The notes beneath the pieces are model-generated. The model did no database searches and had not been told where the DNA came from. It saw only the letters and a list, made by a program, of their open reading frames with translations. The translations under genes were made by a program, and so were the position numbers. This document shows positions 1-52,106 of a stretch of 52,106 nucleotides of DNA, in pieces; positions within the stretch are counted from its first letter, which is position 1; each line of letters starts with the position of its first letter. Origin of the DNA: a virus; IMG/VR virus record IMGVR_UViG_3300034106_002470, positions 1 through 52,106 of that record; one strand, given 5' to 3'.

Positions 1-1
1 C

Positions 2-892
2 TTACACATTTCAAATAGACTCCAAAACTCTTCATCACCACCATCTGTGGATGATTTTAAAGATAATTCTGGTATACCAACCACAACAAATACCGATACA
101 ACAACTAATGATACAACAACTAATGATACAACAACTAATGATGTAAGTGGTGATACCAAAAATAATAACTCTTTGTTTAGTTTATTTGGGGGTAAAGAAT
201 TAATGGGTTGGTTGGATATGTTTTCTCCTGGTAAAAAATCTGGAAACGAAAAACTAACAATTAAAAATAGTCAAAACATAAAAGACACCAAACTACCATC
301 AGGTGTTTTGTCTTCAATAGAAAAGTTAAAAAAATCGCCGTATAATTTAAATATTACACAAGATAATATAGATAAAGAGTTTAAGATGGAAGGAAATCCA
401 AGTCCTGATAATGGTGGAGTTAATAAAGAGGCCGAGAAAAAAGTTAAAGAATTAATAAAAGATTGTAAACTTGATTACCCTAATGTAAAATATCCGTCTG
501 ATATCGTATCAGGTTATAGAAGTTATGACGACCAAGTTTTAAATTTTGGAACAAAGGCTAAAACAAGAGGGGTTGATGATACGCAAAAATCAAATTCTTT
601 ACCTGGATTTAGTCAACATCACACAGGAAAAGCTTTTGATATTTTTAGTGTGGAAAATTCGTGGTGGGACGCAAATAAAGATGTTAAGGAATGGGTATCA
701 AAAAATGCGAGCAAATATGGGTTTGAGGTAACATATGTTAACACAGGAAAATTAAGAATTCCAGAACCTTGGCATTTATACTATATTGGCGGATCTTCAA
801 ATTCAACAAGTAACATAAGTGAAAACAAAAAAACACATAAAATTAATGAAGAGGTTAATCGAATGAAAGATTTAATGAAAAAAAATCTTTAA
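2..892 (+). CDS. M15/VanY-type peptidase, 5' end outside window (partial)
   Basis: The reading frame is open to the left edge of the window, so the true start lies upstream. The only in-frame start near the edge is a GTG at 47, which is not convincing. The C-terminal half carries the zinc D-Ala-D-Ala carboxypeptidase/VanY pattern: SGYRSYDDQ, then SQHHTGKAFD (His and Asp ligands), then EPWHLYY (last His ligand). The family cleaves peptidoglycan stem peptides, so a lysis or virion-associated murein-cutting role is likely. The N-terminal half is low-complexity, with a tandem TTTND repeat and many Asn/Lys, and looks like a linker. The last residues contain RMKDLM, which recurs at the C-terminus of the scaffold protein of this phage. 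Peptidase class is confident; role in the cycle is inferred. Confidence 0.75.
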   Translation, partial: LHISNRLQNSSSPPSVDDFKDNSGIPTTTNTDTTTNDTTTNDTTTNDVSGDTKNNNSLFSLFGGKELMGWLDMFSPGKKSGNEKLTIKNSQNIKDTKLPSGVLSSIEKLKKSPYNLNITQDNIDKEFKMEGNPSPDNGGVNKEAEKKVKELIKDCKLDYPNVKYPSDIVSGYRSYDDQVLNFGTKAKTRGVDDTQKSNSLPGFSQHHTGKAFDIFSVENSWWDANKDVKEWVSKNASKYGFEVTYVNTGKLRIPEPWHLYYIGGSSNSTSNISENKKTHKINEEVNRMKDLMKKNL

Positions 893-949
893 TAAATTTG
901 ACTAATGTTTATATATATTATATATTTTTAAATATAAAATAAAAAAATT

Positions 950-1087
950 ATGGTAGAGGAAATTAAAATTGTTGAAATGTATGTTTATATTGCCAACGGA
1001 AAAAAAATGTGGACATCTAATTTAGTATTTGCACAACTAAGAGCACAATACTATGGAACATATGATGTTTATATAGAAAAATATTAA
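950..1087 (+). CDS. small hypothetical protein, 45 aa
   Basis: A short ORF with a good ATG after an A-rich stretch. It encodes 45 residues starting MVEEIKIVEMYVYIANG and ending DVYIEKY, a balanced soluble composition with no low complexity. It lies 57 bases after the peptidase gene on the same strand and just ahead of the promoter of the structured-RNA region. No family is recognised. It could be spurious, but the regular codon use and the A-rich leader typical of genes in this phage favour a real gene. Confidence 0.5.
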   Translation: MVEEIKIVEMYVYIANGKKMWTSNLVFAQLRAQYYGTYDVYIEKY

Positions 1088-1104
1088 AAAATATTACAAA
1101 TTAC

Positions 1105-1135
1105 TTGATATAACAAAATAAAGTTATTATCTTTG
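1105..1135 (+). promoter_or_regulatory. Bacteroidota-type promoter P1 ahead of the structured RNA
   Basis: TTG at 1105-1107, 20 bases, then TATCTTTG at 1128-1135. This matches the Bacteroidota sigma-70 consensus (TTG at -33, TAnnTTTG at -7). The predicted start is near 1142, about 100 bases before the next promoter. Confidence 0.6.
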
Positions 1136-1204
1136 TAAGACAAATGAGGTAGATAACAGTTCAGACACAAATCTCAAAAAAAAACAAAAAAGTTTAGAAA
1201 AAAT

Positions 1205-1235
1205 TTGGAAAATTCAAAAAGTATTCTTATCTTTG
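1205..1235 (+). promoter_or_regulatory. Bacteroidota-type promoter P2 of the structured RNA
   Basis: TTG at 1205-1207, again 20 bases, then TATCTTTG at 1228-1235. It has the same box, the same spacing and nearly the same downstream bases as the promoter 100 bases upstream. The predicted start at about 1242 is directly before the first hairpin of the RNA. Confidence 0.7.
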
Positions 1236-1241
1236 TAAAAC

Positions 1242-2150
1242 AAATCGGAAACGTCCGATAAAGTTCTTTGAAATTTTAGATATTATCCGTTCAGGATTAG
1301 GTTAAGAACCTTCGGGTTTAAGAGTGAAACTGATAAAGATATTGGGCCGTGTATAGTCCATAAAATAAACTACGAAAGTAGGATAAAGTGAACCCCCAAG
1401 TGTAACGGGTTTGCGTCTCAATAGTCTTCGGAATATTGAGGTCGAGTACACAGGCGAGATACCATAAGATCTTTAGTACCGAGGCCAACGGTGTAGGGAA
1501 AGTGATTTTATGACGAGGTGATGTGGGTCATCTTGTTGAGGAGGGAACTCCAATAGGAATAACTCGTAGGGACGTTGCAAGAATCAATATTTCCAATGTT
1601 GTTATTGCGGGTTCCAGTATCATAGGATACTTAAAACCGAAAGGTATGTTAACGTACGGGTGGTGCCGTTATTAACCTTAACCGACTTCTACCAAGGGGT
1701 TAGTTTCGAAGTAGTCTTGAAATATTGAAATGGGGACATTTCACGGAGTTGTTTGGTATTTTGTTATTCAAAAGATAATGAAGCTTAAGACGGACCACAA
1801 CTTTGATCAATCCACAACACAAAAACTTTTATAGAAAAGGTAAAACTTATAACTAAAAAGCAAAAGTGTTCGTCACGATATAACGGAAGTTACCCACCTA
1901 TTCACTGGCTGTCAGTGGAACGTGATAACCGCAAGTTTGACCGTATTTTTATGAAAAATCTCTAGGTCGTCGAAGACCGAACCAGGACGCAATCTTGGGG
2001 AGACAGGAGTAGTAAGAGAGTAGTTGTATCGTCAAGGGGTGATTGGTCTAACCAATCGGTAATGAGTGTTACGGGACAAAATCCTGTGGATAAGAGTAGA
2101 ACCAATAATGACTCGAAAGACACTTACAAAAACTGTAATCTCAGGTTTTT
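1242..2150 (+). ncRNA. candidate giant structured non-coding RNA (about 0.9 kb)
   Basis: No ORF over 60 codons lies here on either strand. Base composition is visibly less AT-rich than the neighbours, and hairpins are packed along its length. Examples: 1245-1258 (TCGGA/TCCGA); 1417-1440 (7 bp plus an inner UUCG hairpin); 1513-1536 (9 bp with G-U pairs); 1540-1551 (GGAG/CTCC closing a GGAA loop); 1616-1631 (AGTATC/GATACT), nested in GGTT/AACC; 1726-1743; 1903-1917; 1965-1978; 1982-1998; 2041-2057 (7 bp, 3-base loop); 2071-2087. It starts at a strong host-type promoter. The size, ornate folding and phage context recall GOLLD and ROOL RNAs, but I cannot assign a family from sequence alone. The 3' end is uncertain; T-runs near 2144-2158 may mark it. 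Confidence 0.75.
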
Positions 2151-2184
2151 ATTTTTAACATAAACTTTAAATTTAATTGAAAGC

Positions 2185-2370
2185 ATGCAAAAATTAATTC
2201 TCTTATCTATTGCTATTTTTACGACAATCACTCTTATGACGGCTTGTGGTGAAAACGGAAATGGAGCAACAACTGAAACCACAACTGAAGTTTCAAGTCA
2301 AGATGTAACAAACGTATCGGATTCTACTTTAACAACAACTGAAGTTGTTTCTGACACAACAAAAAAATAA
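2185..2370 (+). CDS. small secreted lipoprotein, 61 aa
   Basis: A 61-residue protein with a lipoprotein signal: positive N-terminus (MQK), hydrophobic core, then LMTAC with the lipidation cysteine at about residue 21. The mature part is only about 40 residues, rich in Thr, Ser and Val (repeats such as TTTEV), so it is probably a flexible surface-anchored peptide. It follows the structured RNA directly and has its own terminator. A phage lipoprotein of this size could act in superinfection immunity or envelope modification; that is inference from how other phages use small lipoproteins. Confidence 0.7.
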   Translation: MQKLILLSIAIFTTITLMTACGENGNGATTETTTEVSSQDVTNVSDSTLTTTEVVSDTTKK

Positions 2371-2390
2371 TTTTATATTATTTTAAAACT

Positions 2391-2418
2391 AAACCTACCT
2401 TTTGGTGGGTTTTTTTGT
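2391..2418 (+). terminator. rho-independent terminator after the lipoprotein gene
   Basis: An 8-bp stem AACCTACC/GGTGGGTT (one T-G pair) closes a TTTT loop and is followed by a run of Ts. It ends transcription from the RNA/lipoprotein unit before the oppositely oriented tmRNA. Confidence 0.85.
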
Positions 2419-2466
2419 GCTCTAAAATATAATATTCGCACAACACTAAAATATAATTATAGTGCA

Positions 2467-2495
2467 TAAAAAAACCCCATCCGAAGATGAGGTTT
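2467..2495 (-). terminator. rho-independent terminator of the tmRNA
   Basis: On the minus strand, AACCTCATC and GATGGGGTT form a 9-bp stem around a TTCG tetraloop, followed by seven Ts. It begins only a few bases after the tmRNA CCA end. Confidence 0.9.
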
Positions 2496-2500
2496 ACATT

Positions 2501-2910
2501 TGGTGGAGGTGCGGAGGCTCGAACTCCGGTCCATAATATCCTGTCAGAGAAGGACTACACGTTTAGGTTGGTATTTTTTAATACCCCAAAATATTTGGTT
2601 TTAATTTGACCAAAAACAAAGTTGATTTGTTCTTCACCATCGTAAATCAACAACCAATGGACGACTCGATTTATGGTTCAGTCGTATTCCACCATAAAGA
2701 CTTCTGTTGCTAGGTTATGTGTCCACCGACCCCACGTTTCCGTAAACCTCTTAGGCTACAGTAACTTCAGAACCTCTCAGTAAACCAAGAGTTTCCATTT
2801 TCGATAAAACGTCGCCGATTGTTTTTGTGAATCAGTTTTTAAGGAGATTAATTCAGTCTCCACGTGCCCTTTGTCTTCAGCCAATACCTGTCAAATCCAA
2901 AAACACCCCC
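2501..2910 (-). ncRNA. ssrA: transfer-messenger RNA (tmRNA), one-piece
   Basis: Both ends of the tRNA-like domain are visible. The 5' end GGGGGTG (2910-2904) pairs with CACCTCC (2511-2505), followed by discriminator A and encoded CCA (2503-2501). After the 5' acceptor strand comes TTTTTGGATTTGACAGG, matching the conserved tmRNA 5' segment. A T-arm GGAG/CTCC closes a TTCGAGC loop, and AAACGTGTAG upstream of it matches the 3' core of bacterial tmRNA. The tag frame probably starts at GGC (2816), preceded by ACAATC as in the usual resume context, and ends at TAA (2753-2751). That gives 21 residues beginning GDVLSKMETL and ending GSEVTVA. tmRNA rescues stalled ribosomes with SmpB; no smpB is seen here, so host SmpB would be used. 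The exact resume codon is inferred. Confidence 0.93.
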
Positions 2911-2941
2911 ATATGTCAAATAACTTGTTATATTATAAATA

Positions 2942-2972
2942 CAAATATAATACAAAGATTTGTATTATTCAA
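2942..2972 (-). promoter_or_regulatory. Bacteroidota-type promoter of the tmRNA
   Basis: Reading the minus strand: TTG at 2972-2970, 20 bases, TATATTTG at 2949-2942. The predicted start near 2935 leaves a leader of about 25 bases before the mature 5' end, consistent with 5' processing by RNase P. Confidence 0.6.
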
Positions 2973-2974
2973 TA

Positions 2975-2981
2975 TATTTAT
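2975..2981 (+). promoter_or_regulatory. late-promoter-like motif TATTTAT
   Basis: TATTTAT starts 13 bases before the ATG at 2988. It is one of about 14 copies found just upstream of virion-type genes in this window. Confidence 0.4.
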
Positions 2982-2987
2982 AAATAT

Positions 2988-4127
2988 ATGAGAAAAAGAT
3001 TACTTATAGAAAACGATATTTCAGAGTTAGACGATTTTCAAAAGATACTTCTTTTAAATAAACGAAAGTTGTCTCCTGATGATGTTGAATTCAAAAGTGA
3101 TAAAAATGATCTTAAATTAGACCATGTCCAAGTAAAACATGATGGTTTATTATTTGACTTTGATGATTTAGAAGCATTTTTAAAATTTTTTCATTATGAG
3201 TCCTTTGAAGAGGGGACTGATGGTGAGTGGGATGCCGTATCCTATGATCGAATGTATCATGGTTCGTATGATTTTTATGATGACTGTAGTAACCGAGCAT
3301 ACGATGATTGGCGTGAAGGTTATACTTTAGGTTATCTTTGTAGTGTTGCAGGCGTTAAACTAAGAGAGTTACTTAAAATAATTGCGCCTAACCTTGTAGA
3401 TAATATTCCTGAAGATGGAAAAAGAATTGATGACGAAGGTGAAATAACTAGTATATTAGATAAATACTTCAAAAATATTGGAGATGAAATGGATGATATT
3501 ATCTGTTCAGCAAAATCAAACGCAACAGAAGAGGGGGCTAAACAAGAAATAAAACGGGCATATTGCGATACACTTAGTGAATTTGGAATTGAGAAATGGG
3601 GTAAGTGGTGTTTTGGGTTATACTTTATAAGTTGGGGTAATTTGGTTCAATTATTTGTTGAAGATGGTGAATTTGATAAGAATGCTCTTGATGTAATAAT
3701 AGATAAAATAAATAAAAAATTTAGACATAGTCTTCCTGAAATTTACGAGATGGAACATTATGTAATGGATATCGAAATATTTGAATCTGAATCTTGTCAA
3801 AAATTAGAAGATCTAATTGATGAATATATAGAAAAAGCCCAAGAAGACTTTAATCCTGAGTATCTTATAGTGATGGATAAACTTACTAAGTTAGGTCTTT
3901 TTTCTAATGCTGGTAAAGAAATACCAGGACAAAAAGGATTAAGAATTAAAGTTGAGCAAGTTGATCCCGAAACTTTGGAAGTAAAATACATTGTGGGATC
4001 AAATAGTTATTTTGGGGATAGAAAATACGGATTATCTACTGTTGATTCAGTAATTGCAATGGCAACTCAACCAAGCTTATTCAATCCAGCTGACTTTAGA
4101 ATTCTACCTGGTCAATTAAAACGATAA
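2988..4127 (+). CDS. hypothetical protein with capsid-targeting-like N-terminus, 379 aa
   Basis: The frame is open further upstream to 2871, but that stretch overlaps the tmRNA 5' end. The ATG at 2988 is the credible start because a TATTTAT motif lies right before it and the protein then begins MRKRLLIEND. The short basic/hydrophobic start followed by L-I-E resembles T4 capsid-targeting sequences cut by the prohead protease, so this may be an internal head protein. The rest is acidic and soluble, with no family I recognise; there is a Tyr/Asp-rich segment near residues 75-105. Its 3' end overlaps the convergent peptidase gene by 16 bases. Confidence 0.7.
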   Translation: MRKRLLIENDISELDDFQKILLLNKRKLSPDDVEFKSDKNDLKLDHVQVKHDGLLFDFDDLEAFLKFFHYESFEEGTDGEWDAVSYDRMYHGSYDFYDDCSNRAYDDWREGYTLGYLCSVAGVKLRELLKIIAPNLVDNIPEDGKRIDDEGEITSILDKYFKNIGDEMDDIICSAKSNATEEGAKQEIKRAYCDTLSEFGIEKWGKWCFGLYFISWGNLVQLFVEDGEFDKNALDVIIDKINKKFRHSLPEIYEMEHYVMDIEIFESESCQKLEDLIDEYIEKAQEDFNPEYLIVMDKLTKLGLFSNAGKEIPGQKGLRIKVEQVDPETLEVKYIVGSNSYFGDRKYGLSTVDSVIAMATQPSLFNPADFRILPGQLKR

Positions 4128-5143
4128 CGATCTTTTAATATCTTATATAGTTTATACCCATCTTCATCATCTATAAAAAATTGATTTTCTTCGTAAATAT
4201 CAACAATTATAAATCCTTCCTCTTCTTCGATAATATCAATTGATTTAAGTTGGTGAACGTCATCATAAAATGGACTATCATCCGTGTTATCAAAATCAAA
4301 GAATGTTTGAGATTTTGTTGGTTGTTCGTTTTTATACTCATATTTTTTAAACCCCAGATCTTTAACCAAGTTTTTGCCGGACTCAATTGATCTTACAACA
4401 TCGTCAACACAAACAAACTCATTTGATGTATGCATGTTATAGTATCCGCAAGAAATGTTAATACAAGAAAAATCGGACTTTTGTTTGATTTGCATGATAT
4501 CCGTATAAGGGTGAGACTGAACCATCATTTCATTTTTAAATGACTTTATAACTGATGGTAGAGCCAATTTAAAGAACTCTCCTTCAACATCAAATAACTG
4601 TGTTCCTGAACAAGATAACGATATCAAGTGGTCACCAGGCGCATCGTATTGGGTGCAATAACCAACATCTTTAAGGAAATCAACATTGCAGTTTCTTGAT
4701 CCGTGACAACCGGTTTCTTCTGATACAAAGAAAGCCACTTTTACTTTATCTAATTGTTTAAGTAATTCCAAACAGATAAAAATACCACATTTATCATCAC
4801 CACCAATACCTGTTGGGTTTCCGTTTTCATCATATGCCTTTAAACATGGAACAAGTTCTTTATCAAAAGTTTTTCCAAATGTGATTGGTCTTGATAACAT
4901 TTCTTCTTTAACGATAATTTCATTAACAAGTTCGTGTACCGTATCTGTGTGGGAAATAAACATAGGATAGAATTCACCTTCATCTAACGTTCCTTTTGTT
5001 GCGTAAATATTGTTGTGTTCATCACAAGTAAGGGTAATACCATCCATATCACCAATTGATGACATTATATACTCAACCATCTTAGTCTCTTTGTAAGTTT
5101 TGGTTGGGACTGAAAGTAATTCTTTAAATTTATCTATATTCAT
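4112..5143 (-). CDS. M20/M42-family metallopeptidase (aminotripeptidase-like), 343 aa
   Basis: The protein shows the ordered di-zinc motifs of M20-type peptidases: SHTDTV (His65, Asp67), IGGDDKCG (about 113-120), SEETGCHGS (about 141-149, the catalytic and ligand Glu pair) and YNMHTSNE (about 235-242, late His ligand). The family removes amino acids from short peptides in the cytosol, as PepT does. The last 75 residues are acidic and not part of the family core. It has its own host-type promoter on the minus strand and is a single-gene unit. A peptidase acting on peptides is unusual phage cargo; it may recycle amino acids from degraded host protein or finish products of the ClpC-like unfoldase plus ClpP. 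Confidence 0.85.
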   Translation of the reverse strand: MNIDKFKELLSVPTKTYKETKMVEYIMSSIGDMDGITLTCDEHNNIYATKGTLDEGEFYPMFISHTDTVHELVNEIIVKEEMLSRPITFGKTFDKELVPCLKAYDENGNPTGIGGDDKCGIFICLELLKQLDKVKVAFFVSEETGCHGSRNCNVDFLKDVGYCTQYDAPGDHLISLSCSGTQLFDVEGEFFKLALPSVIKSFKNEMMVQSHPYTDIMQIKQKSDFSCINISCGYYNMHTSNEFVCVDDVVRSIESGKNLVKDLGFKKYEYKNEQPTKSQTFFDFDNTDDSPFYDDVHQLKSIDIIEEEEGFIIVDIYEENQFFIDDEDGYKLYKILKDRYRFN

Positions 5144-5158
5144 TATATGTTATTTCTA

Positions 5159-5188
5159 CAAAGATAATCATTTTTTTGACAACACCAA
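5159..5188 (-). promoter_or_regulatory. Bacteroidota-type promoter of the M20 peptidase
   Basis: Minus strand: TTG (5188-5186), 19 bases, TATCTTTG (5166-5159). The predicted start is about 10 bases before the ATG at 5143, so the leader is very short. Confidence 0.65.
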
Positions 5189-5189
5189 G

Positions 5190-5196
5190 TATTTAT
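5190..5196 (+). promoter_or_regulatory. late-promoter-like motif TATTTAT
   Basis: AGTATTTATTAAA begins at 5188, 24-26 bases before the ATG at 5214. It interleaves with the divergent host-type promoter of the peptidase gene. Confidence 0.45.
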
Positions 5197-5213
5197 TAAA
5201 ATAAACATATATT

Positions 5214-5483
5214 ATGGAACTAAATAGGTTTAAACAATTATTAGAATCAACGATGGGAAATTCAAAACCACTGATTAGTGAAGAGGAAGATGATGAAGTT
5301 GTAGTTAACGCATTAACTATTTCTGCGGAAGACGATAAATGTTTTGACGAGATTAGTTCTGAGGAAGCGTTAAAGGTGGGACTTAATCACAATGGAAAAT
5401 ACAAGGTTAAGAAAAAAGGTTGTAGGACCAAAACAAAATATAAAGGACCAAAACAAAAATACAGCGGAAATAATTGGCATTAA
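5214..5483 (+). CDS. small probable internal head protein, 89 aa
   Basis: Starts MELNRFKQLLESTMGN: a short amphipathic helix ending in L-L-E (residues 9-11), the type of site cut by T4 gp21 protease. The middle is acidic (ISEEEDDEVV). The last 25 residues are strongly basic (KKKGCRTKTKYKGPKQKY), so the mature peptide could bind packaged DNA, as T4 internal proteins may. No family is recognised. It is followed after 23 bases by a second protein with a similar N-terminus. Confidence 0.7.
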   Translation: MELNRFKQLLESTMGNSKPLISEEEDDEVVVNALTISAEDDKCFDEISSEEALKVGLNHNGKYKVKKKGCRTKTKYKGPKQKYSGNNWH

Positions 5484-5506
5484 AATTAAAATAAAAAATA
5501 TATATT

Positions 5507-6229
5507 ATGAATAGAAGTTATAGTAAAATAAGACACATACTACAGGCCAATCTGATGTTGGAGGGAAGAATGATGTCGGAGAAAAGAATGTTACTTGAAG
5601 TAGACAAAAAAGATGGGGAGATACACGCCTACGCTAGACCACAAGAGTATATTGATGGTACAGGAGGAGGATATATGAGGGACGCTGTGTTTACAGTTTA
5701 TAGTGATGGTATGGAGGGTCAAACACAATATTTTTACGTTTGTGTGTCTAACAGAGATAAGCCATTAGAGGGACAAATTCCTGAGGAAAAGGTCGGCACA
5801 ATAACTGACTCAAACGGAAAGATTTTTACAGCCGCACAGTTAGGGCTAATACCAGGATATGTGAATAAACTTAGTGTTGCGTGTCAACCTGTTTACGATG
5901 ACTTAGCAAAATGGAGAAAAACATTTTGTGCTAATCTTAAAAATAAAACAAAACCTAATTACGCTTGGAATTGTCCGGAAGCGGCACAACCAATTGCTGC
6001 CGCCGCAGATACCTCTTCAAATCCAGACGAATCGCCACAACCAATTCCACCGATGGCCGCTGAAGCAATAAAAGCTGGCAACTTAACATGGAAAGAGGTT
6101 GATGGTAAAATAAGATATTTTTCAACCGGAAAATTATTCGATATAGGAACAAAAAATTTCGCGGGAACTATCAATATGCCAACTGGTACAGATGTTACCA
6201 AAACCGTTCTGTTTTATGTGCCAAAATAG
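5507..6229 (+). CDS. hypothetical protein with capsid-targeting-like N-terminus, 240 aa
   Basis: The N-terminus MNRSYSKIRHILQANLMLE is followed by a second candidate cleavage site, RMLLEV, with L-L-E at 29-31. After this comes a globular domain of about 125 residues (EIHAYARPQEYIDGTGGGYM onward), then an Ala/Pro-rich linker around residues 160-185 and a C-terminal segment of about 50 residues. No family is recognised. The pattern of propeptide plus soluble domain suggests a protein packaged in the head and processed by the prohead protease. It is co-directional with the preceding 89-residue gene. Confidence 0.65.
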   Translation: MNRSYSKIRHILQANLMLEGRMMSEKRMLLEVDKKDGEIHAYARPQEYIDGTGGGYMRDAVFTVYSDGMEGQTQYFYVCVSNRDKPLEGQIPEEKVGTITDSNGKIFTAAQLGLIPGYVNKLSVACQPVYDDLAKWRKTFCANLKNKTKPNYAWNCPEAAQPIAAAADTSSNPDESPQPIPPMAAEAIKAGNLTWKEVDGKIRYFSTGKLFDIGTKNFAGTINMPTGTDVTKTVLFYVPK

Positions 6230-6279
6230 TAATATTTTAAAATTTAAAACAACCTGTAGCTGGTGTTAGTGGTCTATAA

Positions 6280-6795
6280 TTATTTAAACATAGTTAAAAC
6301 ACAATAAAAAATTTCACCATTAATGTAGGTTATCTCACCTTGTGTGATTTTATCGGATATTTTACTACCAACACATATGCCATCATATCGACTACTTAAC
6401 AATAATTTATTGTGTGGAGGCGAATTTTTCCAAACGTTTAAGGCCATTGTTGCGCATTCCTCGTCTGTTGAAAGTTTTATAAATGTACATAAATTTTCCC
6501 CAACACATATGTAGTCAAAATTGTAAACATAGTTTATCCTATCTATAAAATTATCGAACGTCTTAGGGTTAGATGTTTGTATTTTTTGAGAATGGTCTAA
6601 AGGGATTGTTGATGTTTCAACCATATAATTTAACATCTGTTTATTTGCTATTTTTGCTTTTTCAGAATAACATAATGGAGGTAATTGGTTTTCTTTACGA
6701 TATTCGTTGACTTTTTTAATTATTAATTGATCGACCGTTTGGCTAAAAAAGAAAAAAGAAATAAAAATAAAAATAAATAATAAAAAAGTTTTCAT
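6280..6795 (-). CDS. secreted CAP/SCP-domain protein, 171 aa
   Basis: It has a strong Sec signal peptide (MKTFLLFIFIFISFFFFSQT, cleavage near residue 20). A CAP superfamily domain follows: INKVNEYR-like start (IIKKVNEYRKENQLPPL), HSQ near residue 69, CVGENL, NVWKNSPPHNKLLL and a final Tyr/Cys strand. CAP domains of bacteria are secreted, often cell-wall or lipid associated, and their molecular activity is rarely known. The gene has its own host-type promoter and looks like host-derived cargo. It could alter the infected cell surface. Confidence 0.8.
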   Translation of the reverse strand: MKTFLLFIFIFISFFFFSQTVDQLIIKKVNEYRKENQLPPLCYSEKAKIANKQMLNYMVETSTIPLDHSQKIQTSNPKTFDNFIDRINYVYNFDYICVGENLCTFIKLSTDEECATMALNVWKNSPPHNKLLLSSRYDGICVGSKISDKITQGEITYINGEIFYCVLTMFK

Positions 6796-6813
6796 AGTTT
6801 CTGTTTGTTTCTA

Positions 6814-6844
6814 CAAATATATTATATATAAACTTTATTTACAA
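6814..6844 (-). promoter_or_regulatory. Bacteroidota-type promoter of the CAP gene
   Basis: Minus strand: TTG (6844-6842), 20 bases, TATATTTG (6821-6814). The bases after the box (TAGAAAC) match those after the box of the M20 peptidase promoter (TAGAAAT). Confidence 0.65.
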
Positions 6845-6846
6845 AA

Positions 6847-8904
6847 CTATTCCTTCTTTTTTCTAACTCTTTTTGGTTTTTCCTCAATAATTTCATCAAT
6901 TTTATCACTAATAATAACATTCTCATCAACAATCGTTAAATTGTAGTTCTCACCCTCTTTAATTTCGGACATTAAAATCTTCTCAGAAATTAAATCCTCA
7001 ATCTTATCTTGGATTGCTCTTTTGATCGGTCTTGCCCCAAATGTTTCGTCAAATCCAACTTTAGATATATAATCAACTAATGATTCATCGTAAGTAAAAT
7101 TGTATTTTTTACCCTCAACACGTTTTAATAATCTATCAATCTCCAACTTGGTAATAACATCAATATGTTTTTTCTCAAGTGAGTTGAATACAATAACATC
7201 GTCAATACGATTTAAGAACTCAGGTGCGAAGAACTTACTAAGTTCTTTTTTAAGAATGTCTCTTTTTTGTTCTTCTTGTATAACATGACTTGAATTATTG
7301 GTTTTAAATCCAACACCTGTACCAAAGTCGTGTAGTTTTTTTACTCCAATATTGGAGGTCATAATAATTAAACAATTCTTAAAGTTAATTTTTCTACCTA
7401 ACGAATCTGTTATATGTCCATCATCCAAAAGTTGTAATAATGTTGAGAATATGTCTTTATGTGCTTTCTCAATTTCATCAAACAAAATAACCGAATATGG
7501 TTTGTTTTTAACTTGTTCTGTAAGTTGTCCACCATCTTCATGACCAACATATCCTGGAGGTGACCCAATCAAACGAGAAATTGTGTGTTTTTCTTGATAT
7601 TCAGACATATCAATACGAATGAGATTATCGGGACTACCAAAAATTTCTTTTGCTAATTGTTTTGCTAAGAATGTTTTACCAACACCTGTTGAACCTAAAA
7701 AGATAAATGAACCAATCGGTTTATTTGGATCTTTAATCCCAATTCTATTTCTACGAATTGCTTTTGTGATTTTCAAAACTGCCTCTTCTTGACCAATAAC
7801 GATTGAGTTAAGGTTTTTATCTAAATTAATAAGTGAGTTTTTTTCATCTAAATTTATATTAGAAATTGGAATTTTAGTCATGTTTGAAACAACTTCGTAA
7901 ATAAGATCTTCTGGTATAGTTCTTTTACTACTAATTAGATAAGTTTCAAATTTTTTCTTTTCATCCTCAAGTTTTGATAAAACGCCTCTTTCTCGATCAC
8001 GAAGTTCTGCTGCTTGTTCGTAATCTTGTTTTTTAATTACATTAATTTTTTCTTGTTTTATTTTATTTGATTCTTCTTTTAAAATTTCAATTTCTTGAGG
8101 AAGTTTAATATCAATTTGCATTCTTGCTCCCACCTCATCTAAAATATCAAATGCTTTGTCAGGAAATTCGCGATCTGTAATGTAACGATCCGCTAACTCA
8201 ACAAATATTTTTAAAGTATTATCGTCATAAGTAACCTTGTGATGATCCTCATATTTTGATTTACTTAATTTTAATATTTCAAGTGTTTCTTCTTTTGTTG
8301 ATGGATCTATAATAACTTTTTGAAATCTTCTTTCTAATGCCCCATCTTTCTCAAAATTGGTTCGGTATTCATCAAGTGTTGTTGCCCCAATACATTGAAT
8401 TTCACCTCTAGAAAGTGCCGGTTTAAATATATTTGAAGCGTCTAACGATCCTGAACTATTCCCCGCACCAACTATCGTGTGAATCTCATCAATAAACAAA
8501 ATAATATTTGGAGTTGATTGTAGTTCTTCAATAATAACTTTCATTCTTTCCTCAAACTGACCACGATACTTGGTACCCGCAACAATTGAGTTCATATCTA
8601 AAGAAACAATTCTTTTATCCATTAAATTTTTAGGACATTCACCATCATTAATCATCATTGCCAAACCCTCAACAATGGCCGTTTTACCTGCGCCAGGTTC
8701 ACCAATAATAATTGGATTATTTTTCTTTCTTCTAGATAGAATCTGAGCAATCCTTAAAATTTCTTTTTTTCTACCAATCACAGGATCTAATTTACCATCT
8801 TGTGCTAATTTATTTAAATCTTTACTAAAGTTATCTAATACTGGAGTCCCTCCATCGGTTTTTTTATTTACTTTATCGTTTTCTTCGCTCATAAATTCTA
8901 ACAT
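6847..8904 (-). CDS. clpC: ClpC-like AAA+ unfoldase lacking the N-domain, 685 aa
   Basis: Two AAA+ modules are present. D1 has Walker A GEPGAGKT (68-75) and Walker B ILFIDE (135-140). D2 has Walker A GSTGVGKT (404-411) and Walker B ILFDEIE (473-479). Between them lies a UVR-type coiled segment (about 283-318), marking ClpC rather than ClpB. The usual N-terminal Clp-N repeat domain (about 140 residues) is absent, so adaptor docking must differ from host ClpC. A VGF tripeptide (531-533) sits where ClpC and ClpA carry their ClpP-docking loop, so it may feed host ClpP. The C-terminal 20 residues are basic (KPKRVRKKKE). The start could be MLEF (8904) or MSEEN (8892). It is divergent from dnaK. Confidence 0.92.
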   Translation of the reverse strand: MLEFMSEENDKVNKKTDGGTPVLDNFSKDLNKLAQDGKLDPVIGRKKEILRIAQILSRRKKNNPIIIGEPGAGKTAIVEGLAMMINDGECPKNLMDKRIVSLDMNSIVAGTKYRGQFEERMKVIIEELQSTPNIILFIDEIHTIVGAGNSSGSLDASNIFKPALSRGEIQCIGATTLDEYRTNFEKDGALERRFQKVIIDPSTKEETLEILKLSKSKYEDHHKVTYDDNTLKIFVELADRYITDREFPDKAFDILDEVGARMQIDIKLPQEIEILKEESNKIKQEKINVIKKQDYEQAAELRDRERGVLSKLEDEKKKFETYLISSKRTIPEDLIYEVVSNMTKIPISNINLDEKNSLINLDKNLNSIVIGQEEAVLKITKAIRRNRIGIKDPNKPIGSFIFLGSTGVGKTFLAKQLAKEIFGSPDNLIRIDMSEYQEKHTISRLIGSPPGYVGHEDGGQLTEQVKNKPYSVILFDEIEKAHKDIFSTLLQLLDDGHITDSLGRKINFKNCLIIMTSNIGVKKLHDFGTGVGFKTNNSSHVIQEEQKRDILKKELSKFFAPEFLNRIDDVIVFNSLEKKHIDVITKLEIDRLLKRVEGKKYNFTYDESLVDYISKVGFDETFGARPIKRAIQDKIEDLISEKILMSEIKEGENYNLTIVDENVIISDKIDEIIEEKPKRVRKKKE

Positions 8905-8951
8905 ATGTTTTTTTTATAAAAATTAAACATAAAAAAATAAAAAGTCCATTT

Positions 8952-9035
8952 TTGACAATTTGACAATTTATTACTTGACTATATGACAAAATGTCAGTAT
9001 TTTTGTAATGGCACAAATTTAGGGTAAAATTGACA
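8952..9035. promoter_or_regulatory. divergent clpC/dnaK control region with TGACA repeats
   Basis: For dnaK: TTG (8975-8977), 20 bases, TATTTTTG (8998-9005). A perfect inverted repeat TGACAAAATGTCA (8984-8996) fills the space between the boxes. Two direct TTGACAATT copies precede it (from 8952 and 8959), and another TTGACAA is near 9030. On the minus strand TAAATTTG (9021-9014) could be the clpC -7 box, but no TTG is at the right distance. The layout suggests a repressor or activator site acting on both genes. Confidence 0.6.
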
Positions 9036-9065
9036 AAATAAAATAAAAAAAAATTAAAAAAAATT

Positions 9066-10922
9066 ATGGGAAAAATTATTGGAATTGACTTAGGAACAAC
9101 TAATTCATGCGTAGCTGTAATGGAGGGTAAAGAACCTATTATCATTGCAAACAGTGAGGGTAAACGAACAACACCATCAATTGTGGGATTCGTAAAAGAT
9201 GGAGAAAGAAAGATTGGCGATCCAGCTAAAAGACAGGCGGTTACAAATCCTGAAAAAACTATCTACTCTATTAAAAGATTTATGGGATCTTCTTTTGATG
9301 AAGTTAAAGAAGAAACAAAAAAAGTGGCATATAAAGTCGTAAAAGAAAAAAATTCACCAAAAGTTCGGATTGATGATAGAACCTATTCTCCACAAGAGAT
9401 TTCTGCGGCAATCCTTCAAAAAATGAAACAAACTGCAGAAGACTATTTAGGGGAATCAGTTACCGAGGCCGTTATAACCGTTCCTGCCTACTTTAATGAC
9501 TCACAACGACAAGCAACAAAAGAAGCTGGTGAAATTGCAGGTCTTACAGTAAAAAGAATTATAAACGAACCAACTGCTGCAGCATTAGCTTACGGACTTG
9601 ATAAAATGTCTAAAGACATGAAAATCGTAGTATTTGACTGTGGTGGTGGAACTCACGATGTGTCTGTATTAGAACTTGGTGATGGTGTATTTGAAGTATT
9701 GTCAACTGATGGAGATACACACTTAGGTGGTGACGATTTTGACCAAACTATAATTGACTATTTGGTTTCCGAGTTTAAAAAAGATAATGGAATGGATATT
9801 TCTAAAGATCCCATGGCTCTTCAGAGACTTCGTGAAGCGGCTGAAAAAGCTAAAATTGAATTATCTTCTTCACCCCAAACTGAAATTAATCTTCCATATG
9901 TGACCGCAGATTCTACAGGTCCAAAACATCTTGTAATGACAATTACAAAATCTAAATTTGAACAATTAACACAATCTTTGGTAGATAGAACAATTGAACC
10001 TTGTAAAAGAGCAATGTCTAACGCAAATCTTACTGTTGGTGAAATTGACGAAATTATCTTAGTTGGCGGATCTACTCGTATTCCCGCAATCCAAGACGCA
10101 GTTAAAAAATTCTTTGGTAAAGACCCATCAAAAGGGGTAAACCCTGACGAGGTTGTTGCTTTGGGTGCCGCTATTCAAGGTGGAGTTTTGGCTGGTGATG
10201 TGACTGATGTATTATTATTGGACGTTACACCACTTTCTTTAGGTATTGAAACAATGGGAGGTGTTTTTACAAAATTAATTGACGCAAATACAACCATACC
10301 AACTAAAAAATCTGAAAAATTTTCAACAGCGTCTGATAACCAACCATCTGTTGAGATACATGTGCTTCAAGGAGAACGAACAATGGCAAAAGATAACAGA
10401 ACTATTGGTAGATTTCATTTAGATGGTCTTCCACCTGCAAGAAGAGGAACTCCACAAATTGAGGTAACTTTTGATATTGATGCCAATGGTATTATTAATG
10501 TTTCTGCGGTAGATAACGCAACAAACAAAGTTCAATCTATTAGAATTGAGTCATCTTCAGGTTTATCAAAAGAAGAAGTTGAGCAAATGAAACGAGAGGC
10601 AGAAATGAATGCAGATTCAGATAATAAATTAAAAGAAGATGTTGATACTTTAAATTCTGCAGATTCATTAATTTTTCAAGTAGAGAAATCTATGGGGGAT
10701 GTTGTTGATAAAATTACAGAAACAGAAAAAACTGAAATTATATCATCATTAGACAAATTAAAAGAAGCTCACAAAAATAAAGAAGTTTCTGAAGTAAAAG
10801 TTTTAATTGAGGAGGTTAGTTCAAAATTTCAAAATATAAGTCAAAAATTATATGAACAAACAAATAACGAAGAAGCAACAACTGAAGACTTTTCAAATGT
10901 AGAGTTTGAGGAAGTAAAATAA
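9066..10922 (+). CDS. dnaK: molecular chaperone DnaK (Hsp70), full length
   Basis: It is a complete 618-residue Hsp70. The ATPase domain starts [14 protein letters not shown] and contains [12 protein letters not shown] and GGSTRIP. The hydrophobic interdomain linker is [15 protein letters not shown], followed by the substrate-binding domain and lid, ending VEFEEVK as in cellular DnaK. One phosphate-loop position is unusual: GGGTHDVS, where Hsp70s normally have Phe in place of His. No dnaJ or grpE lies in the window, so host co-chaperones would be required. It has its own host-type promoter and strong terminator. Full-length dnaK is rare in phages; a role in folding virion proteins or protecting host synthesis is inferred. 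Confidence 0.97.
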
Positions 10923-10940
10923 TCTATTAATATTAAATTA

Positions 10941-10969
10941 AATCCACCTTAGTGTGGATTTTTTTTTTG
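10941..10969 (+). terminator. rho-independent terminator after dnaK
   Basis: AATCCAC and GTGGATT form a 7-bp stem with a 6-base loop, followed by nine Ts. Confidence 0.9.
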
Positions 10970-10971
10970 TA

Positions 10972-10978
10972 TATTTAT
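10972..10978 (+). promoter_or_regulatory. late-promoter-like motif TATTTAT
   Basis: The motif lies between the dnaK terminator and the ATG at 10983, starting 11 bases before it. A new transcript beginning here would be leaderless. Confidence 0.5.
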
Positions 10979-10982
10979 AGTC

Positions 10983-11273
10983 ATGGAAGGATGGAAAAAA
11001 TTTGCAAATACTTTGGAACTAACAAACGAGTTAGAAAAAACTTATTTTAAAATTAGAGAAATATTCCAAAAAGAAGGGTGGACACAAAAAGATATTGAGA
11101 AACCCCCATATTATCCAAATGGTTTAATGTTATTACACTCAAGAATGCAACCATTGGTTCGGGAAATAGATCAAACAATTAGAGATTATGGTTTTAATGT
11201 TGACGGAACCGAAGTTCATTATTATATTATGGATAAACTTCGTTATATTGACGAAATAACCCCTTTAAATTAA
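10983..11273 (+). CDS. hypothetical protein, 96 aa
   Basis: A small soluble protein (start MEGWKKFANTLELTNELEKT) with mixed helix-type composition, ending RYIDEITPLN. No family is recognised. It sits directly behind the dnaK terminator and a TATTTAT motif, so it starts a new transcription unit that runs into the KTSC-domain gene six bases downstream and then the head genes. Confidence 0.65.
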   Translation: MEGWKKFANTLELTNELEKTYFKIREIFQKEGWTQKDIEKPPYYPNGLMLLHSRMQPLVREIDQTIRDYGFNVDGTEVHYYIMDKLRYIDEITPLN

Positions 11274-11279
11274 AATATT

Positions 11280-11522
11280 ATGGCAATAACAAGCGAAACA
11301 ATTAGCGGAACTAAAATTTTAAATGAAATCCAATCGTCAAATATTGTAAGAACGCAGTATGATACTGTAAGCAAAAAAATGATTGCCGAATTTAAAAACG
11401 GTGTAAAATATGAATACGATGATATTTCCCACCAAAAATACACCGAGTTTAGAACCGCTAAATCACAAGGAAATTTTTTTAATATAAACATTTCAAAAAC
11501 ACACAAATACACAAAACTATAA
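11280..11522 (+). CDS. KTSC-domain protein, 80 aa
   Basis: The whole protein fits the KTSC domain: IQSSNIVRTQYDTVSKKM, then a short strand with FKNGVKYEYDDI, then a C-terminal YTEFRTAKSQGNFFN ending in a Lys/Tyr-rich tail. KTSC domains are small domains common in phages and are often found next to nucleic-acid enzymes; their activity is not established. It lies 6 bases after the preceding gene and 19 bases before the nucleotidyltransferase gene. Confidence 0.8.
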   Translation: MAITSETISGTKILNEIQSSNIVRTQYDTVSKKMIAEFKNGVKYEYDDISHQKYTEFRTAKSQGNFFNINISKTHKYTKL

Positions 11523-11530
11523 TCTGTAGG

Positions 11531-11537
11531 TATTTAT
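11531..11537 (+). promoter_or_regulatory. late-promoter-like motif TATTTAT
   Basis: GGTATTTATTAATATG runs straight into the ATG at 11542, the same layout as at 19069-19082. Confidence 0.5.
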
Positions 11538-11541
11538 TAAT

Positions 11542-12279
11542 ATGGATACTTCTGAAATAATAAAAAGTTTTAAACCAAAAAAAGAATTAAATCCAAAAAT
11601 TTGGGTTAAGGAGGGCAATTCTTATGTGTTAAATTCTGAGGTTAGAGAAAAACTTTTAGAAACTGCAAATATTTTTATTGATTTTTTAGATGTTGACGTA
11701 ATTGTTACCGATATTATTATGATTGGATCTATTGCTAATTATAATTGGTCAAAATATTCAGACATAGATTTACACATAGTTGTTAATTATAATCAATTTA
11801 ATCAAAACTCAGAAGATCTTTATGTTGAATTCTTTGATTTAAAAAAAATAGTGTTTAATCAAAAACATAATATTAGTTTATATGGTTATGATGTTGAATG
11901 TTTTGTCCAAGATGAAAAAACTGAGGCTTTTAGTAGTGGTGTATATTCAATTCTTTATGATATGTGGGCAAATAAACCAAAAGAAACTAATTTAAAATCT
12001 ATTGATTTTGAACTTTTAAAAGAAAAGGCAAACCAATGGATGAGAATAATAGATGGTGTTGTTGATAATATAGATGATGAAAATCCTGATGAGATAAAAA
12101 ATATTGTAAAAAAATACAAAGAAAAATTAAAAAAATTTAGAAATTGTGGTTTAGAAAAAAATGGGGAAATGTCATTTGAAAATTTGGTATTTAAACTCCT
12201 TAGAAGGTCTGGATATATTGAAAAATTATACAATGTTCCCACTGAAATTATTGATAAAAAACTATCAATGAAACAATAA
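11542..12279 (+). CDS. nucleotidyltransferase-fold protein, 245 aa
   Basis: Contains the nucleotidyltransferase signature GSIANYNWSKYSDIDLHIV (about residues 68-86): Gly-Ser, then Asp-x-Asp metal ligands. A further acidic residue occurs in YDVECFVQ (about 116-123), completing the triad. The C-terminal 90 residues are helical and lysine-rich. The fold transfers NMP groups to protein, RNA or small molecules; the substrate cannot be predicted. It sits at the start of the head-gene block behind a TATTTAT motif, so it is probably expressed late and may be a virion or morphogenesis-linked enzyme. Confidence 0.75.
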   Translation: MDTSEIIKSFKPKKELNPKIWVKEGNSYVLNSEVREKLLETANIFIDFLDVDVIVTDIIMIGSIANYNWSKYSDIDLHIVVNYNQFNQNSEDLYVEFFDLKKIVFNQKHNISLYGYDVECFVQDEKTEAFSSGVYSILYDMWANKPKETNLKSIDFELLKEKANQWMRIIDGVVDNIDDENPDEIKNIVKKYKEKLKKFRNCGLEKNGEMSFENLVFKLLRRSGYIEKLYNVPTEIIDKKLSMKQ

Positions 12280-12302
12280 AAACAATAAAAATTAAATAAT
12301 TA

Positions 12303-12321
12303 TATTTATTGATATATTTAT
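12303..12321 (+). promoter_or_regulatory. two late-promoter-like TATTTAT motifs
   Basis: TATTTATTGATA (from 12303) and TATTTATTAATA (from 12315) stand in tandem, 53 and 41 bases before the ATG at 12356. Confidence 0.45.
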
Positions 12322-12355
12322 TAATAAAAATAATTTACAACTAAATAAAAAACAC

Positions 12356-13846
12356 ATGGGAGGAATTAAACCTATTGGAAGCGAAAAACTTCAAGGAATT
12401 GATAAGATTAGACGAATGATTGAAATTTCTCGTTATAATGAAAATTTTCCACAAAGTGTAAATGAAACAAAATCTACTGAATATAGTATTTCTTTAGCAG
12501 ATGGAAACTTATACAAAATTGAAAAAGAAAGACAAGGGTATATCATCAAAATGGCAATAAATGAGTCCGATTCTGATTATATTGACCCAATGAAAGGTAG
12601 AAAATATTATTCTTCCTATTCACAGGCTTTGAAAAGACTTAACTTAATGGTGAGGGAAATAAATGTCCTTCACGAAAATGAAGAAGGTATCTCACTAATT
12701 GGTGAGCAAAAAAAAAAGTTCATACTAAAGACTAAAAAAAAATCTCAACCAACAGATTTAGGGACTCCACCACCACCTGATTTAGGGGTTCCACCTCCAC
12801 CTGCAGATTTAGGAACTCCACCTCCACCTGCAGATTTAGGGACTCCACCACCACTTGACATGGGTGCCCCACCACCTGACATGGGCGGTGACATGGGTGC
12901 TCCGCCACCTGATATGGGCGGTGACATGGGCTCTCCACCACCTGATATGGGAGGAGACATGGGTGCTCCGCCACCTGATATGGGCGGTGACATGGGCGCT
13001 CCACCACCTGATATGGGCGGTGACATGGGCGGTGACATGGGCACTCCACCACCTGATATGGAAGGAGAGGAACTTGACGACGAAAAACCAAAAGAGAAAA
13101 AAGTTTCGGAAATAAAAAGGATACAAATTTTAGTTGGTAAACTAGCTCAAAAAATAAGATCTTATGAAGAAGAAAGCGATCTTTCTAATAAAGAAGTAAA
13201 ATATATAATCAACTCAATTCTTTCTGCTATAGATGTAGATGTTTTAGATGAAGACGATATTGAACAAATTATTGGTAAACTAGAGGGGGTTGATGATGAA
13301 GGAGAAGAAGAAGAAGATGATTCATTTGGTGATGAAGACACGGAAACACCACCTGAAGTTATGCCAGAACCACCACAAGAACCTGAAATGGCGGAAGGTT
13401 ATGATAATATTGGAGATGCATACAAAGATTTTATGGGAGGAGCATACACATCTTCCGCATCTGAACAACTTGAAGATTATGACCCCGAAGATTATCATTT
13501 AAAAAGAAGAAATAGAAGAATATATAACCCAACTCCTGAAAGATTTACACATGGAACATTTGCGGAGTCTTCAGCTGATAAAGTTTTATCAAAATATTTT
13601 ATTATAAGTGAAGACGAAAAAAATCAATACGAACTTGATAGGGAAAGAAAATCAAATAAAGTTTATCAAAACAATAAACAAAATATTATAAGATTATCTG
13701 AATCTACACACCAATTGGATTCAGCGTTAGAGTATATAAAAGAAAACCCTAGAGTAAAACTTATTGGTTTATCAACAAAGGGTAATTTAATATTTAAAGA
13801 AGGCATTAATGAAGTTAAAGTTACTAAGTTCGGGAAATTAATATGA
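12356..13846 (+). CDS. proline-rich repeat protein, probable head protein, 496 aa
   Basis: Three parts are visible. An N-terminal domain (1-125) begins MGGIKPIGSEKLQGIDKIRR. A low-complexity centre (about 137-235) is made of PPPPADLG units and then repeated GAPPPDMGGDM units. A C-terminal part is acidic (EEEEDD, about 320) and ends in a globular basic segment of about 110 residues. No family is recognised. It lies between the nucleotidyltransferase and terminase genes and overlaps the next gene by 4 bases (ATGA). A structural or assembly-linker role is inferred; the portal C-terminus of this phage has a similar Gly/Pro-rich tract. Confidence 0.7.
   Translation: MGGIKPIGSEKLQGIDKIRRMIEISRYNENFPQSVNETKSTEYSISLADGNLYKIEKERQGYIIKMAINESDSDYIDPMKGRKYYSSYSQALKRLNLMVREINVLHENEEGISLIGEQKKKFILKTKKKSQPTDLGTPPPPDLGVPPPPADLGTPPPPADLGTPPPLDMGAPPPDMGGDMGAPPPDMGGDMGSPPPDMGGDMGAPPPDMGGDMGAPPPDMGGDMGGDMGTPPPDMEGEELDDEKPKEKKVSEIKRIQILVGKLAQKIRSYEEESDLSNKEVKYIINSILSAIDVDVLDEDDIEQIIGKLEGVDDEGEEEEDDSFGDEDTETPPEVMPEPPQEPEMAEGYDNIGDAYKDFMGGAYTSSASEQLEDYDPEDYHLKRRNRRIYNPTPERFTHGTFAESSADKVLSKYFIISEDEKNQYELDRERKSNKVYQNNKQNIIRLSESTHQLDSALEYIKENPRVKLIGLSTKGNLIFKEGINEVKVTKFGKLI
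12765..13062 (+). repeat. in-gene tandem repeats coding PPPPADLG and APPPDMGGDM
   Basis: Near-identical 24-base and 33-base units in tandem. The reverse strand is also open over the repeat in several frames, which is a by-product of the repeat. Confidence 0.9.
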
Positions 13847-14244
13847 ATTATTTAATTTACATAAATGGTTTAGGTCCCAATTATAAAGGAGACAACATTT
13901 ATGAATTTATATTTTCAGATACTTTAGATGTTTTTGGTGAGTATTGGGATTCAAAACCAGCAAATGGATATCCATTACCTCCAGATATTGAATATATAAA
14001 AAAAGTTGGATCTTTATTGAATGAGGACATTGTGTTTGATTTAATACAAAACTCAGATGTTTTTTCGGTTATTGATTCTATGGATGGAGTTATTTCTTTA
14101 GGGTGGGAAAATGAAGATAAAGACTTCTCTTCAATTAAAAGAATGGTTTTCCATTTTGGTGAAAATGAAGAATCTGTTAAAAACAAACTATATGAAAGAG
14201 ATATAGTATTACAATTTGAAAAAGAAGTTATTTATGAGAACTAA
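13843..14244 (+). CDS. hypothetical protein, 133 aa
   Basis: Soluble protein beginning MNYLIYINGLGPNYKGDNIY, with a YEFIFSD strand region and an acidic C-terminal half. No family is recognised. Translation is probably coupled to the preceding gene (4-base ATGA overlap). Its own 3' end overlaps the next ORF by 11 bases, so these three genes form a tight cluster directly upstream of the terminase. Confidence 0.7.
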   Translation: MNYLIYINGLGPNYKGDNIYEFIFSDTLDVFGEYWDSKPANGYPLPPDIEYIKKVGSLLNEDIVFDLIQNSDVFSVIDSMDGVISLGWENEDKDFSSIKRMVFHFGENEESVKNKLYERDIVLQFEKEVIYEN

Positions 14245-15028
14245 AAAAAATATAGTTTTTTTAATAGAAAATGGTTTATCTATCAATACTGTGTCAAAAA
14301 TGACTGATAGCCAAGTTAAAGTTTTGGTTGAGAAATTTAAAAAGGAAAATAAAGAACAGGTTACACAAGTCACTGAACCAGCAAAAACCTCATATAAAAT
14401 TGCGGGGCCAGGTAAATTACCCCCAAATACCAAAGGTTATGATGTTAAAACAAATACAGATGGTAGCGTAACCGCAACCCCAATGGAAAATGAAATCAAA
14501 GAAGATGAAACGGATGATGTAACATCATCAAATGCTTTAGGTAAAGATGCTCTACAATCATATACAGGACAGGAATCACCTCATGACGCTAATGACATGG
14601 CAGATGATGGTATGGGTGATGACTCAGGAGAAAATCGATCTATGATGGGTATGGCGGAATCAGAAATTAATGAAAAATTTCAATCTAAATCTCAACAAGG
14701 TTTATTTTGGGATCGTTGTAATAAATGTTCAGACAAAAAATGTAAATGGTGTAAAATGGCTAAAGAATTCTCAGATTCAACATCTAAGAAAGATTACAAA
14801 AAAATGCCAGAAAAAAAAAGTCCCGAAAAAACCAATGAGGGTTCACAAAAATATTGGGAAAATAAAATTTTGGAAATGATAGAAGAGGAAAAAAAAAGAA
14901 GAAAAAAAACACCAAAAAAAGAATCTGAATCTATGATTCTTCGTAAACCAAAAAAAATGACAATGTTTTCTAATGAAGCTCCTATGGAATTACCAATAGC
15001 AAAAATGTTTTCAATAGGAAAAAAGTAA
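14234..15028 (+). CDS. internal-head-like protein with a four-cysteine cluster, 264 aa
   Basis: I start it at the ATG of 14234, not at an upstream TTG. The protein then begins MRTKKNIVFLIENGLS, with a capsid-targeting-like L-I-E at residues 10-12. A SYKIAGPGKLP segment and an acidic, Met/Asp-rich stretch follow. Near residue 160 is a compact Cys cluster, CNKCSDKKCKWC, a possible zinc knuckle. The C-terminal third is highly basic (EEEKKRRKKTPKKE). The basic tail and Zn-like cluster would suit a DNA-binding protein packaged with the genome. No family is recognised. Confidence 0.65.
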   Translation: MRTKKNIVFLIENGLSINTVSKMTDSQVKVLVEKFKKENKEQVTQVTEPAKTSYKIAGPGKLPPNTKGYDVKTNTDGSVTATPMENEIKEDETDDVTSSNALGKDALQSYTGQESPHDANDMADDGMGDDSGENRSMMGMAESEINEKFQSKSQQGLFWDRCNKCSDKKCKWCKMAKEFSDSTSKKDYKKMPEKKSPEKTNEGSQKYWENKILEMIEEEKKRRKKTPKKESESMILRKPKKMTMFSNEAPMELPIAKMFSIGKK

Positions 15029-15054
15029 TCTTTACAACAAACCTCTCAGATTGA

Positions 15055-15061
15055 TATTTAT
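15055..15061 (+). promoter_or_regulatory. late-promoter-like motif TATTTAT ahead of terminase
   Basis: GATATTTATTAAATATG: the motif starts 12 bases before the terminase ATG. Confidence 0.5.
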
Positions 15062-15066
15062 TAAAT

Positions 15067-16845
15067 ATGGGATTATCTAAAGAGCAAGTAATGATTGAAT
15101 ATGTTAAGTGTATGAACGATACTCCGTACGCCCTTAGAACATATCTCCAAACATACGATAACACAGTTTCAATGTATGTTCCATTAGAATTATTTCCCGA
15201 TCAAATATTACTACTTAAAGATTATGAAGAATATGAAGAAAATATTGCTTTAAAATATAGACAAGCTGGTGTATCAACGGTTACGGCAGCTTGGGTTTCA
15301 AAAAAATTAGTATTTGCAAAAAAAACTCAACCAGAAAAAATATTAATAATTGCAAACAAACTTGACACATCTCAAGAAATGGCAAATAAAATCAGGGCTT
15401 TTGTGTCTCAATGGCCATCATGGGTTGGAGCTGGTTTTGCTGTTGAAAAAAATTCACAAAGACATTATAAATTAACAAATGGATCTGAGGTTAAGGCAGT
15501 TGCAACATCAAAAGATGCACTTCGTGGTTTTACACCAACTATTCTTGTTTTTGATGAGGCGGCCTTTATTGAGGCAGATAATGATTTTTGGGCGGCTTGT
15601 ATGGCGTCCTTATCCACCGGTGGTAAAGTAATAGTAATATCCACCCCCAATGGGTATGACCCAATTTATTATGAAATTTACGACCAAGCATTAAAAGGAA
15701 TGAATCAGTTTAAAATTTCCGAAATGTATTGGTATAAAGATCCAAGATATACAAAAGAATTATATTTAGTTCCAACAAACGATATTGTTCATTATTTGTT
15801 AAATCGCGATGATCACGACCTATCAAAAAATATATCATTTTCAAATAGTGACCCATACAATAGAGATTATGAAGAACTTTATCATTTTTTTAAACAAGGA
15901 TACAAACCATGTTCCCCTTGGTATGAAAAAATGGTTAAAAAACTTAAATATGACAAAAGAAAAATAAATCAGGAATTAAATTGTGAGTTTTTAGGGTCTG
16001 GTGATAACGTGTTTGACAATAATCAACTTGAGGAAATAAAAAACAACTCACTTGAAGAACCCAAGTCAAAACTTATGGGTAATTCTATTTGGATTTGGAG
16101 CGATCCTGTTGAGGGTCATAAATACATTATGGGGGTTGACGTTTCTAGAGGTGATAGTGAGGATTTTTCATCAATTCAAATTGTTGATTTTGATAATAGA
16201 GAACAGGTTTTTGAATATGTTGGAAAAATTCCTCCAGATACTTTAGCTGAAATAGCATATAAGTGGGGAATGATGTATAACGCATTTGTTGTTGTCGATA
16301 TAACAGGAGGAATGGGAATTACAACAGTTAGAAAAATGCAAGAACTTGGATATAGAAGTCTTTACGTTGAGGGAATCGATCCGTTTAATATTTGGGCAAA
16401 CAATAAAACGTCTGTTGAAAAAATTCCTGGAATAAATTTTAACAATAAACGAGTTCAAATAATAGCCGCGTTTGAGGAGTGGGTAAGACATAAATTTAAA
16501 ATTAAAAGTGTTCGATTATACAATGAGATGAATACCTTTATTTATATTAATGGAAGACCAGATCACCAAAAAGGCCAACATGATGATTTAATAATGGGAA
16601 TTTCAATGGCAATCTACATTGCTGAATCATCATTTTCAAAATTAGAAAAAGCCACAGAACAGGCAAAATCAATGCTTGAGTCATGGGCTGTAGTAAATAA
16701 TGAATCGGTGTCTAAAGAGGCCCATTTTGATCCTTCAATACCCAATCAAAATGTTATAAATGAAAGATATGGGTTAAATAATAATGGCGCATCAAAAGAA
16801 GACTATCAAAAATATAGTTGGTTATTTGGTGGTTTAATAAAATAA
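15067..16845 (+). CDS. terminase large subunit (T4 gp17-like)
   Basis: A 592-residue packaging motor with both domains. The N-terminal ATPase has a variant Walker A, YRQAGVSTV (about 64-72), without the usual GK[T/S]. T4 gp17 has SRQLGKTT at the equivalent place. Walker B is ILVFDEA (159-165). The C-terminal RNase H-like nuclease begins MGVDVSRGDSED (Asp358) and continues with VVVDITGGMG and a later HDDLIMG acidic motif. It pumps DNA into the prohead at the portal and cuts concatemers. No small terminase was recognised next to it. The following gene starts after only 4 bases. Confidence 0.96.
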   Translation: MGLSKEQVMIEYVKCMNDTPYALRTYLQTYDNTVSMYVPLELFPDQILLLKDYEEYEENIALKYRQAGVSTVTAAWVSKKLVFAKKTQPEKILIIANKLDTSQEMANKIRAFVSQWPSWVGAGFAVEKNSQRHYKLTNGSEVKAVATSKDALRGFTPTILVFDEAAFIEADNDFWAACMASLSTGGKVIVISTPNGYDPIYYEIYDQALKGMNQFKISEMYWYKDPRYTKELYLVPTNDIVHYLLNRDDHDLSKNISFSNSDPYNRDYEELYHFFKQGYKPCSPWYEKMVKKLKYDKRKINQELNCEFLGSGDNVFDNNQLEEIKNNSLEEPKSKLMGNSIWIWSDPVEGHKYIMGVDVSRGDSEDFSSIQIVDFDNREQVFEYVGKIPPDTLAEIAYKWGMMYNAFVVVDITGGMGITTVRKMQELGYRSLYVEGIDPFNIWANNKTSVEKIPGINFNNKRVQIIAAFEEWVRHKFKIKSVRLYNEMNTFIYINGRPDHQKGQHDDLIMGISMAIYIAESSFSKLEKATEQAKSMLESWAVVNNESVSKEAHFDPSIPNQNVINERYGLNNNGASKEDYQKYSWLFGGLIK

Positions 16846-16849
16846 TATA

Positions 16850-17203
16850 ATGGGATTAGAGTTTAGAAAAAGATCAGGAAAACTTGCTAATGGATCACGA
16901 TTGATTGTTCCCGGACAAATTACTACCGGACAAAAAGTTTTTCCTAACACTTTTAGTCAAAAAAGCGCACCACCAAATCCTAAATTAGAATCTTTACCAA
17001 TTGTAACACCAACAAATACCCCAACTCCTAGCGTTACACCAACATTAACGCCTACACCTACCCCTAGCTTTACACCAACATCTACACCAACTCCTACACC
17101 TAGCGTTACACCAACACCTACACCAGAACAATTGATTAATCCAATAATAACAGAAAACGGAGAATATATTGTTGTTGGTAACGAAGAATATTTAATGTTT
17201 TGA
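16850..17203 (+). CDS. Thr-Pro-repeat protein, 117 aa
   Basis: A basic N-terminal segment (MGLEFRKRSGKLANGSRL) is followed by a stretch of about 50 residues of Thr-Pro repeats (TPTPTPS/V units, about 50-98) and a short acidic C-terminus ending YLMF. It lies 4 bases after the terminase stop. Thr-Pro tracts form stiff extended linkers and are frequent O-glycosylation targets in Bacteroidota, which is notable given the glycosyltransferase block of this phage. No family is recognised; a capsid decoration or linker role is inferred. Confidence 0.65.
   Translation: MGLEFRKRSGKLANGSRLIVPGQITTGQKVFPNTFSQKSAPPNPKLESLPIVTPTNTPTPSVTPTLTPTPTPSFTPTSTPTPTPSVTPTPTPEQLINPIITENGEYIVVGNEEYLMF
17008..17130 (+). 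repeat. in-gene Thr-Pro coding repeat
   Basis: Short tandem units coding TPTPTPS and variants, with ACACCWACW-type DNA repeats. Confidence 0.85.
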
Positions 17204-17238
17204 TTGTAAGTTTACAAATTCTAACTAACTATTGAAAT

Positions 17239-17245
17239 ATTTATA
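17239..17245 (+). promoter_or_regulatory. late-promoter-like motif TATTTAT ahead of portal
   Basis: The motif begins 27 bases before the portal ATG, in the 62-base gap after the Thr-Pro gene. Confidence 0.45.
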
Positions 17246-17265
17246 TATATAGTTAAATTTTTAAT

Positions 17266-19068
17266 ATGGAAAATAATAATAATCAAAATCTAACAGTTTG
17301 GCAAAAACTATCTAAAACATTTGGACCTGATGGGACATTAGGTCAAGGGGAACCTGACTATAGGTTAGATAAATCAGAAATTTTAAAAACTAAAGACAAG
17401 GCAGAATACGAAAGAGAAAAACTACAAAAACAACAATCCCTTTATTTGGGGGCTAACTGGACTAAAGTTGAAAATAATCTTTATACTCAAGCTGTTTATT
17501 ATGAACCCACAAGATTGGCCGCGTTTTATGATTACGAATCAATGGAGTATACCCCCGAAATTTCAACAGCTTTAGATATATATTCTGAAGAATCTACAAC
17601 ACCAAACCAGGATGGATATGTTCTTCAGGTGTATTCAGAGTCAAAAAGAATAAAAAGTATTTTAGTTGATTTGTTTGTTAATGTTTTAGACATTAATACC
17701 AATTTACCAATGTGGATTAGAAACATGTGTAAGTATGGTGATAATTTTGTTTATCTAAAATTAGATTCAGAAAAAGGGGTAACAGGTTGTATGCAATTAC
17801 CAAATATTGAAATTGAAAGATTGGAGAGGGGTATTGAATCTAAAACTAGCACTGCAACGGTTAATGTTAATAGAAAAGATCTTAAGTTTATTTGGAAAGT
17901 TAAAAGCACTGAATTTAATACTTGGGAGATTGGCCATTTTAGGTTATTAGGTGATGATAGAAAACTACCTTATGGGACATCAATGTTAGAAAAGGCTCGT
18001 CGTATTTGGAAACAATTGGTATTGGCAGAAGACGCGATGTTAATTTATAGAACGTCAAGAGCTCCCGAAAGAAGAGTTTTTAAAGTATTTGTTGGTAATA
18101 TGGACGACAAAGATGTAGAACCATACGTTCAAAGAGTTGCAAATAAATTTAAAAGAGATCAGGTTGTTGATAGAAAAACGGGAAATGTAGATTTAAGATT
18201 TAATCAAATGGCCGTGGATCAAGATTACTTTATTCCTGTTAGGGATGCTGCAGCAACTATGCCAATTGAAACATTACCTGGTGGAACCAATTTGTCTGAA
18301 ATTGCAGATATTGAATACATCCAAAAGAAATTAGTTACCGCTCTTCGTGTTCCAAAGGCTTATTTAGGGTTTGAAGAACCAGTTGGTGATGGTAAGAATT
18401 TATCTTTATTAGATATTCGTTTCGCAAGAACAATTAACAGGATTCAAAAATCCGCAATTGCAGAAATGAATAAAATAGCAATCATTCATTTATTTTTAAT
18501 GGGGTTTGAGGATGAATTATCAAATTTTACATTACAACTTACAAATCCATCAAAACAAGCCGATTTATTAATGATCGACGTTTGGGCGACAAAAATTACA
18601 TTATATAAAGACATGGTTAGTGAAATTCCTAAATCAATCCAACCAGTTTCCGCTACTTGGGCTAAAAAACACATTTTTGGGTTTTCTGATGATGAAATTA
18701 AAAACGAACTATTACAAATTAGAATGGAAAGAGCGGTTTCTGCAGAATTAGATAATACGGCAACAATAGTAACTAGAACAGGAATTTTTGACACCGTAGA
18801 TAGACTTTACAAACCTGTAACAGGAACAACATTACCAGCGGGAGGAGCACCAGCTGCGGGTGCAGGAGGAGCTCCACCACCACCTGACGCAGGAGGGGCA
18901 CCACCACCACCACCACCAATACCTGAATCAATAAGAAAAGATAAAAATAAATTAATATTAGAATCAAATGAGGATGATTTTAATGAAGATGAGTTTTTAG
19001 ATTTTAAAAAAATAAATAATTCTTTAGGTGATTTAGAAGATCAATTATCAAAACTTCTTGGTGATTAG
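17266..19068 (+). CDS. portal protein (T4 gp20-like)
   Basis: A 600-residue portal. The YYEPTRLAAFYDYESMEYTPEISTALDIYSEE segment near residue 80-110, the GDNFVYLKLD stretch and the RAPERRVFKVFVGNM/YVQRVANKFKRD region are typical of gp20-type portals. The dodecameric portal forms the vertex through which DNA enters and leaves and nucleates head assembly. The C-terminus has a Gly/Ala/Pro-rich insert (about 525-550, PPPPPP) followed by an acidic tail. That low-complexity insert is not usual for gp20 and echoes the repeat protein upstream of the terminase. Confidence 0.95.
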   Translation: MENNNNQNLTVWQKLSKTFGPDGTLGQGEPDYRLDKSEILKTKDKAEYEREKLQKQQSLYLGANWTKVENNLYTQAVYYEPTRLAAFYDYESMEYTPEISTALDIYSEESTTPNQDGYVLQVYSESKRIKSILVDLFVNVLDINTNLPMWIRNMCKYGDNFVYLKLDSEKGVTGCMQLPNIEIERLERGIESKTSTATVNVNRKDLKFIWKVKSTEFNTWEIGHFRLLGDDRKLPYGTSMLEKARRIWKQLVLAEDAMLIYRTSRAPERRVFKVFVGNMDDKDVEPYVQRVANKFKRDQVVDRKTGNVDLRFNQMAVDQDYFIPVRDAAATMPIETLPGGTNLSEIADIEYIQKKLVTALRVPKAYLGFEEPVGDGKNLSLLDIRFARTINRIQKSAIAEMNKIAIIHLFLMGFEDELSNFTLQLTNPSKQADLLMIDVWATKITLYKDMVSEIPKSIQPVSATWAKKHIFGFSDDEIKNELLQIRMERAVSAELDNTATIVTRTGIFDTVDRLYKPVTGTTLPAGGAPAAGAGGAPPPPDAGGAPPPPPPIPESIRKDKNKLILESNEDDFNEDEFLDFKKINNSLGDLEDQLSKLLGD

Positions 19069-19075
19069 TATTTAT
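19069..19075 (+). promoter_or_regulatory. late-promoter-like motif TATTTAT
   Basis: AGTATTTATTAATATG overlaps the portal stop codon region and leads directly into the ATG at 19080. Confidence 0.5.
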
Positions 19076-19079
19076 TAAT

Positions 19080-19538
19080 ATGAGTAAATTCAAAAATCTT
19101 ACTGAAAAAAACATGAGGTTCATTTTAAAAAAGATGAATAATGATATTGGTAAATATGGTCAACCAAGAGAATTAGTTTCGGGGGTTAATGAAAAAATAG
19201 TTAAAGACATTTTAGACGATATTGGAATGGCGATTGAAACCGAAGATTTTTCATTTATTTATTCGTTATACCGAATGAACCCTAATTATGAAACTGAGCC
19301 AATTAAAATTCCTGAATTACATACTTACGAAATTATCACAAGAAGATATGCAACAATTAGTGTTAAAGAAATGTGGAAAAACACGGTAGATAGTTACTTA
19401 GAAGATGAGGACGATGTTCAAGATTTTGTGGGTTGGTTTGATAATTCAGATTGGTGGGATGGTGAGATGATTGACAGAGATGAATATGATGAAGAAACAA
19501 CTGACACCGATATTGATGAAATAAACAAAATATCTTGA
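19080..19538 (+). CDS. hypothetical protein between portal and core genes, 152 aa
   Basis: N-terminus MSKFKNLTEKNMRFILKKMN is basic and helical; the C-terminus is very acidic (DNSDWWDGEMIDRDEYDEE). No family is recognised. T4 has small prohead core genes (67, 68) between portal and protease, and this gene holds a similar place. The basic start and acidic tail are compatible with a core component, but this is inference from order only. Confidence 0.65.
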   Translation: MSKFKNLTEKNMRFILKKMNNDIGKYGQPRELVSGVNEKIVKDILDDIGMAIETEDFSFIYSLYRMNPNYETEPIKIPELHTYEIITRRYATISVKEMWKNTVDSYLEDEDDVQDFVGWFDNSDWWDGEMIDRDEYDEETTDTDIDEINKIS

Positions 19539-19545
19539 TATTTAT
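19539..19545 (+). promoter_or_regulatory. late-promoter-like motif TATTTAT
   Basis: GATATTTATTT sits just after the preceding stop codon and starts 21 bases before the ATG at 19560. Confidence 0.4.
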
Positions 19546-19559
19546 TTAAAAAAATACAA

Positions 19560-20273
19560 ATGTTTGGAGAATTAAAATCAAAAATAGAAATTTACTTAAG
19601 TGAGTCGTATAAAAAGGGAACTTTAAAAGATAACTTATTTATATTTGAGGAGTTAGTGTTAAAAAACAAAAACATATCTAGAATATTTTTTTTGTATGAT
19701 GAATTGTCAACTAAAAAAGGTCTTCAAGAAAGTATTGTAAATGAATTTATAAATGAATCAATCACCGCATATGAAAATTTAACTAATAAGGTAAATCCTT
19801 ATAGTTTAAAAGAAATTAAAATGTGGGTTGGTCACATAAAATGTGAAAACAAATATAAAGAAATAGATAATCTGTTTTCAACAGACGTTTTAACTTTAGA
19901 AAGTAAAATTAAGAGTAAAAAAATTATTTGCGAAATTTTAAAAACTAAAGAACAAGAAAAAAAAGAAATCATTAAGGTTCCATTAAAGTCAATGTTAAAT
20001 GTTGCAAATAAAACTGTTGGGAAATTTATTTCCTCATTAAAAGAATCAGAACAAAAAGAACTTAAAAAAATTCTATCAACACCAAAAACACAGTTAATTG
20101 AAAATTACAATGACGCTAAGGATTTGGTTTTAGAAAAGTTAAATGAAAAAAAAAATAATGAAAACGATTCTGACACAATTAACACAATAGATCAAGTTTT
20201 ATTAAAAATTCAAAAAGAATCTTTTTCAGAATTAAACTATTATCATTTAAAACAACTTAAAGAAAGTCTTTAA
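19560..20273 (+). CDS. helical hypothetical protein, possible prohead core component, 237 aa
   Basis: A Lys/Glu-rich, mostly helical protein (start MFGELKSKIEIYLSESYKKG) with coiled-coil-like stretches around residues 110-140 and 170-230. No family is recognised. Its position between portal and prohead protease, and its composition, suggest a core or assembly protein. Its stop codon overlaps the stop of the convergent bS21 gene within TTAA. Confidence 0.6.
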   Translation: MFGELKSKIEIYLSESYKKGTLKDNLFIFEELVLKNKNISRIFFLYDELSTKKGLQESIVNEFINESITAYENLTNKVNPYSLKEIKMWVGHIKCENKYKEIDNLFSTDVLTLESKIKSKKIICEILKTKEQEKKEIIKVPLKSMLNVANKTVGKFISSLKESEQKELKKILSTPKTQLIENYNDAKDLVLEKLNEKKNNENDSDTINTIDQVLLKIQKESFSELNYYHLKQLKESL

Positions 20274-20458
20274 TCTTTATTTAATTTTAATTTTTGAATA
20301 TAAATCGCCTTTTTGTTTTTTTCTCTATTAAGTATAGATGGTTTAATATACTCTTTTTTGTTTAATAAGATTTCATTTTGATTTGTATTAATTAATTTTC
20401 TCTTTAAAAGTTTTAAGGATTTCTCAATACCCCCCTTTTTTACTGTCACGATTAACAT
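20270..20458 (-). CDS. rpsU: phage-encoded ribosomal protein bS21
   Basis: A 62-residue basic protein that aligns along its length with Bacteroidota bS21. It has MLIVTVKKGGIEKSLKLLKRK at the start, the KKEYIKPS motif in place of the usual RR-x-x-F-x-KPS, then LNREKNKKAIYIQKL. bS21 binds the 30S platform near the 3' end of 16S rRNA. In Bacteroidota it helps hide the anti-Shine-Dalgarno sequence. A phage copy could replace the host subunit and bias ribosomes toward phage mRNAs, which here lack Shine-Dalgarno sequences. The gene is alone on the minus strand inside the head block, convergent with the upstream core gene and divergent from the next gene. No Shine-Dalgarno sequence precedes it. Confidence 0.85.
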   Translation of the reverse strand: MLIVTVKKGGIEKSLKLLKRKLINTNQNEILLNKKEYIKPSILNREKNKKAIYIQKLKLNKD

Positions 20459-20479
20459 ATTTTCATTTTATTAGGTTTG

Positions 20480-20516
20480 TTGATATAACAATAATAATTA
20501 ATTATAATTATATCAA
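20480..20516. repeat. inverted repeat between bS21 and the next head gene
   Basis: TTGATATAA (20480-20488) and TTATATCAA (20508-20516) are perfect inverted copies separated by 19 AT-only or nearly AT-only bases. The site lies in the divergent intergenic region and could be an operator or a bidirectional promoter element. Confidence 0.5.
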
Positions 20517-20545
20517 AATAAACATTAAGTATATGAAGAAAATTT

Positions 20546-21013
20546 ATGAAGAAAGGAAAAACTGCCAAACTAAACGGGTATAGATCATTTAAATCACAAT
20601 ATGGGACAATTGATTCCCAAAATTTAAAATCAATTTTTATAAACATACAAAGTTGGGTAGAACCAAAATATGAGGCGGAGGATTGGAATAGGGTCGTATT
20701 AAACATGTCAAGATCCGTTAAACACACACTTTTAAATAACATAAATAAAGATATTATTGATACTAAATTTATTGTTGATCTTGATTTAAGAACTAGTGGA
20801 TTACATCTTAAAAAAAAATCATTTATGAATTTAGAGATTAATTTGTTTCTGTTAGAAAAAATGGATTTTAAATCTCCAAAATTAAAAAGAATTGTAAAAA
20901 GTTTAATTAAATTAATATATGGGGAAATAATGAATAAAAACAAATATTTTAAATTTTATCTTACTAAAAATGGAAATACAAAAATCATAAAGAAAGAAAC
21001 TGAAACTATTTAG
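20546..21013 (+). CDS. basic hypothetical protein upstream of prohead protease, 155 aa
   Basis: A Lys-rich protein (start MKKGKTAKLNGYRSFKSQYG) with a central patch YEAEDWNRVVLNMSRSVKHTLL and a basic C-terminus. No family is recognised. The opposite strand is also open over most of this region, but its translation is low-quality (Ile/Phe/Asn-rich, typical of a shadow frame), so the plus-strand ORF is preferred. It sits between the core gene and the prohead protease. Confidence 0.65.
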   Translation: MKKGKTAKLNGYRSFKSQYGTIDSQNLKSIFINIQSWVEPKYEAEDWNRVVLNMSRSVKHTLLNNINKDIIDTKFIVDLDLRTSGLHLKKKSFMNLEINLFLLEKMDFKSPKLKRIVKSLIKLIYGEIMNKNKYFKFYLTKNGNTKIIKKETETI

Positions 21014-21020
21014 TATTTAT
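21014..21020 (+). promoter_or_regulatory. late-promoter-like motif TATTTAT ahead of prohead protease
   Basis: AGTATTTATATATA starts 22-24 bases before the ATG at 21036, immediately after the preceding stop codon. Confidence 0.45.
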
Positions 21021-21035
21021 ATATAAAATAGATAG

Positions 21036-21764
21036 ATGGAAAACTTAAAAATATTGGGACCAAAAGATTCCGGACGTGGGATTCTTGTTGAGTATGACGC
21101 TGGTTATATAGACCCAAATGAACGAAGAAACTTATCTATGATAAGAGAAAATCGAGATATGTTGGATCACTCAAAACCATTTGAGTTTTACGCTGTTTTA
21201 CAAAAATACAATACCCCAAATAGAAACGGAAGAATTTATCCTGAAAAAATATTAAAAAGAGAAGCTGATAATTATAAAAAAATTATTAATAAAGGAACAT
21301 CTCTTTCTGAGTTAAACCATCCTGAATCTTCTCTAATCGATTTAGATAGGGTTTCTCACATGATCACAGAAATATGGTGGGATGGTCCTGTTTTATTGGG
21401 TAAATTAAAATTACTAACAAGTCCAGGTTTTCACGAAAGAGGTATTGTATCAACAAAAGGTGATTTAGCGGCCAATTATTTACGTCAAGGTGTTACATTA
21501 GGAATATCTTCTCGTGGTGTTGGATCATTAAAAAAAGTTGGGGAACAAAATGAAGTTCAGGATGATTTTGAATTAATATGTTTTGATCTTGTATCTTCAC
21601 CGTCTACCCCTGGTGCATACTTATTCACAGATAGAAACGATAGAATGAAATACGAAGAAAATTTAGATGAAGAAAAAAGAATGTCCGTAGAAAGAAATGT
21701 TGGGGAGTCTGGTAATAAATCGCTTGACTTAATGAAAAGATTAACTCATTATTTAGATAAATAA
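21036..21764 (+). CDS. prohead core protease (T4 gp21-like)
   Basis: A 242-residue serine protease of the gp21 type. The core carries SELNHPESS (candidate catalytic His95), LGISSRGVG (candidate nucleophile Ser158 or Ser159) and CFDLVSSPSTPGAYL, a signature of gp21 homologues. It degrades the scaffold and trims capsid and internal proteins at [L/I]xE sites before DNA packaging. Candidate target sites are visible in the capsid protein (INE at 58-60) and in at least seven small proteins of this window. It is directly upstream of the scaffold and capsid genes, as in T4. Confidence 0.93.
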   Translation: MENLKILGPKDSGRGILVEYDAGYIDPNERRNLSMIRENRDMLDHSKPFEFYAVLQKYNTPNRNGRIYPEKILKREADNYKKIINKGTSLSELNHPESSLIDLDRVSHMITEIWWDGPVLLGKLKLLTSPGFHERGIVSTKGDLAANYLRQGVTLGISSRGVGSLKKVGEQNEVQDDFELICFDLVSSPSTPGAYLFTDRNDRMKYEENLDEEKRMSVERNVGESGNKSLDLMKRLTHYLDK

Positions 21765-21775
21765 AAAAAATTATT

Positions 21776-21988
21776 ATGGACGAAAAGTATTTTATATCAA
21801 GAATTACAACCGATGTGGTTGATAATGAAACAGGAAAAGTAAAAAAAATGAAAGAAGAAAAATTAGTAAAAGGATATAGCCCAACAGATGTTGAGGCTAA
21901 AGTTACTAAAATTTTTGAAAATTATTCAATGGATTGGAGAATAACAGCAATTGTTGAATCAAAAATTAATGAGGTTATTGAAAATTAA
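21776..21988 (+). CDS. hypothetical protein, 70 aa
   Basis: Small protein MDEKYFISRITTDVVDNETG..., Lys/Glu-rich with a predicted strand-strand-helix layout. The pattern 'response to environment of W-x-I-x-x-I-x-E-S at the C-terminus' (WRITAIVESKINEV) resembles DUF4494-type proteins of Bacteroidota, but the match is weak. It is co-transcribed with the prohead protease (11-base gap) and followed by a terminator. Confidence 0.6.
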   Translation: MDEKYFISRITTDVVDNETGKVKKMKEEKLVKGYSPTDVEAKVTKIFENYSMDWRITAIVESKINEVIEN

Positions 21989-22011
21989 AATATTTTTAAT
22001 AATATAAAAAA

Positions 22012-22041
22012 GGAAAAAGAAAATAATCTTTTTCCTTTTTT
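22012..22041 (+). terminator. rho-independent terminator before the scaffold gene
   Basis: GGAAAAAG and CTTTTTCC form an 8-bp stem around an AT-rich loop, followed by Ts. It separates protease from scaffold transcription. Confidence 0.85.
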
Positions 22042-22086
22042 TATGCCTAAAAAATAAAAAATTATTGTTTTTTTAAAAGTTAATGA

Positions 22087-22093
22087 TATTTAT
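22087..22093 (+). promoter_or_regulatory. late-promoter-like motif TATTTAT ahead of scaffold
   Basis: GATATTTATTGATG lies after the terminator, 29 bases before the ATG at 22116. It would start a scaffold-capsid transcript. Confidence 0.5.
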
Positions 22094-22115
22094 TGATGAA
22101 CTATTATAAAAAAAT

Positions 22116-23798
22116 ATGAATTATAACAAAAATGTAGTAGAAGACGCTCTATTTCAAATACGAAATTTGGAAGAGACTCTTCAAGAGAACGCAAAAGGAA
22201 TACTTCAATCTACAATGAGTGAAGAAATCAAACAATTAGTAAAAGAATCTCTTAGAGAACAAGATGAGATTGAAGAACCCGTTGACGACATGGAGGATGA
22301 GGACATGGAAATGGACGATGAGGACATGGAAATGGACGATGAGGACATGGAAATGGATGATGAAGACATGGAAATGGACCCTGAAATGGAAATGGACCCT
22401 GAAATGGATGATGAAACTATTGATATGACAGACGCATCTGATGCGGAAGTTCTTAGAGTTTTTAAAGCAATGGGGGATGATGATGGAATCGTAATAAAAA
22501 AAGAAGGTGGTAATATAAACCTTAAAGACGGTGATAATGAATATATGATTCAATTAGGAGAATCTTACGGTAATAATCGTAATCAACTAATATATGAAAT
22601 AGAAATGGACGGAATGGGTGATGAGGATAATGATTTCTCAGACGAAGATGATTTCTCAGACGAAGATGATTTCTCATACGAAGATGAAGATGAAATGGGA
22701 TTTGAAACTCCTGTGAGAGACGCAATCAGATCACATAAAGGCAGGTTCGAAACTCCTGTGAGAGATGCGATCAGATCTCGTGGAAATAGATTTTCAGAAA
22801 TGGATGATGATGATGATGATGAAGAAACATCATATGAGTTGGAAATAGATGGAGATGATGATGATGAAGAAACATCATATGAGTTGGAAATAGATGGAGA
22901 TGATACTGAAGGTATGGGAAGAATGGAATCTATGGAAGGTATGGATGATGATGGTATGGGAATGGATGATTTAGGTATGGGAATGGATGAATATACTGAA
23001 GGTATGGATTATAATGAAGATATGGACATGAATTCTGTTGAAGATGTAATGGAAGCGGTTAAAAAATCTTTAAAATCTTTAAAATCAAAAGGAACTGAAA
23101 ACCGTAGAGGTCCTAAATTTTCATATGACAAAAAACCTAATATGGGTGGCGGATTTAACGAAAAACGAAAAGAAGCGTTTGGTAAAGGTATTAAAGCCAC
23201 TGGAACAGGAAAACCAAAATTTGAATATAAGGAAGGTATGAACATGGAAAAAGGATCTATGGCTAAAAAAGTTGAGACCAAAGAAGCGGCAAGAACTTAT
23301 GGTAATGGATCTAAAGATGGTAGCCGTGGTTTAAGAAAAGCGAAAACAAACAACAGAAATTATGAATACAGTCCATTTAAAATTTCGGAAAACTATTCAA
23401 ATAATGAAGTTTATTTATTAAAAGAAAAAAATGAAGAATACAAAGCGGCTCTTGATGTTTTTAGAACAAAATTAAATGAAGTTGCGGTATTTAATTCTAA
23501 CTTGGCTTACGCTACAAGACTTTTTACCGAACATTCAACAACAAAACAAGAAAAAATAAATATTTTAAGAAGATTTGATAATCTTGAATCTTTAAAAGAA
23601 TCAAAAAACCTATATAGAACAATTAAAGGTGAATTATCATCTAATGGTTCAACAGGTGAACAAAAAATAAACGAGTCAATTCAAAGAACTGTTAATAAAA
23701 CTGCTGATACAGGATCTTCAGTTAATTTGATTGAATCAAAAACGTATGAGAATCCACAATTTTTAAGAATGAAGGATTTAATGACAAAAATAAAATAA
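22116..23798 (+). CDS. prohead scaffold/core protein (T4 gp22-like position), 560 aa
   Basis: A long, very acidic protein between prohead protease and major capsid, where T4 has gp22. The N-terminal 50 residues are helical. The middle has Asp/Glu/Met repeats (DMEMDDE units, DDFSDED units, two copies of ETPVRDAIRS and two of EETSYELEIDGD). The C-terminal 150 residues are helical and coiled-coil-like (YLLKEKNEEYKAALDVFRTK) and end FLRMKDLMTKIK. Scaffold proteins fill the prohead and are destroyed by the protease. It is much larger than T4 gp22 (about 270 residues) because of the acidic repeats. Confidence 0.8.
   Translation: MNYNKNVVEDALFQIRNLEETLQENAKGILQSTMSEEIKQLVKESLREQDEIEEPVDDMEDEDMEMDDEDMEMDDEDMEMDDEDMEMDPEMEMDPEMDDETIDMTDASDAEVLRVFKAMGDDDGIVIKKEGGNINLKDGDNEYMIQLGESYGNNRNQLIYEIEMDGMGDEDNDFSDEDDFSDEDDFSYEDEDEMGFETPVRDAIRSHKGRFETPVRDAIRSRGNRFSEMDDDDDDEETSYELEIDGDDDDEETSYELEIDGDDTEGMGRMESMEGMDDDGMGMDDLGMGMDEYTEGMDYNEDMDMNSVEDVMEAVKKSLKSLKSKGTENRRGPKFSYDKKPNMGGGFNEKRKEAFGKGIKATGTGKPKFEYKEGMNMEKGSMAKKVETKEAARTYGNGSKDGSRGLRKAKTNNRNYEYSPFKISENYSNNEVYLLKEKNEEYKAALDVFRTKLNEVAVFNSNLAYATRLFTEHSTTKQEKINILRRFDNLESLKESKNLYRTIKGELSSNGSTGEQKINESIQRTVNKTADTGSSVNLIESKTYENPQFLRMKDLMTKIK
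22290..22905 (+). repeat. acid-coding tandem and direct repeats in the scaffold gene
   Basis: Tandem 21-base units code DEDMEMD (22290-22375). Three units code DDFSDED/YED (about 22627-22683). Two 33-base copies code ETPVRDAIRS, and two copies of about 54 bases code DDDDEETSYELEIDGD (about 22803-22902). Confidence 0.85.
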
Positions 23799-23824
23799 AC
23801 TAAAAAAATAAAAAACCAAAAAAA

Positions 23825-25747
23825 ATGGGAGCATTATTAGAATCAGGTCTTGTTGGTAACATCGGGTTAAAACACCTTAAAGTTATCAAAGAAGATACAA
23901 TTAACAAATGGGATCGTTTAGGATTCCTTGAAGGTCTTAGAGGCCACCTAAAAGAAAACGTTGCACAATTATATGAGAACCAAGCGTCTCACTTAATTAA
24001 CGAAGCAACATCAGACGGAGCATCTAACGGAGCTTTTGAAACAGTTGTTTTTCCAATCGTAAGAAGAGTATTCTCTAAATTATTGGCTAACGACATCGTA
24101 TCTGTACAAGCTATGAACTTACCTATCGGTAAATTATTCTATTTTGTGCCTAAAATTCAAGGATACGCTAACGGATCTTCATACGACGCTAATGGAAACT
24201 TACAAACTGGAGTACAAGACTCTGGAGGTGAGCATTACGCACCTTATGGAGCACCTAACTCACCTAGTACTCAAACACCAAACAGTGGTTACGGAGATGC
24301 AAGTGCAACTAACTTCCCTTTCAAAAAAAATCTTTATGATTCATTTTACGAAGGTAATGAAGCTGGTTTAGATCCTCCAGGATTGTTCGATTACTCTAAA
24401 GGTAAATGGACCGCAGTTACTGCTACCACAGCTGTACAAGTATGGGCTGGTAGTAGCTTAGTTGATTCATCATTAGACGCTTATTCAGGAAACACAAGAA
24501 AAGTTATTATGAAACTTTGTGGTTTTGCAAATGCTGGAACTGGAAAATTAATTGGTCCTGACGGTAGTGAAATTGATACAGAGTCTTTTCTTTCTGATTT
24601 AAGAATTTATGGAACTTCAGTTATTTCGGGATCTTCAACACCATGTAACGTATTACAAAATGCTGCTGGTCAGTATGTTCCTCTATTATTTAGAGTAGTA
24701 ACTCAAATTTACGGTCAAGGTATTGTTACTCCAACAAGTACTAACACACAAACCGCATTTGGAAACAATGGTAACAACTACAATAACGCATCAACTCCTC
24801 CAACAGGAAATGGTGGAAGTTATAATGACATCTGTTCTCAAAATGGTTGTATATACTTAGAAGTAGATCTTTCTTGTCCTATATGTGCTGATTGTGATTC
24901 AACATCACTTGACGGATACACAGGTAGTACAATCTACTCAGGTACTTCAGGCGGTTCTTTCATAGCTTTCTATAGAAGATATGCAAACCTTGAGTTTGAA
25001 GATGAAATTGGTGAAGTTTCTTTTGACCTTGAGTCAGTTACAGTTTCTGTTACAGAAAGAAAACTAAGAGCACAATGGTCTCCTGAATTGGCACAAGACG
25101 TTGCAGCATTCCATAACATTGACGCTGAAGCTGAATTAACAGCATTATTGTCAGAACAAGTGGCTGCTGAGATTGACCGTGAAATTTTACGTGACTTACG
25201 TAAAGGTGCAGCTTGGAACCTACGTTGGGATTACAACGGATGGAGAAGAATTGCTAACCAAGCTTCTTATACTCAAAAAGACTGGAACCAAACTTTGATT
25301 ACAGCAATTAACCAATTGTCAGCACAAATCCACAAATCTACATTAAGAGGTGGAGCTAACTGGATTGTTGTATCTTCTGAAGTTTCAGCTATCTTTGACG
25401 ATTTAGAATACTTCCACGTATCTAATGCGGCTCCTGATCAAGATCAGTATAACATGGGTATTGAAAGAGTTGGTACATTATCAGGTCGTTACCAAGTTTA
25501 CCGTGACCCTTACTTCCCAGCTAACCAAGTGTTAGTAGGACACAAAGGAACGTCATTGTTAGACACAGGTTACATCTACGCACCGTACGTACCTCTACAA
25601 TTAACACCTACAATGTATAACCCGTTCAACTTTACTCCGATCAAAGGAATAATGACGAGATATGCAAAAAAGATGGTTAACAACCGTTTTTACGGAAGAA
25701 TTACCGTTGATGGTGTTAGAACATTCGATTTAAGAGAATTGAGATAA
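23825..25747 (+). CDS. major capsid protein (T4 gp23-like), 640 aa
   Basis: Shares the gp23 pattern. An N-terminal propeptide (MGALLESGLVG...) contains a predicted protease site after Glu60 (LINE/ATSDG), matching T4 cleavage after Glu65. Then come DIVSVQAMNLPIGKLF, LRAQWSPELAQDVAAFHNIDAEAEL and the C-terminal GRYQVYRDPYFPANQVLVGHKG and APYVPLQLTP segments. It assembles into the head shell. At 640 residues it is longer than T4 gp23 (521); extra sequence lies around 330-380, with a Cys-rich stretch (CSQNGC, CPICADC). Codon use is more GC-ended than neighbours, as expected for the most abundant phage protein. Confidence 0.96.
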   Translation: MGALLESGLVGNIGLKHLKVIKEDTINKWDRLGFLEGLRGHLKENVAQLYENQASHLINEATSDGASNGAFETVVFPIVRRVFSKLLANDIVSVQAMNLPIGKLFYFVPKIQGYANGSSYDANGNLQTGVQDSGGEHYAPYGAPNSPSTQTPNSGYGDASATNFPFKKNLYDSFYEGNEAGLDPPGLFDYSKGKWTAVTATTAVQVWAGSSLVDSSLDAYSGNTRKVIMKLCGFANAGTGKLIGPDGSEIDTESFLSDLRIYGTSVISGSSTPCNVLQNAAGQYVPLLFRVVTQIYGQGIVTPTSTNTQTAFGNNGNNYNNASTPPTGNGGSYNDICSQNGCIYLEVDLSCPICADCDSTSLDGYTGSTIYSGTSGGSFIAFYRRYANLEFEDEIGEVSFDLESVTVSVTERKLRAQWSPELAQDVAAFHNIDAEAELTALLSEQVAAEIDREILRDLRKGAAWNLRWDYNGWRRIANQASYTQKDWNQTLITAINQLSAQIHKSTLRGGANWIVVSSEVSAIFDDLEYFHVSNAAPDQDQYNMGIERVGTLSGRYQVYRDPYFPANQVLVGHKGTSLLDTGYIYAPYVPLQLTPTMYNPFNFTPIKGIMTRYAKKMVNNRFYGRITVDGVRTFDLRELR

Positions 25748-25770
25748 TCAAAATCTTAAAAAATAACACT

Positions 25771-25798
25771 AAAGGGACAAGAAATTGTCCCTTTTTTT
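25771..25798 (+). terminator. rho-independent terminator after the major capsid gene
   Basis: A perfect 10-bp stem AAAGGGACAA/TTGTCCCTTT closes a GAAA tetraloop and is followed by Ts. Confidence 0.92.
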
Positions 25799-25810
25799 AT
25801 GTATAATAAA

Positions 25811-26020
25811 TTACTTAATTAAAGTCCTAATAGATTTTGATATCACTTCAGATTCACCAATAGTGAACACTCCTTTAGAATGTGCGGATTTAATCGCCTC
25901 AATAAGGTAATATAAAGCGTGGTCATTATTCATCGTTGATAGTATTATTTCAAGATGTTCTTCACTTAATAAATCAATGGTTCCAAATAAATTACCATAA
26001 TTTGTATTTTCTTTTTCCAT
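25811..26020 (-). CDS. hypothetical protein, 69 aa
   Basis: Small minus-strand protein (MEKENTNYGNLFGTIDLLSE...), mainly helical, acidic N-terminus and basic C-terminus. No family is recognised. It sits alone between the capsid terminator and the divergent gene at 26056, with its start only 35 bases from that gene. Confidence 0.6.
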   Translation of the reverse strand: MEKENTNYGNLFGTIDLLSEEHLEIILSTMNNDHALYYLIEAIKSAHSKGVFTIGESEVISKSIRTLIK

Positions 26021-26035
26021 ATTTAAAATATAAGA

Positions 26036-26042
26036 TATTTAT
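26036..26042 (+). promoter_or_regulatory. late-promoter-like motif TATTTAT
   Basis: AGATATTTATAATATA starts about 20 bases before the ATG at 26056. Confidence 0.45.
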
Positions 26043-26055
26043 AATATATAATCAA

Positions 26056-26874
26056 ATGGATAGACTTAGTAAAATTATAAAAAAAGTAATAATGGAGACG
26101 ACTAGTGATAGTCGTGGATCTAGAGGTTCATATGTTTCACCATTGTTACCTGGATATAGAGAATTTGATAAAAATCAAATGGCTCCATTTACTGAATTTG
26201 TAAATCAATGGGATGATGCATCTTTAGATCATGATAGTTTAGATGGTAAAATGTCCACAGATCCTAAAACCATACGAAGAAAAGAAAAAAGGGCTGAAAA
26301 AATTTCTAAATTTATGAAAAATAATCCTGACAAATTTGCTTGGTCTGAGGATGCGGGAATTATTAATTCATTACCATTTCATAATACAGATGCCAAACCT
26401 ATAAAAAATTATGACCCAAAAAAAACAACGGTAAGTTTAGATGGGGTTGTTAGACAAATAACAAAAAAAATTAAAGAATCAATTAACGATTATGATTTAA
26501 ATTACCCACCATTAAATCAAAATAGGGTTGAATTTTTAGAAAAAGTTCCATTTAATGAATGGATTGAGATTTCTGACAAAGGAACTATAAATGAAGATTT
26601 GGCAGTTTGGTTTGGTAAAAAGAATAAACCTAAGGGATCTTCTCAACCAAAAGGGCCTTGGGTTAACATTTGTAGTAAAGTTGACGGTAAACATCCTCCC
26701 TGTGGACGACAAGATACCTCTAAAGGTTCATACCCTAAATGTAGAGCCGCTGGTGTTGCTGGTAAAATGAGCGATTCAGCAAAAAGATCTGCTTGTCAAC
26801 GTAAAAGGTCTGCCGAAAAAAATGATACACAATCCGGTAAAGGACAAAAACCTATTATGGTTAGTAATAAATAA
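26056..26874 (+). CDS. probable internal head protein with basic Cys-containing C-terminal domain, 272 aa
   Basis: Start chosen at 26056; the frame is open to 25936 but that stretch overlaps the opposite gene and looks non-coding. The N-terminus MDRLSKIIKKVIMETTSDS has an I-M-E site (12-14), very like the N-terminus of the 27401-27862 protein. The C-terminal 85 residues form a recurrent phage/virus-type domain: GPWVNICSKVDGKHPPCGRQ, then YPKCRAAGVAGKMSDSAKRS, ending very basic. The Cys-His spacing suggests metal binding, and the charge suggests nucleic-acid contact. A packaged DNA-associated protein is inferred. Confidence 0.7.
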   Translation: MDRLSKIIKKVIMETTSDSRGSRGSYVSPLLPGYREFDKNQMAPFTEFVNQWDDASLDHDSLDGKMSTDPKTIRRKEKRAEKISKFMKNNPDKFAWSEDAGIINSLPFHNTDAKPIKNYDPKKTTVSLDGVVRQITKKIKESINDYDLNYPPLNQNRVEFLEKVPFNEWIEISDKGTINEDLAVWFGKKNKPKGSSQPKGPWVNICSKVDGKHPPCGRQDTSKGSYPKCRAAGVAGKMSDSAKRSACQRKRSAEKNDTQSGKGQKPIMVSNK

Positions 26875-26902
26875 TCAATAGATTTTTTTGGTTGGTAAAA
26901 TT

Positions 26903-27331
26903 TTAATCGAAATTAGAAACTCGTTCTAAGATATTATGTAAAGAGTTAGTGATTTGTGAATTAACGTCAACCTCATAATTAAGTCTTCTCTTATCTGCCT
27001 CAAGATCAAAAATATATGTTAATCTTTCCCAATCCCTATCATGTAGTTTAACATTATAATTATAAACGTGATTAGTGATCTCAACTCTATGGTCTGTCAT
27101 TGTTATGAAAATTTTCATATCGTCATTTTTAAGATAACGTTTATCAGACATTGGGGCTATCATAAATTCCGTATTTTTATGTTGAATTATTTTAAGACAT
27201 ATTTTAAAACACGTCTTTTCATACGATATGATTTCATTTTGATAGGTTGGTATAATAGTTGAAGATTTTTTTGACCAAATATAAAATTTAAGTTTTAATC
27301 TACTAAAAAATCTTTTTATTTTGTTTTCCAT
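26903..27331 (-). CDS. hypothetical protein, 142 aa
   Basis: A basic N-terminus (MENKIKRFFSRLKLKFYIWSKK) is followed by a strand-rich domain with an EFMIAPMSDKRY segment and a helical C-terminus. No family is recognised. Upstream at 27354-27361 (minus strand) is TATATTTG followed by TAGATAC, matching the -7 boxes of the M20 and CAP genes, though no TTG is at the right distance. It may therefore be an early gene between late genes. Confidence 0.6.
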   Translation of the reverse strand: MENKIKRFFSRLKLKFYIWSKKSSTIIPTYQNEIISYEKTCFKICLKIIQHKNTEFMIAPMSDKRYLKNDDMKIFITMTDHRVEITNHVYNYNVKLHDRDWERLTYIFDLEADKRRLNYEVDVNSQITNSLHNILERVSNFD

Positions 27332-27353
27332 ATAAATATATTGTTTGTATCTA

Positions 27354-27361
27354 CAAATATA
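27354..27361 (-). promoter_or_regulatory. possible host-type -7 box (TATATTTG)
   Basis: TATATTTGTAGATAC reads like the other early promoters of the window, but the -33 TTG is missing. Confidence 0.35.
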
Positions 27362-27400
27362 TAGATATTATTTGAATAAAAAAATATTTTTAAAAAAAAA

Positions 27401-27862
27401 TTAACAATAAGATCCTGAACAATGTTTTTTACCGTCAAGACCTTTGATTTTTCCTTTACATACTTGAACAGCGTGACCATTTGCATAAGCACTTGGATAC
27501 ACGTCATATTTTGACTTTGCTGATGCCTTACCTCTTGCGCAAAGAGGTGTTCCTGTTTTTTTACGACCTTCCATCATGACCATGTCTTCATCATCCATGT
27601 TCATCTCCATACCGTCTCTTTCCGTCTCATTCATTAAAAAATCAAATACTTGATCCATATTGTTTTTTGCTTCTGAAATATGATCTTGTGCCCAATCGTG
27701 ACCATTATCTAAAATAGATTCAACCATGTCTTGGTCCATATCTAATAATATTTCACATTGTCTTTTCATTTGTTCTAAATTTGAAAAGAACATATATCTT
27801 TGAGATTTTTCTTCGTGTGTTTCTCTAATAACTTTTCTAATAATTTGATTTAAATTTCTCAT
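27401..27862 (-). CDS. probable internal head protein with conserved phage C-terminal domain, 153 aa
   Basis: The N-terminus MRNLNQIIRKVIRETHEEK is almost superimposable on that of the 26056 gene and carries I-R-E at 12-14, a likely prohead-protease site. The centre is acidic and helical with a Met/Asp-rich stretch (DGMEMNMDDEDMVMM). The last 55 residues contain LCARGKASAKSKYDVYPSAY followed by ANGHAVQVCKG, a small basic Cys-containing domain that recurs in structural proteins of unrelated phages. Function is unknown; packaging in the head is inferred. Confidence 0.7.
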   Translation of the reverse strand: MRNLNQIIRKVIRETHEEKSQRYMFFSNLEQMKRQCEILLDMDQDMVESILDNGHDWAQDHISEAKNNMDQVFDFLMNETERDGMEMNMDDEDMVMMEGRKKTGTPLCARGKASAKSKYDVYPSAYANGHAVQVCKGKIKGLDGKKHCSGSYC

Positions 27863-27864
27863 GT

Positions 27865-28281
27865 CTAATTATTTAACCCATTTACACCACCTAAAGTAAC
27901 CGCATTTAATTGAATCACTTCAGTTCCATAATTATCCGTCCAAACTGGATGAGGGGGATTAACAGCTACCACAACGGTTGATCCGCTCATATCATCACAA
28001 ACTTGAACACATATTATTTGTTCTGTGTAAGCACTTCTTGGAGATTCAAAATCAAAAATATTATTGTTATTATTACAATCTTCACAACCAGTAAAAACTG
28101 CGATCGCGGTATAACTTGTAGGTGCGGGATCTCTTACCGACGACCCAACAGTCCCACATATTACACCGCTTGTTGGTGAACTAAATGAGATTACCTCACC
28201 CGGATTTAGGGTAAGTGATCCCTCATCAACCTCAATTTGGTCACCTCCTTGACAAGGAGCCACATAATATAATGTTGCCAT
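27865..28281 (-). CDS. Cys-containing structural-type protein, 138 aa
   Basis: A strand-rich protein (MATLYYVAPCQGGDQIEVDE...) with Gly/Ser/Thr/Val composition, a CEDC pair and a poly-Asn patch (NNNNN). This resembles small baseplate or fibre-associated domains, but no family is recognised. It is two bases upstream of the preceding internal protein gene and 23 bases downstream of the tail gene, so it belongs to the minus-strand tail operon. Confidence 0.6.
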   Translation of the reverse strand: MATLYYVAPCQGGDQIEVDEGSLTLNPGEVISFSSPTSGVICGTVGSSVRDPAPTSYTAIAVFTGCEDCNNNNNIFDFESPRSAYTEQIICVQVCDDMSGSTVVVAVNPPHPVWTDNYGTEVIQLNAVTLGGVNGLNN

Positions 28282-28292
28282 AATTTTTTATT

Positions 28293-28299
28293 ATAAATA
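28293..28299 (-). promoter_or_regulatory. late-promoter-like motif TATTTAT
   Basis: Minus strand AGATATTTATAATAAAA starts 18 bases before the ATG at 28281. Confidence 0.45.
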
Positions 28300-28304
28300 T
28301 CTGT

Positions 28305-29771
28305 TTATTCTACTTTTTCATTTACGATTTGAAAATTTATTTGTTGTTTGTAAACATTAACTTGACCTGAGGTCGTCACTTTAATATCTATAAAATACTG
28401 GTTAGGTATTTTATCTCTCGTATCAAAGATAAAGTAGTATTCATTTGGGGTTCTATTTAACTCCGTCCAATCTTGAACTGTTACTTCTGTTGTTCCTTCT
28501 TTTACATAAACTCTATATTGTCCATCGACATTTGGAAGTTGTTTATTAGTTGTATAAGCTTGTTTAATTATAACACCCACTTTTCTAATGTCGGTATTTA
28601 AAATCTTTTCATTTTGTTTTATTCCATAATAAGAAAACCCGTATTGTGATGGATCGTTTGTTGATGTTCCAATTTGTATTGATTTTCTAAATGGATAAAC
28701 AGTAAATTCGTTTATTTGATTTTGTAAACTAAAACCATTTAGTTTTAAATTTGACCAAATATCAGTAAACATACAAGGAGTTTTATATCCTGTTAATGGT
28801 GGAATTGTTACCTCATAAACTCCTTTAGTTTTTAAACAAGTTGTTAAATTCTGCAATCCTTGTATTGGTATACCTCCCGAATCAGAAATAGAAACTAATG
28901 GTGTTTCGTCTAAATTTTTAAAATCACCATCTTCATAGATATATAAATAAAGTTTGTTTACTTTCCCTAAACTAAAATTATTTCTGTCATCATTGATTAT
29001 ATCATCGTAGGTTGTGAGTAGATATGGTTCATAGAATGTTTGTGTGTGTCTTGTAAAAAACCCAACCGAATAACTACCCGTTGTTCCCCTTAAATTCTCT
29101 ACATCAGGTAAGTATGCGATTCCCCATCCTGTGGATCCAGTAATTGTCCCATTAAGAATCATATTAATTTCATCTGTCATGTCAAACTCAATATTTTCAT
29201 TACCAAACTCAAAATGTTGTATATCTAAAATTGTGATAGATGAAAAAGGAACCGAACCTAAATTTAAATTATTATATATTCCTTGTTGTTGCCAATTATT
29301 TATTGTTGTTCTTTGAAACCAATTTGATGGTCTTTCTGAATAATCTCTGTTTGGACCTAAAGGTTCCCCATAATCATAAAAATCATACCCAACACCTTCA
29401 TCCCAATATTGAGGTTGATTATCATCAAAATCTATTGGTGGTATTCTAAAAAGTATTAAATCAAACGATGTTGCCCTAAGACTACCGTCAGGCATAGATG
29501 TATTTAATAATTCTTCATTAAACGATGAGGTGTTTGTCATCTTTAATACGTGTGTGGTTTGGTTTGTGCATCCTGTTGATATTACTCCAGTTGCCGATTT
29601 TTCTTTTAGAAGTGTTAAATCTAAATCAAAAATAAAACGAGAATAACCTATTGGACTTGAGAGACCACCATCACCATAATAAAGTTGTGTAACAGGATTT
29701 CTACCAGTATTAACATAACTATTTAATACGATAGTATTGTTTCTACTAAAATAAGAGTTATTGATTGACAT
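28305..29771 (-). CDS. tail/baseplate structural protein, 488 aa
   Basis: A strand-rich protein (MSINNSYFSRNNTIVLNSYV...) with high Asn, Tyr, Gly and Thr and few charged clusters, typical of tail or baseplate proteins. The last 100 residues (from about 385) look like an Ig-like or beta-sandwich module (VYVKEGTTEVTVQDWTELNR). No exact T4 counterpart can be named. The neighbours are the gp5-like protein and other baseplate-size genes, supporting a baseplate or tail-fibre attachment role. Confidence 0.6.
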   Translation of the reverse strand: MSINNSYFSRNNTIVLNSYVNTGRNPVTQLYYGDGGLSSPIGYSRFIFDLDLTLLKEKSATGVISTGCTNQTTHVLKMTNTSSFNEELLNTSMPDGSLRATSFDLILFRIPPIDFDDNQPQYWDEGVGYDFYDYGEPLGPNRDYSERPSNWFQRTTINNWQQQGIYNNLNLGSVPFSSITILDIQHFEFGNENIEFDMTDEINMILNGTITGSTGWGIAYLPDVENLRGTTGSYSVGFFTRHTQTFYEPYLLTTYDDIINDDRNNFSLGKVNKLYLYIYEDGDFKNLDETPLVSISDSGGIPIQGLQNLTTCLKTKGVYEVTIPPLTGYKTPCMFTDIWSNLKLNGFSLQNQINEFTVYPFRKSIQIGTSTNDPSQYGFSYYGIKQNEKILNTDIRKVGVIIKQAYTTNKQLPNVDGQYRVYVKEGTTEVTVQDWTELNRTPNEYYFIFDTRDKIPNQYFIDIKVTTSGQVNVYKQQINFQIVNEKVE

Positions 29772-29784
29772 TTACTTTTTATTT

Positions 29785-29791
29785 ATAAATA
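29785..29791 (-). promoter_or_regulatory. late-promoter-like motif TATTTAT
   Basis: Minus strand TTGATATTTATAAATA starts 20 bases before the ATG at 29771. Confidence 0.45.
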
Positions 29792-31339
29792 TCAATTAAT
29801 TCTAATATTTTGATTTAAAATTGAATTATCGGCATCTTGTAGGATTTTGTTTATCTGATCCAACTCCGTACCATCAATCCCTATTGGAATTGGAGCTTCA
29901 TTTATATTATGAACATGTGAGGATAAAAACTTAACAATTAGTGTTAATAGTTTCATTAACTCATTCCCTCTAACCATTGGGTCGGTGTTAGGTAACATAA
30001 CATCTGTAAAATATGGCTGACTAATACCATATAAAGTTTCTTTTGGTTGTAGGTTAATTTTTGATTTAGATGGTATGTCTGAATTATGAGATAACATGTA
30101 AACAAAATCCGCCGCCAATGTGCTGTAAGAAATAGGTTTAGGCGTATAGACTGGTTGTTCCAACAATACGGATTTAAAAGTTAACTGTTCTCCAACAACA
30201 TTTTCTTGCCAAACTAAAACACTACCAAATTGTTTATCAGATGGTAATAATTTAATTCTTTTGAAGAAACTATTAACCATATTAAAATCTGACGATCCTG
30301 AAGACGCCAATTTATCTACGTTATTTTTGTTTGGTCTAAAATAAAATGGAAATTGTTTAGTTAATTTAGAACTTGAATCAAACGGGTATTGTTCATACCC
30401 ATCAACATTTATTTTTCCTTTATTAATTCCGTAAATAAATTGATTAATTATTTTTACGCCTTCATCCAATGTTTTTCCTGTAAACTCTAAAGTATATTCA
30501 GGACTACTCTTAAAATCATCTAATGTGGTGGTCATATTAATTTCAGTGCTTTTTGTTTTATCTTTGGGTAATAAAGAATATAACATTACATTACCATTAT
30601 AAAACGTAGATCCTGTAACACCACCACCTGCGGTATTACCTGTTATAATTATTTGATCGGTAATTTCCCACTCAACCAATTTTTTAACCAATTGTGGTAA
30701 ATTTTCAAAAATTCTTTTTTTAATTGGGTCATTATATTTTTTTTCTAAATCAAACATAGAAATTTGAAGAAACGACCTATTTTGTCTTGGGGTTGGTAAA
30801 TTAAAATTTGATGTTTGGGTTGTAATGTTTTTTCCCGCCCTAACTAAGACCTCATCTTGTTTAACAATTACATCCGCAGTTCCTCTACCTAAAAGTGAGT
30901 TATCTCCTGGTTCAGGATATATACCATATGATTGACCTTTATTTTCAAAAGTTACTTTGTCCTTTATGTCGTTTGCTTGTTTTAAAAATTCACCACTGGC
31001 TAACATGGCCTCTGAACTATGCCAATCTTCAAAATTATTATTTTGAGGTCGTGTTATTGGCCCTTGAATATAAAATTTTGAATTGTCTACTTGTTGTTTT
31101 TTGTTGTAATAGAATATATGTATATATTCATCAACTTTTGGAACTTGACTAATATAATAAGGAAGTAACGGTAAATAAATTAATGGATCTTCAGAAGTCC
31201 ACTCTTTACTAGGGGTCCAATCTTCGGGTAATAACTGAGACTCTACGGCGTCTGCCGCCAATCCTCTAATTCTTCCCAACATCAATGGATCTTGATTATT
31301 TAATACGTATCCCTGAAATATTACTTTATCTAAATTCAT
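29792..31339 (-). CDS. baseplate hub/spike protein with gp5-like OB-fold domain, 515 aa
   Basis: The first 100 residues match the T4 gp5 N-terminal OB fold: VIFQGYVLNNQDPLMLGRIR, then a region with DPLIYLPLLPYYISQVPKVD and a closing YIQGPI. This domain sits at the tip of the tail tube on the gp27 hub. The remaining 400 residues have no lysozyme motif and no clear beta-helix needle, so the muralytic part of T4 gp5 is absent. The M15 peptidase at the window start might substitute. It overlaps the upstream 78-residue gene by 4 bases. Confidence 0.65.
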   Translation of the reverse strand: MNLDKVIFQGYVLNNQDPLMLGRIRGLAADAVESQLLPEDWTPSKEWTSEDPLIYLPLLPYYISQVPKVDEYIHIFYYNKKQQVDNSKFYIQGPITRPQNNNFEDWHSSEAMLASGEFLKQANDIKDKVTFENKGQSYGIYPEPGDNSLLGRGTADVIVKQDEVLVRAGKNITTQTSNFNLPTPRQNRSFLQISMFDLEKKYNDPIKKRIFENLPQLVKKLVEWEITDQIIITGNTAGGGVTGSTFYNGNVMLYSLLPKDKTKSTEINMTTTLDDFKSSPEYTLEFTGKTLDEGVKIINQFIYGINKGKINVDGYEQYPFDSSSKLTKQFPFYFRPNKNNVDKLASSGSSDFNMVNSFFKRIKLLPSDKQFGSVLVWQENVVGEQLTFKSVLLEQPVYTPKPISYSTLAADFVYMLSHNSDIPSKSKINLQPKETLYGISQPYFTDVMLPNTDPMVRGNELMKLLTLIVKFLSSHVHNINEAPIPIGIDGTELDQINKILQDADNSILNQNIRIN

Positions 31340-31572
31340 TTTTTACCGTTCCTATCAGTGTATTCTTTATGTAATAAATTATAGGTATTTTCTAATTTAT
31401 CTAAATGTTGTGTTAGTTTAATTACGTTTTCTTTTGTATAATTAAAATCTTCTTGGATAAAATCCATTGCCATTTGAAGATCTTTGTTTGATCTTTCCTT
31501 ATGTTCTTTAATAATTAATAAAATCTCACCTGATTTTATTTTTTTTTCGTTTAGATTAAAAGAATTTTCCAT
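31336..31572 (-). CDS. small coiled-coil protein, 78 aa
   Basis: Almost entirely helical (MENSFNLNEKKIKSGEILLI... to ...HLDKLENTYNLLHKEYTDRN) with a heptad-like C-terminal half. It overlaps the genes on both sides (17 bases upstream, 4 bases downstream), so translation is probably coupled. A minor baseplate component or chaperone is possible; no family is recognised. Confidence 0.65.
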   Translation of the reverse strand: MENSFNLNEKKIKSGEILLIIKEHKERSNKDLQMAMDFIQEDFNYTKENVIKLTQHLDKLENTYNLLHKEYTDRNGKK

Positions 31573-33484
31573 ATGCGTCTTTGGGAATTGTTACTCCTGA
31601 CGGAGTTACTGTTAAAACTCCAATACCAATTGAAACTTTACCATTTTCGGCAATTTCTTTAGAGTTACCGTCAATCATTGATTTTATTGATGCTAGGAAT
31701 TTATTAGGGCTTCCGTCAGGCATTGGTCCTGTTGGTACGCCAATTTCTTGTAAGTTTTGTACGGTGTTTAAAAATGACCTAGTTGCAGAGAATCCGTCTA
31801 AAGATTTTGCGGCTAATAATAAAGGTAATGGAATTTCACCTCCGGCGTTTGCAATAGAATTTATTTTTTTAGTTATACCAACATTTAAAAGTTGTAAAAG
31901 TTCATCTATAACACTTTTACATTCTCTAAAATCTTTAGTAATTTTAATTAAAATTGGTAAAATTGAAATTATAGAAAGTATCATAATATATTTTTTCTTT
32001 TGTTTTTCAGTTACAATATCCTCTAAAATTATTGAAACTAATATTTTAATTTCTTTTTTTAACTCGTTAAAAATTGCTTTGGTAAAAATGGCAGAAATCC
32101 TTGTTAAAACCTCTTTAAAAAAATTTTTAAATAATTTTTGAAAATCCTCAATGTTACTTATACTTTTCCAAATTGGTTGGTTTACCATACCAGCTCCAAT
32201 CATTACTGGAAGTATTGCTTTTGGAGACAAAACCGTGCTCATAACTGCTTTTATAAATTGCTCAAAAAACCCATCGTCTAATGATAACTTAAAGGCAGGA
32301 TCTTCGTCTACCACAGGATATATAATACCAAGAGCGTCATTTATTTCATTTACGTCTGAAGTATCTTCAAAAAAGTTTAGATTGTCTAATGCGCTTAATA
32401 CCGCATCAACATTTAAAGGAACTTTAAGATTATCACATTCCTCAAACTCTATAACACCTAATTTTATGTCTGAGGTTATTTGATCTATAATTCTTAAATC
32501 AACGTCATTAAATTCATAAAACGATTCATCAACATTATCAATCTCGGAAAGTTTAGATGTTCCACCAACCTCAATCTCTTTAGTATTGTCCGAACACAAT
32601 CCTAACATTCTTTGCATAATTATTAAAGTTTTTTGAATTGATGATAATTTTAGTTTACCGTCACCTCTACCAAATGAAATAGCTCCAGTTACATAATCAA
32701 CCAAGTTTGCAAAAAAAGTTTTATAATCTAAAATATCAATTGTACTGTAATAGTCATTTAAAAATTCATCAATAGTTGGAAATGTTTGTCTTGGTTTTAA
32801 ATCAACTTTAAAAAAACTACCTTGTATTGTTTGGTTCGTTGGAATATCTAAATAACTTTCCACATATGTTATATCAAAAAGATTTTGTTGTGACGTTCCC
32901 AAATAATCACTACCAGCAACAGCGGTATAAGGTTGATTTAAATTTTGAGTTCTATCATACATTTGTCTATTCATTGAATATGGAAATGTATTAAACGATA
33001 TATTTTTTGGTTCATAAAATAATTTACCAATTCTATCATCGGGTGAGGATTCAAAAATACCAAACAAATCAACAGATTTTACAGGAATATGATAAGTTAA
33101 ATTAAACTGATATGATTGTAAATTACTACAAGCTAAAACTTTTTTTAACTCTTCAATTAGTATGATTTTAATTTCTGGTTTAATTTTTTTTAAAGAATTT
33201 AAAAAAACTCTTTTAATTAATTTGTCCGTTTCTAACCCACTACCTTTAACTTGTTTTAATTGTTTTATAAGTTCATCTGTTAAAGTTTTTGCGTTTGAAG
33301 TATGTTTTTTTCTCCATTTAACAAAATCGTCAAGAGGTTTTTTTAGTTTTTTATTAGCCAACTCCTGTGAGTCACCAGATTTTTTTTTTAATTCGTCATA
33401 ATCTTTTTTATATTCCTTATAAATCTTAAAAACATTTGTTTTTTCAGTAGATTTTTTTAATTCAGCATTTATATCAACAGCCAT
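31556..33484 (-). CDS. large baseplate/tail-associated protein, 642 aa
   Basis: Lys-rich, helical N-terminal 120 residues; a strand-rich middle (about 125-245, YQFNLTYHIPVKSVDLFGIF); then helical segments including hydrophobic IMILSIISILPILIKIT near residue 500. The hydrophobic stretch could insert into a membrane during injection or be a buried core. No family is recognised. It is the largest gene of the tail block, directly upstream of the gp5-like gene. Confidence 0.6.
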   Translation of the reverse strand: MAVDINAELKKSTEKTNVFKIYKEYKKDYDELKKKSGDSQELANKKLKKPLDDFVKWRKKHTSNAKTLTDELIKQLKQVKGSGLETDKLIKRVFLNSLKKIKPEIKIILIEELKKVLACSNLQSYQFNLTYHIPVKSVDLFGIFESSPDDRIGKLFYEPKNISFNTFPYSMNRQMYDRTQNLNQPYTAVAGSDYLGTSQQNLFDITYVESYLDIPTNQTIQGSFFKVDLKPRQTFPTIDEFLNDYYSTIDILDYKTFFANLVDYVTGAISFGRGDGKLKLSSIQKTLIIMQRMLGLCSDNTKEIEVGGTSKLSEIDNVDESFYEFNDVDLRIIDQITSDIKLGVIEFEECDNLKVPLNVDAVLSALDNLNFFEDTSDVNEINDALGIIYPVVDEDPAFKLSLDDGFFEQFIKAVMSTVLSPKAILPVMIGAGMVNQPIWKSISNIEDFQKLFKNFFKEVLTRISAIFTKAIFNELKKEIKILVSIILEDIVTEKQKKKYIMILSIISILPILIKITKDFRECKSVIDELLQLLNVGITKKINSIANAGGEIPLPLLLAAKSLDGFSATRSFLNTVQNLQEIGVPTGPMPDGSPNKFLASIKSMIDGNSKEIAENGKVSIGIGVLTVTPSGVTIPKDAYGKFF

Positions 33485-33491
33485 TTTTTAA

Positions 33492-33866
33492 TTATTTATT
33501 CATTTTATAAGTATTATCTTTTTCAATATCTTTTTTTAATAAATTTTTAAAAGTTTCATCTTCAAGATCCAAATCCGACAAAGTAAAATTATCTTCTTGT
33601 TTATCCTGAGATTTTTGCCAAATCTGAGCTTGTAGTTTTGATAACGATAGTTTTTTCTCAACACAATCATTAATAATCTTTTGTTGTTTTTCAATAACAG
33701 GACCAATAAGAGTCATATCTTCTGGTTCTTTCATCATTGTTAACATCTTGTTTTGTATTCTAATTGCAGTGTTTCTTTGTTCCACAAGTTCATTATAGAT
33801 CTCTTGCATCAAAGATAACATTGATTCCTTAGTTAAATTAATTTCTTTTTTTTGTGGTCTAGCCAT
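33492..33866 (-). CDS. helical hypothetical protein, 124 aa
   Basis: Basic start (MARPQKKEINLTKESMLSLM), then long helices with coiled-coil character around residues 15-80, and a Lys/Asp-rich C-terminus. No family is recognised. It lies 7 bases before the 642-residue tail gene and 4 bases after the sigma-factor gene. It might be a small late-transcription partner or a baseplate chaperone; the sequence does not decide. Confidence 0.6.
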   Translation of the reverse strand: MARPQKKEINLTKESMLSLMQEIYNELVEQRNTAIRIQNKMLTMMKEPEDMTLIGPVIEKQQKIINDCVEKKLSLSKLQAQIWQKSQDKQEDNFTLSDLDLEDETFKNLLKKDIEKDNTYKMNK

Positions 33867-33870
33867 ATCA

Positions 33871-34614
33871 TTAATGTTTAAGTAATTCTTGAACTAACTC
33901 AAAATACATTTTTTTGTATTTTTTTATTGAGTTTCGTATTTCTTTTGTTGATAAATTTGTCATTTCTCTTAACTCAAATAAAATAATATTTTTATTAAAT
34001 TTATTATTGTTTGTTTCCGGAAAAAACGTATCATAATTTTCAAAAAGATCGTAAATTGCAGACCCTATTTTTTTTTCTTGTTCGTCAGATGTTATCTTAT
34101 CTAAATCATCTTTGAGTATTTGTAAAAATTTTTTAATTACATGTTCAGATTTTAAATCATCATTATCTATCAAATAAGACATTTCTGGCCGATTACACAA
34201 ATCAGATGATATATCTTCATATGATATTTTTCGATTCATTTCTTTTTGATCCTTCATAATTTGACCCATTAGATAATTTTTACAAATTGTTCCAAAGTAA
34301 GAATATGCTTTTTTTTCTTTTGATGGTTTAAATTTTTCAATTTTTGTCATTAAAAAAGAATGTGTATCTGTATGTATTTCTTCAAAAGTCATATTTTTTC
34401 TATATAACTTATACCTTCTTATTATTGAAGATATCATTTTATCTAAAGGATGTCTTAAAAACTCATTATATATTTTATTTCTTTCTTCTTGAGATTCTGT
34501 AATTAAAAAAAGTCTAACTGCGCTCTCTTCTCTTTCATCAAAATAATTATTTACTGTTGGTTTTCTACCTTTCTTTTTTTTTTCTAAAATTATGTTTGTT
34601 TCGTCTATAGACAT
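33871..34614 (-). CDS. late-transcription sigma factor (T4 gp55-like), 247 aa
   Basis: Residues about 50-135 resemble sigma-70 region 2 as reduced in gp55: LDKMISSIIRRYKLYRKNMT, TDTHSFLMTKIEKFKPSK and AYSYFGTICKNYLMGQIMKD (core binding and -10 recognition helices). The C-terminal 60 residues hold a second helical region that could be a partial region 4 (LSTKEIRNSIKKYKKMYF). gp55 directs host RNA polymerase to late promoters with only a -10-like element. This is the likely reader of the TATTTAT motif found before the virion genes here. It overlaps the upstream glycosyltransferase gene by one base. Confidence 0.75.
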   Translation of the reverse strand: MSIDETNIILEKKKKGRKPTVNNYFDEREESAVRLFLITESQEERNKIYNEFLRHPLDKMISSIIRRYKLYRKNMTFEEIHTDTHSFLMTKIEKFKPSKEKKAYSYFGTICKNYLMGQIMKDQKEMNRKISYEDISSDLCNRPEMSYLIDNDDLKSEHVIKKFLQILKDDLDKITSDEQEKKIGSAIYDLFENYDTFFPETNNNKFNKNIILFELREMTNLSTKEIRNSIKKYKKMYFELVQELLKH

Positions 34615-35420
34615 TAAATTTCTTGGGGTTCGTATTTTATTTCTCGTTCGTTAGTGTATGAACACTCTTTTTTTGCGGAATCAATCCAAAACTTTGCCTC
34701 ATCCTGACTTATTCTATCCTCACCATTTTTATAATTCCAAAAAATAGATCCCTCTCTTAGATTCATGTGTTTATAACCTATTTTTGGAATCGTCATAATT
34801 TTTGCTGAATTATATGTTAATCTTAAAAATAACTCATAACCAAATGTTAATTTTATATTAGACTTTAATCCACCAACTTGTTGATACTTTTCTTTATTAA
34901 AAACCATTCCAGAAATTTGAAAATTCTGAAAACTTTGTAAAGTTTCATTTGTTAAAATGCCCATTTCAGAAGAAACATTTGCTGCAAATGTTGCTTCGTT
35001 TGTGAAACCAGCAAAAATAAATTTTTCATCAATATCAACGACAATAGGAAGAAAGGCGTCTACGTCTTTATAAATATCCATATATTTGGAAACATTTTTA
35101 AACCAAATATTTGAGTATTCGTCATCAAATTCTAATATAGAACACCAATTTGATTTTGATATAGAAACTCCGTGATTTACTTGTTTAGCGAAATTAGGTG
35201 TTTTGTCCCATAATTCTAAAGTAACCGTTATACCACTAAAGTCATAATCTTTTAAATAATTTGTTAAAAGATCTTCAGATCCGTGTACGATTATTAATTC
35301 ATTTATATTTTCATTTTGATATTTTACAGACTGTATGCATTTATCAAAAAAGTCAGGAAACCCCAACGCCTTACCCGTTTTTATAGGTAGAATAACTGAT
35401 ATTTTATTATTTGTGCTCAT
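34614..35420 (-). CDS. family 2-type glycosyltransferase, 268 aa
   Basis: GT-A fold start ISVILPIKTGKALGFPDFFD, followed by an LELWDKTPNFAKQVNHGVS segment. Then comes the acidic metal-binding motif as EFDDEYSN (about 95-102, in place of DxD). The family moves a sugar from a nucleotide sugar to an acceptor. It is the distal glycosyltransferase of the minus-strand block, adjacent to the late sigma gene. The acceptor (virion protein, host envelope or DNA) cannot be told from sequence. Confidence 0.8.
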   Translation of the reverse strand: MSTNNKISVILPIKTGKALGFPDFFDKCIQSVKYQNENINELIIVHGSEDLLTNYLKDYDFSGITVTLELWDKTPNFAKQVNHGVSISKSNWCSILEFDDEYSNIWFKNVSKYMDIYKDVDAFLPIVVDIDEKFIFAGFTNEATFAANVSSEMGILTNETLQSFQNFQISGMVFNKEKYQQVGGLKSNIKLTFGYELFLRLTYNSAKIMTIPKIGYKHMNLREGSIFWNYKNGEDRISQDEAKFWIDSAKKECSYTNEREIKYEPQEI

Positions 35421-35422
35421 AA

Positions 35423-36481
35423 TTATACTGTTTCAAATTTAGAAAGTTGATCTTCAAAAGACTCTATGCGTTTTTTGAATAATTCGTTAAATAAAGAAAT
35501 TGTGTCTTTTTCAAATTTCTCTGTTGTTGATATGGAAGATAGTGTAAGTTCCATTTTGGAAAAGAGTTCAGGGTTAAGGTTATCCTCTAACCAATTTTGA
35601 ATAAAGTCAGATAATACGTCAACAATTAATGTTTTGTTATTAACCCATAATCCGTTATCTTCGTTCATCCAAGAAGGCACGATGTCAGGAACTAAACCTA
35701 AAACAGGAATACCCATTTTCATAGACTCAAGTGGAAATGTTCCGTAAGAACTTGTTTGGTCAATCCATATTGAGATAAAACTATCTTTCATTGCTTCAGC
35801 AAATTCGGTTTCTGAAAAATTACGAAGGTCTCTAAAACTTATCCACCTATATTGAGGAAATTTAACATAAAATGCTTTAATCAAATTTGCCGTGTCTCTT
35901 TGATCCCTTGTGTGAATATTGATTATTGTTTTTGGTGGGAATTTATTTTTTTTAAAGTTATCCGAAATCGATGGTTCTACCACATCAACAGAGATATTTC
36001 TCATAACCGATTCAATTAGTTCCTTTTGTTTGTTAGACGTTGTAATACATTTGTAAAACCCTAATTGAGTCCAAGATTGTCCTGGTTGCAATGTTTCAAA
36101 AATATTATCAAACGATTGAGACAAAACAATTTTACCACAAGGAAGTTTTGTAATTTGATCCATTACAAATCCATATATTTCAGGTATGATAATAAGGTCG
36201 TCAGGAGAAATTTCTAAACTTGTCCCATCAATTGACCTATGTTCAAGATCTGACATATACTCTTCTCCTAACCAAGATGATACCCCAAAGTAATCTGGTT
36301 TTTCGTGTAATATAATAGAATTATATCCTTCTTTTTTTAATGCGGTTGCCATTTGATATATATACCTAACAGACGCCTTCGCATTTCCTTTTGTGTCCTG
36401 TACCATAAAATAAATTCTTGAAAGTTTTTCTTTCATATTATTTATAGACTTCTCCAACTTTTCGTAATTTTCAGTGCTCAT
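35423..36481 (-). CDS. GT-B (family 4-like) glycosyltransferase, 352 aa
   Basis: A Rossmann-type N-terminal domain (RIYFMVQDTKGNAKASVRYI, then SWLGEEY) is followed by a C-terminal domain with the E-x7-E-like motif near FPLESMKMGIPVLGLVPDIV (about residues 255-275), typical of GT-B retaining enzymes. It lies 2 bases upstream of the preceding GT. Specific sugar unknown. Confidence 0.75.
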   Translation of the reverse strand: MSTENYEKLEKSINNMKEKLSRIYFMVQDTKGNAKASVRYIYQMATALKKEGYNSIILHEKPDYFGVSSWLGEEYMSDLEHRSIDGTSLEISPDDLIIIPEIYGFVMDQITKLPCGKIVLSQSFDNIFETLQPGQSWTQLGFYKCITTSNKQKELIESVMRNISVDVVEPSISDNFKKNKFPPKTIINIHTRDQRDTANLIKAFYVKFPQYRWISFRDLRNFSETEFAEAMKDSFISIWIDQTSSYGTFPLESMKMGIPVLGLVPDIVPSWMNEDNGLWVNNKTLIVDVLSDFIQNWLEDNLNPELFSKMELTLSSISTTEKFEKDTISLFNELFKKRIESFEDQLSKFETV

Positions 36482-36487
36482 AATTTT

Positions 36488-36742
36488 TTATAGTTTGTTT
36501 ATTATGTTTTTCATTAATAATGAATTGAAAGATAATTTGAATGGGATTGAGACTTCATTACTTTTCATTCCCATGTTTTCATCAATTTCTCCGTCTTCCG
36601 TTAATACTGTTTCTATCATATTTTTTATCATCTCATATTTAACTAAATGAATTTGAGATTCTCCGGTCGTTATATGTAACTCAACTTCTTTTTCAATCTT
36701 ATCAATATCAAAGTAGTAATTTTCGCCAAATAATTTAAACAT
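36488..36742 (-). CDS. hypothetical protein, 84 aa
   Basis: A small mixed protein (MFKLFGENYYFDIDKIEKEV...) ending in a hydrophobic/amphipathic helix. No family is recognised. It overlaps the HAD-like gene by 8 bases and precedes a glycosyltransferase by 6 bases, so it is translated within the same operon. Confidence 0.6.
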   Translation of the reverse strand: MFKLFGENYYFDIDKIEKEVELHITTGESQIHLVKYEMIKNMIETVLTEDGEIDENMGMKSNEVSIPFKLSFNSLLMKNIINKL

Positions 36743-37400
36743 TTTGTTTTATTGTTTTTATTGTGTCATTAAATTCTGAAAGTGAAAAAATTTCATATTC
36801 AGATTTAATATGTTTATTGTAATCAGTGACGTATTTAACAACCACTTTTCCTTTGTGTTTATCTAACAATAATATAGGATCCGCAGTAAGTAAAATATCT
36901 ACTTGATCCCACATAGATTCTTTTGTGATTTCACTAAAAAAAAATATCTTTTCTAATAAACATCCAAATTTAGATAGGAAGAATAATGAGGATGGTTTTG
37001 ATTTACCAATCTCACTTGAAACAATCATTAACTCATTCTCATCTCTTAACTCAAGATATAAATCGTTTAACATATTAAATGTTGTCATCTCCGTTGATGG
37101 GGCGTGACCAAATAATTCCATTGAATATTCTTCATACATAAATGAAAATAATTCCTCACTATTACGAAACGCAAAATGTTTGGTCAAATCTAAAGAGTCA
37201 ACGTCAGTTAGTTTTTTATATTCAAAAGGAATTATGTCGGACACCTCCAATTCAGTGTTTCCCGATATGTCCACATTATATGTTTTACCCACATACCCAT
37301 TTGGATCACTTTCAATTAAGTGTTTTTCGTAAAGTTGCCCAAATTTGGTAATAGTATCTCTTAATACCCCATTAATGTCAATTCCTATTCTCTTTGTCAT
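36735..37400 (-). CDS. HAD-like protein with altered catalytic motif, 221 aa
   Basis: The start RIGIDINGVLRDT matches HAD motif I (DxDGVL). The first Asp (Asp8) is kept but the second is Asn10, the position that normally acts as acid/base. Later IVSSEIGKS (motif II region) and DILLTADPILLLD (motif IV region) fit the HAD layout. The family includes phage 5'-nucleotidases. The Asn change could lower or change activity; similar NGVL motifs do occur in phage HAD proteins. It overlaps phoH by 23 bases. Confidence 0.65.
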   Translation of the reverse strand: MTKRIGIDINGVLRDTITKFGQLYEKHLIESDPNGYVGKTYNVDISGNTELEVSDIIPFEYKKLTDVDSLDLTKHFAFRNSEELFSFMYEEYSMELFGHAPSTEMTTFNMLNDLYLELRDENELMIVSSEIGKSKPSSLFFLSKFGCLLEKIFFFSEITKESMWDQVDILLTADPILLLDKHKGKVVVKYVTDYNKHIKSEYEIFSLSEFNDTIKTIKQNV

Positions 37401-38124
37401 ATTCTGATAATATTTTAGTAATTAATGGGTTTCTAACGTTTTTAGCGTCCCTAAAATCATAAACACCAATGTCTGAAACATTACTGAATTTTTGTATTGC
37501 GTCGTATAGTCCTGATTGTTTTTTATCTTTATACCTATCAGTCTGTTCAAGATCTCCAGATATAAAAAATTTACTGTTATAACCAATTCTTGTTAACAAC
37601 AATTTCATTTGATTAGGGGTTGAGTTTTGTGCCTCTTCAAAAATAAGGATTGAGTTATCTATATTCATACCTCTCATATACGCTAAAGCGAATACCTCAA
37701 TAATTTCTGCCTTCTTTAATTCTTCTCTTGCTTCTTTACCAATAATTTTATTTAATAAATAATAGGATGGGAAAATATATGGGTCTAATTTTTCTTCAAG
37801 ATTACCAGGTAAAGAACCTAACTTCTCTTCTGCTTCAACCGCCGGTCTAACAATGATTATTTTCTCATATGAGTTATTTGCGTCCAATAAAAGATCTACT
37901 GCCGCCTTCATTGCAATAAAACTTTTACCAACACCCGCAGGTCCTGAAGCAACCGTAATTTGATTATTTTTTAAAATGTTATAATAATCTTCTTGGTGCT
38001 CAGATAAAAATTTATTTTTTTGTTTTCGTTTAATTATTGAGTTAATTAAATCCTTTTTTGAAAAAGGTTTAGAATCTTTAGTCTCCAATTTAATTATTGG
38101 ATCTGGTTTTTTTCTTATTGCCAT
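37378..38124 (-). CDS. phoH: PhoH-like ATPase, 248 aa
   Basis: Walker A GPAGVGKS (61-68), the typical REELKKAEIIEVFALAYMRG segment and the Walker B-like LIFEEAQNSTPNQM, followed by LTRIGYNSKFFISGDLEQTD, place it firmly in the PhoH family. It lacks the N-terminal PIN domain of longer PhoH2. PhoH proteins are very common in large phages; they are ATPases linked to RNA metabolism, but the phage role is unsettled. It sits within the nucleotide-sugar operon. Confidence 0.93.
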   Translation of the reverse strand: MAIRKKPDPIIKLETKDSKPFSKKDLINSIIKRKQKNKFLSEHQEDYYNILKNNQITVASGPAGVGKSFIAMKAAVDLLLDANNSYEKIIIVRPAVEAEEKLGSLPGNLEEKLDPYIFPSYYLLNKIIGKEAREELKKAEIIEVFALAYMRGMNIDNSILIFEEAQNSTPNQMKLLLTRIGYNSKFFISGDLEQTDRYKDKKQSGLYDAIQKFSNVSDIGVYDFRDAKNVRNPLITKILSEYDKENRN

Positions 38125-38127
38125 ATT

Positions 38128-38571
38128 TTAATTAATAAATCTTTTTTTACTTTCCCCATCATAGATTTTTTTTCTAAGGTTTGTTGTTGAGTAATTATGA
38201 TCACGTTTATTGTATATAATTCTAATCCCCCTTTTTTGGCAAATACTTTTTGCTGTGTAATTTTTGTCTTTATAATCCTCACCAATTATTCGAACATCCA
38301 AATCTAAAGAACTAAAAAGTTCTTCTAATTCTTCTTCATCATTGTAGGGGATTATCTTATCAACATATTTAACCGCATCCAATTGCAAGTATCTTTCTAC
38401 AAGAGATTGGATTGGTTTATTTTTATCTTTCCTATCTATTGTTGGGTCGTTTTGTAATGCACATATTAAATAATCACAATGTTTTTTACATTCTTCTAAC
38501 ATAATGATGTGGCCAGTGTGTAATAAATCGAACGTGCTACAGGTTATCCCTACAATTTTATTATTCATCAT
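38128..38571 (-). CDS. cytidylyltransferase (glycerol-3-phosphate type), 147 aa
   Basis: HxGH motif in TCSTFDLLHTGHIIML (about 10-25), QNDP near 40, and the second motif as YSTTNLRKKI near the C-terminus (in place of ISTT-x-LR/ISSTxIR). These define the TagD/RfaE-like nucleotidyltransferases that join CTP or another NTP to a phosphorylated sugar or alcohol. It is probably used to make an activated donor such as CDP-glycerol or an ADP-heptose-type precursor. It overlaps the GDP-fucose synthase gene by 4 bases. Confidence 0.85.
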   Translation of the reverse strand: MMNNKIVGITCSTFDLLHTGHIIMLEECKKHCDYLICALQNDPTIDRKDKNKPIQSLVERYLQLDAVKYVDKIIPYNDEEELEELFSSLDLDVRIIGEDYKDKNYTAKSICQKRGIRIIYNKRDHNYSTTNLRKKIYDGESKKRFIN

Positions 38572-39479
38572 TTTCTTATAATAGTATAATTTTTTTCAAA
38601 ATACTCAATAGTTTCTTTTAACCCATCGTATAATGGGGTGAATTTAAAATCGGGTAAATAGTTTTTAATCTTACTATTATCGCTAGGTTTTCTAAATTGC
38701 CCGTCAGGTTTAGATGAGTCAAAAATAACATCACCTTTAAAGTTCATCAACTCAACGATAATACCAACAATATCCATAATTGAAATTTCTTCGGAAGTTG
38801 ATAAAATAATTGGTTCATTTTCGTTATAATTATATAAAACCCATTCAGTTAGTTTTGCAACGTCTTTACTAAAAATAAATTCTCTTAATGGTTTTCCTGA
38901 TCCCCATATTGTTAGTGGGGTGTTATTTTCTCTTGCCAAATAGCATTTGTGAATTAAAGATGGTATTACATGACCATTTACAATGTCGTAATTGTCGTTT
39001 GGTCCGTAAATATTACAAGGGATAACTGATTTATAATTTAAACCATATTGTTCTTTGTATGCTCTAATTTGAATGTCCGCCATTCTTTTTGCGTAGGCAT
39101 AAGCATCATTTGAAAAATGTGGTGGGCCCAAATGAATTTTTTTTTCAGTAAGGGGATATTCAACCTGATCAGGAAAAACGCACGTTGAGAGAAACGAGAC
39201 TAAGTTTTTTACTCCTGTTAATCTAGCCCCCTCAATAACATTTGTGTTCATCATAATGTTATCGTAAAAAAATTCACCCTTATGGTTCATGTTTCCACCA
39301 ACACCTCCTACTTTACCAGCGCAATGAATAACACCATCAAATTGTTTTAACATTAGACGGTTTGTATTTTCAACAATTCGTAAGTCAAATTCTTTGGGTG
39401 TTGGTTTGAAGTATTGTTTACCAATAAACTCCGAACCAACTAATCCATGACCTCCTGTTATTAATATATTATTTACCAT
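38568..39479 (-). CDS. fcl: GDP-L-fucose synthase
   Basis: An extended SDR enzyme: NAD(P) motif ITGGHGLVGSEF (about 7-18), active-site YAYAKR (Tyr-x3-Lys), NIYGPNDNYD and a GSGKPLREFIF motif typical of WcaG/Fcl. It converts GDP-4-keto-6-deoxymannose to GDP-L-fucose by epimerisation and reduction. It overlaps the dehydratase gene that makes its substrate by 11 bases, so the pair forms a complete phage GDP-fucose pathway from GDP-mannose. Length (303) is normal. Confidence 0.93.
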   Translation of the reverse strand: MVNNILITGGHGLVGSEFIGKQYFKPTPKEFDLRIVENTNRLMLKQFDGVIHCAGKVGGVGGNMNHKGEFFYDNIMMNTNVIEGARLTGVKNLVSFLSTCVFPDQVEYPLTEKKIHLGPPHFSNDAYAYAKRMADIQIRAYKEQYGLNYKSVIPCNIYGPNDNYDIVNGHVIPSLIHKCYLARENNTPLTIWGSGKPLREFIFSKDVAKLTEWVLYNYNENEPIILSTSEEISIMDIVGIIVELMNFKGDVIFDSSKPDGQFRKPSDNSKIKNYLPDFKFTPLYDGLKETIEYFEKNYTIIRK

Positions 39480-40446
39480 AATAACCTAACCAATATTGAA
39501 TCATTTCGTCTAACATGGTTTCAAATGTGTATTTTGGTTCCCACGAAAGATCTTTTCTTATTTTATTTGAATCACCTTTTAAGTTCTCTAATTCTTCAGG
39601 TCTAAAGTGTTTTTTATCAACTTCAACATAATTTTTAAAATCTAATCCTAATGATGAGAAAGTATATTCACATAAATCTTTTACTGAATGAGATACACCG
39701 GTGGAACACACATAATCATCAGGTTTGTCGGTTTGTAACATCATCCACATCGCTTCAACATAATCTTTAGCGTGACCCCAATCTCTTGTCGCATCAAGAT
39801 TACCTAAATGTAAATTTTCTTGTAGCCCTAAACTAATTCTTACTGCCGCCTTTACAACTTTGTTAGTTACAAAGTTTGTTCCTCGTCTTGGTGATTCGTG
39901 GTTAAATAAAATTCCATTCCATATTTTCATGTTGTAAGAGTTTCTATAATTTCTACAGATATTGTATGAAAATACTTTAGCGCATCCGTATGGTGACACA
40001 GGATTCATTGGTGTTGACTCTCGTTGGTAACCATCCTCATCAATTGAATTGCCAAACATTTCTGAAGAGGACGCCTGATAAATTTTTGAATGTGGTGATA
40101 CCATTCTAATTGATTCTAAAAGATTTAAAGTCCCAACACCAGTCACATTTGCAGTATAGATAGGTTGGTCAAAACTAATTCTTACGTGGGATTGTGCCGC
40201 CAAGTTATAAACCTCATCTGGTTGGAATTTAGATAAAATTTTAATTATTGATGACATATCTGTTAAATCAGCATACTCCAAATTTAGTTTATTATTATCT
40301 CTTAAATGTTCAATTCTTGATGATTGAGTTTCAGATACTGAATTTCTTTTTACGGTCCCCCATACCTCATACCCTTTTTCTAAAAGAAGTTCTGCAAGAT
40401 ATGATCCGTCTTGTCCGTTTATTCCTGTTATTAACGCTTTTTTCAT
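39469..40446 (-). CDS. gmd: GDP-mannose 4,6-dehydratase
   Basis: Starts KKALITGINGQDGSYLAELL, with VNLAAQSHVRISF-type segment (NLAAQSHVRISFDQP), SSSEMFG catalytic Ser, YGCAKVF (Tyr-x3-Lys) and FNHESPRRGTNFVTNKV, all hallmarks of Gmd. It makes GDP-4-keto-6-deoxy-D-mannose, the substrate of the next enzyme. Length (325) is near that of bacterial Gmd. It overlaps the upstream glycosyltransferase gene by 4 bases. Confidence 0.95.
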   Translation of the reverse strand: MKKALITGINGQDGSYLAELLLEKGYEVWGTVKRNSVSETQSSRIEHLRDNNKLNLEYADLTDMSSIIKILSKFQPDEVYNLAAQSHVRISFDQPIYTANVTGVGTLNLLESIRMVSPHSKIYQASSSEMFGNSIDEDGYQRESTPMNPVSPYGCAKVFSYNICRNYRNSYNMKIWNGILFNHESPRRGTNFVTNKVVKAAVRISLGLQENLHLGNLDATRDWGHAKDYVEAMWMMLQTDKPDDYVCSTGVSHSVKDLCEYTFSSLGLDFKNYVEVDKKHFRPEELENLKGDSNKIRKDLSWEPKYTFETMLDEMIQYWLGYYGK

Positions 40447-41303
40447 AAATTTTCTTTAATTATCTCCACCAATCTTTTAGATCTATGGTTATACGTGTGA
40501 TTATTTAATACGTTATTGTATCCATTTTCCGCAATTCTATAAATCTCAGATTCATTAGTTTTTAGGTAATCTAATTTTTCGTAAAGTTCCCTATCATTAT
40601 TGTATATTACAATATTTTCCATATCCGTAAAAAACGTAGTTAAATTTTCTGTGTTATTAGACAATAACATTGTTTTAGTCCCCATAGTTTCAAAAACTCT
40701 ATAATTAATATCATTTTTTAAAGTTTTATTAAAGTGTATTTTATAAGAGTTAATTGATTCAACCATACTCTTTCCTAACTTCCATATATCTGCGTGTAAA
40801 CCAAAATCTTTTTTTAATCTCTCAATATACCCTCCTCTATCTAGTAAGGAACCACAAAACCCTAAGAAATGTGTTTTCTCTATGTTTAACATAGGATAAA
40901 TTAAATCAGATGGGTAAGCATTAGGGAAATAATATGTTTTAACATTTTTAAATTCATTTTGGTCTGATTCTATTGCATTTAATACAATATCCACACCATA
41001 TTTATCTACATTATTTTGGTGTTGTTTTAAAATTAAATGTGAGTCAATGCTCCAAAATAATTTAATCTTATTAGATGATTTTAAATTAGGAACCCAATTA
41101 GTTTGATCGTAATTTTCTAAAATTAAAATTGCATCGCATTCATTAATTAAATCATTAACAGGTGTATTAAAATTTTCATGACCTAAACCCCAAACAACAC
41201 AATCGTGACCAATAGATATAAGAGATCTTTGTAGATTAAAACACTCTCTGAATTGTCTATTTTCATCATGTCTACCGTTTTCTTGTATGATTAATATTTT
41301 CAT
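40443..41303 (-). CDS. CgeB-like GT-B glycosyltransferase, 286 aa
   Basis: KILIIQENGRHDENRQFREC at the start, an AILILENYDQTNWV strand, LFWSIDSHLIL, and a C-terminal region with NYRVFETMGTKTMLLSNNTE and the terminal NHTYNHRSKRLVEII. This is the CgeB/glycosyltransferase-1_2 pattern (family name from spore maturation CgeB). Glycosyl transfer is likely, but donor and acceptor are unknown. Its neighbours are the GDP-fucose enzymes and WbqC. Confidence 0.75.
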   Translation of the reverse strand: MKILIIQENGRHDENRQFRECFNLQRSLISIGHDCVVWGLGHENFNTPVNDLINECDAILILENYDQTNWVPNLKSSNKIKLFWSIDSHLILKQHQNNVDKYGVDIVLNAIESDQNEFKNVKTYYFPNAYPSDLIYPMLNIEKTHFLGFCGSLLDRGGYIERLKKDFGLHADIWKLGKSMVESINSYKIHFNKTLKNDINYRVFETMGTKTMLLSNNTENLTTFFTDMENIVIYNNDRELYEKLDYLKTNESEIYRIAENGYNNVLNNHTYNHRSKRLVEIIKENL

Positions 41304-41305
41304 AT

Positions 41306-41875
41306 TTAAAAATTTGATTTTTTTAAAATTTCTAAAATTGGTGATTTTATCATTGTTTCTTCCTGTTGAAAGATGACATTAATCCCTTTATCATGAAATT
41401 TATTTATGTCTAAATATTTTTTACCTGACACTCCAGAAATATAAGTTTTACCTCCATATTTTAAACAAATATCAACTAATCTATCCGTTGATGTTAAATT
41501 AGTTTGGTAATCAAAAACAATTTCTGTTTTTATATTTAACAATTCTTTTATTTTAATAATTATGTTGGAATTAGTTTGTGATAAACTATCACTTACACAT
41601 TCATCAAATAAACCTAATATATTTTTATATTCCGGTAACATATTTTTAATTATATTCCAATCCTTTTCTGAGTTTAAATATTTTTTTGTGTTAATTGGAT
41701 CTAACCCTTTATTTGTTGACATTGTATACCACTTACCATTTAAATTAAACCTATTTTGAAAATTATTTTTTTCAAACTGACAATGTGTTAATATTACAAA
41801 TATATCTGAATCTTCCATTTTTTGAAAAAAAGGATAATATGGGAAAAAATTAGGTTGGTGTATTGTAATTATCAT
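41306..41875 (-). CDS. WbqC-family protein, 189 aa
   Basis: The N-terminus IITIHQPNFFPYYPFFQKM is the WbqC signature; later ISGVSGKKYLD is also conserved. WbqC proteins occur in surface-polysaccharide clusters and are thought to act in sugar modification, without a firmly known reaction. The protein is shorter than the usual 220-240 residues because the normal C-terminal segment after the IFQQEE strand is missing. Confidence 0.85.
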   Translation of the reverse strand: MIITIHQPNFFPYYPFFQKMEDSDIFVILTHCQFEKNNFQNRFNLNGKWYTMSTNKGLDPINTKKYLNSEKDWNIIKNMLPEYKNILGLFDECVSDSLSQTNSNIIIKIKELLNIKTEIVFDYQTNLTSTDRLVDICLKYGGKTYISGVSGKKYLDINKFHDKGINVIFQQEETMIKSPILEILKKSNF

Positions 41876-41880
41876 ATAAT

Positions 41881-42381
41881 TTATTTAATTACTGCCCAAT
41901 AATCGCCGTCAGTGTAGAACTCAATATTTTTATTTAATTTTTTTGCAACATCAATTGCCAAATTTTTTTCTGTATCTCTATAGGTGTCGTGAAATATAAA
42001 AATAGTCTCATCATTAAAGATCTCTAAGTTTTTTAATATACCACTTCTATTACCCTCGCCTAATGGGCCATCAACAAAAACTAAATCATATTTTTTTGGT
42101 AAAAAATCAATAACTTTATTTTTGTCGTACCATCCGTCAATAACATCAGCGTGAAGGTAATTAACATTTTTATAAATATTTACGTATAATTTATTTTCGT
42201 CTACTGAATATAAATTATAAAATTTAGAAAAGGCTTCAGTACTACAATAACCACTACCAAATTCTATTACGTTACAACCAACATCAAACTTATCTAAGAT
42301 AAACTCAAATAATAACCTCTCAATACCAGATCCTCCCCATTTATGGTTTTCCATAAATTCATTTTTTTCTAAATTATTCAT
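41881..42381 (-). CDS. class I SAM methyltransferase-like protein, 166 aa
   Basis: The start is set at the ATG of 42381, which leaves a one-base gap to the upstream stop. A longer frame to 42456 would overlap the deacetylase gene. A Rossmann motif CNVIEFGSGYCSTEAF (motif I), LYSVDEN (motif II Asp) and KYDLVFVDGPLG (motif IV) show a methyltransferase fold. It may modify a sugar or lipid acceptor of the glycosylation pathway. Confidence 0.7.
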   Translation of the reverse strand: MNNLEKNEFMENHKWGGSGIERLLFEFILDKFDVGCNVIEFGSGYCSTEAFSKFYNLYSVDENKLYVNIYKNVNYLHADVIDGWYDKNKVIDFLPKKYDLVFVDGPLGEGNRSGILKNLEIFNDETIFIFHDTYRDTEKNLAIDVAKKLNKNIEFYTDGDYWAVIK

Positions 42382-42382
42382 A

Positions 42383-42943
42383 TTAATCAAACCATTTTTT
42401 AAAATTATCAAAGGTAAATTCCCTTGCGTGTAAATACCATTTATTGTGAATGTCATTAAATTTATTATGTTCCATACTTAACCACCCGTCCTCAAATTTA
42501 ATTAACTCAATACCGTGTTCCTTACAAATATCATCAGTATCTTTATTCCATTTATTAAATGGTGGTATAAATATTTTTGATTTCACTAAAGATGAACTTA
42601 TTAAAATACTCATTTCTTGTGCCGGTTTTGGTAACAATCTATGATCAACGTGAACTAAACCATGCGCCGCTAATGTTGCTTCTTTTTTTAATTCAGGTAA
42701 TCCAGCCATATCAACCTCATAGTATTTACGATAATCGGAATGGGCGTTTAATATTTTAGGAAATATTCTTTGTTTGGTTATTTCATTAACTTCTTGACTC
42801 ATATCATGTACTAAAGGTGAAACCCCCCATAACACAACGCATTTTGGAAATTTTTTAAACAGAAAGTCGGTCATTTCATTTATTAATTCCATATCCGCAT
42901 TTATACAAACATCGTCAAATCTAAATATTTTTTTAATTTTCAT
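42383..42943 (-). CDS. polysaccharide-deacetylase-like protein, 186 aa
   Basis: FRFDDVCINAD (Asp-Asp pair, about 8-18), LAAHGLVHVDHR (His-x4-His type metal motif, about 91-102) and IFIPPFNKWN match the NodB/DUF2334-type carbohydrate esterase layout. Such enzymes remove N-acetyl groups from sugars. It overlaps the upstream glycosyltransferase-methyltransferase fusion by 4 bases and probably edits a glycan made by this cluster. Confidence 0.75.
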   Translation of the reverse strand: MKIKKIFRFDDVCINADMELINEMTDFLFKKFPKCVVLWGVSPLVHDMSQEVNEITKQRIFPKILNAHSDYRKYYEVDMAGLPELKKEATLAAHGLVHVDHRLLPKPAQEMSILISSSLVKSKIFIPPFNKWNKDTDDICKEHGIELIKFEDGWLSMEHNKFNDIHNKWYLHAREFTFDNFKKWFD

Positions 42944-44289
42944 ATATGTTTTTTTATTAAATATATTTTAGCTCTTACAGGTATGTTCTCAGAATATAAG
43001 ATTTCATAGTCATTAAATATAGTTAAAAATTCATCTATTGCCAATGGCACTTGAGATTCATTTGTATTTCTTGTGTAATCATCAACACAAATAACTTTAC
43101 AATTTAACTTTCTCATTAATCTTAAATCAGATAAGACGGCTTCTTTATATTGTAAACCATCAACAAAGGAAAACGAAATCGGCGAATGATTAACAATATC
43201 ATCATATATATTTTCTTCTAACGAGGATTTTTTTAATAATACTATATTTTTTTCATAATTCGAAACATTAGATTTGAAAATTTCATAAGGATAAGGTTTT
43301 CCGTATGTTTCCGGCATTTCATCCCAACCATCTTCAAATGGATCTATAACTATAACTTTACTATTATAATTTTTTGCAATTTGTAAAAGTTTTTTTGTTG
43401 ACTCACCATGTCCAGCGCCTATCTCAATAATATTTCCACCATATAATTCTAAACTTTTTTCTGCGACAGAAAAATAATTTTTTAAAAAAGATGTTTCAAA
43501 TTTACTATTTGTGTTATGTAACTTATTCAAAAAAACCTCTATTGGTAATATATCATTTCTATGATCACTATAAGGTCTTAATAAATTCGCCTCAATATAT
43601 TCAAAATTCTCTAATCTATCATTATCAATGCCCCACCAGCTTCTGTCTATCCATTGTTGTTTAATATTAATATTTCTTGGATAATTCTGTCGTTCAACGG
43701 ATCTATTATTAAATAAAACCCTTATTAATGATTCATCAGAAAATATATCACTATGTAGAGATTCTTTTGAATCAAAAACATTATTAATTTTTGATATTTC
43801 ATTTATTAATTCATCATAAGGTAAATTATTAGGATTAAATAATTTCTTAAAGAGTGATCCTTCTGCCGTCATATGATGTGCAGGAAACTTACCACTATGA
43901 GGGGTATTATGATATACTTCTGATCCGACACATAAAACTTTATTTTTTTCTCTTTTTGATGTTATTTCATTTAAATAATCTGATTGTAATGGTATTGTAT
44001 CCATATCAGTTATAACCGACACTTCCGACTCAAATTCGGAAGCACATACATATCTTAATAGTTTTCCTTGATTACCTTTTGGTATATTTGGAATTGGTTT
44101 ATAAAGTTTTACGTCAACCCCATTATTTCTCATCTCAATTATAAGATCATCATCCTCATCTCTATTTGTTAAAAATGCAATCGTTAAAATTTTATTAGGG
44201 AAAAATTTTTTATGTGCGAGGATTTGGATTCTCCAAAAACCTAAATACATTAGGTCTTCATTTGTACTTGTAACTATTCTATCAAACAT
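42940..44289 (-). CDS. glycosyltransferase-like/methyltransferase fusion, 449 aa
   Basis: The N-terminal half (1-260) is GT-A-like: IVTSTNEDLMYLGFWR start, SVITDMDTIPLQSDY (about 90-104) providing a DxD-like motif, and a late FPAHHMTAEGSLF segment. From about residue 285 a class I methyltransferase follows: NIIEIGAGHGESTKKLL (motif I), VIVIDPFEDG (motif II), SFSFVDGLQYKEAV and VICVDDYTRN. The junction is in one uninterrupted frame, so it is a real fusion, probably coupling sugar transfer to methyl capping. Confidence 0.75.
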   Translation of the reverse strand: MFDRIVTSTNEDLMYLGFWRIQILAHKKFFPNKILTIAFLTNRDEDDDLIIEMRNNGVDVKLYKPIPNIPKGNQGKLLRYVCASEFESEVSVITDMDTIPLQSDYLNEITSKREKNKVLCVGSEVYHNTPHSGKFPAHHMTAEGSLFKKLFNPNNLPYDELINEISKINNVFDSKESLHSDIFSDESLIRVLFNNRSVERQNYPRNINIKQQWIDRSWWGIDNDRLENFEYIEANLLRPYSDHRNDILPIEVFLNKLHNTNSKFETSFLKNYFSVAEKSLELYGGNIIEIGAGHGESTKKLLQIAKNYNSKVIVIDPFEDGWDEMPETYGKPYPYEIFKSNVSNYEKNIVLLKKSSLEENIYDDIVNHSPISFSFVDGLQYKEAVLSDLRLMRKLNCKVICVDDYTRNTNESQVPLAIDEFLTIFNDYEILYSENIPVRAKIYLIKKHI

Positions 44290-44295
44290 TTTTTT

Positions 44296-44946
44296 TTAGT
44301 TTATTAATTTTATATGTTCAGGATGTAAAAATTCGTCTTTTTCATTAAACGCCTGTCCTACAAATATATTTAATGGTCTTTTAGAAGGAAATGGTTTTTT
44401 TTCAAAAAACTCATCATGAACTAAGGATTGATCTTTAACTTTTGGATAGATAAATTCTTTTAAAAAATTTTGGTCTACTTGCCAAAAATTACCTTTAACA
44501 TACGAATCAATTAAAGTCTTCATTTCATTTACAATACCCTTTCTTGATCCCCACATACCACCTAAGATTGCTGTGTTATGCCAAGGGTGATCCCTCATAA
44601 TGTGGAATCCTTTATCTGAGGATAACCATTCGTTAACCGCATCTCTTTCTCTGTTATTTAATCTCGAATCACAATCCCTTGATATCATCACATCAACGTC
44701 ATCTTCACTTGCAGGATAAAACCTCCAAAACATTCCGGTCCAATCTCCATCACTATCCATAACAATAACCTCTGTGTTTTCAAAGTTTTGTAATTTTACA
44801 ACAATATCATTTGGTGTTGATTTACCAATATAATACCTGCACACCCAATCAGGATATATTTCTTTTGCTAATTCCGCATTTCTAATTGCTCCTTGAGTGT
44901 AAACGGGATTATCCCCCCACAAACTAAATGATATTATTTTTTTCAT
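44296..44946 (-). CDS. GT-A-type glycosyltransferase-like protein, 216 aa
   Basis: Start KKIISFSLWGDNPVYTQGAI, then VIVMDSDGDWTGMFWRFYPA and MISRDCDSRLNNREKDAV-like DxD motif (SRDCDSRLNNRE). Next come FHIMRDHPWH and ILGGMWGSRKG. The set is found in nucleotide-sugar-dependent transferases of large viruses and phages. The second DxD motif is the likely metal site. It overlaps the upstream gene by 4 bases. Confidence 0.7.
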   Translation of the reverse strand: MKKIISFSLWGDNPVYTQGAIRNAELAKEIYPDWVCRYYIGKSTPNDIVVKLQNFENTEVIVMDSDGDWTGMFWRFYPASEDDVDVMISRDCDSRLNNRERDAVNEWLSSDKGFHIMRDHPWHNTAILGGMWGSRKGIVNEMKTLIDSYVKGNFWQVDQNFLKEFIYPKVKDQSLVHDEFFEKKPFPSKRPLNIFVGQAFNEKDEFLHPEHIKLIN

Positions 44947-45602
44947 AAATCAAAGTTTTTTTGAGCTCTAAGTAAATAAACTTGTCTATCATGACTATCG
45001 TTTTTTGCGTTTGAAGTATATAAACTATCTCTCAAACCAAAACCCCAATCAGGGTGTTCGTGGTGAATAATAACTTGGTCAATAAATTTTTGTCTTTTTA
45101 AAATATTACCCACTTGAGTAAACTCGTTATCACACCAAAAAGATTTGTAATCAGGATGATAAACATAGTTAAATCTTTTATAATATTTTTTACCAAAAAT
45201 ACTTAGGGTGTTTAGATCTTTTCGGTTACCGTCATGAAACCAAAGGATTCCATCTGTATCGGAATAAAACTCTTTCATTTTATCTCTAATAATTGTATCA
45301 TAACCTTTAACTTTGGGTATCATATCATCTGAAGCAATTAAAAGAATATCCCAATCAGAAACTGTAATATTTCTATTAATTGCGTGAATTTTATTATCAC
45401 TTTCACCCAAATCAATTTTTAAATTTTTGTATGTTTCTAATTTATCTAAAACATCATCATTGTTCATTGTTATGTCATTTTCGTCTATTGTGATTTGAAA
45501 TTCCATAGAGTCTATGTCATCTGACAGTTCATAGTATTTGTCTAATACCAAAAAGAACTTTTCTTTTCTCCCTTTAGTTGGGAACTTAACTAGTATTTTC
45601 AT
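44943..45602 (-). CDS. GT-A-fold glycosyltransferase-like protein, 219 aa
   Basis: ILVKFPTKGRKEKFFLVLDK at the start, ITIDENDITM and a LIASDDMIPKVKGYD segment (about 118-132, Asp-Asp replacing DxD) fit a GT-2-like domain. FHDGNRKD and WCDNEFTQVG lie in the acceptor part. Substrate unknown. It shares a boundary base with the next GT gene. Confidence 0.65.
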   Translation of the reverse strand: MKILVKFPTKGRKEKFFLVLDKYYELSDDIDSMEFQITIDENDITMNNDDVLDKLETYKNLKIDLGESDNKIHAINRNITVSDWDILLIASDDMIPKVKGYDTIIRDKMKEFYSDTDGILWFHDGNRKDLNTLSIFGKKYYKRFNYVYHPDYKSFWCDNEFTQVGNILKRQKFIDQVIIHHEHPDWGFGLRDSLYTSNAKNDSHDRQVYLLRAQKNFDL

Positions 45603-46162
45603 TAGTGTCTTACGTTATAAAATATTTCAGGTGTAATAACCCAATTATTCGTTATTTTTTTTAGTTTCATTAAAAAATCAAAGTCTTCACCATCTCTATT
45701 ATTATCAAATAATAGGTTATCAAATTTATTTTTGTAGCAAAAAGATATACCAACACCACCAAAAAATAAATCATTTGAAAATAATGGTGGTACTATCAAA
45801 CCATTCTGATATTTCATTCTCCACACAACAAAATCATTATTTAAATATTTTTCATTTAAAGTTTTAACGTAATTAGGATGAATTGTATCATCATCATCTA
45901 AAAACCCAATCCATTCTGTGTCACACAATTTTATTCCTTCATTTCTAACTAAACCTGATTGACCATTTGCTGGACCAACCAAACCTGTTTTTGGTATATC
46001 TAAAGTTTTTATTCTTTCATCGTCAAACACGGTTCCAACAACACCATCATATATGATAATTGCATTCCAATTAGGGTTTGTTTGATTTAATAACGAATCT
46101 ACAGTTCTTGTGATTGTTGATCTGTTAAGTGAGGGTATAATAAAAGTTATAAAAGGTTCCAT
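45602..46162 (-). CDS. family 2 glycosyltransferase, 186 aa
   Basis: Clear GT2 features: ITFIIPSLNRSTITRTVDSL start, AIIIYDG, ARNEG-type region (GLVRNEGIKL) and GFLDDDDTIHPNYV with the DDD metal site (about 90-103). At 186 residues it is only the catalytic half-domain, shorter than the usual 250 or more. It may be a minimal enzyme. Confidence 0.8.
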   Translation of the reverse strand: MEPFITFIIPSLNRSTITRTVDSLLNQTNPNWNAIIIYDGVVGTVFDDERIKTLDIPKTGLVGPANGQSGLVRNEGIKLCDTEWIGFLDDDDTIHPNYVKTLNEKYLNNDFVVWRMKYQNGLIVPPLFSNDLFFGGVGISFCYKNKFDNLLFDNNRDGEDFDFLMKLKKITNNWVITPEIFYNVRH

Positions 46163-46163
46163 A

Positions 46164-47666
46164 CTAATTAGCCATTATTGTGTATTTTTTAAATTTTTCA
46201 AAATTTTCTTTAATAAATGGGTAAACATGTTCATTAAAATCTTGGACCATTTCTATTTTATTGTTCTCAATTTCTCTTGTTTGAGATTCGTGGTGGTAGG
46301 CAACACATTCTCCATTACAATAATTATAGTATCCATTTTTTATAAGTTGTAAACCCAAAATTGAATCCTCATAACAATGTTTAAATATTTCATTAAAACC
46401 ACCAATATTTTCAAAAACTTTTTTTCTAATCATCATTAACGCTGCGGTATTCCCACCAACCTCATCAATACCAGTATTAAACTTATAATATGTTTCCTTA
46501 TTTAAATGATCTAACGTATATGCCTTATGTTCTTGTCTCATAATGATTGAAATACCATCATGTTGTATTGTATTGTTTGAATAATGGAGTCTACATCCAA
46601 CGGTGCCAACCCTATCTTTTGTTTTGAATGTTTTTAACATTCCTGAAATTACATCATTTAATAACTCAATATCGTTATTACAGAATAATAAAAATTCGTA
46701 ATTATTGTTTGGTAAATTCTTAACAACATTATTATTTATTTTGGCATAATGGTAATAATCATAATGTATTAATGATACATTGTTAATATTTTCTTCAATC
46801 CATTTTTTTTCCTCATCTGTTGATCCGGTGTCCGCAATAAAAATGTCGTATAGGTTTGAATCACAATATTTGTGAATTGAATCTACACATTCTTTTAACA
46901 TCTCCACTTTACCTTTTGTTGGTATGATTACCGCAACTTTACCAATATTTTTTATTGGTTTGTATTTTACTTGTGGAACATAAACTTCGGATGGTTTAAG
47001 ATCTAATGGTAATACGTGACCCCACTTCTTAAGGAATTTTCCTTTACTCTCCCAAAACTCTTGATTTGGTCTACCCACAGATTCGTGAGTTATCTCAAAA
47101 GATGAGGTTATACCTAATTTAACGTTATCCAAATAATTTGGTAAACAGAATAGGTGATCATAAAAGTGAAACTTACCAATTGTTTCATCAAAATTATGTT
47201 TGATTTTGGTTTTATCAAATGATATAAATAAACCATCAATTGTAACAACGGGAATTAAAAATGGTAATTTTGGTGAGTATCTGTTTATCCATTTTTTTTG
47301 ACCTTCAGGGTGGTGATAAACTTGACCCACCATTGTGTAGTGCATCCTATCCCAATAAACTCCAGTGTCAGGAAAATAACAAGATCCGGCTTTTCCAATT
47401 ATACCGAATTCGGGGTAATTAGAAAAATCGTTTAATAATTTTTTACCCCAATTTTTTTCAAGTTTTATATCATTATGACAACAAACGACAATATCGTAAA
47501 TTGATTCTGTAATTCCTGAATTATAAACACTAGATAAAGAATATTGGTTATGATTAACGTATTCTAAAATCTGAACATCTTTAACTCCAACATTTTGTAA
47601 CAAATGTTGTTTAAATTTGTTATTGTATTCTTGATCCCTATGTGTTGAATAAACTATTGTAATCAT
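46164..47666 (-). CDS. two-domain family 2 glycosyltransferase, 500 aa
   Basis: The N-terminal domain (1-235) is GT-like (ITIVYSTHRDQEYNNKFKQH, VVCCHNDIKL). The C-terminal domain (about 242-490) is a standard GT2: VAVIIPTKGKVEMLKECVDS, FIADTGSTDEE, LLFCNNDIEL and the conserved Gly-Asn-Thr segment VGGNTAALMMIRKKVF. Two transferase domains in one chain suggest addition of a disaccharide repeat or alternating sugars. It overlaps the dUTPase gene by 4 bases. Confidence 0.8.
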   Translation of the reverse strand: MITIVYSTHRDQEYNNKFKQHLLQNVGVKDVQILEYVNHNQYSLSSVYNSGITESIYDIVVCCHNDIKLEKNWGKKLLNDFSNYPEFGIIGKAGSCYFPDTGVYWDRMHYTMVGQVYHHPEGQKKWINRYSPKLPFLIPVVTIDGLFISFDKTKIKHNFDETIGKFHFYDHLFCLPNYLDNVKLGITSSFEITHESVGRPNQEFWESKGKFLKKWGHVLPLDLKPSEVYVPQVKYKPIKNIGKVAVIIPTKGKVEMLKECVDSIHKYCDSNLYDIFIADTGSTDEEKKWIEENINNVSLIHYDYYHYAKINNNVVKNLPNNNYEFLLFCNNDIELLNDVISGMLKTFKTKDRVGTVGCRLHYSNNTIQHDGISIIMRQEHKAYTLDHLNKETYYKFNTGIDEVGGNTAALMMIRKKVFENIGGFNEIFKHCYEDSILGLQLIKNGYYNYCNGECVAYHHESQTREIENNKIEMVQDFNEHVYPFIKENFEKFKKYTIMAN

Positions 47667-48265
47667 AAACCAGTGCTTCCAAAACCATTATCGTTCCTAT
47701 CTTTATTTCCTAAATCTTCTTTCTCAACTAAATCTACCCACTTACCCGATACAACAGGACAAAGAACCGCTTGGGCAATTTTTTTACCCGTTTCAATTTT
47801 TATTTTTTCATTTGTTGTGTTAAACAAAATTACTTGGATTTCACCTAAATATCCACAATCTATTGTGCCAGGTGAGTTTAATACCATAAGACCTTGTTTT
47901 AATGCCAAACCACTTTTTGATCTTATTTGAATTTCGTATCCGTCTGGAATATCAATGTGTAGACCTGTTGGTATTAAAACTCTACCAAAAGGATTAACCC
48001 ACTTATCCTCAACAGAATGTAAATCAAATCCCGAATCAGATTCATACACATAGTTAGGGTCTATTGTATTATCGTGTGATTTTAAAAAGTTTAAAGTAAT
48101 TTTAGGAATATGGTTTTGCATTTCTAATTCAAGACCTTTAAGATCCAAATTTAAACTTTCCATTATAAAATCATAATTAACATCATTTTCATCTATGCCA
48201 TCTATAAACCCCAAAAGATTTTCAATGTCTTTAGGGTCAATGTCATCTAATTCTTCTTCAATCAT
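47663..48265 (-). CDS. dut: dUTP diphosphatase (dUTPase)
   Basis: The trimeric dUTPase motifs are in order: DSGFDL (77-82), IRSKSGLA (114-121), GTIDCGYLGE (133-142), and the C-terminal GFGSTG arm (194-199). It hydrolyses dUTP to dUMP, keeping uracil out of DNA and feeding thymidylate synthesis. The first 50 residues are an acidic extension (EEELDDIDPKDIEN) not found in the standard 140-150-residue enzyme. It is embedded in the glycosyltransferase operon. Confidence 0.95.
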   Translation of the reverse strand: MIEEELDDIDPKDIENLLGFIDGIDENDVNYDFIMESLNLDLKGLELEMQNHIPKITLNFLKSHDNTIDPNYVYESDSGFDLHSVEDKWVNPFGRVLIPTGLHIDIPDGYEIQIRSKSGLALKQGLMVLNSPGTIDCGYLGEIQVILFNTTNEKIKIETGKKIAQAVLCPVVSGKWVDLVEKEDLGNKDRNDNGFGSTGL

Positions 48266-48987
48266 TTTAATTTTTTTAATTTTTTAATTGTCTCAATCAA
48301 AACTTCAACATCTTTTTCACAATATTCTGAAATTTCTTCTAACCTATTATGGTTCCAATATGCCTCATGAACCATTCCTCCATTAATTTCTCCGTCTTTT
48401 GGTGTGGGTATATCTAAACATGCACACATCAAATCTAAAGAACCAATTGCGGTGTATGCACCATACTGCCAAATTTCTTTAGTGTCTATCGCCTTTACTT
48501 CCCATGGCTTAGTATCGTATGACGGAAGTATTTTTGATGGCATAATGTCGTTGATAATCATTCGTTTTGCCAACATCGGAATGTCAAAGTTTTTTAAATT
48601 GTGACCACACAAATAAAAATCTAACTTATGACATCTATCCAAAAGAGTTCTAACATCCATAAGTAATTTATATTCGTCGTCTCCTGAAAATGTTTGTTTT
48701 TTTGTTTCACCACTATCTAAAACAAATGCCATTGATACACAAACAATCTTGGCAAATTCAGGAACAAGTGCAGATCTTTTTCTAAAAACTAAATCCATGT
48801 GTTCTTCAGTTGTCCTATCTTCTCCTAATTCTTTATCTTCGGGAAATCTTTTTAAAAACCAATCAAAATATTTATCAAATTGATTTGCAACTTTTGGGTT
48901 AGATTGGATACAAGTTTGATAGTCTTTACAACCACCAACTGTTTCAATATCTAAAAACAAAATTTTTGTTATAGGTATGTTAATCAT
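48262..48987 (-). CDS. DEDDy-type 3'-5' exonuclease, 241 aa
   Basis: Three exonuclease motifs are visible: ILFLDIETVGG (Exo I, Asp-Glu), LCGHNLKNFDIPML (Exo II), and EYCEKDVEVLIETI (Exo III with Tyr-x3-Asp). This is the polymerase-B-like 3'-5' exonuclease fold without a polymerase domain. It may proofread, degrade host DNA, or trim ends during recombination. It overlaps the dUTPase gene by 4 bases. Confidence 0.85.
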   Translation of the reverse strand: MINIPITKILFLDIETVGGCKDYQTCIQSNPKVANQFDKYFDWFLKRFPEDKELGEDRTTEEHMDLVFRKRSALVPEFAKIVCVSMAFVLDSGETKKQTFSGDDEYKLLMDVRTLLDRCHKLDFYLCGHNLKNFDIPMLAKRMIINDIMPSKILPSYDTKPWEVKAIDTKEIWQYGAYTAIGSLDLMCACLDIPTPKDGEINGGMVHEAYWNHNRLEEISEYCEKDVEVLIETIKKLKKLK

Positions 48988-48990
48988 AAT

Positions 48991-50205
48991 TTATTTAATT
49001 AAAGATTTATAAAAAGAAGCTCTTTCGTGTGTCACTTGATTAAGATCATATTTGTCTTTAACGGTTTCATATAGTCTCTCACCAAGATCGGTAATCATGT
49101 TTGGATTTTCAACTAATTTTTTAATGTTTTTTGCCCAATCACTATGATTGTTAGTTTCGTTAACCAACAATGCGTTTCCATTTGAGAAATTACCTTTATC
49201 TAAAGCGTGTTTCAAGTCAATAGTATAAGGACCAACATTTGAAGCAATTAATGCTTTTTTATAAAATCCTGCCTCAATAACTTTCAATTGAGATTTCATT
49301 CTGTTGAATATGTGGTTTTTAATTGGTGCCAATGAAATATCGAAGTTTGAATAATTTTTTGCGTATTGTTCAACAGGACGAGTCCAAACCCTAACATAGT
49401 TTTCATTTTTAATTGCCGGATATTCCCCCTCTTCAAATTTGTCTAAAAACAACTTGTATTCTGGTGTGATTATTTTATAATTATTTGTAAAAATTTCTTC
49501 ATATCTAACCCAAACAGTTTCATCAGGTTTAATTGGTCTTTGTTTTTGTTCGCCAGTTTCTTTATTAATTTCCGTTACTGATCCTCTAATATCAAATCCA
49601 CAAACATAATATTGTAATTTTTCTTGAATTGGTGTTAATTTATTAACCATTCCATCTAATAACTTTAAATCATGTAGGTGTGAAGACCCACCCAACCAAC
49701 CTACTCTAATTTTGTCCGAAGGTGGTGTTGGTTGATTAAATTGTGGTTCTTTGGGGTCAATTGCGTTTGGAAGAACAATTACGTTTTTATTAAATTTTCT
49801 TATTTCATTTGCAAATATGTCAGTTGTTGTTATTACATAATCTGAAGCTTTTAAATTATCAACAATTTTTTGGTTCATCTTGTTTTCAACAATTAACTGA
49901 TGAATAGGATGTTCCTTTGTTGGTAACCAATAATCATCAATGTCGGCAACCACAATAATCCCTAAACTTTGAAGAGTTTTAATCAGTTGTGGGCAATGGT
50001 CAATATTCCCAAAACTTCTATGGAAATGAACTATTTGGTATTTTTTCCAAAAGTTAAAATCGTTAATTCTTGGTTCATAGTCAATATCAACATGAAAATC
50101 ATCTGGATATAAATTTTGTAGTTTAACGTGTGGATCTACAGATCTGAACTTTCCAACACCTGATTTATCTGATGGTAGAACTAATACTTTAATTTTTTCT
50201 TTCAT
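48991..50205 (-). CDS. family 4-like glycosyltransferase, 404 aa
   Basis: A GT-B protein: KEKIKVLVLPSDKSGVGKFR start, VVADIDDYWLPTKEHPIH, YVITTTDIFANEIRKFNKNV, then NAIDPKEPQFN and IRVGWLGGSSHLHDL (start of the second Rossmann domain), with KVIEAGFYKKALIASNVGPY holding the conserved Glu. It is the first gene of the minus-strand glycosylation block and lies behind a strong sigma-70-like promoter. Confidence 0.85.
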   Translation of the reverse strand: MKEKIKVLVLPSDKSGVGKFRSVDPHVKLQNLYPDDFHVDIDYEPRINDFNFWKKYQIVHFHRSFGNIDHCPQLIKTLQSLGIIVVADIDDYWLPTKEHPIHQLIVENKMNQKIVDNLKASDYVITTTDIFANEIRKFNKNVIVLPNAIDPKEPQFNQPTPPSDKIRVGWLGGSSHLHDLKLLDGMVNKLTPIQEKLQYYVCGFDIRGSVTEINKETGEQKQRPIKPDETVWVRYEEIFTNNYKIITPEYKLFLDKFEEGEYPAIKNENYVRVWTRPVEQYAKNYSNFDISLAPIKNHIFNRMKSQLKVIEAGFYKKALIASNVGPYTIDLKHALDKGNFSNGNALLVNETNNHSDWAKNIKKLVENPNMITDLGERLYETVKDKYDLNQVTHERASFYKSLIK

Positions 50206-50268
50206 ATTTTTTTATAATTTTTTTAAATAGGTAAAATCGTAAAAATTACTTTCCCATATTATTTCTAA

Positions 50269-50297
50269 ATTATAACCTTTTTATACCATTAAGTCAA
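50269..50297 (-). promoter_or_regulatory. classical sigma-70-like promoter of the glycosylation block
   Basis: Minus strand TTGACT (50297-50292), exactly 17 bases, TATAAT (50274-50269), about 65 bases before the ATG at 50205. The form differs from the TTG/TAnnTTTG promoters elsewhere in the window. Confidence 0.5.
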
Positions 50298-50324
50298 TCT
50301 TGTTTTTATTGATTAAAAATATAA

Positions 50325-50358
50325 ACACAAAAAAAACCCCCACTTTATATGGAGGTTA
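50325..50358 (-). terminator. rho-independent terminator after the 201-aa gene
   Basis: Minus strand ACCTCCA and TGGGGGT form a 7-bp stem (one T-G pair) followed by a run of Ts. It ends the upstream unit before the glycosylation block promoter. Confidence 0.8.
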
Positions 50359-50377
50359 TAAGAAATTATAAAAAATA

Positions 50378-50983
50378 TTATTTAGACATTTTTTTAACAT
50401 TAAGAACTTTACCCTCAAACAAATGTTGGCCAACTCTAAATTTAAATAAATCACTACTTTTTGATTCAGACTCAACCAAAAGACCATTTTCTTTTAATAC
50501 ATCTTCTACTGTTTCTCTAACAATATCTCTAATGTCGTTTTTTGATAAACCAATATTTGATTGTTGTGGTTTTTTTTGTGTTTGTTCTTTTATTTCTTCA
50601 GTTTTTGGTGACATATTCATAAGTCTTGATGCTCTTTCAACCAATCCATCACTTAACATTGAGTTTGTGCTCATACCCATATTTGGTTGTTGAATGGGGT
50701 GTTCCATCATTAGTTTTTTTATTTCATCTGGTAACTTTGATTTTGAAATCCTATCTTCTAAAGACGATCCGTCATTCATGTTTTGTGTTGGTCTTTGTTC
50801 TTCTAAAAATTCTTGGGGAAGATTGTATTTTGCAGGAATTGGTTGGTAATCTTCAACCATTGGTGAAGACAAAGTTTCATTTGATGTAAAATTTCTTGAT
50901 TGACCTCTTCCAATGTCATTATGTTTTTCCATGATTTTTTTTGAAACCATTAGTTTTTTTAGTAAATCTGCTTCTGAATTCAT
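50378..50983 (-). CDS. hypothetical protein, 201 aa
   Basis: Ser/Asn/Gln-rich, low-order N-terminal half (MNSEADLLKKLMVSKKIMEK...), then a structured C-terminal 60 residues (SKNDIRDIVRETVEDVLKEN, FKFRVGQHLFEGKVLNVKKM). The C-terminal helix-then-strands pattern recurs in phage structural proteins, but no family is named. It is one base downstream of the WYL-like gene and ends at the terminator. Confidence 0.6.
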   Translation of the reverse strand: MNSEADLLKKLMVSKKIMEKHNDIGRGQSRNFTSNETLSSPMVEDYQPIPAKYNLPQEFLEEQRPTQNMNDGSSLEDRISKSKLPDEIKKLMMEHPIQQPNMGMSTNSMLSDGLVERASRLMNMSPKTEEIKEQTQKKPQQSNIGLSKNDIRDIVRETVEDVLKENGLLVESESKSSDLFKFRVGQHLFEGKVLNVKKMSK

Positions 50984-50984
50984 A

Positions 50985-51386
50985 TTAAGTTAAATTATTT
51001 TCATTATCGAATTTTGCATTTATTAAAACTGTTTCCATACTTCTATCACCATTTGGGTTATAGTTTGGCCTTGGTTCATTAAAGTTTTCTTGAGTTGGTC
51101 TAATAAATTCTATTTTATCAACTCTAAAAAATCTCCAACTAGGAAGAGGTTTTTTACCTAAATAGGCTCTATGAGACGCTCCTTCCCTATCCCATGCTCG
51201 TAAAACAGGATTTCCCCTTTTACTATATCCAAAAGCCACAGGCTCTATCACTCTTAATCCTTTACCTCCTGGTTCATCACCATTGTAGTAAATAACACAC
51301 ACTATTCTATTGCTTATAGCACCTATGATTTGATCTTTAGATGCTACTTCTAATATAAGTTTATTAAGAGTGTTGTAAAGTTTCAT
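50985..51386 (-). CDS. WYL-like domain protein with capsid-targeting-like N-terminus, 133 aa
   Basis: Starts MKLYNTLNKLILEVASKD with I-L-E at 11-13, a candidate prohead-protease site. Residues 20-95 resemble a WYL domain: AISNRIVCVIYYNGDE, RVIEPVAFGYSKRGNPVLRA, then WRFFRVDKIEFI. WYL domains are ligand-sensing modules of bacterial regulators, often acting in anti-phage control. A WYL-like protein possibly packaged in the head and injected would be noteworthy. Family call is moderate; packaging is inferred. Confidence 0.65.
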   Translation of the reverse strand: MKLYNTLNKLILEVASKDQIIGAISNRIVCVIYYNGDEPGGKGLRVIEPVAFGYSKRGNPVLRAWDREGASHRAYLGKKPLPSWRFFRVDKIEFIRPTQENFNEPRPNYNPNGDRSMETVLINAKFDNENNLT

Positions 51387-51670
51387 TATGCGGAAGGTGT
51401 GGTATATGGTTTGTCTGGTTGATATTCGTTAATTTTTATTTCATTTTTTCTTTCTACAATATCAACTGAAGACCCACCATTTATTGTATCTAAAAAAACT
51501 CCAGTTCCTTTACCAAACTCATCACCATCAGAATTTGCATCTTTATTTACTGATGAATATTGGTTTGCAGTTTTATAATCGTTTTTAACTAACAGACTTT
51601 TTCTTTGTAAATCTGCGATGGCCGTTAAATCATTTGCTGGTTGTGAGAAATCTAATCTTTCTGTTTGCAT
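51386..51670 (-). CDS. hypothetical protein, 94 aa
   Basis: Polar protein (MQTERLDFSQPANDLTAIAD...), rich in Asp, Asn and Ser, with a GKGTGVFLDTINGG segment and a disordered C-terminus. No family is recognised. It shares one base with the downstream gene and is one base from the upstream gene, so it is part of the same operon; a minor virion component is possible. Confidence 0.55.
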   Translation of the reverse strand: MQTERLDFSQPANDLTAIADLQRKSLLVKNDYKTANQYSSVNKDANSDGDEFGKGTGVFLDTINGGSSVDIVERKNEIKINEYQPDKPYTTPSA

Positions 51671-51671
51671 T

Positions 51672-52094
51672 TTAAATTATTTTTTTTATTATTTGGTTTA
51701 TTCTGTCTAAATCTTCTCTAATTCTCACATCCTGTACAAATGTGCTGTGTTCTTTAGAAGGTCTTAACATATCGGCAATTGGTCCTAAATCTTTAATTGA
51801 ATTAATATCTATTTTGTCTGGTACAAATTCTTGTTCTATTTCATTTGAAGAACTGTCTTGTTTTCTAAGGTCTTGTATTTTTGACTCAACCCAATTTTTC
51901 ATATAATCAGCACCATTTAATATATATGGAGCGTCAGTGCCATCACCATCATATTTGTCAAACCAATTTTTAATTCTGCCTAACTGTTGATAAGTAACAT
52001 AACCACTATTCCTTAACTCTTCATTTCTTTTATGTCCCTCAATAGAAGTATCCGAATTAGGAATGTGCTCAAAACAAGTTTCAAGATATTCCAT
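51672..52094 (-). CDS. hypothetical protein, 140 aa (start may lie outside window)
   Basis: Helical, polar protein (MEYLETCFEHIPNSDTSIEG...) with a TYQQLGRIKNWFDKY segment and a C-terminal helix ending DRINQIIKKII. The last part resembles the amphipathic N-terminal peptides seen in the internal-head candidates. An ATG at 52094 is a workable start, but the frame stays open to the window edge, so the true start may be further upstream. No family is recognised. Confidence 0.55.
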   Translation of the reverse strand: MEYLETCFEHIPNSDTSIEGHKRNEELRNSGYVTYQQLGRIKNWFDKYDGDGTDAPYILNGADYMKNWVESKIQDLRKQDSSSNEIEQEFVPDKIDINSIKDLGPIADMLRPSKEHSTFVQDVRIREDLDRINQIIKKII

Positions 52095-52106
52095 AATTTC
52101 TTTTGG

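What the first reader, a model, noticed from the sequence alone, without database searches (positions are those of the whole stretch)
50985..51386. WYL-like domain protein that may be packaged in the head
WYL domains sense ligands and control transcription, often of defence systems. Here a WYL-like domain follows a capsid-targeting-like peptide, so it might be injected to act at the very start of infection, perhaps on host defence regulation.
Basis: inference. Interest (0 to 1): 0.58.

Follow-up and report, generated by a model that had tools for sequence, protein, structure and literature searches.

The report
Head-targeted WYL protein of lake phages
A small, very conserved protein of large lake phages looks like the ligand-sensing part of bacterial defence and DNA-damage regulators, but carries what looks like a shipping tag for the phage head instead of a DNA-reading part, so it may travel into the cell with the phage DNA.

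Summary
ORF 50985-51386 (-), 133 aa, has a WYL-type Sm barrel: all 28 aligned relatives hit Pfam WYL, and the predicted fold matches BrxR, CapW, DriD and PafBC first (BrxR Z 11.2). Its first 13 residues, MKLYNTLNKLILE|, resemble the T4 capsid-targeting sequence: I11 and E13 are invariant in 43 of 43 distinct proteins despite synonymous codon changes. The WYL domain starts right after E13; homologues elsewhere align only from residue 16 or later; a second architecture keeps a similar N-terminus with about 140 residues inserted behind it. The phage has a T4-type protease and a major head protein with a conserved LINE|A site. The phage belongs to, or lies close to, the bS21 lake Bacteroidota phages. 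The gene is single-copy in 17 of 17 long records, in fixed synteny, and evolves about as slowly as head genes. That makes a core internal head protein likelier than a fast-changing defence effector. It has no HTH or WCX domain. Packaging, cleavage, injection and ligand are untested. A role in host defence regulation is possible but has no direct support.

The parts
50985..51386 (-). whole ORF, 133 aa, leader plus WYL-type domain
51348..51386 (-). N-terminal leader MKLYNTLNKLILE (residues 1-13), capsid-targeting-like; predicted cut after E13 between bases 51348 and 51347
   Evidence: K2, L3, I11, E13, A15 in 43 of 43 distinct proteins, Y4 in 42, L10 in 40; coordinates
51084..51347 (-). WYL/Sm barrel, residues 14-101
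   Evidence: models m7ee817497a5a and mf411eee4c6e3, VIA-align rows 1-12 WYL regulators
51114..51137 (-). beta4/beta5 loop WRFFRVDK (residues 84-91); R85, F87, R88, D90, K91 match by motif the Arg/Phe loop that PafBC needs for ssDNA binding
   Evidence: invariant columns in A1; literature; residue mapping is inference
51009..51083 (-). family-specific C-terminal segment FNEPRPNYNPNGDRSMETVLINAKF with the YNxxxD(K/R)xM signature
   Evidence: invariant Y109, D114, M117, A124, F126 in an alignment that includes phages of 635-735 kb
51386..51670 (-). upstream neighbour, 94 aa, unknown
   Evidence: present in 84 of 84 loci searched; no database hit
51672..52094 (-). second upstream neighbour, 140 aa as called (frame runs off the window), unknown
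   Evidence: present in 83 of 84 loci
50378..50983 (-). downstream neighbour, 201 aa, unknown
   Evidence: present in 84 of 84 loci
21036..21764 (+). head maturation protease, T4 gp21 type, the presumed processing enzyme
   Evidence: phrog_207 E 4.3e-42; hit to T4 gp21 E 7e-18
23825..25747 (+). major head protein; predicted cut site LINE|A (Glu60, bases 23996-24004 encode INE)
   Evidence: phrog_138 E 1.1e-66; same LINE|A in window, G001, G017, G009, T4 has LTE|A
26056..26874 (+). another leader-bearing protein next to the head genes (MDRLSKIIKKVIME|T), unknown function
27401..27862 (-). another leader-bearing protein (MRNLNQIIRKVIRE|T), unknown function

Best explanation
This is a core internal head protein. 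It is translated from a conserved gene cluster. Its first 13 residues tie it to the prohead core, as the T4 capsid-targeting sequence does, and the prohead protease then cuts after Glu13. The free 120-residue WYL/Sm barrel stays with the packaged DNA and enters the cell with it. There its basic groove binds single-stranded nucleic acid or a nucleotide ligand, most likely on or near the incoming DNA. Shown here: the predicted fold, the leader pattern and its conservation, the domain boundary, the protease gene and a matching head-protein site, synteny and single copy. Inferred: packaging, cleavage, injection, ligand and role. Rough odds: WYL fold 0.95, leader works as a targeting signal 0.65, injected 0.5, groove binds nucleic acid 0.55.
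For: WYL fold. Leader: 43 of 43 distinct proteins keep K2, L3, I11, E13, A15, while E13 uses GAA and GAG and I11 three codons; T4 internal proteins start MKTYQEFIAE|A (T4 record), where positions 4 and 7 target and 8 and 10 process (section read). The leader is separable from the fold: the model without it is more confident (pLDDT 83.0 against 78.9) and aligns to WYL domains from its first residue; homologues in other phages align only from residue 16 on; architecture L046-L048 keeps MRLLESLTGLIIE at the N-terminus although about 140 residues follow before the domain. Protease and head-protein site. Leader-like N-termini are enriched in related records: G001 50 of 367 against shuffled mean 10.4 (max 19 in 500 shuffles), G017 20 of 184 against 5.2. 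Core status: 17 of 17 records with one copy, 81 of 84 loci with the full gene order, identity rank 2, 8 and 6 of 37. Groove: R45, R85, F87, R88, D90, K91 invariant in A1; R45, R85, F87 also in phages of 635-735 kb.
Against: No proteomics or cleavage data. P1' is V, not A or S as in the T4 sites seen. In the window alone leader enrichment is weak. In G009 the control motifs ending in Q or K are also enriched. The cultured Flavobacterium phage MaF61 has a homologue but no such leader at its N-terminus, and no leader enrichment in its genome; the 635-735 kb phage homologues lack it too. The WYL tyrosine, needed for ssDNA binding in PafB, is V61 here. The three gene neighbours are of unknown function.
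Confidence: 0.45

Rival explanations
1. The N-terminal peptide is only part of the domain's first helix or a dimer contact. The protein is never packaged and acts inside the infected cell, for example in late transcription or DNA metabolism.
For: The model draws one helix over residues 3-25. The gene lies a few genes upstream of dnaQ-like and dUTPase-like genes (names by eye). MaF61 and the 635-735 kb phages have the domain without the leader.
Against: The first ten residues have low confidence (pLDDT 53) and the domain is modelled better without them. The N-terminus is kept when about 140 residues are inserted behind it. Conservation sits on the T4 targeting and processing positions.
Confidence: 0.27
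2. Packaged, but a resident structural or DNA-end-binding protein (working like T4 gp2) rather than an agent that acts on the cell.
For: It is conserved like head genes. Weak Foldseek rows to DNA end protectors, E about 0.09 and 0.10. T4 gp2 itself starts MAIFQIINE|S. No T4 gp2 homologue was found by phmmer in G001, G017 or G009.
Against: The A1 profile gives T4 gp2 a negative score. MaF61 has both a gp2 homologue and a WYL homologue, so the two are distinct there.
Confidence: 0.18
3. An injected counter-defence protein: a WYL domain without HTH that soaks up the alarm ligand of, or pairs with, host WYL regulators such as CapW or BrxR.
For: The closest folds include BrxR and CapW. The basic groove is kept while HTH and WCX are missing. 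T4 internal proteins include counter-defence proteins (passages of PMC3012670).
Against: High conservation, fixed synteny and single copy in all records do not look like an arms-race gene; most other leader-bearing proteins of G001 lack relatives in G017 (13 of 50 have one) and G009 (11 of 50). No host target or ligand is known.
Confidence: 0.13

Closest known systems
WYL domain, Pfam PF13280 (PafBC, DriD, BrxR, CapW)
   Same: Sm-like barrel after a short helix; basic beta4/beta5 loop R-x-F-R-x-D-(K/R); fold rows 1-12
   Different: no HTH, no WCX domain; PVL in place of WYL; extra C-terminal YNxxxDKxM segment; N-terminal leader
T4 internal head proteins (IPI, IPII, IPIII) with capsid-targeting sequence
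   Same: short N-terminal peptide with Lys2, Tyr4, hydrophobic residue, Ile-x-Glu; T4-type protease in the genome
   Different: 13 rather than 10 residues, P1' Val; highly conserved body, single-copy core gene; packaging not shown
bS21-encoding Bacteroidota lake phages (PMC9723584)
   Same: bS21 on the reverse strand among TerL, portal, protease and major head protein; chaperone, Clp, PhoH and dUTPase-like genes by eye
   Different: the passages read (Results section) do not mention a WYL protein
WYL-family proteins of MaF61 and of 635-735 kb uncultured phages
   Same: detected by the A1 profile, E 1.1e-6 (MaF61) and 2.2e-12 to 2.4e-11 (three phages of 635-642 kb); the 735 kb records found through one of those; shared basic groove; the YN...M tail shared with the 635-735 kb phages only
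   Different: 220-418 aa, other N-terminal parts, no leader

Membership tests
WYL domain (PF13280) | Sm-like barrel fold | tested here: met
   predicted models
WYL domain (PF13280) | Pfam curated score | tested here: inconclusive
   window 17.4 bits, cut-off 21.8; orthologues 23.9, 22.5 and 22.8 pass; 28 of 28 members hit WYL at E up to 1
WYL domain (PF13280) | conserved basic ligand groove | tested here: met
   R45, R85, R88, K91, F87 invariant in A1; equivalence to PafB R181, R208, R211, R214, F210 is by motif, so inferred
WYL domain (PF13280) | W-Y-L triplet | tested here: not met
   reads P-V-L; the triplet is present only in a subset of WYL proteins, so it is not a defining feature
WYL transcription regulators | N-terminal HTH DNA-binding domain | tested here: not met
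   only about 13 to 20 residues precede the domain
WYL transcription regulators | C-terminal WCX domain | tested here: not met
   133 aa, ends after the barrel and one more strand
T4-type internal head proteins with CTS | 10-20 residue N-terminal propeptide ending in [I/L]xE | tested here: met
   sequence pattern and conservation
T4-type internal head proteins with CTS | T4-type prohead protease in the same genome with matching site in the head protein | tested here: met
T4-type internal head proteins with CTS | protein is in the virion and is cut | not testable with these tools
   needs proteomics

The most novel reading that the evidence does not exclude
Large Bacteroidota phages ship a single-domain WYL barrel in the head as a core virion part. 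It enters with the DNA and binds ssDNA or a nucleotide alarm signal at once, which turns a bacterial DNA-damage and defence sensor fold into an injected phage tool. It would be one of dozens of unrelated proteins that carry head-targeting leaders in these phages.
Probability: 0.3. Interest if true: 0.78.

Novelty: new variant of a known kind. Interest (0 to 1): 0.52.

Why it matters
WYL domains are known as sensors inside bacterial regulators. A WYL barrel with no DNA-reading part, tagged for a phage head and kept as a core gene in lake phages of about 300 kb, with leaderless relatives in phages up to 735 kb, would be a new use of the fold. The leader also gives a simple rule to list candidate injected proteins in uncultured jumbo phages: 50 in one 304 kb contig. 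That makes the question of what large phages inject directly testable by proteomics.

Tried and rejected
PDB sequence searches with the protein and with the A1 profile: 0 hits. NCBIfam: 0. PHROGs: nothing for the window protein; for 28 members only weak matches, best E 0.0067. Bacterial genome contigs: 27 pattern matches, none confirmed as a relative. Pfam WYL hit in T4 (E 0.016) crosses five stop codons and is taken as chance. Relationship to T4 gp2 (DNA end protector) by profile: negative score. PHROGs for the three neighbours: no informative hit. hhalign against E. coli YfjR: only 23 columns, probability 9.7, but it lines up the F-x-x-D-x-I loop; the first region I fetched for an E. coli WYL gene held no gene annotated as a regulator. 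Simple [IL]xE counts in N-termini are weak in the window (19 of 62 against 15.3 expected), so I used a stricter pattern and shuffles; adding Tyr to the pattern was decided after seeing the T4 peptide, and both versions are given. In G009 control motifs ending in Q and K are as enriched as E, which weakens that genome as support.

Literature: searches. In the search listings I saw no paper on a head-packaged WYL protein or on capsid-targeting leaders in Bacteroidota jumbo phages; most subscription papers are not in that library. Read as named sections: PMC9723584 abstract and Results, PMC9026906 section 10. Passages only: PMC7824862, PMC9503650, PMC3012670, PMC9026906 (rest), PMC6789036, PMC11804915, PMC5694885, PMC9958956, PMC13269007, PMC12363816.

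Rows dropped: one search left out L046-L048; one search used 84 of the 127 relatives' loci held; one search kept 80 of 503 relatives; one search used 19 of 28 sequences.

Full report
What is there. ORF 50985-51386 on the minus strand encodes 133 residues. It starts at an ATG that overlaps the stop of the gene before it (TAATG). Among 43 distinct relatives the start is ATG in 42 and GTG in one, so the start is secure.

The phage. The window holds a large terminase, portal, head maturation protease and major head protein of T4 type and, on the opposite strand among them, a ribosomal protein S21 gene at 20270-20458 (Pfam E 6.7e-7). This is the arrangement reported for the bS21-encoding phages of freshwater Bacteroidota, with complete genomes of 293-331 kb (PMC9723584, Results section read). 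Contigs with close relatives of our protein reach 304 kb.

The domain. The window protein alone matches Pfam WYL at E 0.0044, 17.4 bits, under the cut-off of 21.8. All 28 members of alignment A1 match WYL, best E 1.6e-5; orthologues in G001 and G017 pass the cut-off. PADLOC WYL models match at E 5.1e-6. AlphaFold2 gives a helix and a barrel, mean pLDDT 78.9, pTM 0.72. Foldseek against the PDB puts PafBC, BrxR, DriD and CapW first. VIA-align gives BrxR Z 11.2 (2.5 A, 87 residues), CapW Z 10.8 (2.1 A, 85) and DriD Z 10.4 (3.5 A, 94); Sm and Hfq proteins follow at Z 6.8 or less. In the viral library the best rows are uncharacterised phage proteins and one named WYL-domain protein.

The leader. 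Residues 1-13 are MKLYNTLNKLILE. In T4 the internal proteins start MKTYQEFIAE|A (two ORFs in the T4 record); there residues 4 and 7 matter for targeting and 8 and 10 for cutting (PMC9026906 section 10). In our family, 43 of 43 distinct proteins keep K2, L3, I11, E13 and A15; Y4 is kept in 42 and L10 in 40, while positions 6-9 and 12 vary. E13 is written GAA 27 and GAG 22 times among 49 distinct genes and I11 with three codons, so the amino acids appear to be held by selection rather than by recent ancestry. Three contigs (L046-L048), left out of that count, have a 267-residue version with about 140 residues inserted between an N-terminus MRLLESLTGLIIE and the WYL domain. The insert resembles part of another phage protein in G017 (E 1.1e-6).

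Leader and fold are separable. The model of residues 14-133 has pLDDT 83.0, with all five models at 81.4 or more, against 78.9 with a worst model of 58.2 for the full chain. It aligns to WYL domains from its first residue (BrxR Z 10.2, 2.3 A, 83 residues). Homologues in other phages align from residue 16 on.

Processing enzyme and site. The protease at 21036-21764 hits T4 gp21 (E 7e-18). The major head proteins of the window, G001, G017 and G009 share LINE|A where T4 gp23 has LTE|A; T4 gp23 loses its first 65 residues (passages of PMC9958956), which puts the T4 cut at that LTE|A. This supports an [I/L]xE specificity in these phages; it is not a proof of cutting.

Leaders elsewhere. With the pattern [LIVMFY]..[LIVMFY][IL].E in residues 2-22, G001 has 50 of 367 ORFs against a shuffled mean of 10.4 (sd 3.1, max 19 in 500 shuffles); G017 20 of 184 against 5.2; G009 18 of 303 against 8.7; the window 4 of 62 against 1.4; T4 13 of 246 against 5.8; MaF61 5 of 186 against 4.2. 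The earlier pattern without Tyr gives 48, 17, 15, 3, 9 and 3. Control motifs ending in Q, K or D are not, or much less, enriched in G001 and G017, but Q and K are enriched in G009. The 50 G001 proteins form 44 groups by body sequence but share leader families such as MKKVIRLTESDLTRIVRRVINE and MKELIRHIIKE. The WYL leader is not one of these two large classes; it is closer to the T4 type.

Core status. One copy in 17 of 17 long records. In 81 of 84 loci the order 140 aa, 94 aa, WYL, 201 aa, glycosyltransferase-like, dnaQ-like is complete; the other three lack one or two outer genes. By identity the protein ranks 2, 8 and 6 of 37 window proteins shared with all of G017, G001 and G009. It is conserved like a head gene, which argues against a quickly changing defence effector.

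Mechanism. WYL grooves bind ssDNA in PafBC and DriD (abstracts; passages); PafBC needs two Arg in the beta4/beta5 loop, further Arg and the WYL Tyr (passages of PMC6789036 and PMC11804915). Our protein keeps R45, R85, F87, R88, D90 and K91 in all A1 members, and R45, R85 and F87 in phages of 635-735 kb too, but has V61 where the Tyr would be. The residue mapping is by motif and is inference. With no HTH and no WCX domain it cannot act as the known WYL regulators do. The best-supported reading is an internal head protein whose barrel binds nucleic acid or a nucleotide ligand after entry. Packaging, cutting, injection and ligand remain untested.

Noticed in passing
G001 (L139-L154), about 13-17, 42-56, 61-73, 82-94 and 109-111 kb: Dozens of otherwise unrelated proteins share N-terminal leaders (MKKVIRLTESDLTRIVRRVINE, MKELIRHIIKE, MNLQENIRRILRE); 50 of 367 ORFs against 10.4 expected from shuffles. 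Candidate list of head-targeted proteins; one of them is a thymidylate synthase homologue.
   Followed up: partly
window 19560-20273 (+), next to bS21 at 20270-20458 (-): The gene beside bS21 also has a leader-like start (MFGELKSKIEIYLSE|S), as does a G001 protein with a similar start at 134290. It may be the bS21_CN gene of PMC9723584.
   Followed up: no
G017 75968-81315: A run of leader-like proteins, one with a hydrophobic stretch and a C-terminus that by eye resembles a peptidoglycan-binding domain (430 aa, G017 78542); part of it is shared with the insert of the L046-type WYL protein.
   Followed up: partly
L163-L165, L211 (uncultured phages of 635-735 kb): Genes near the WYL homologue start MKYLKLYENF, MKYILSKKIFE, MKYLKRFNEE, MAKLKMFENF: perhaps another leader family.
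   Followed up: no
window 12356-13846 (+) and 22116-23798 (+): Low-complexity repeats: PPPDMGGDMGA in the first, DDEDMEM in the second, which lies where the scaffold gene is expected.
   Followed up: no
T4 record 76061-76885: T4 gp2, the DNA end protector, starts MAIFQIINE|S and so also fits the leader pattern.
   Followed up: no
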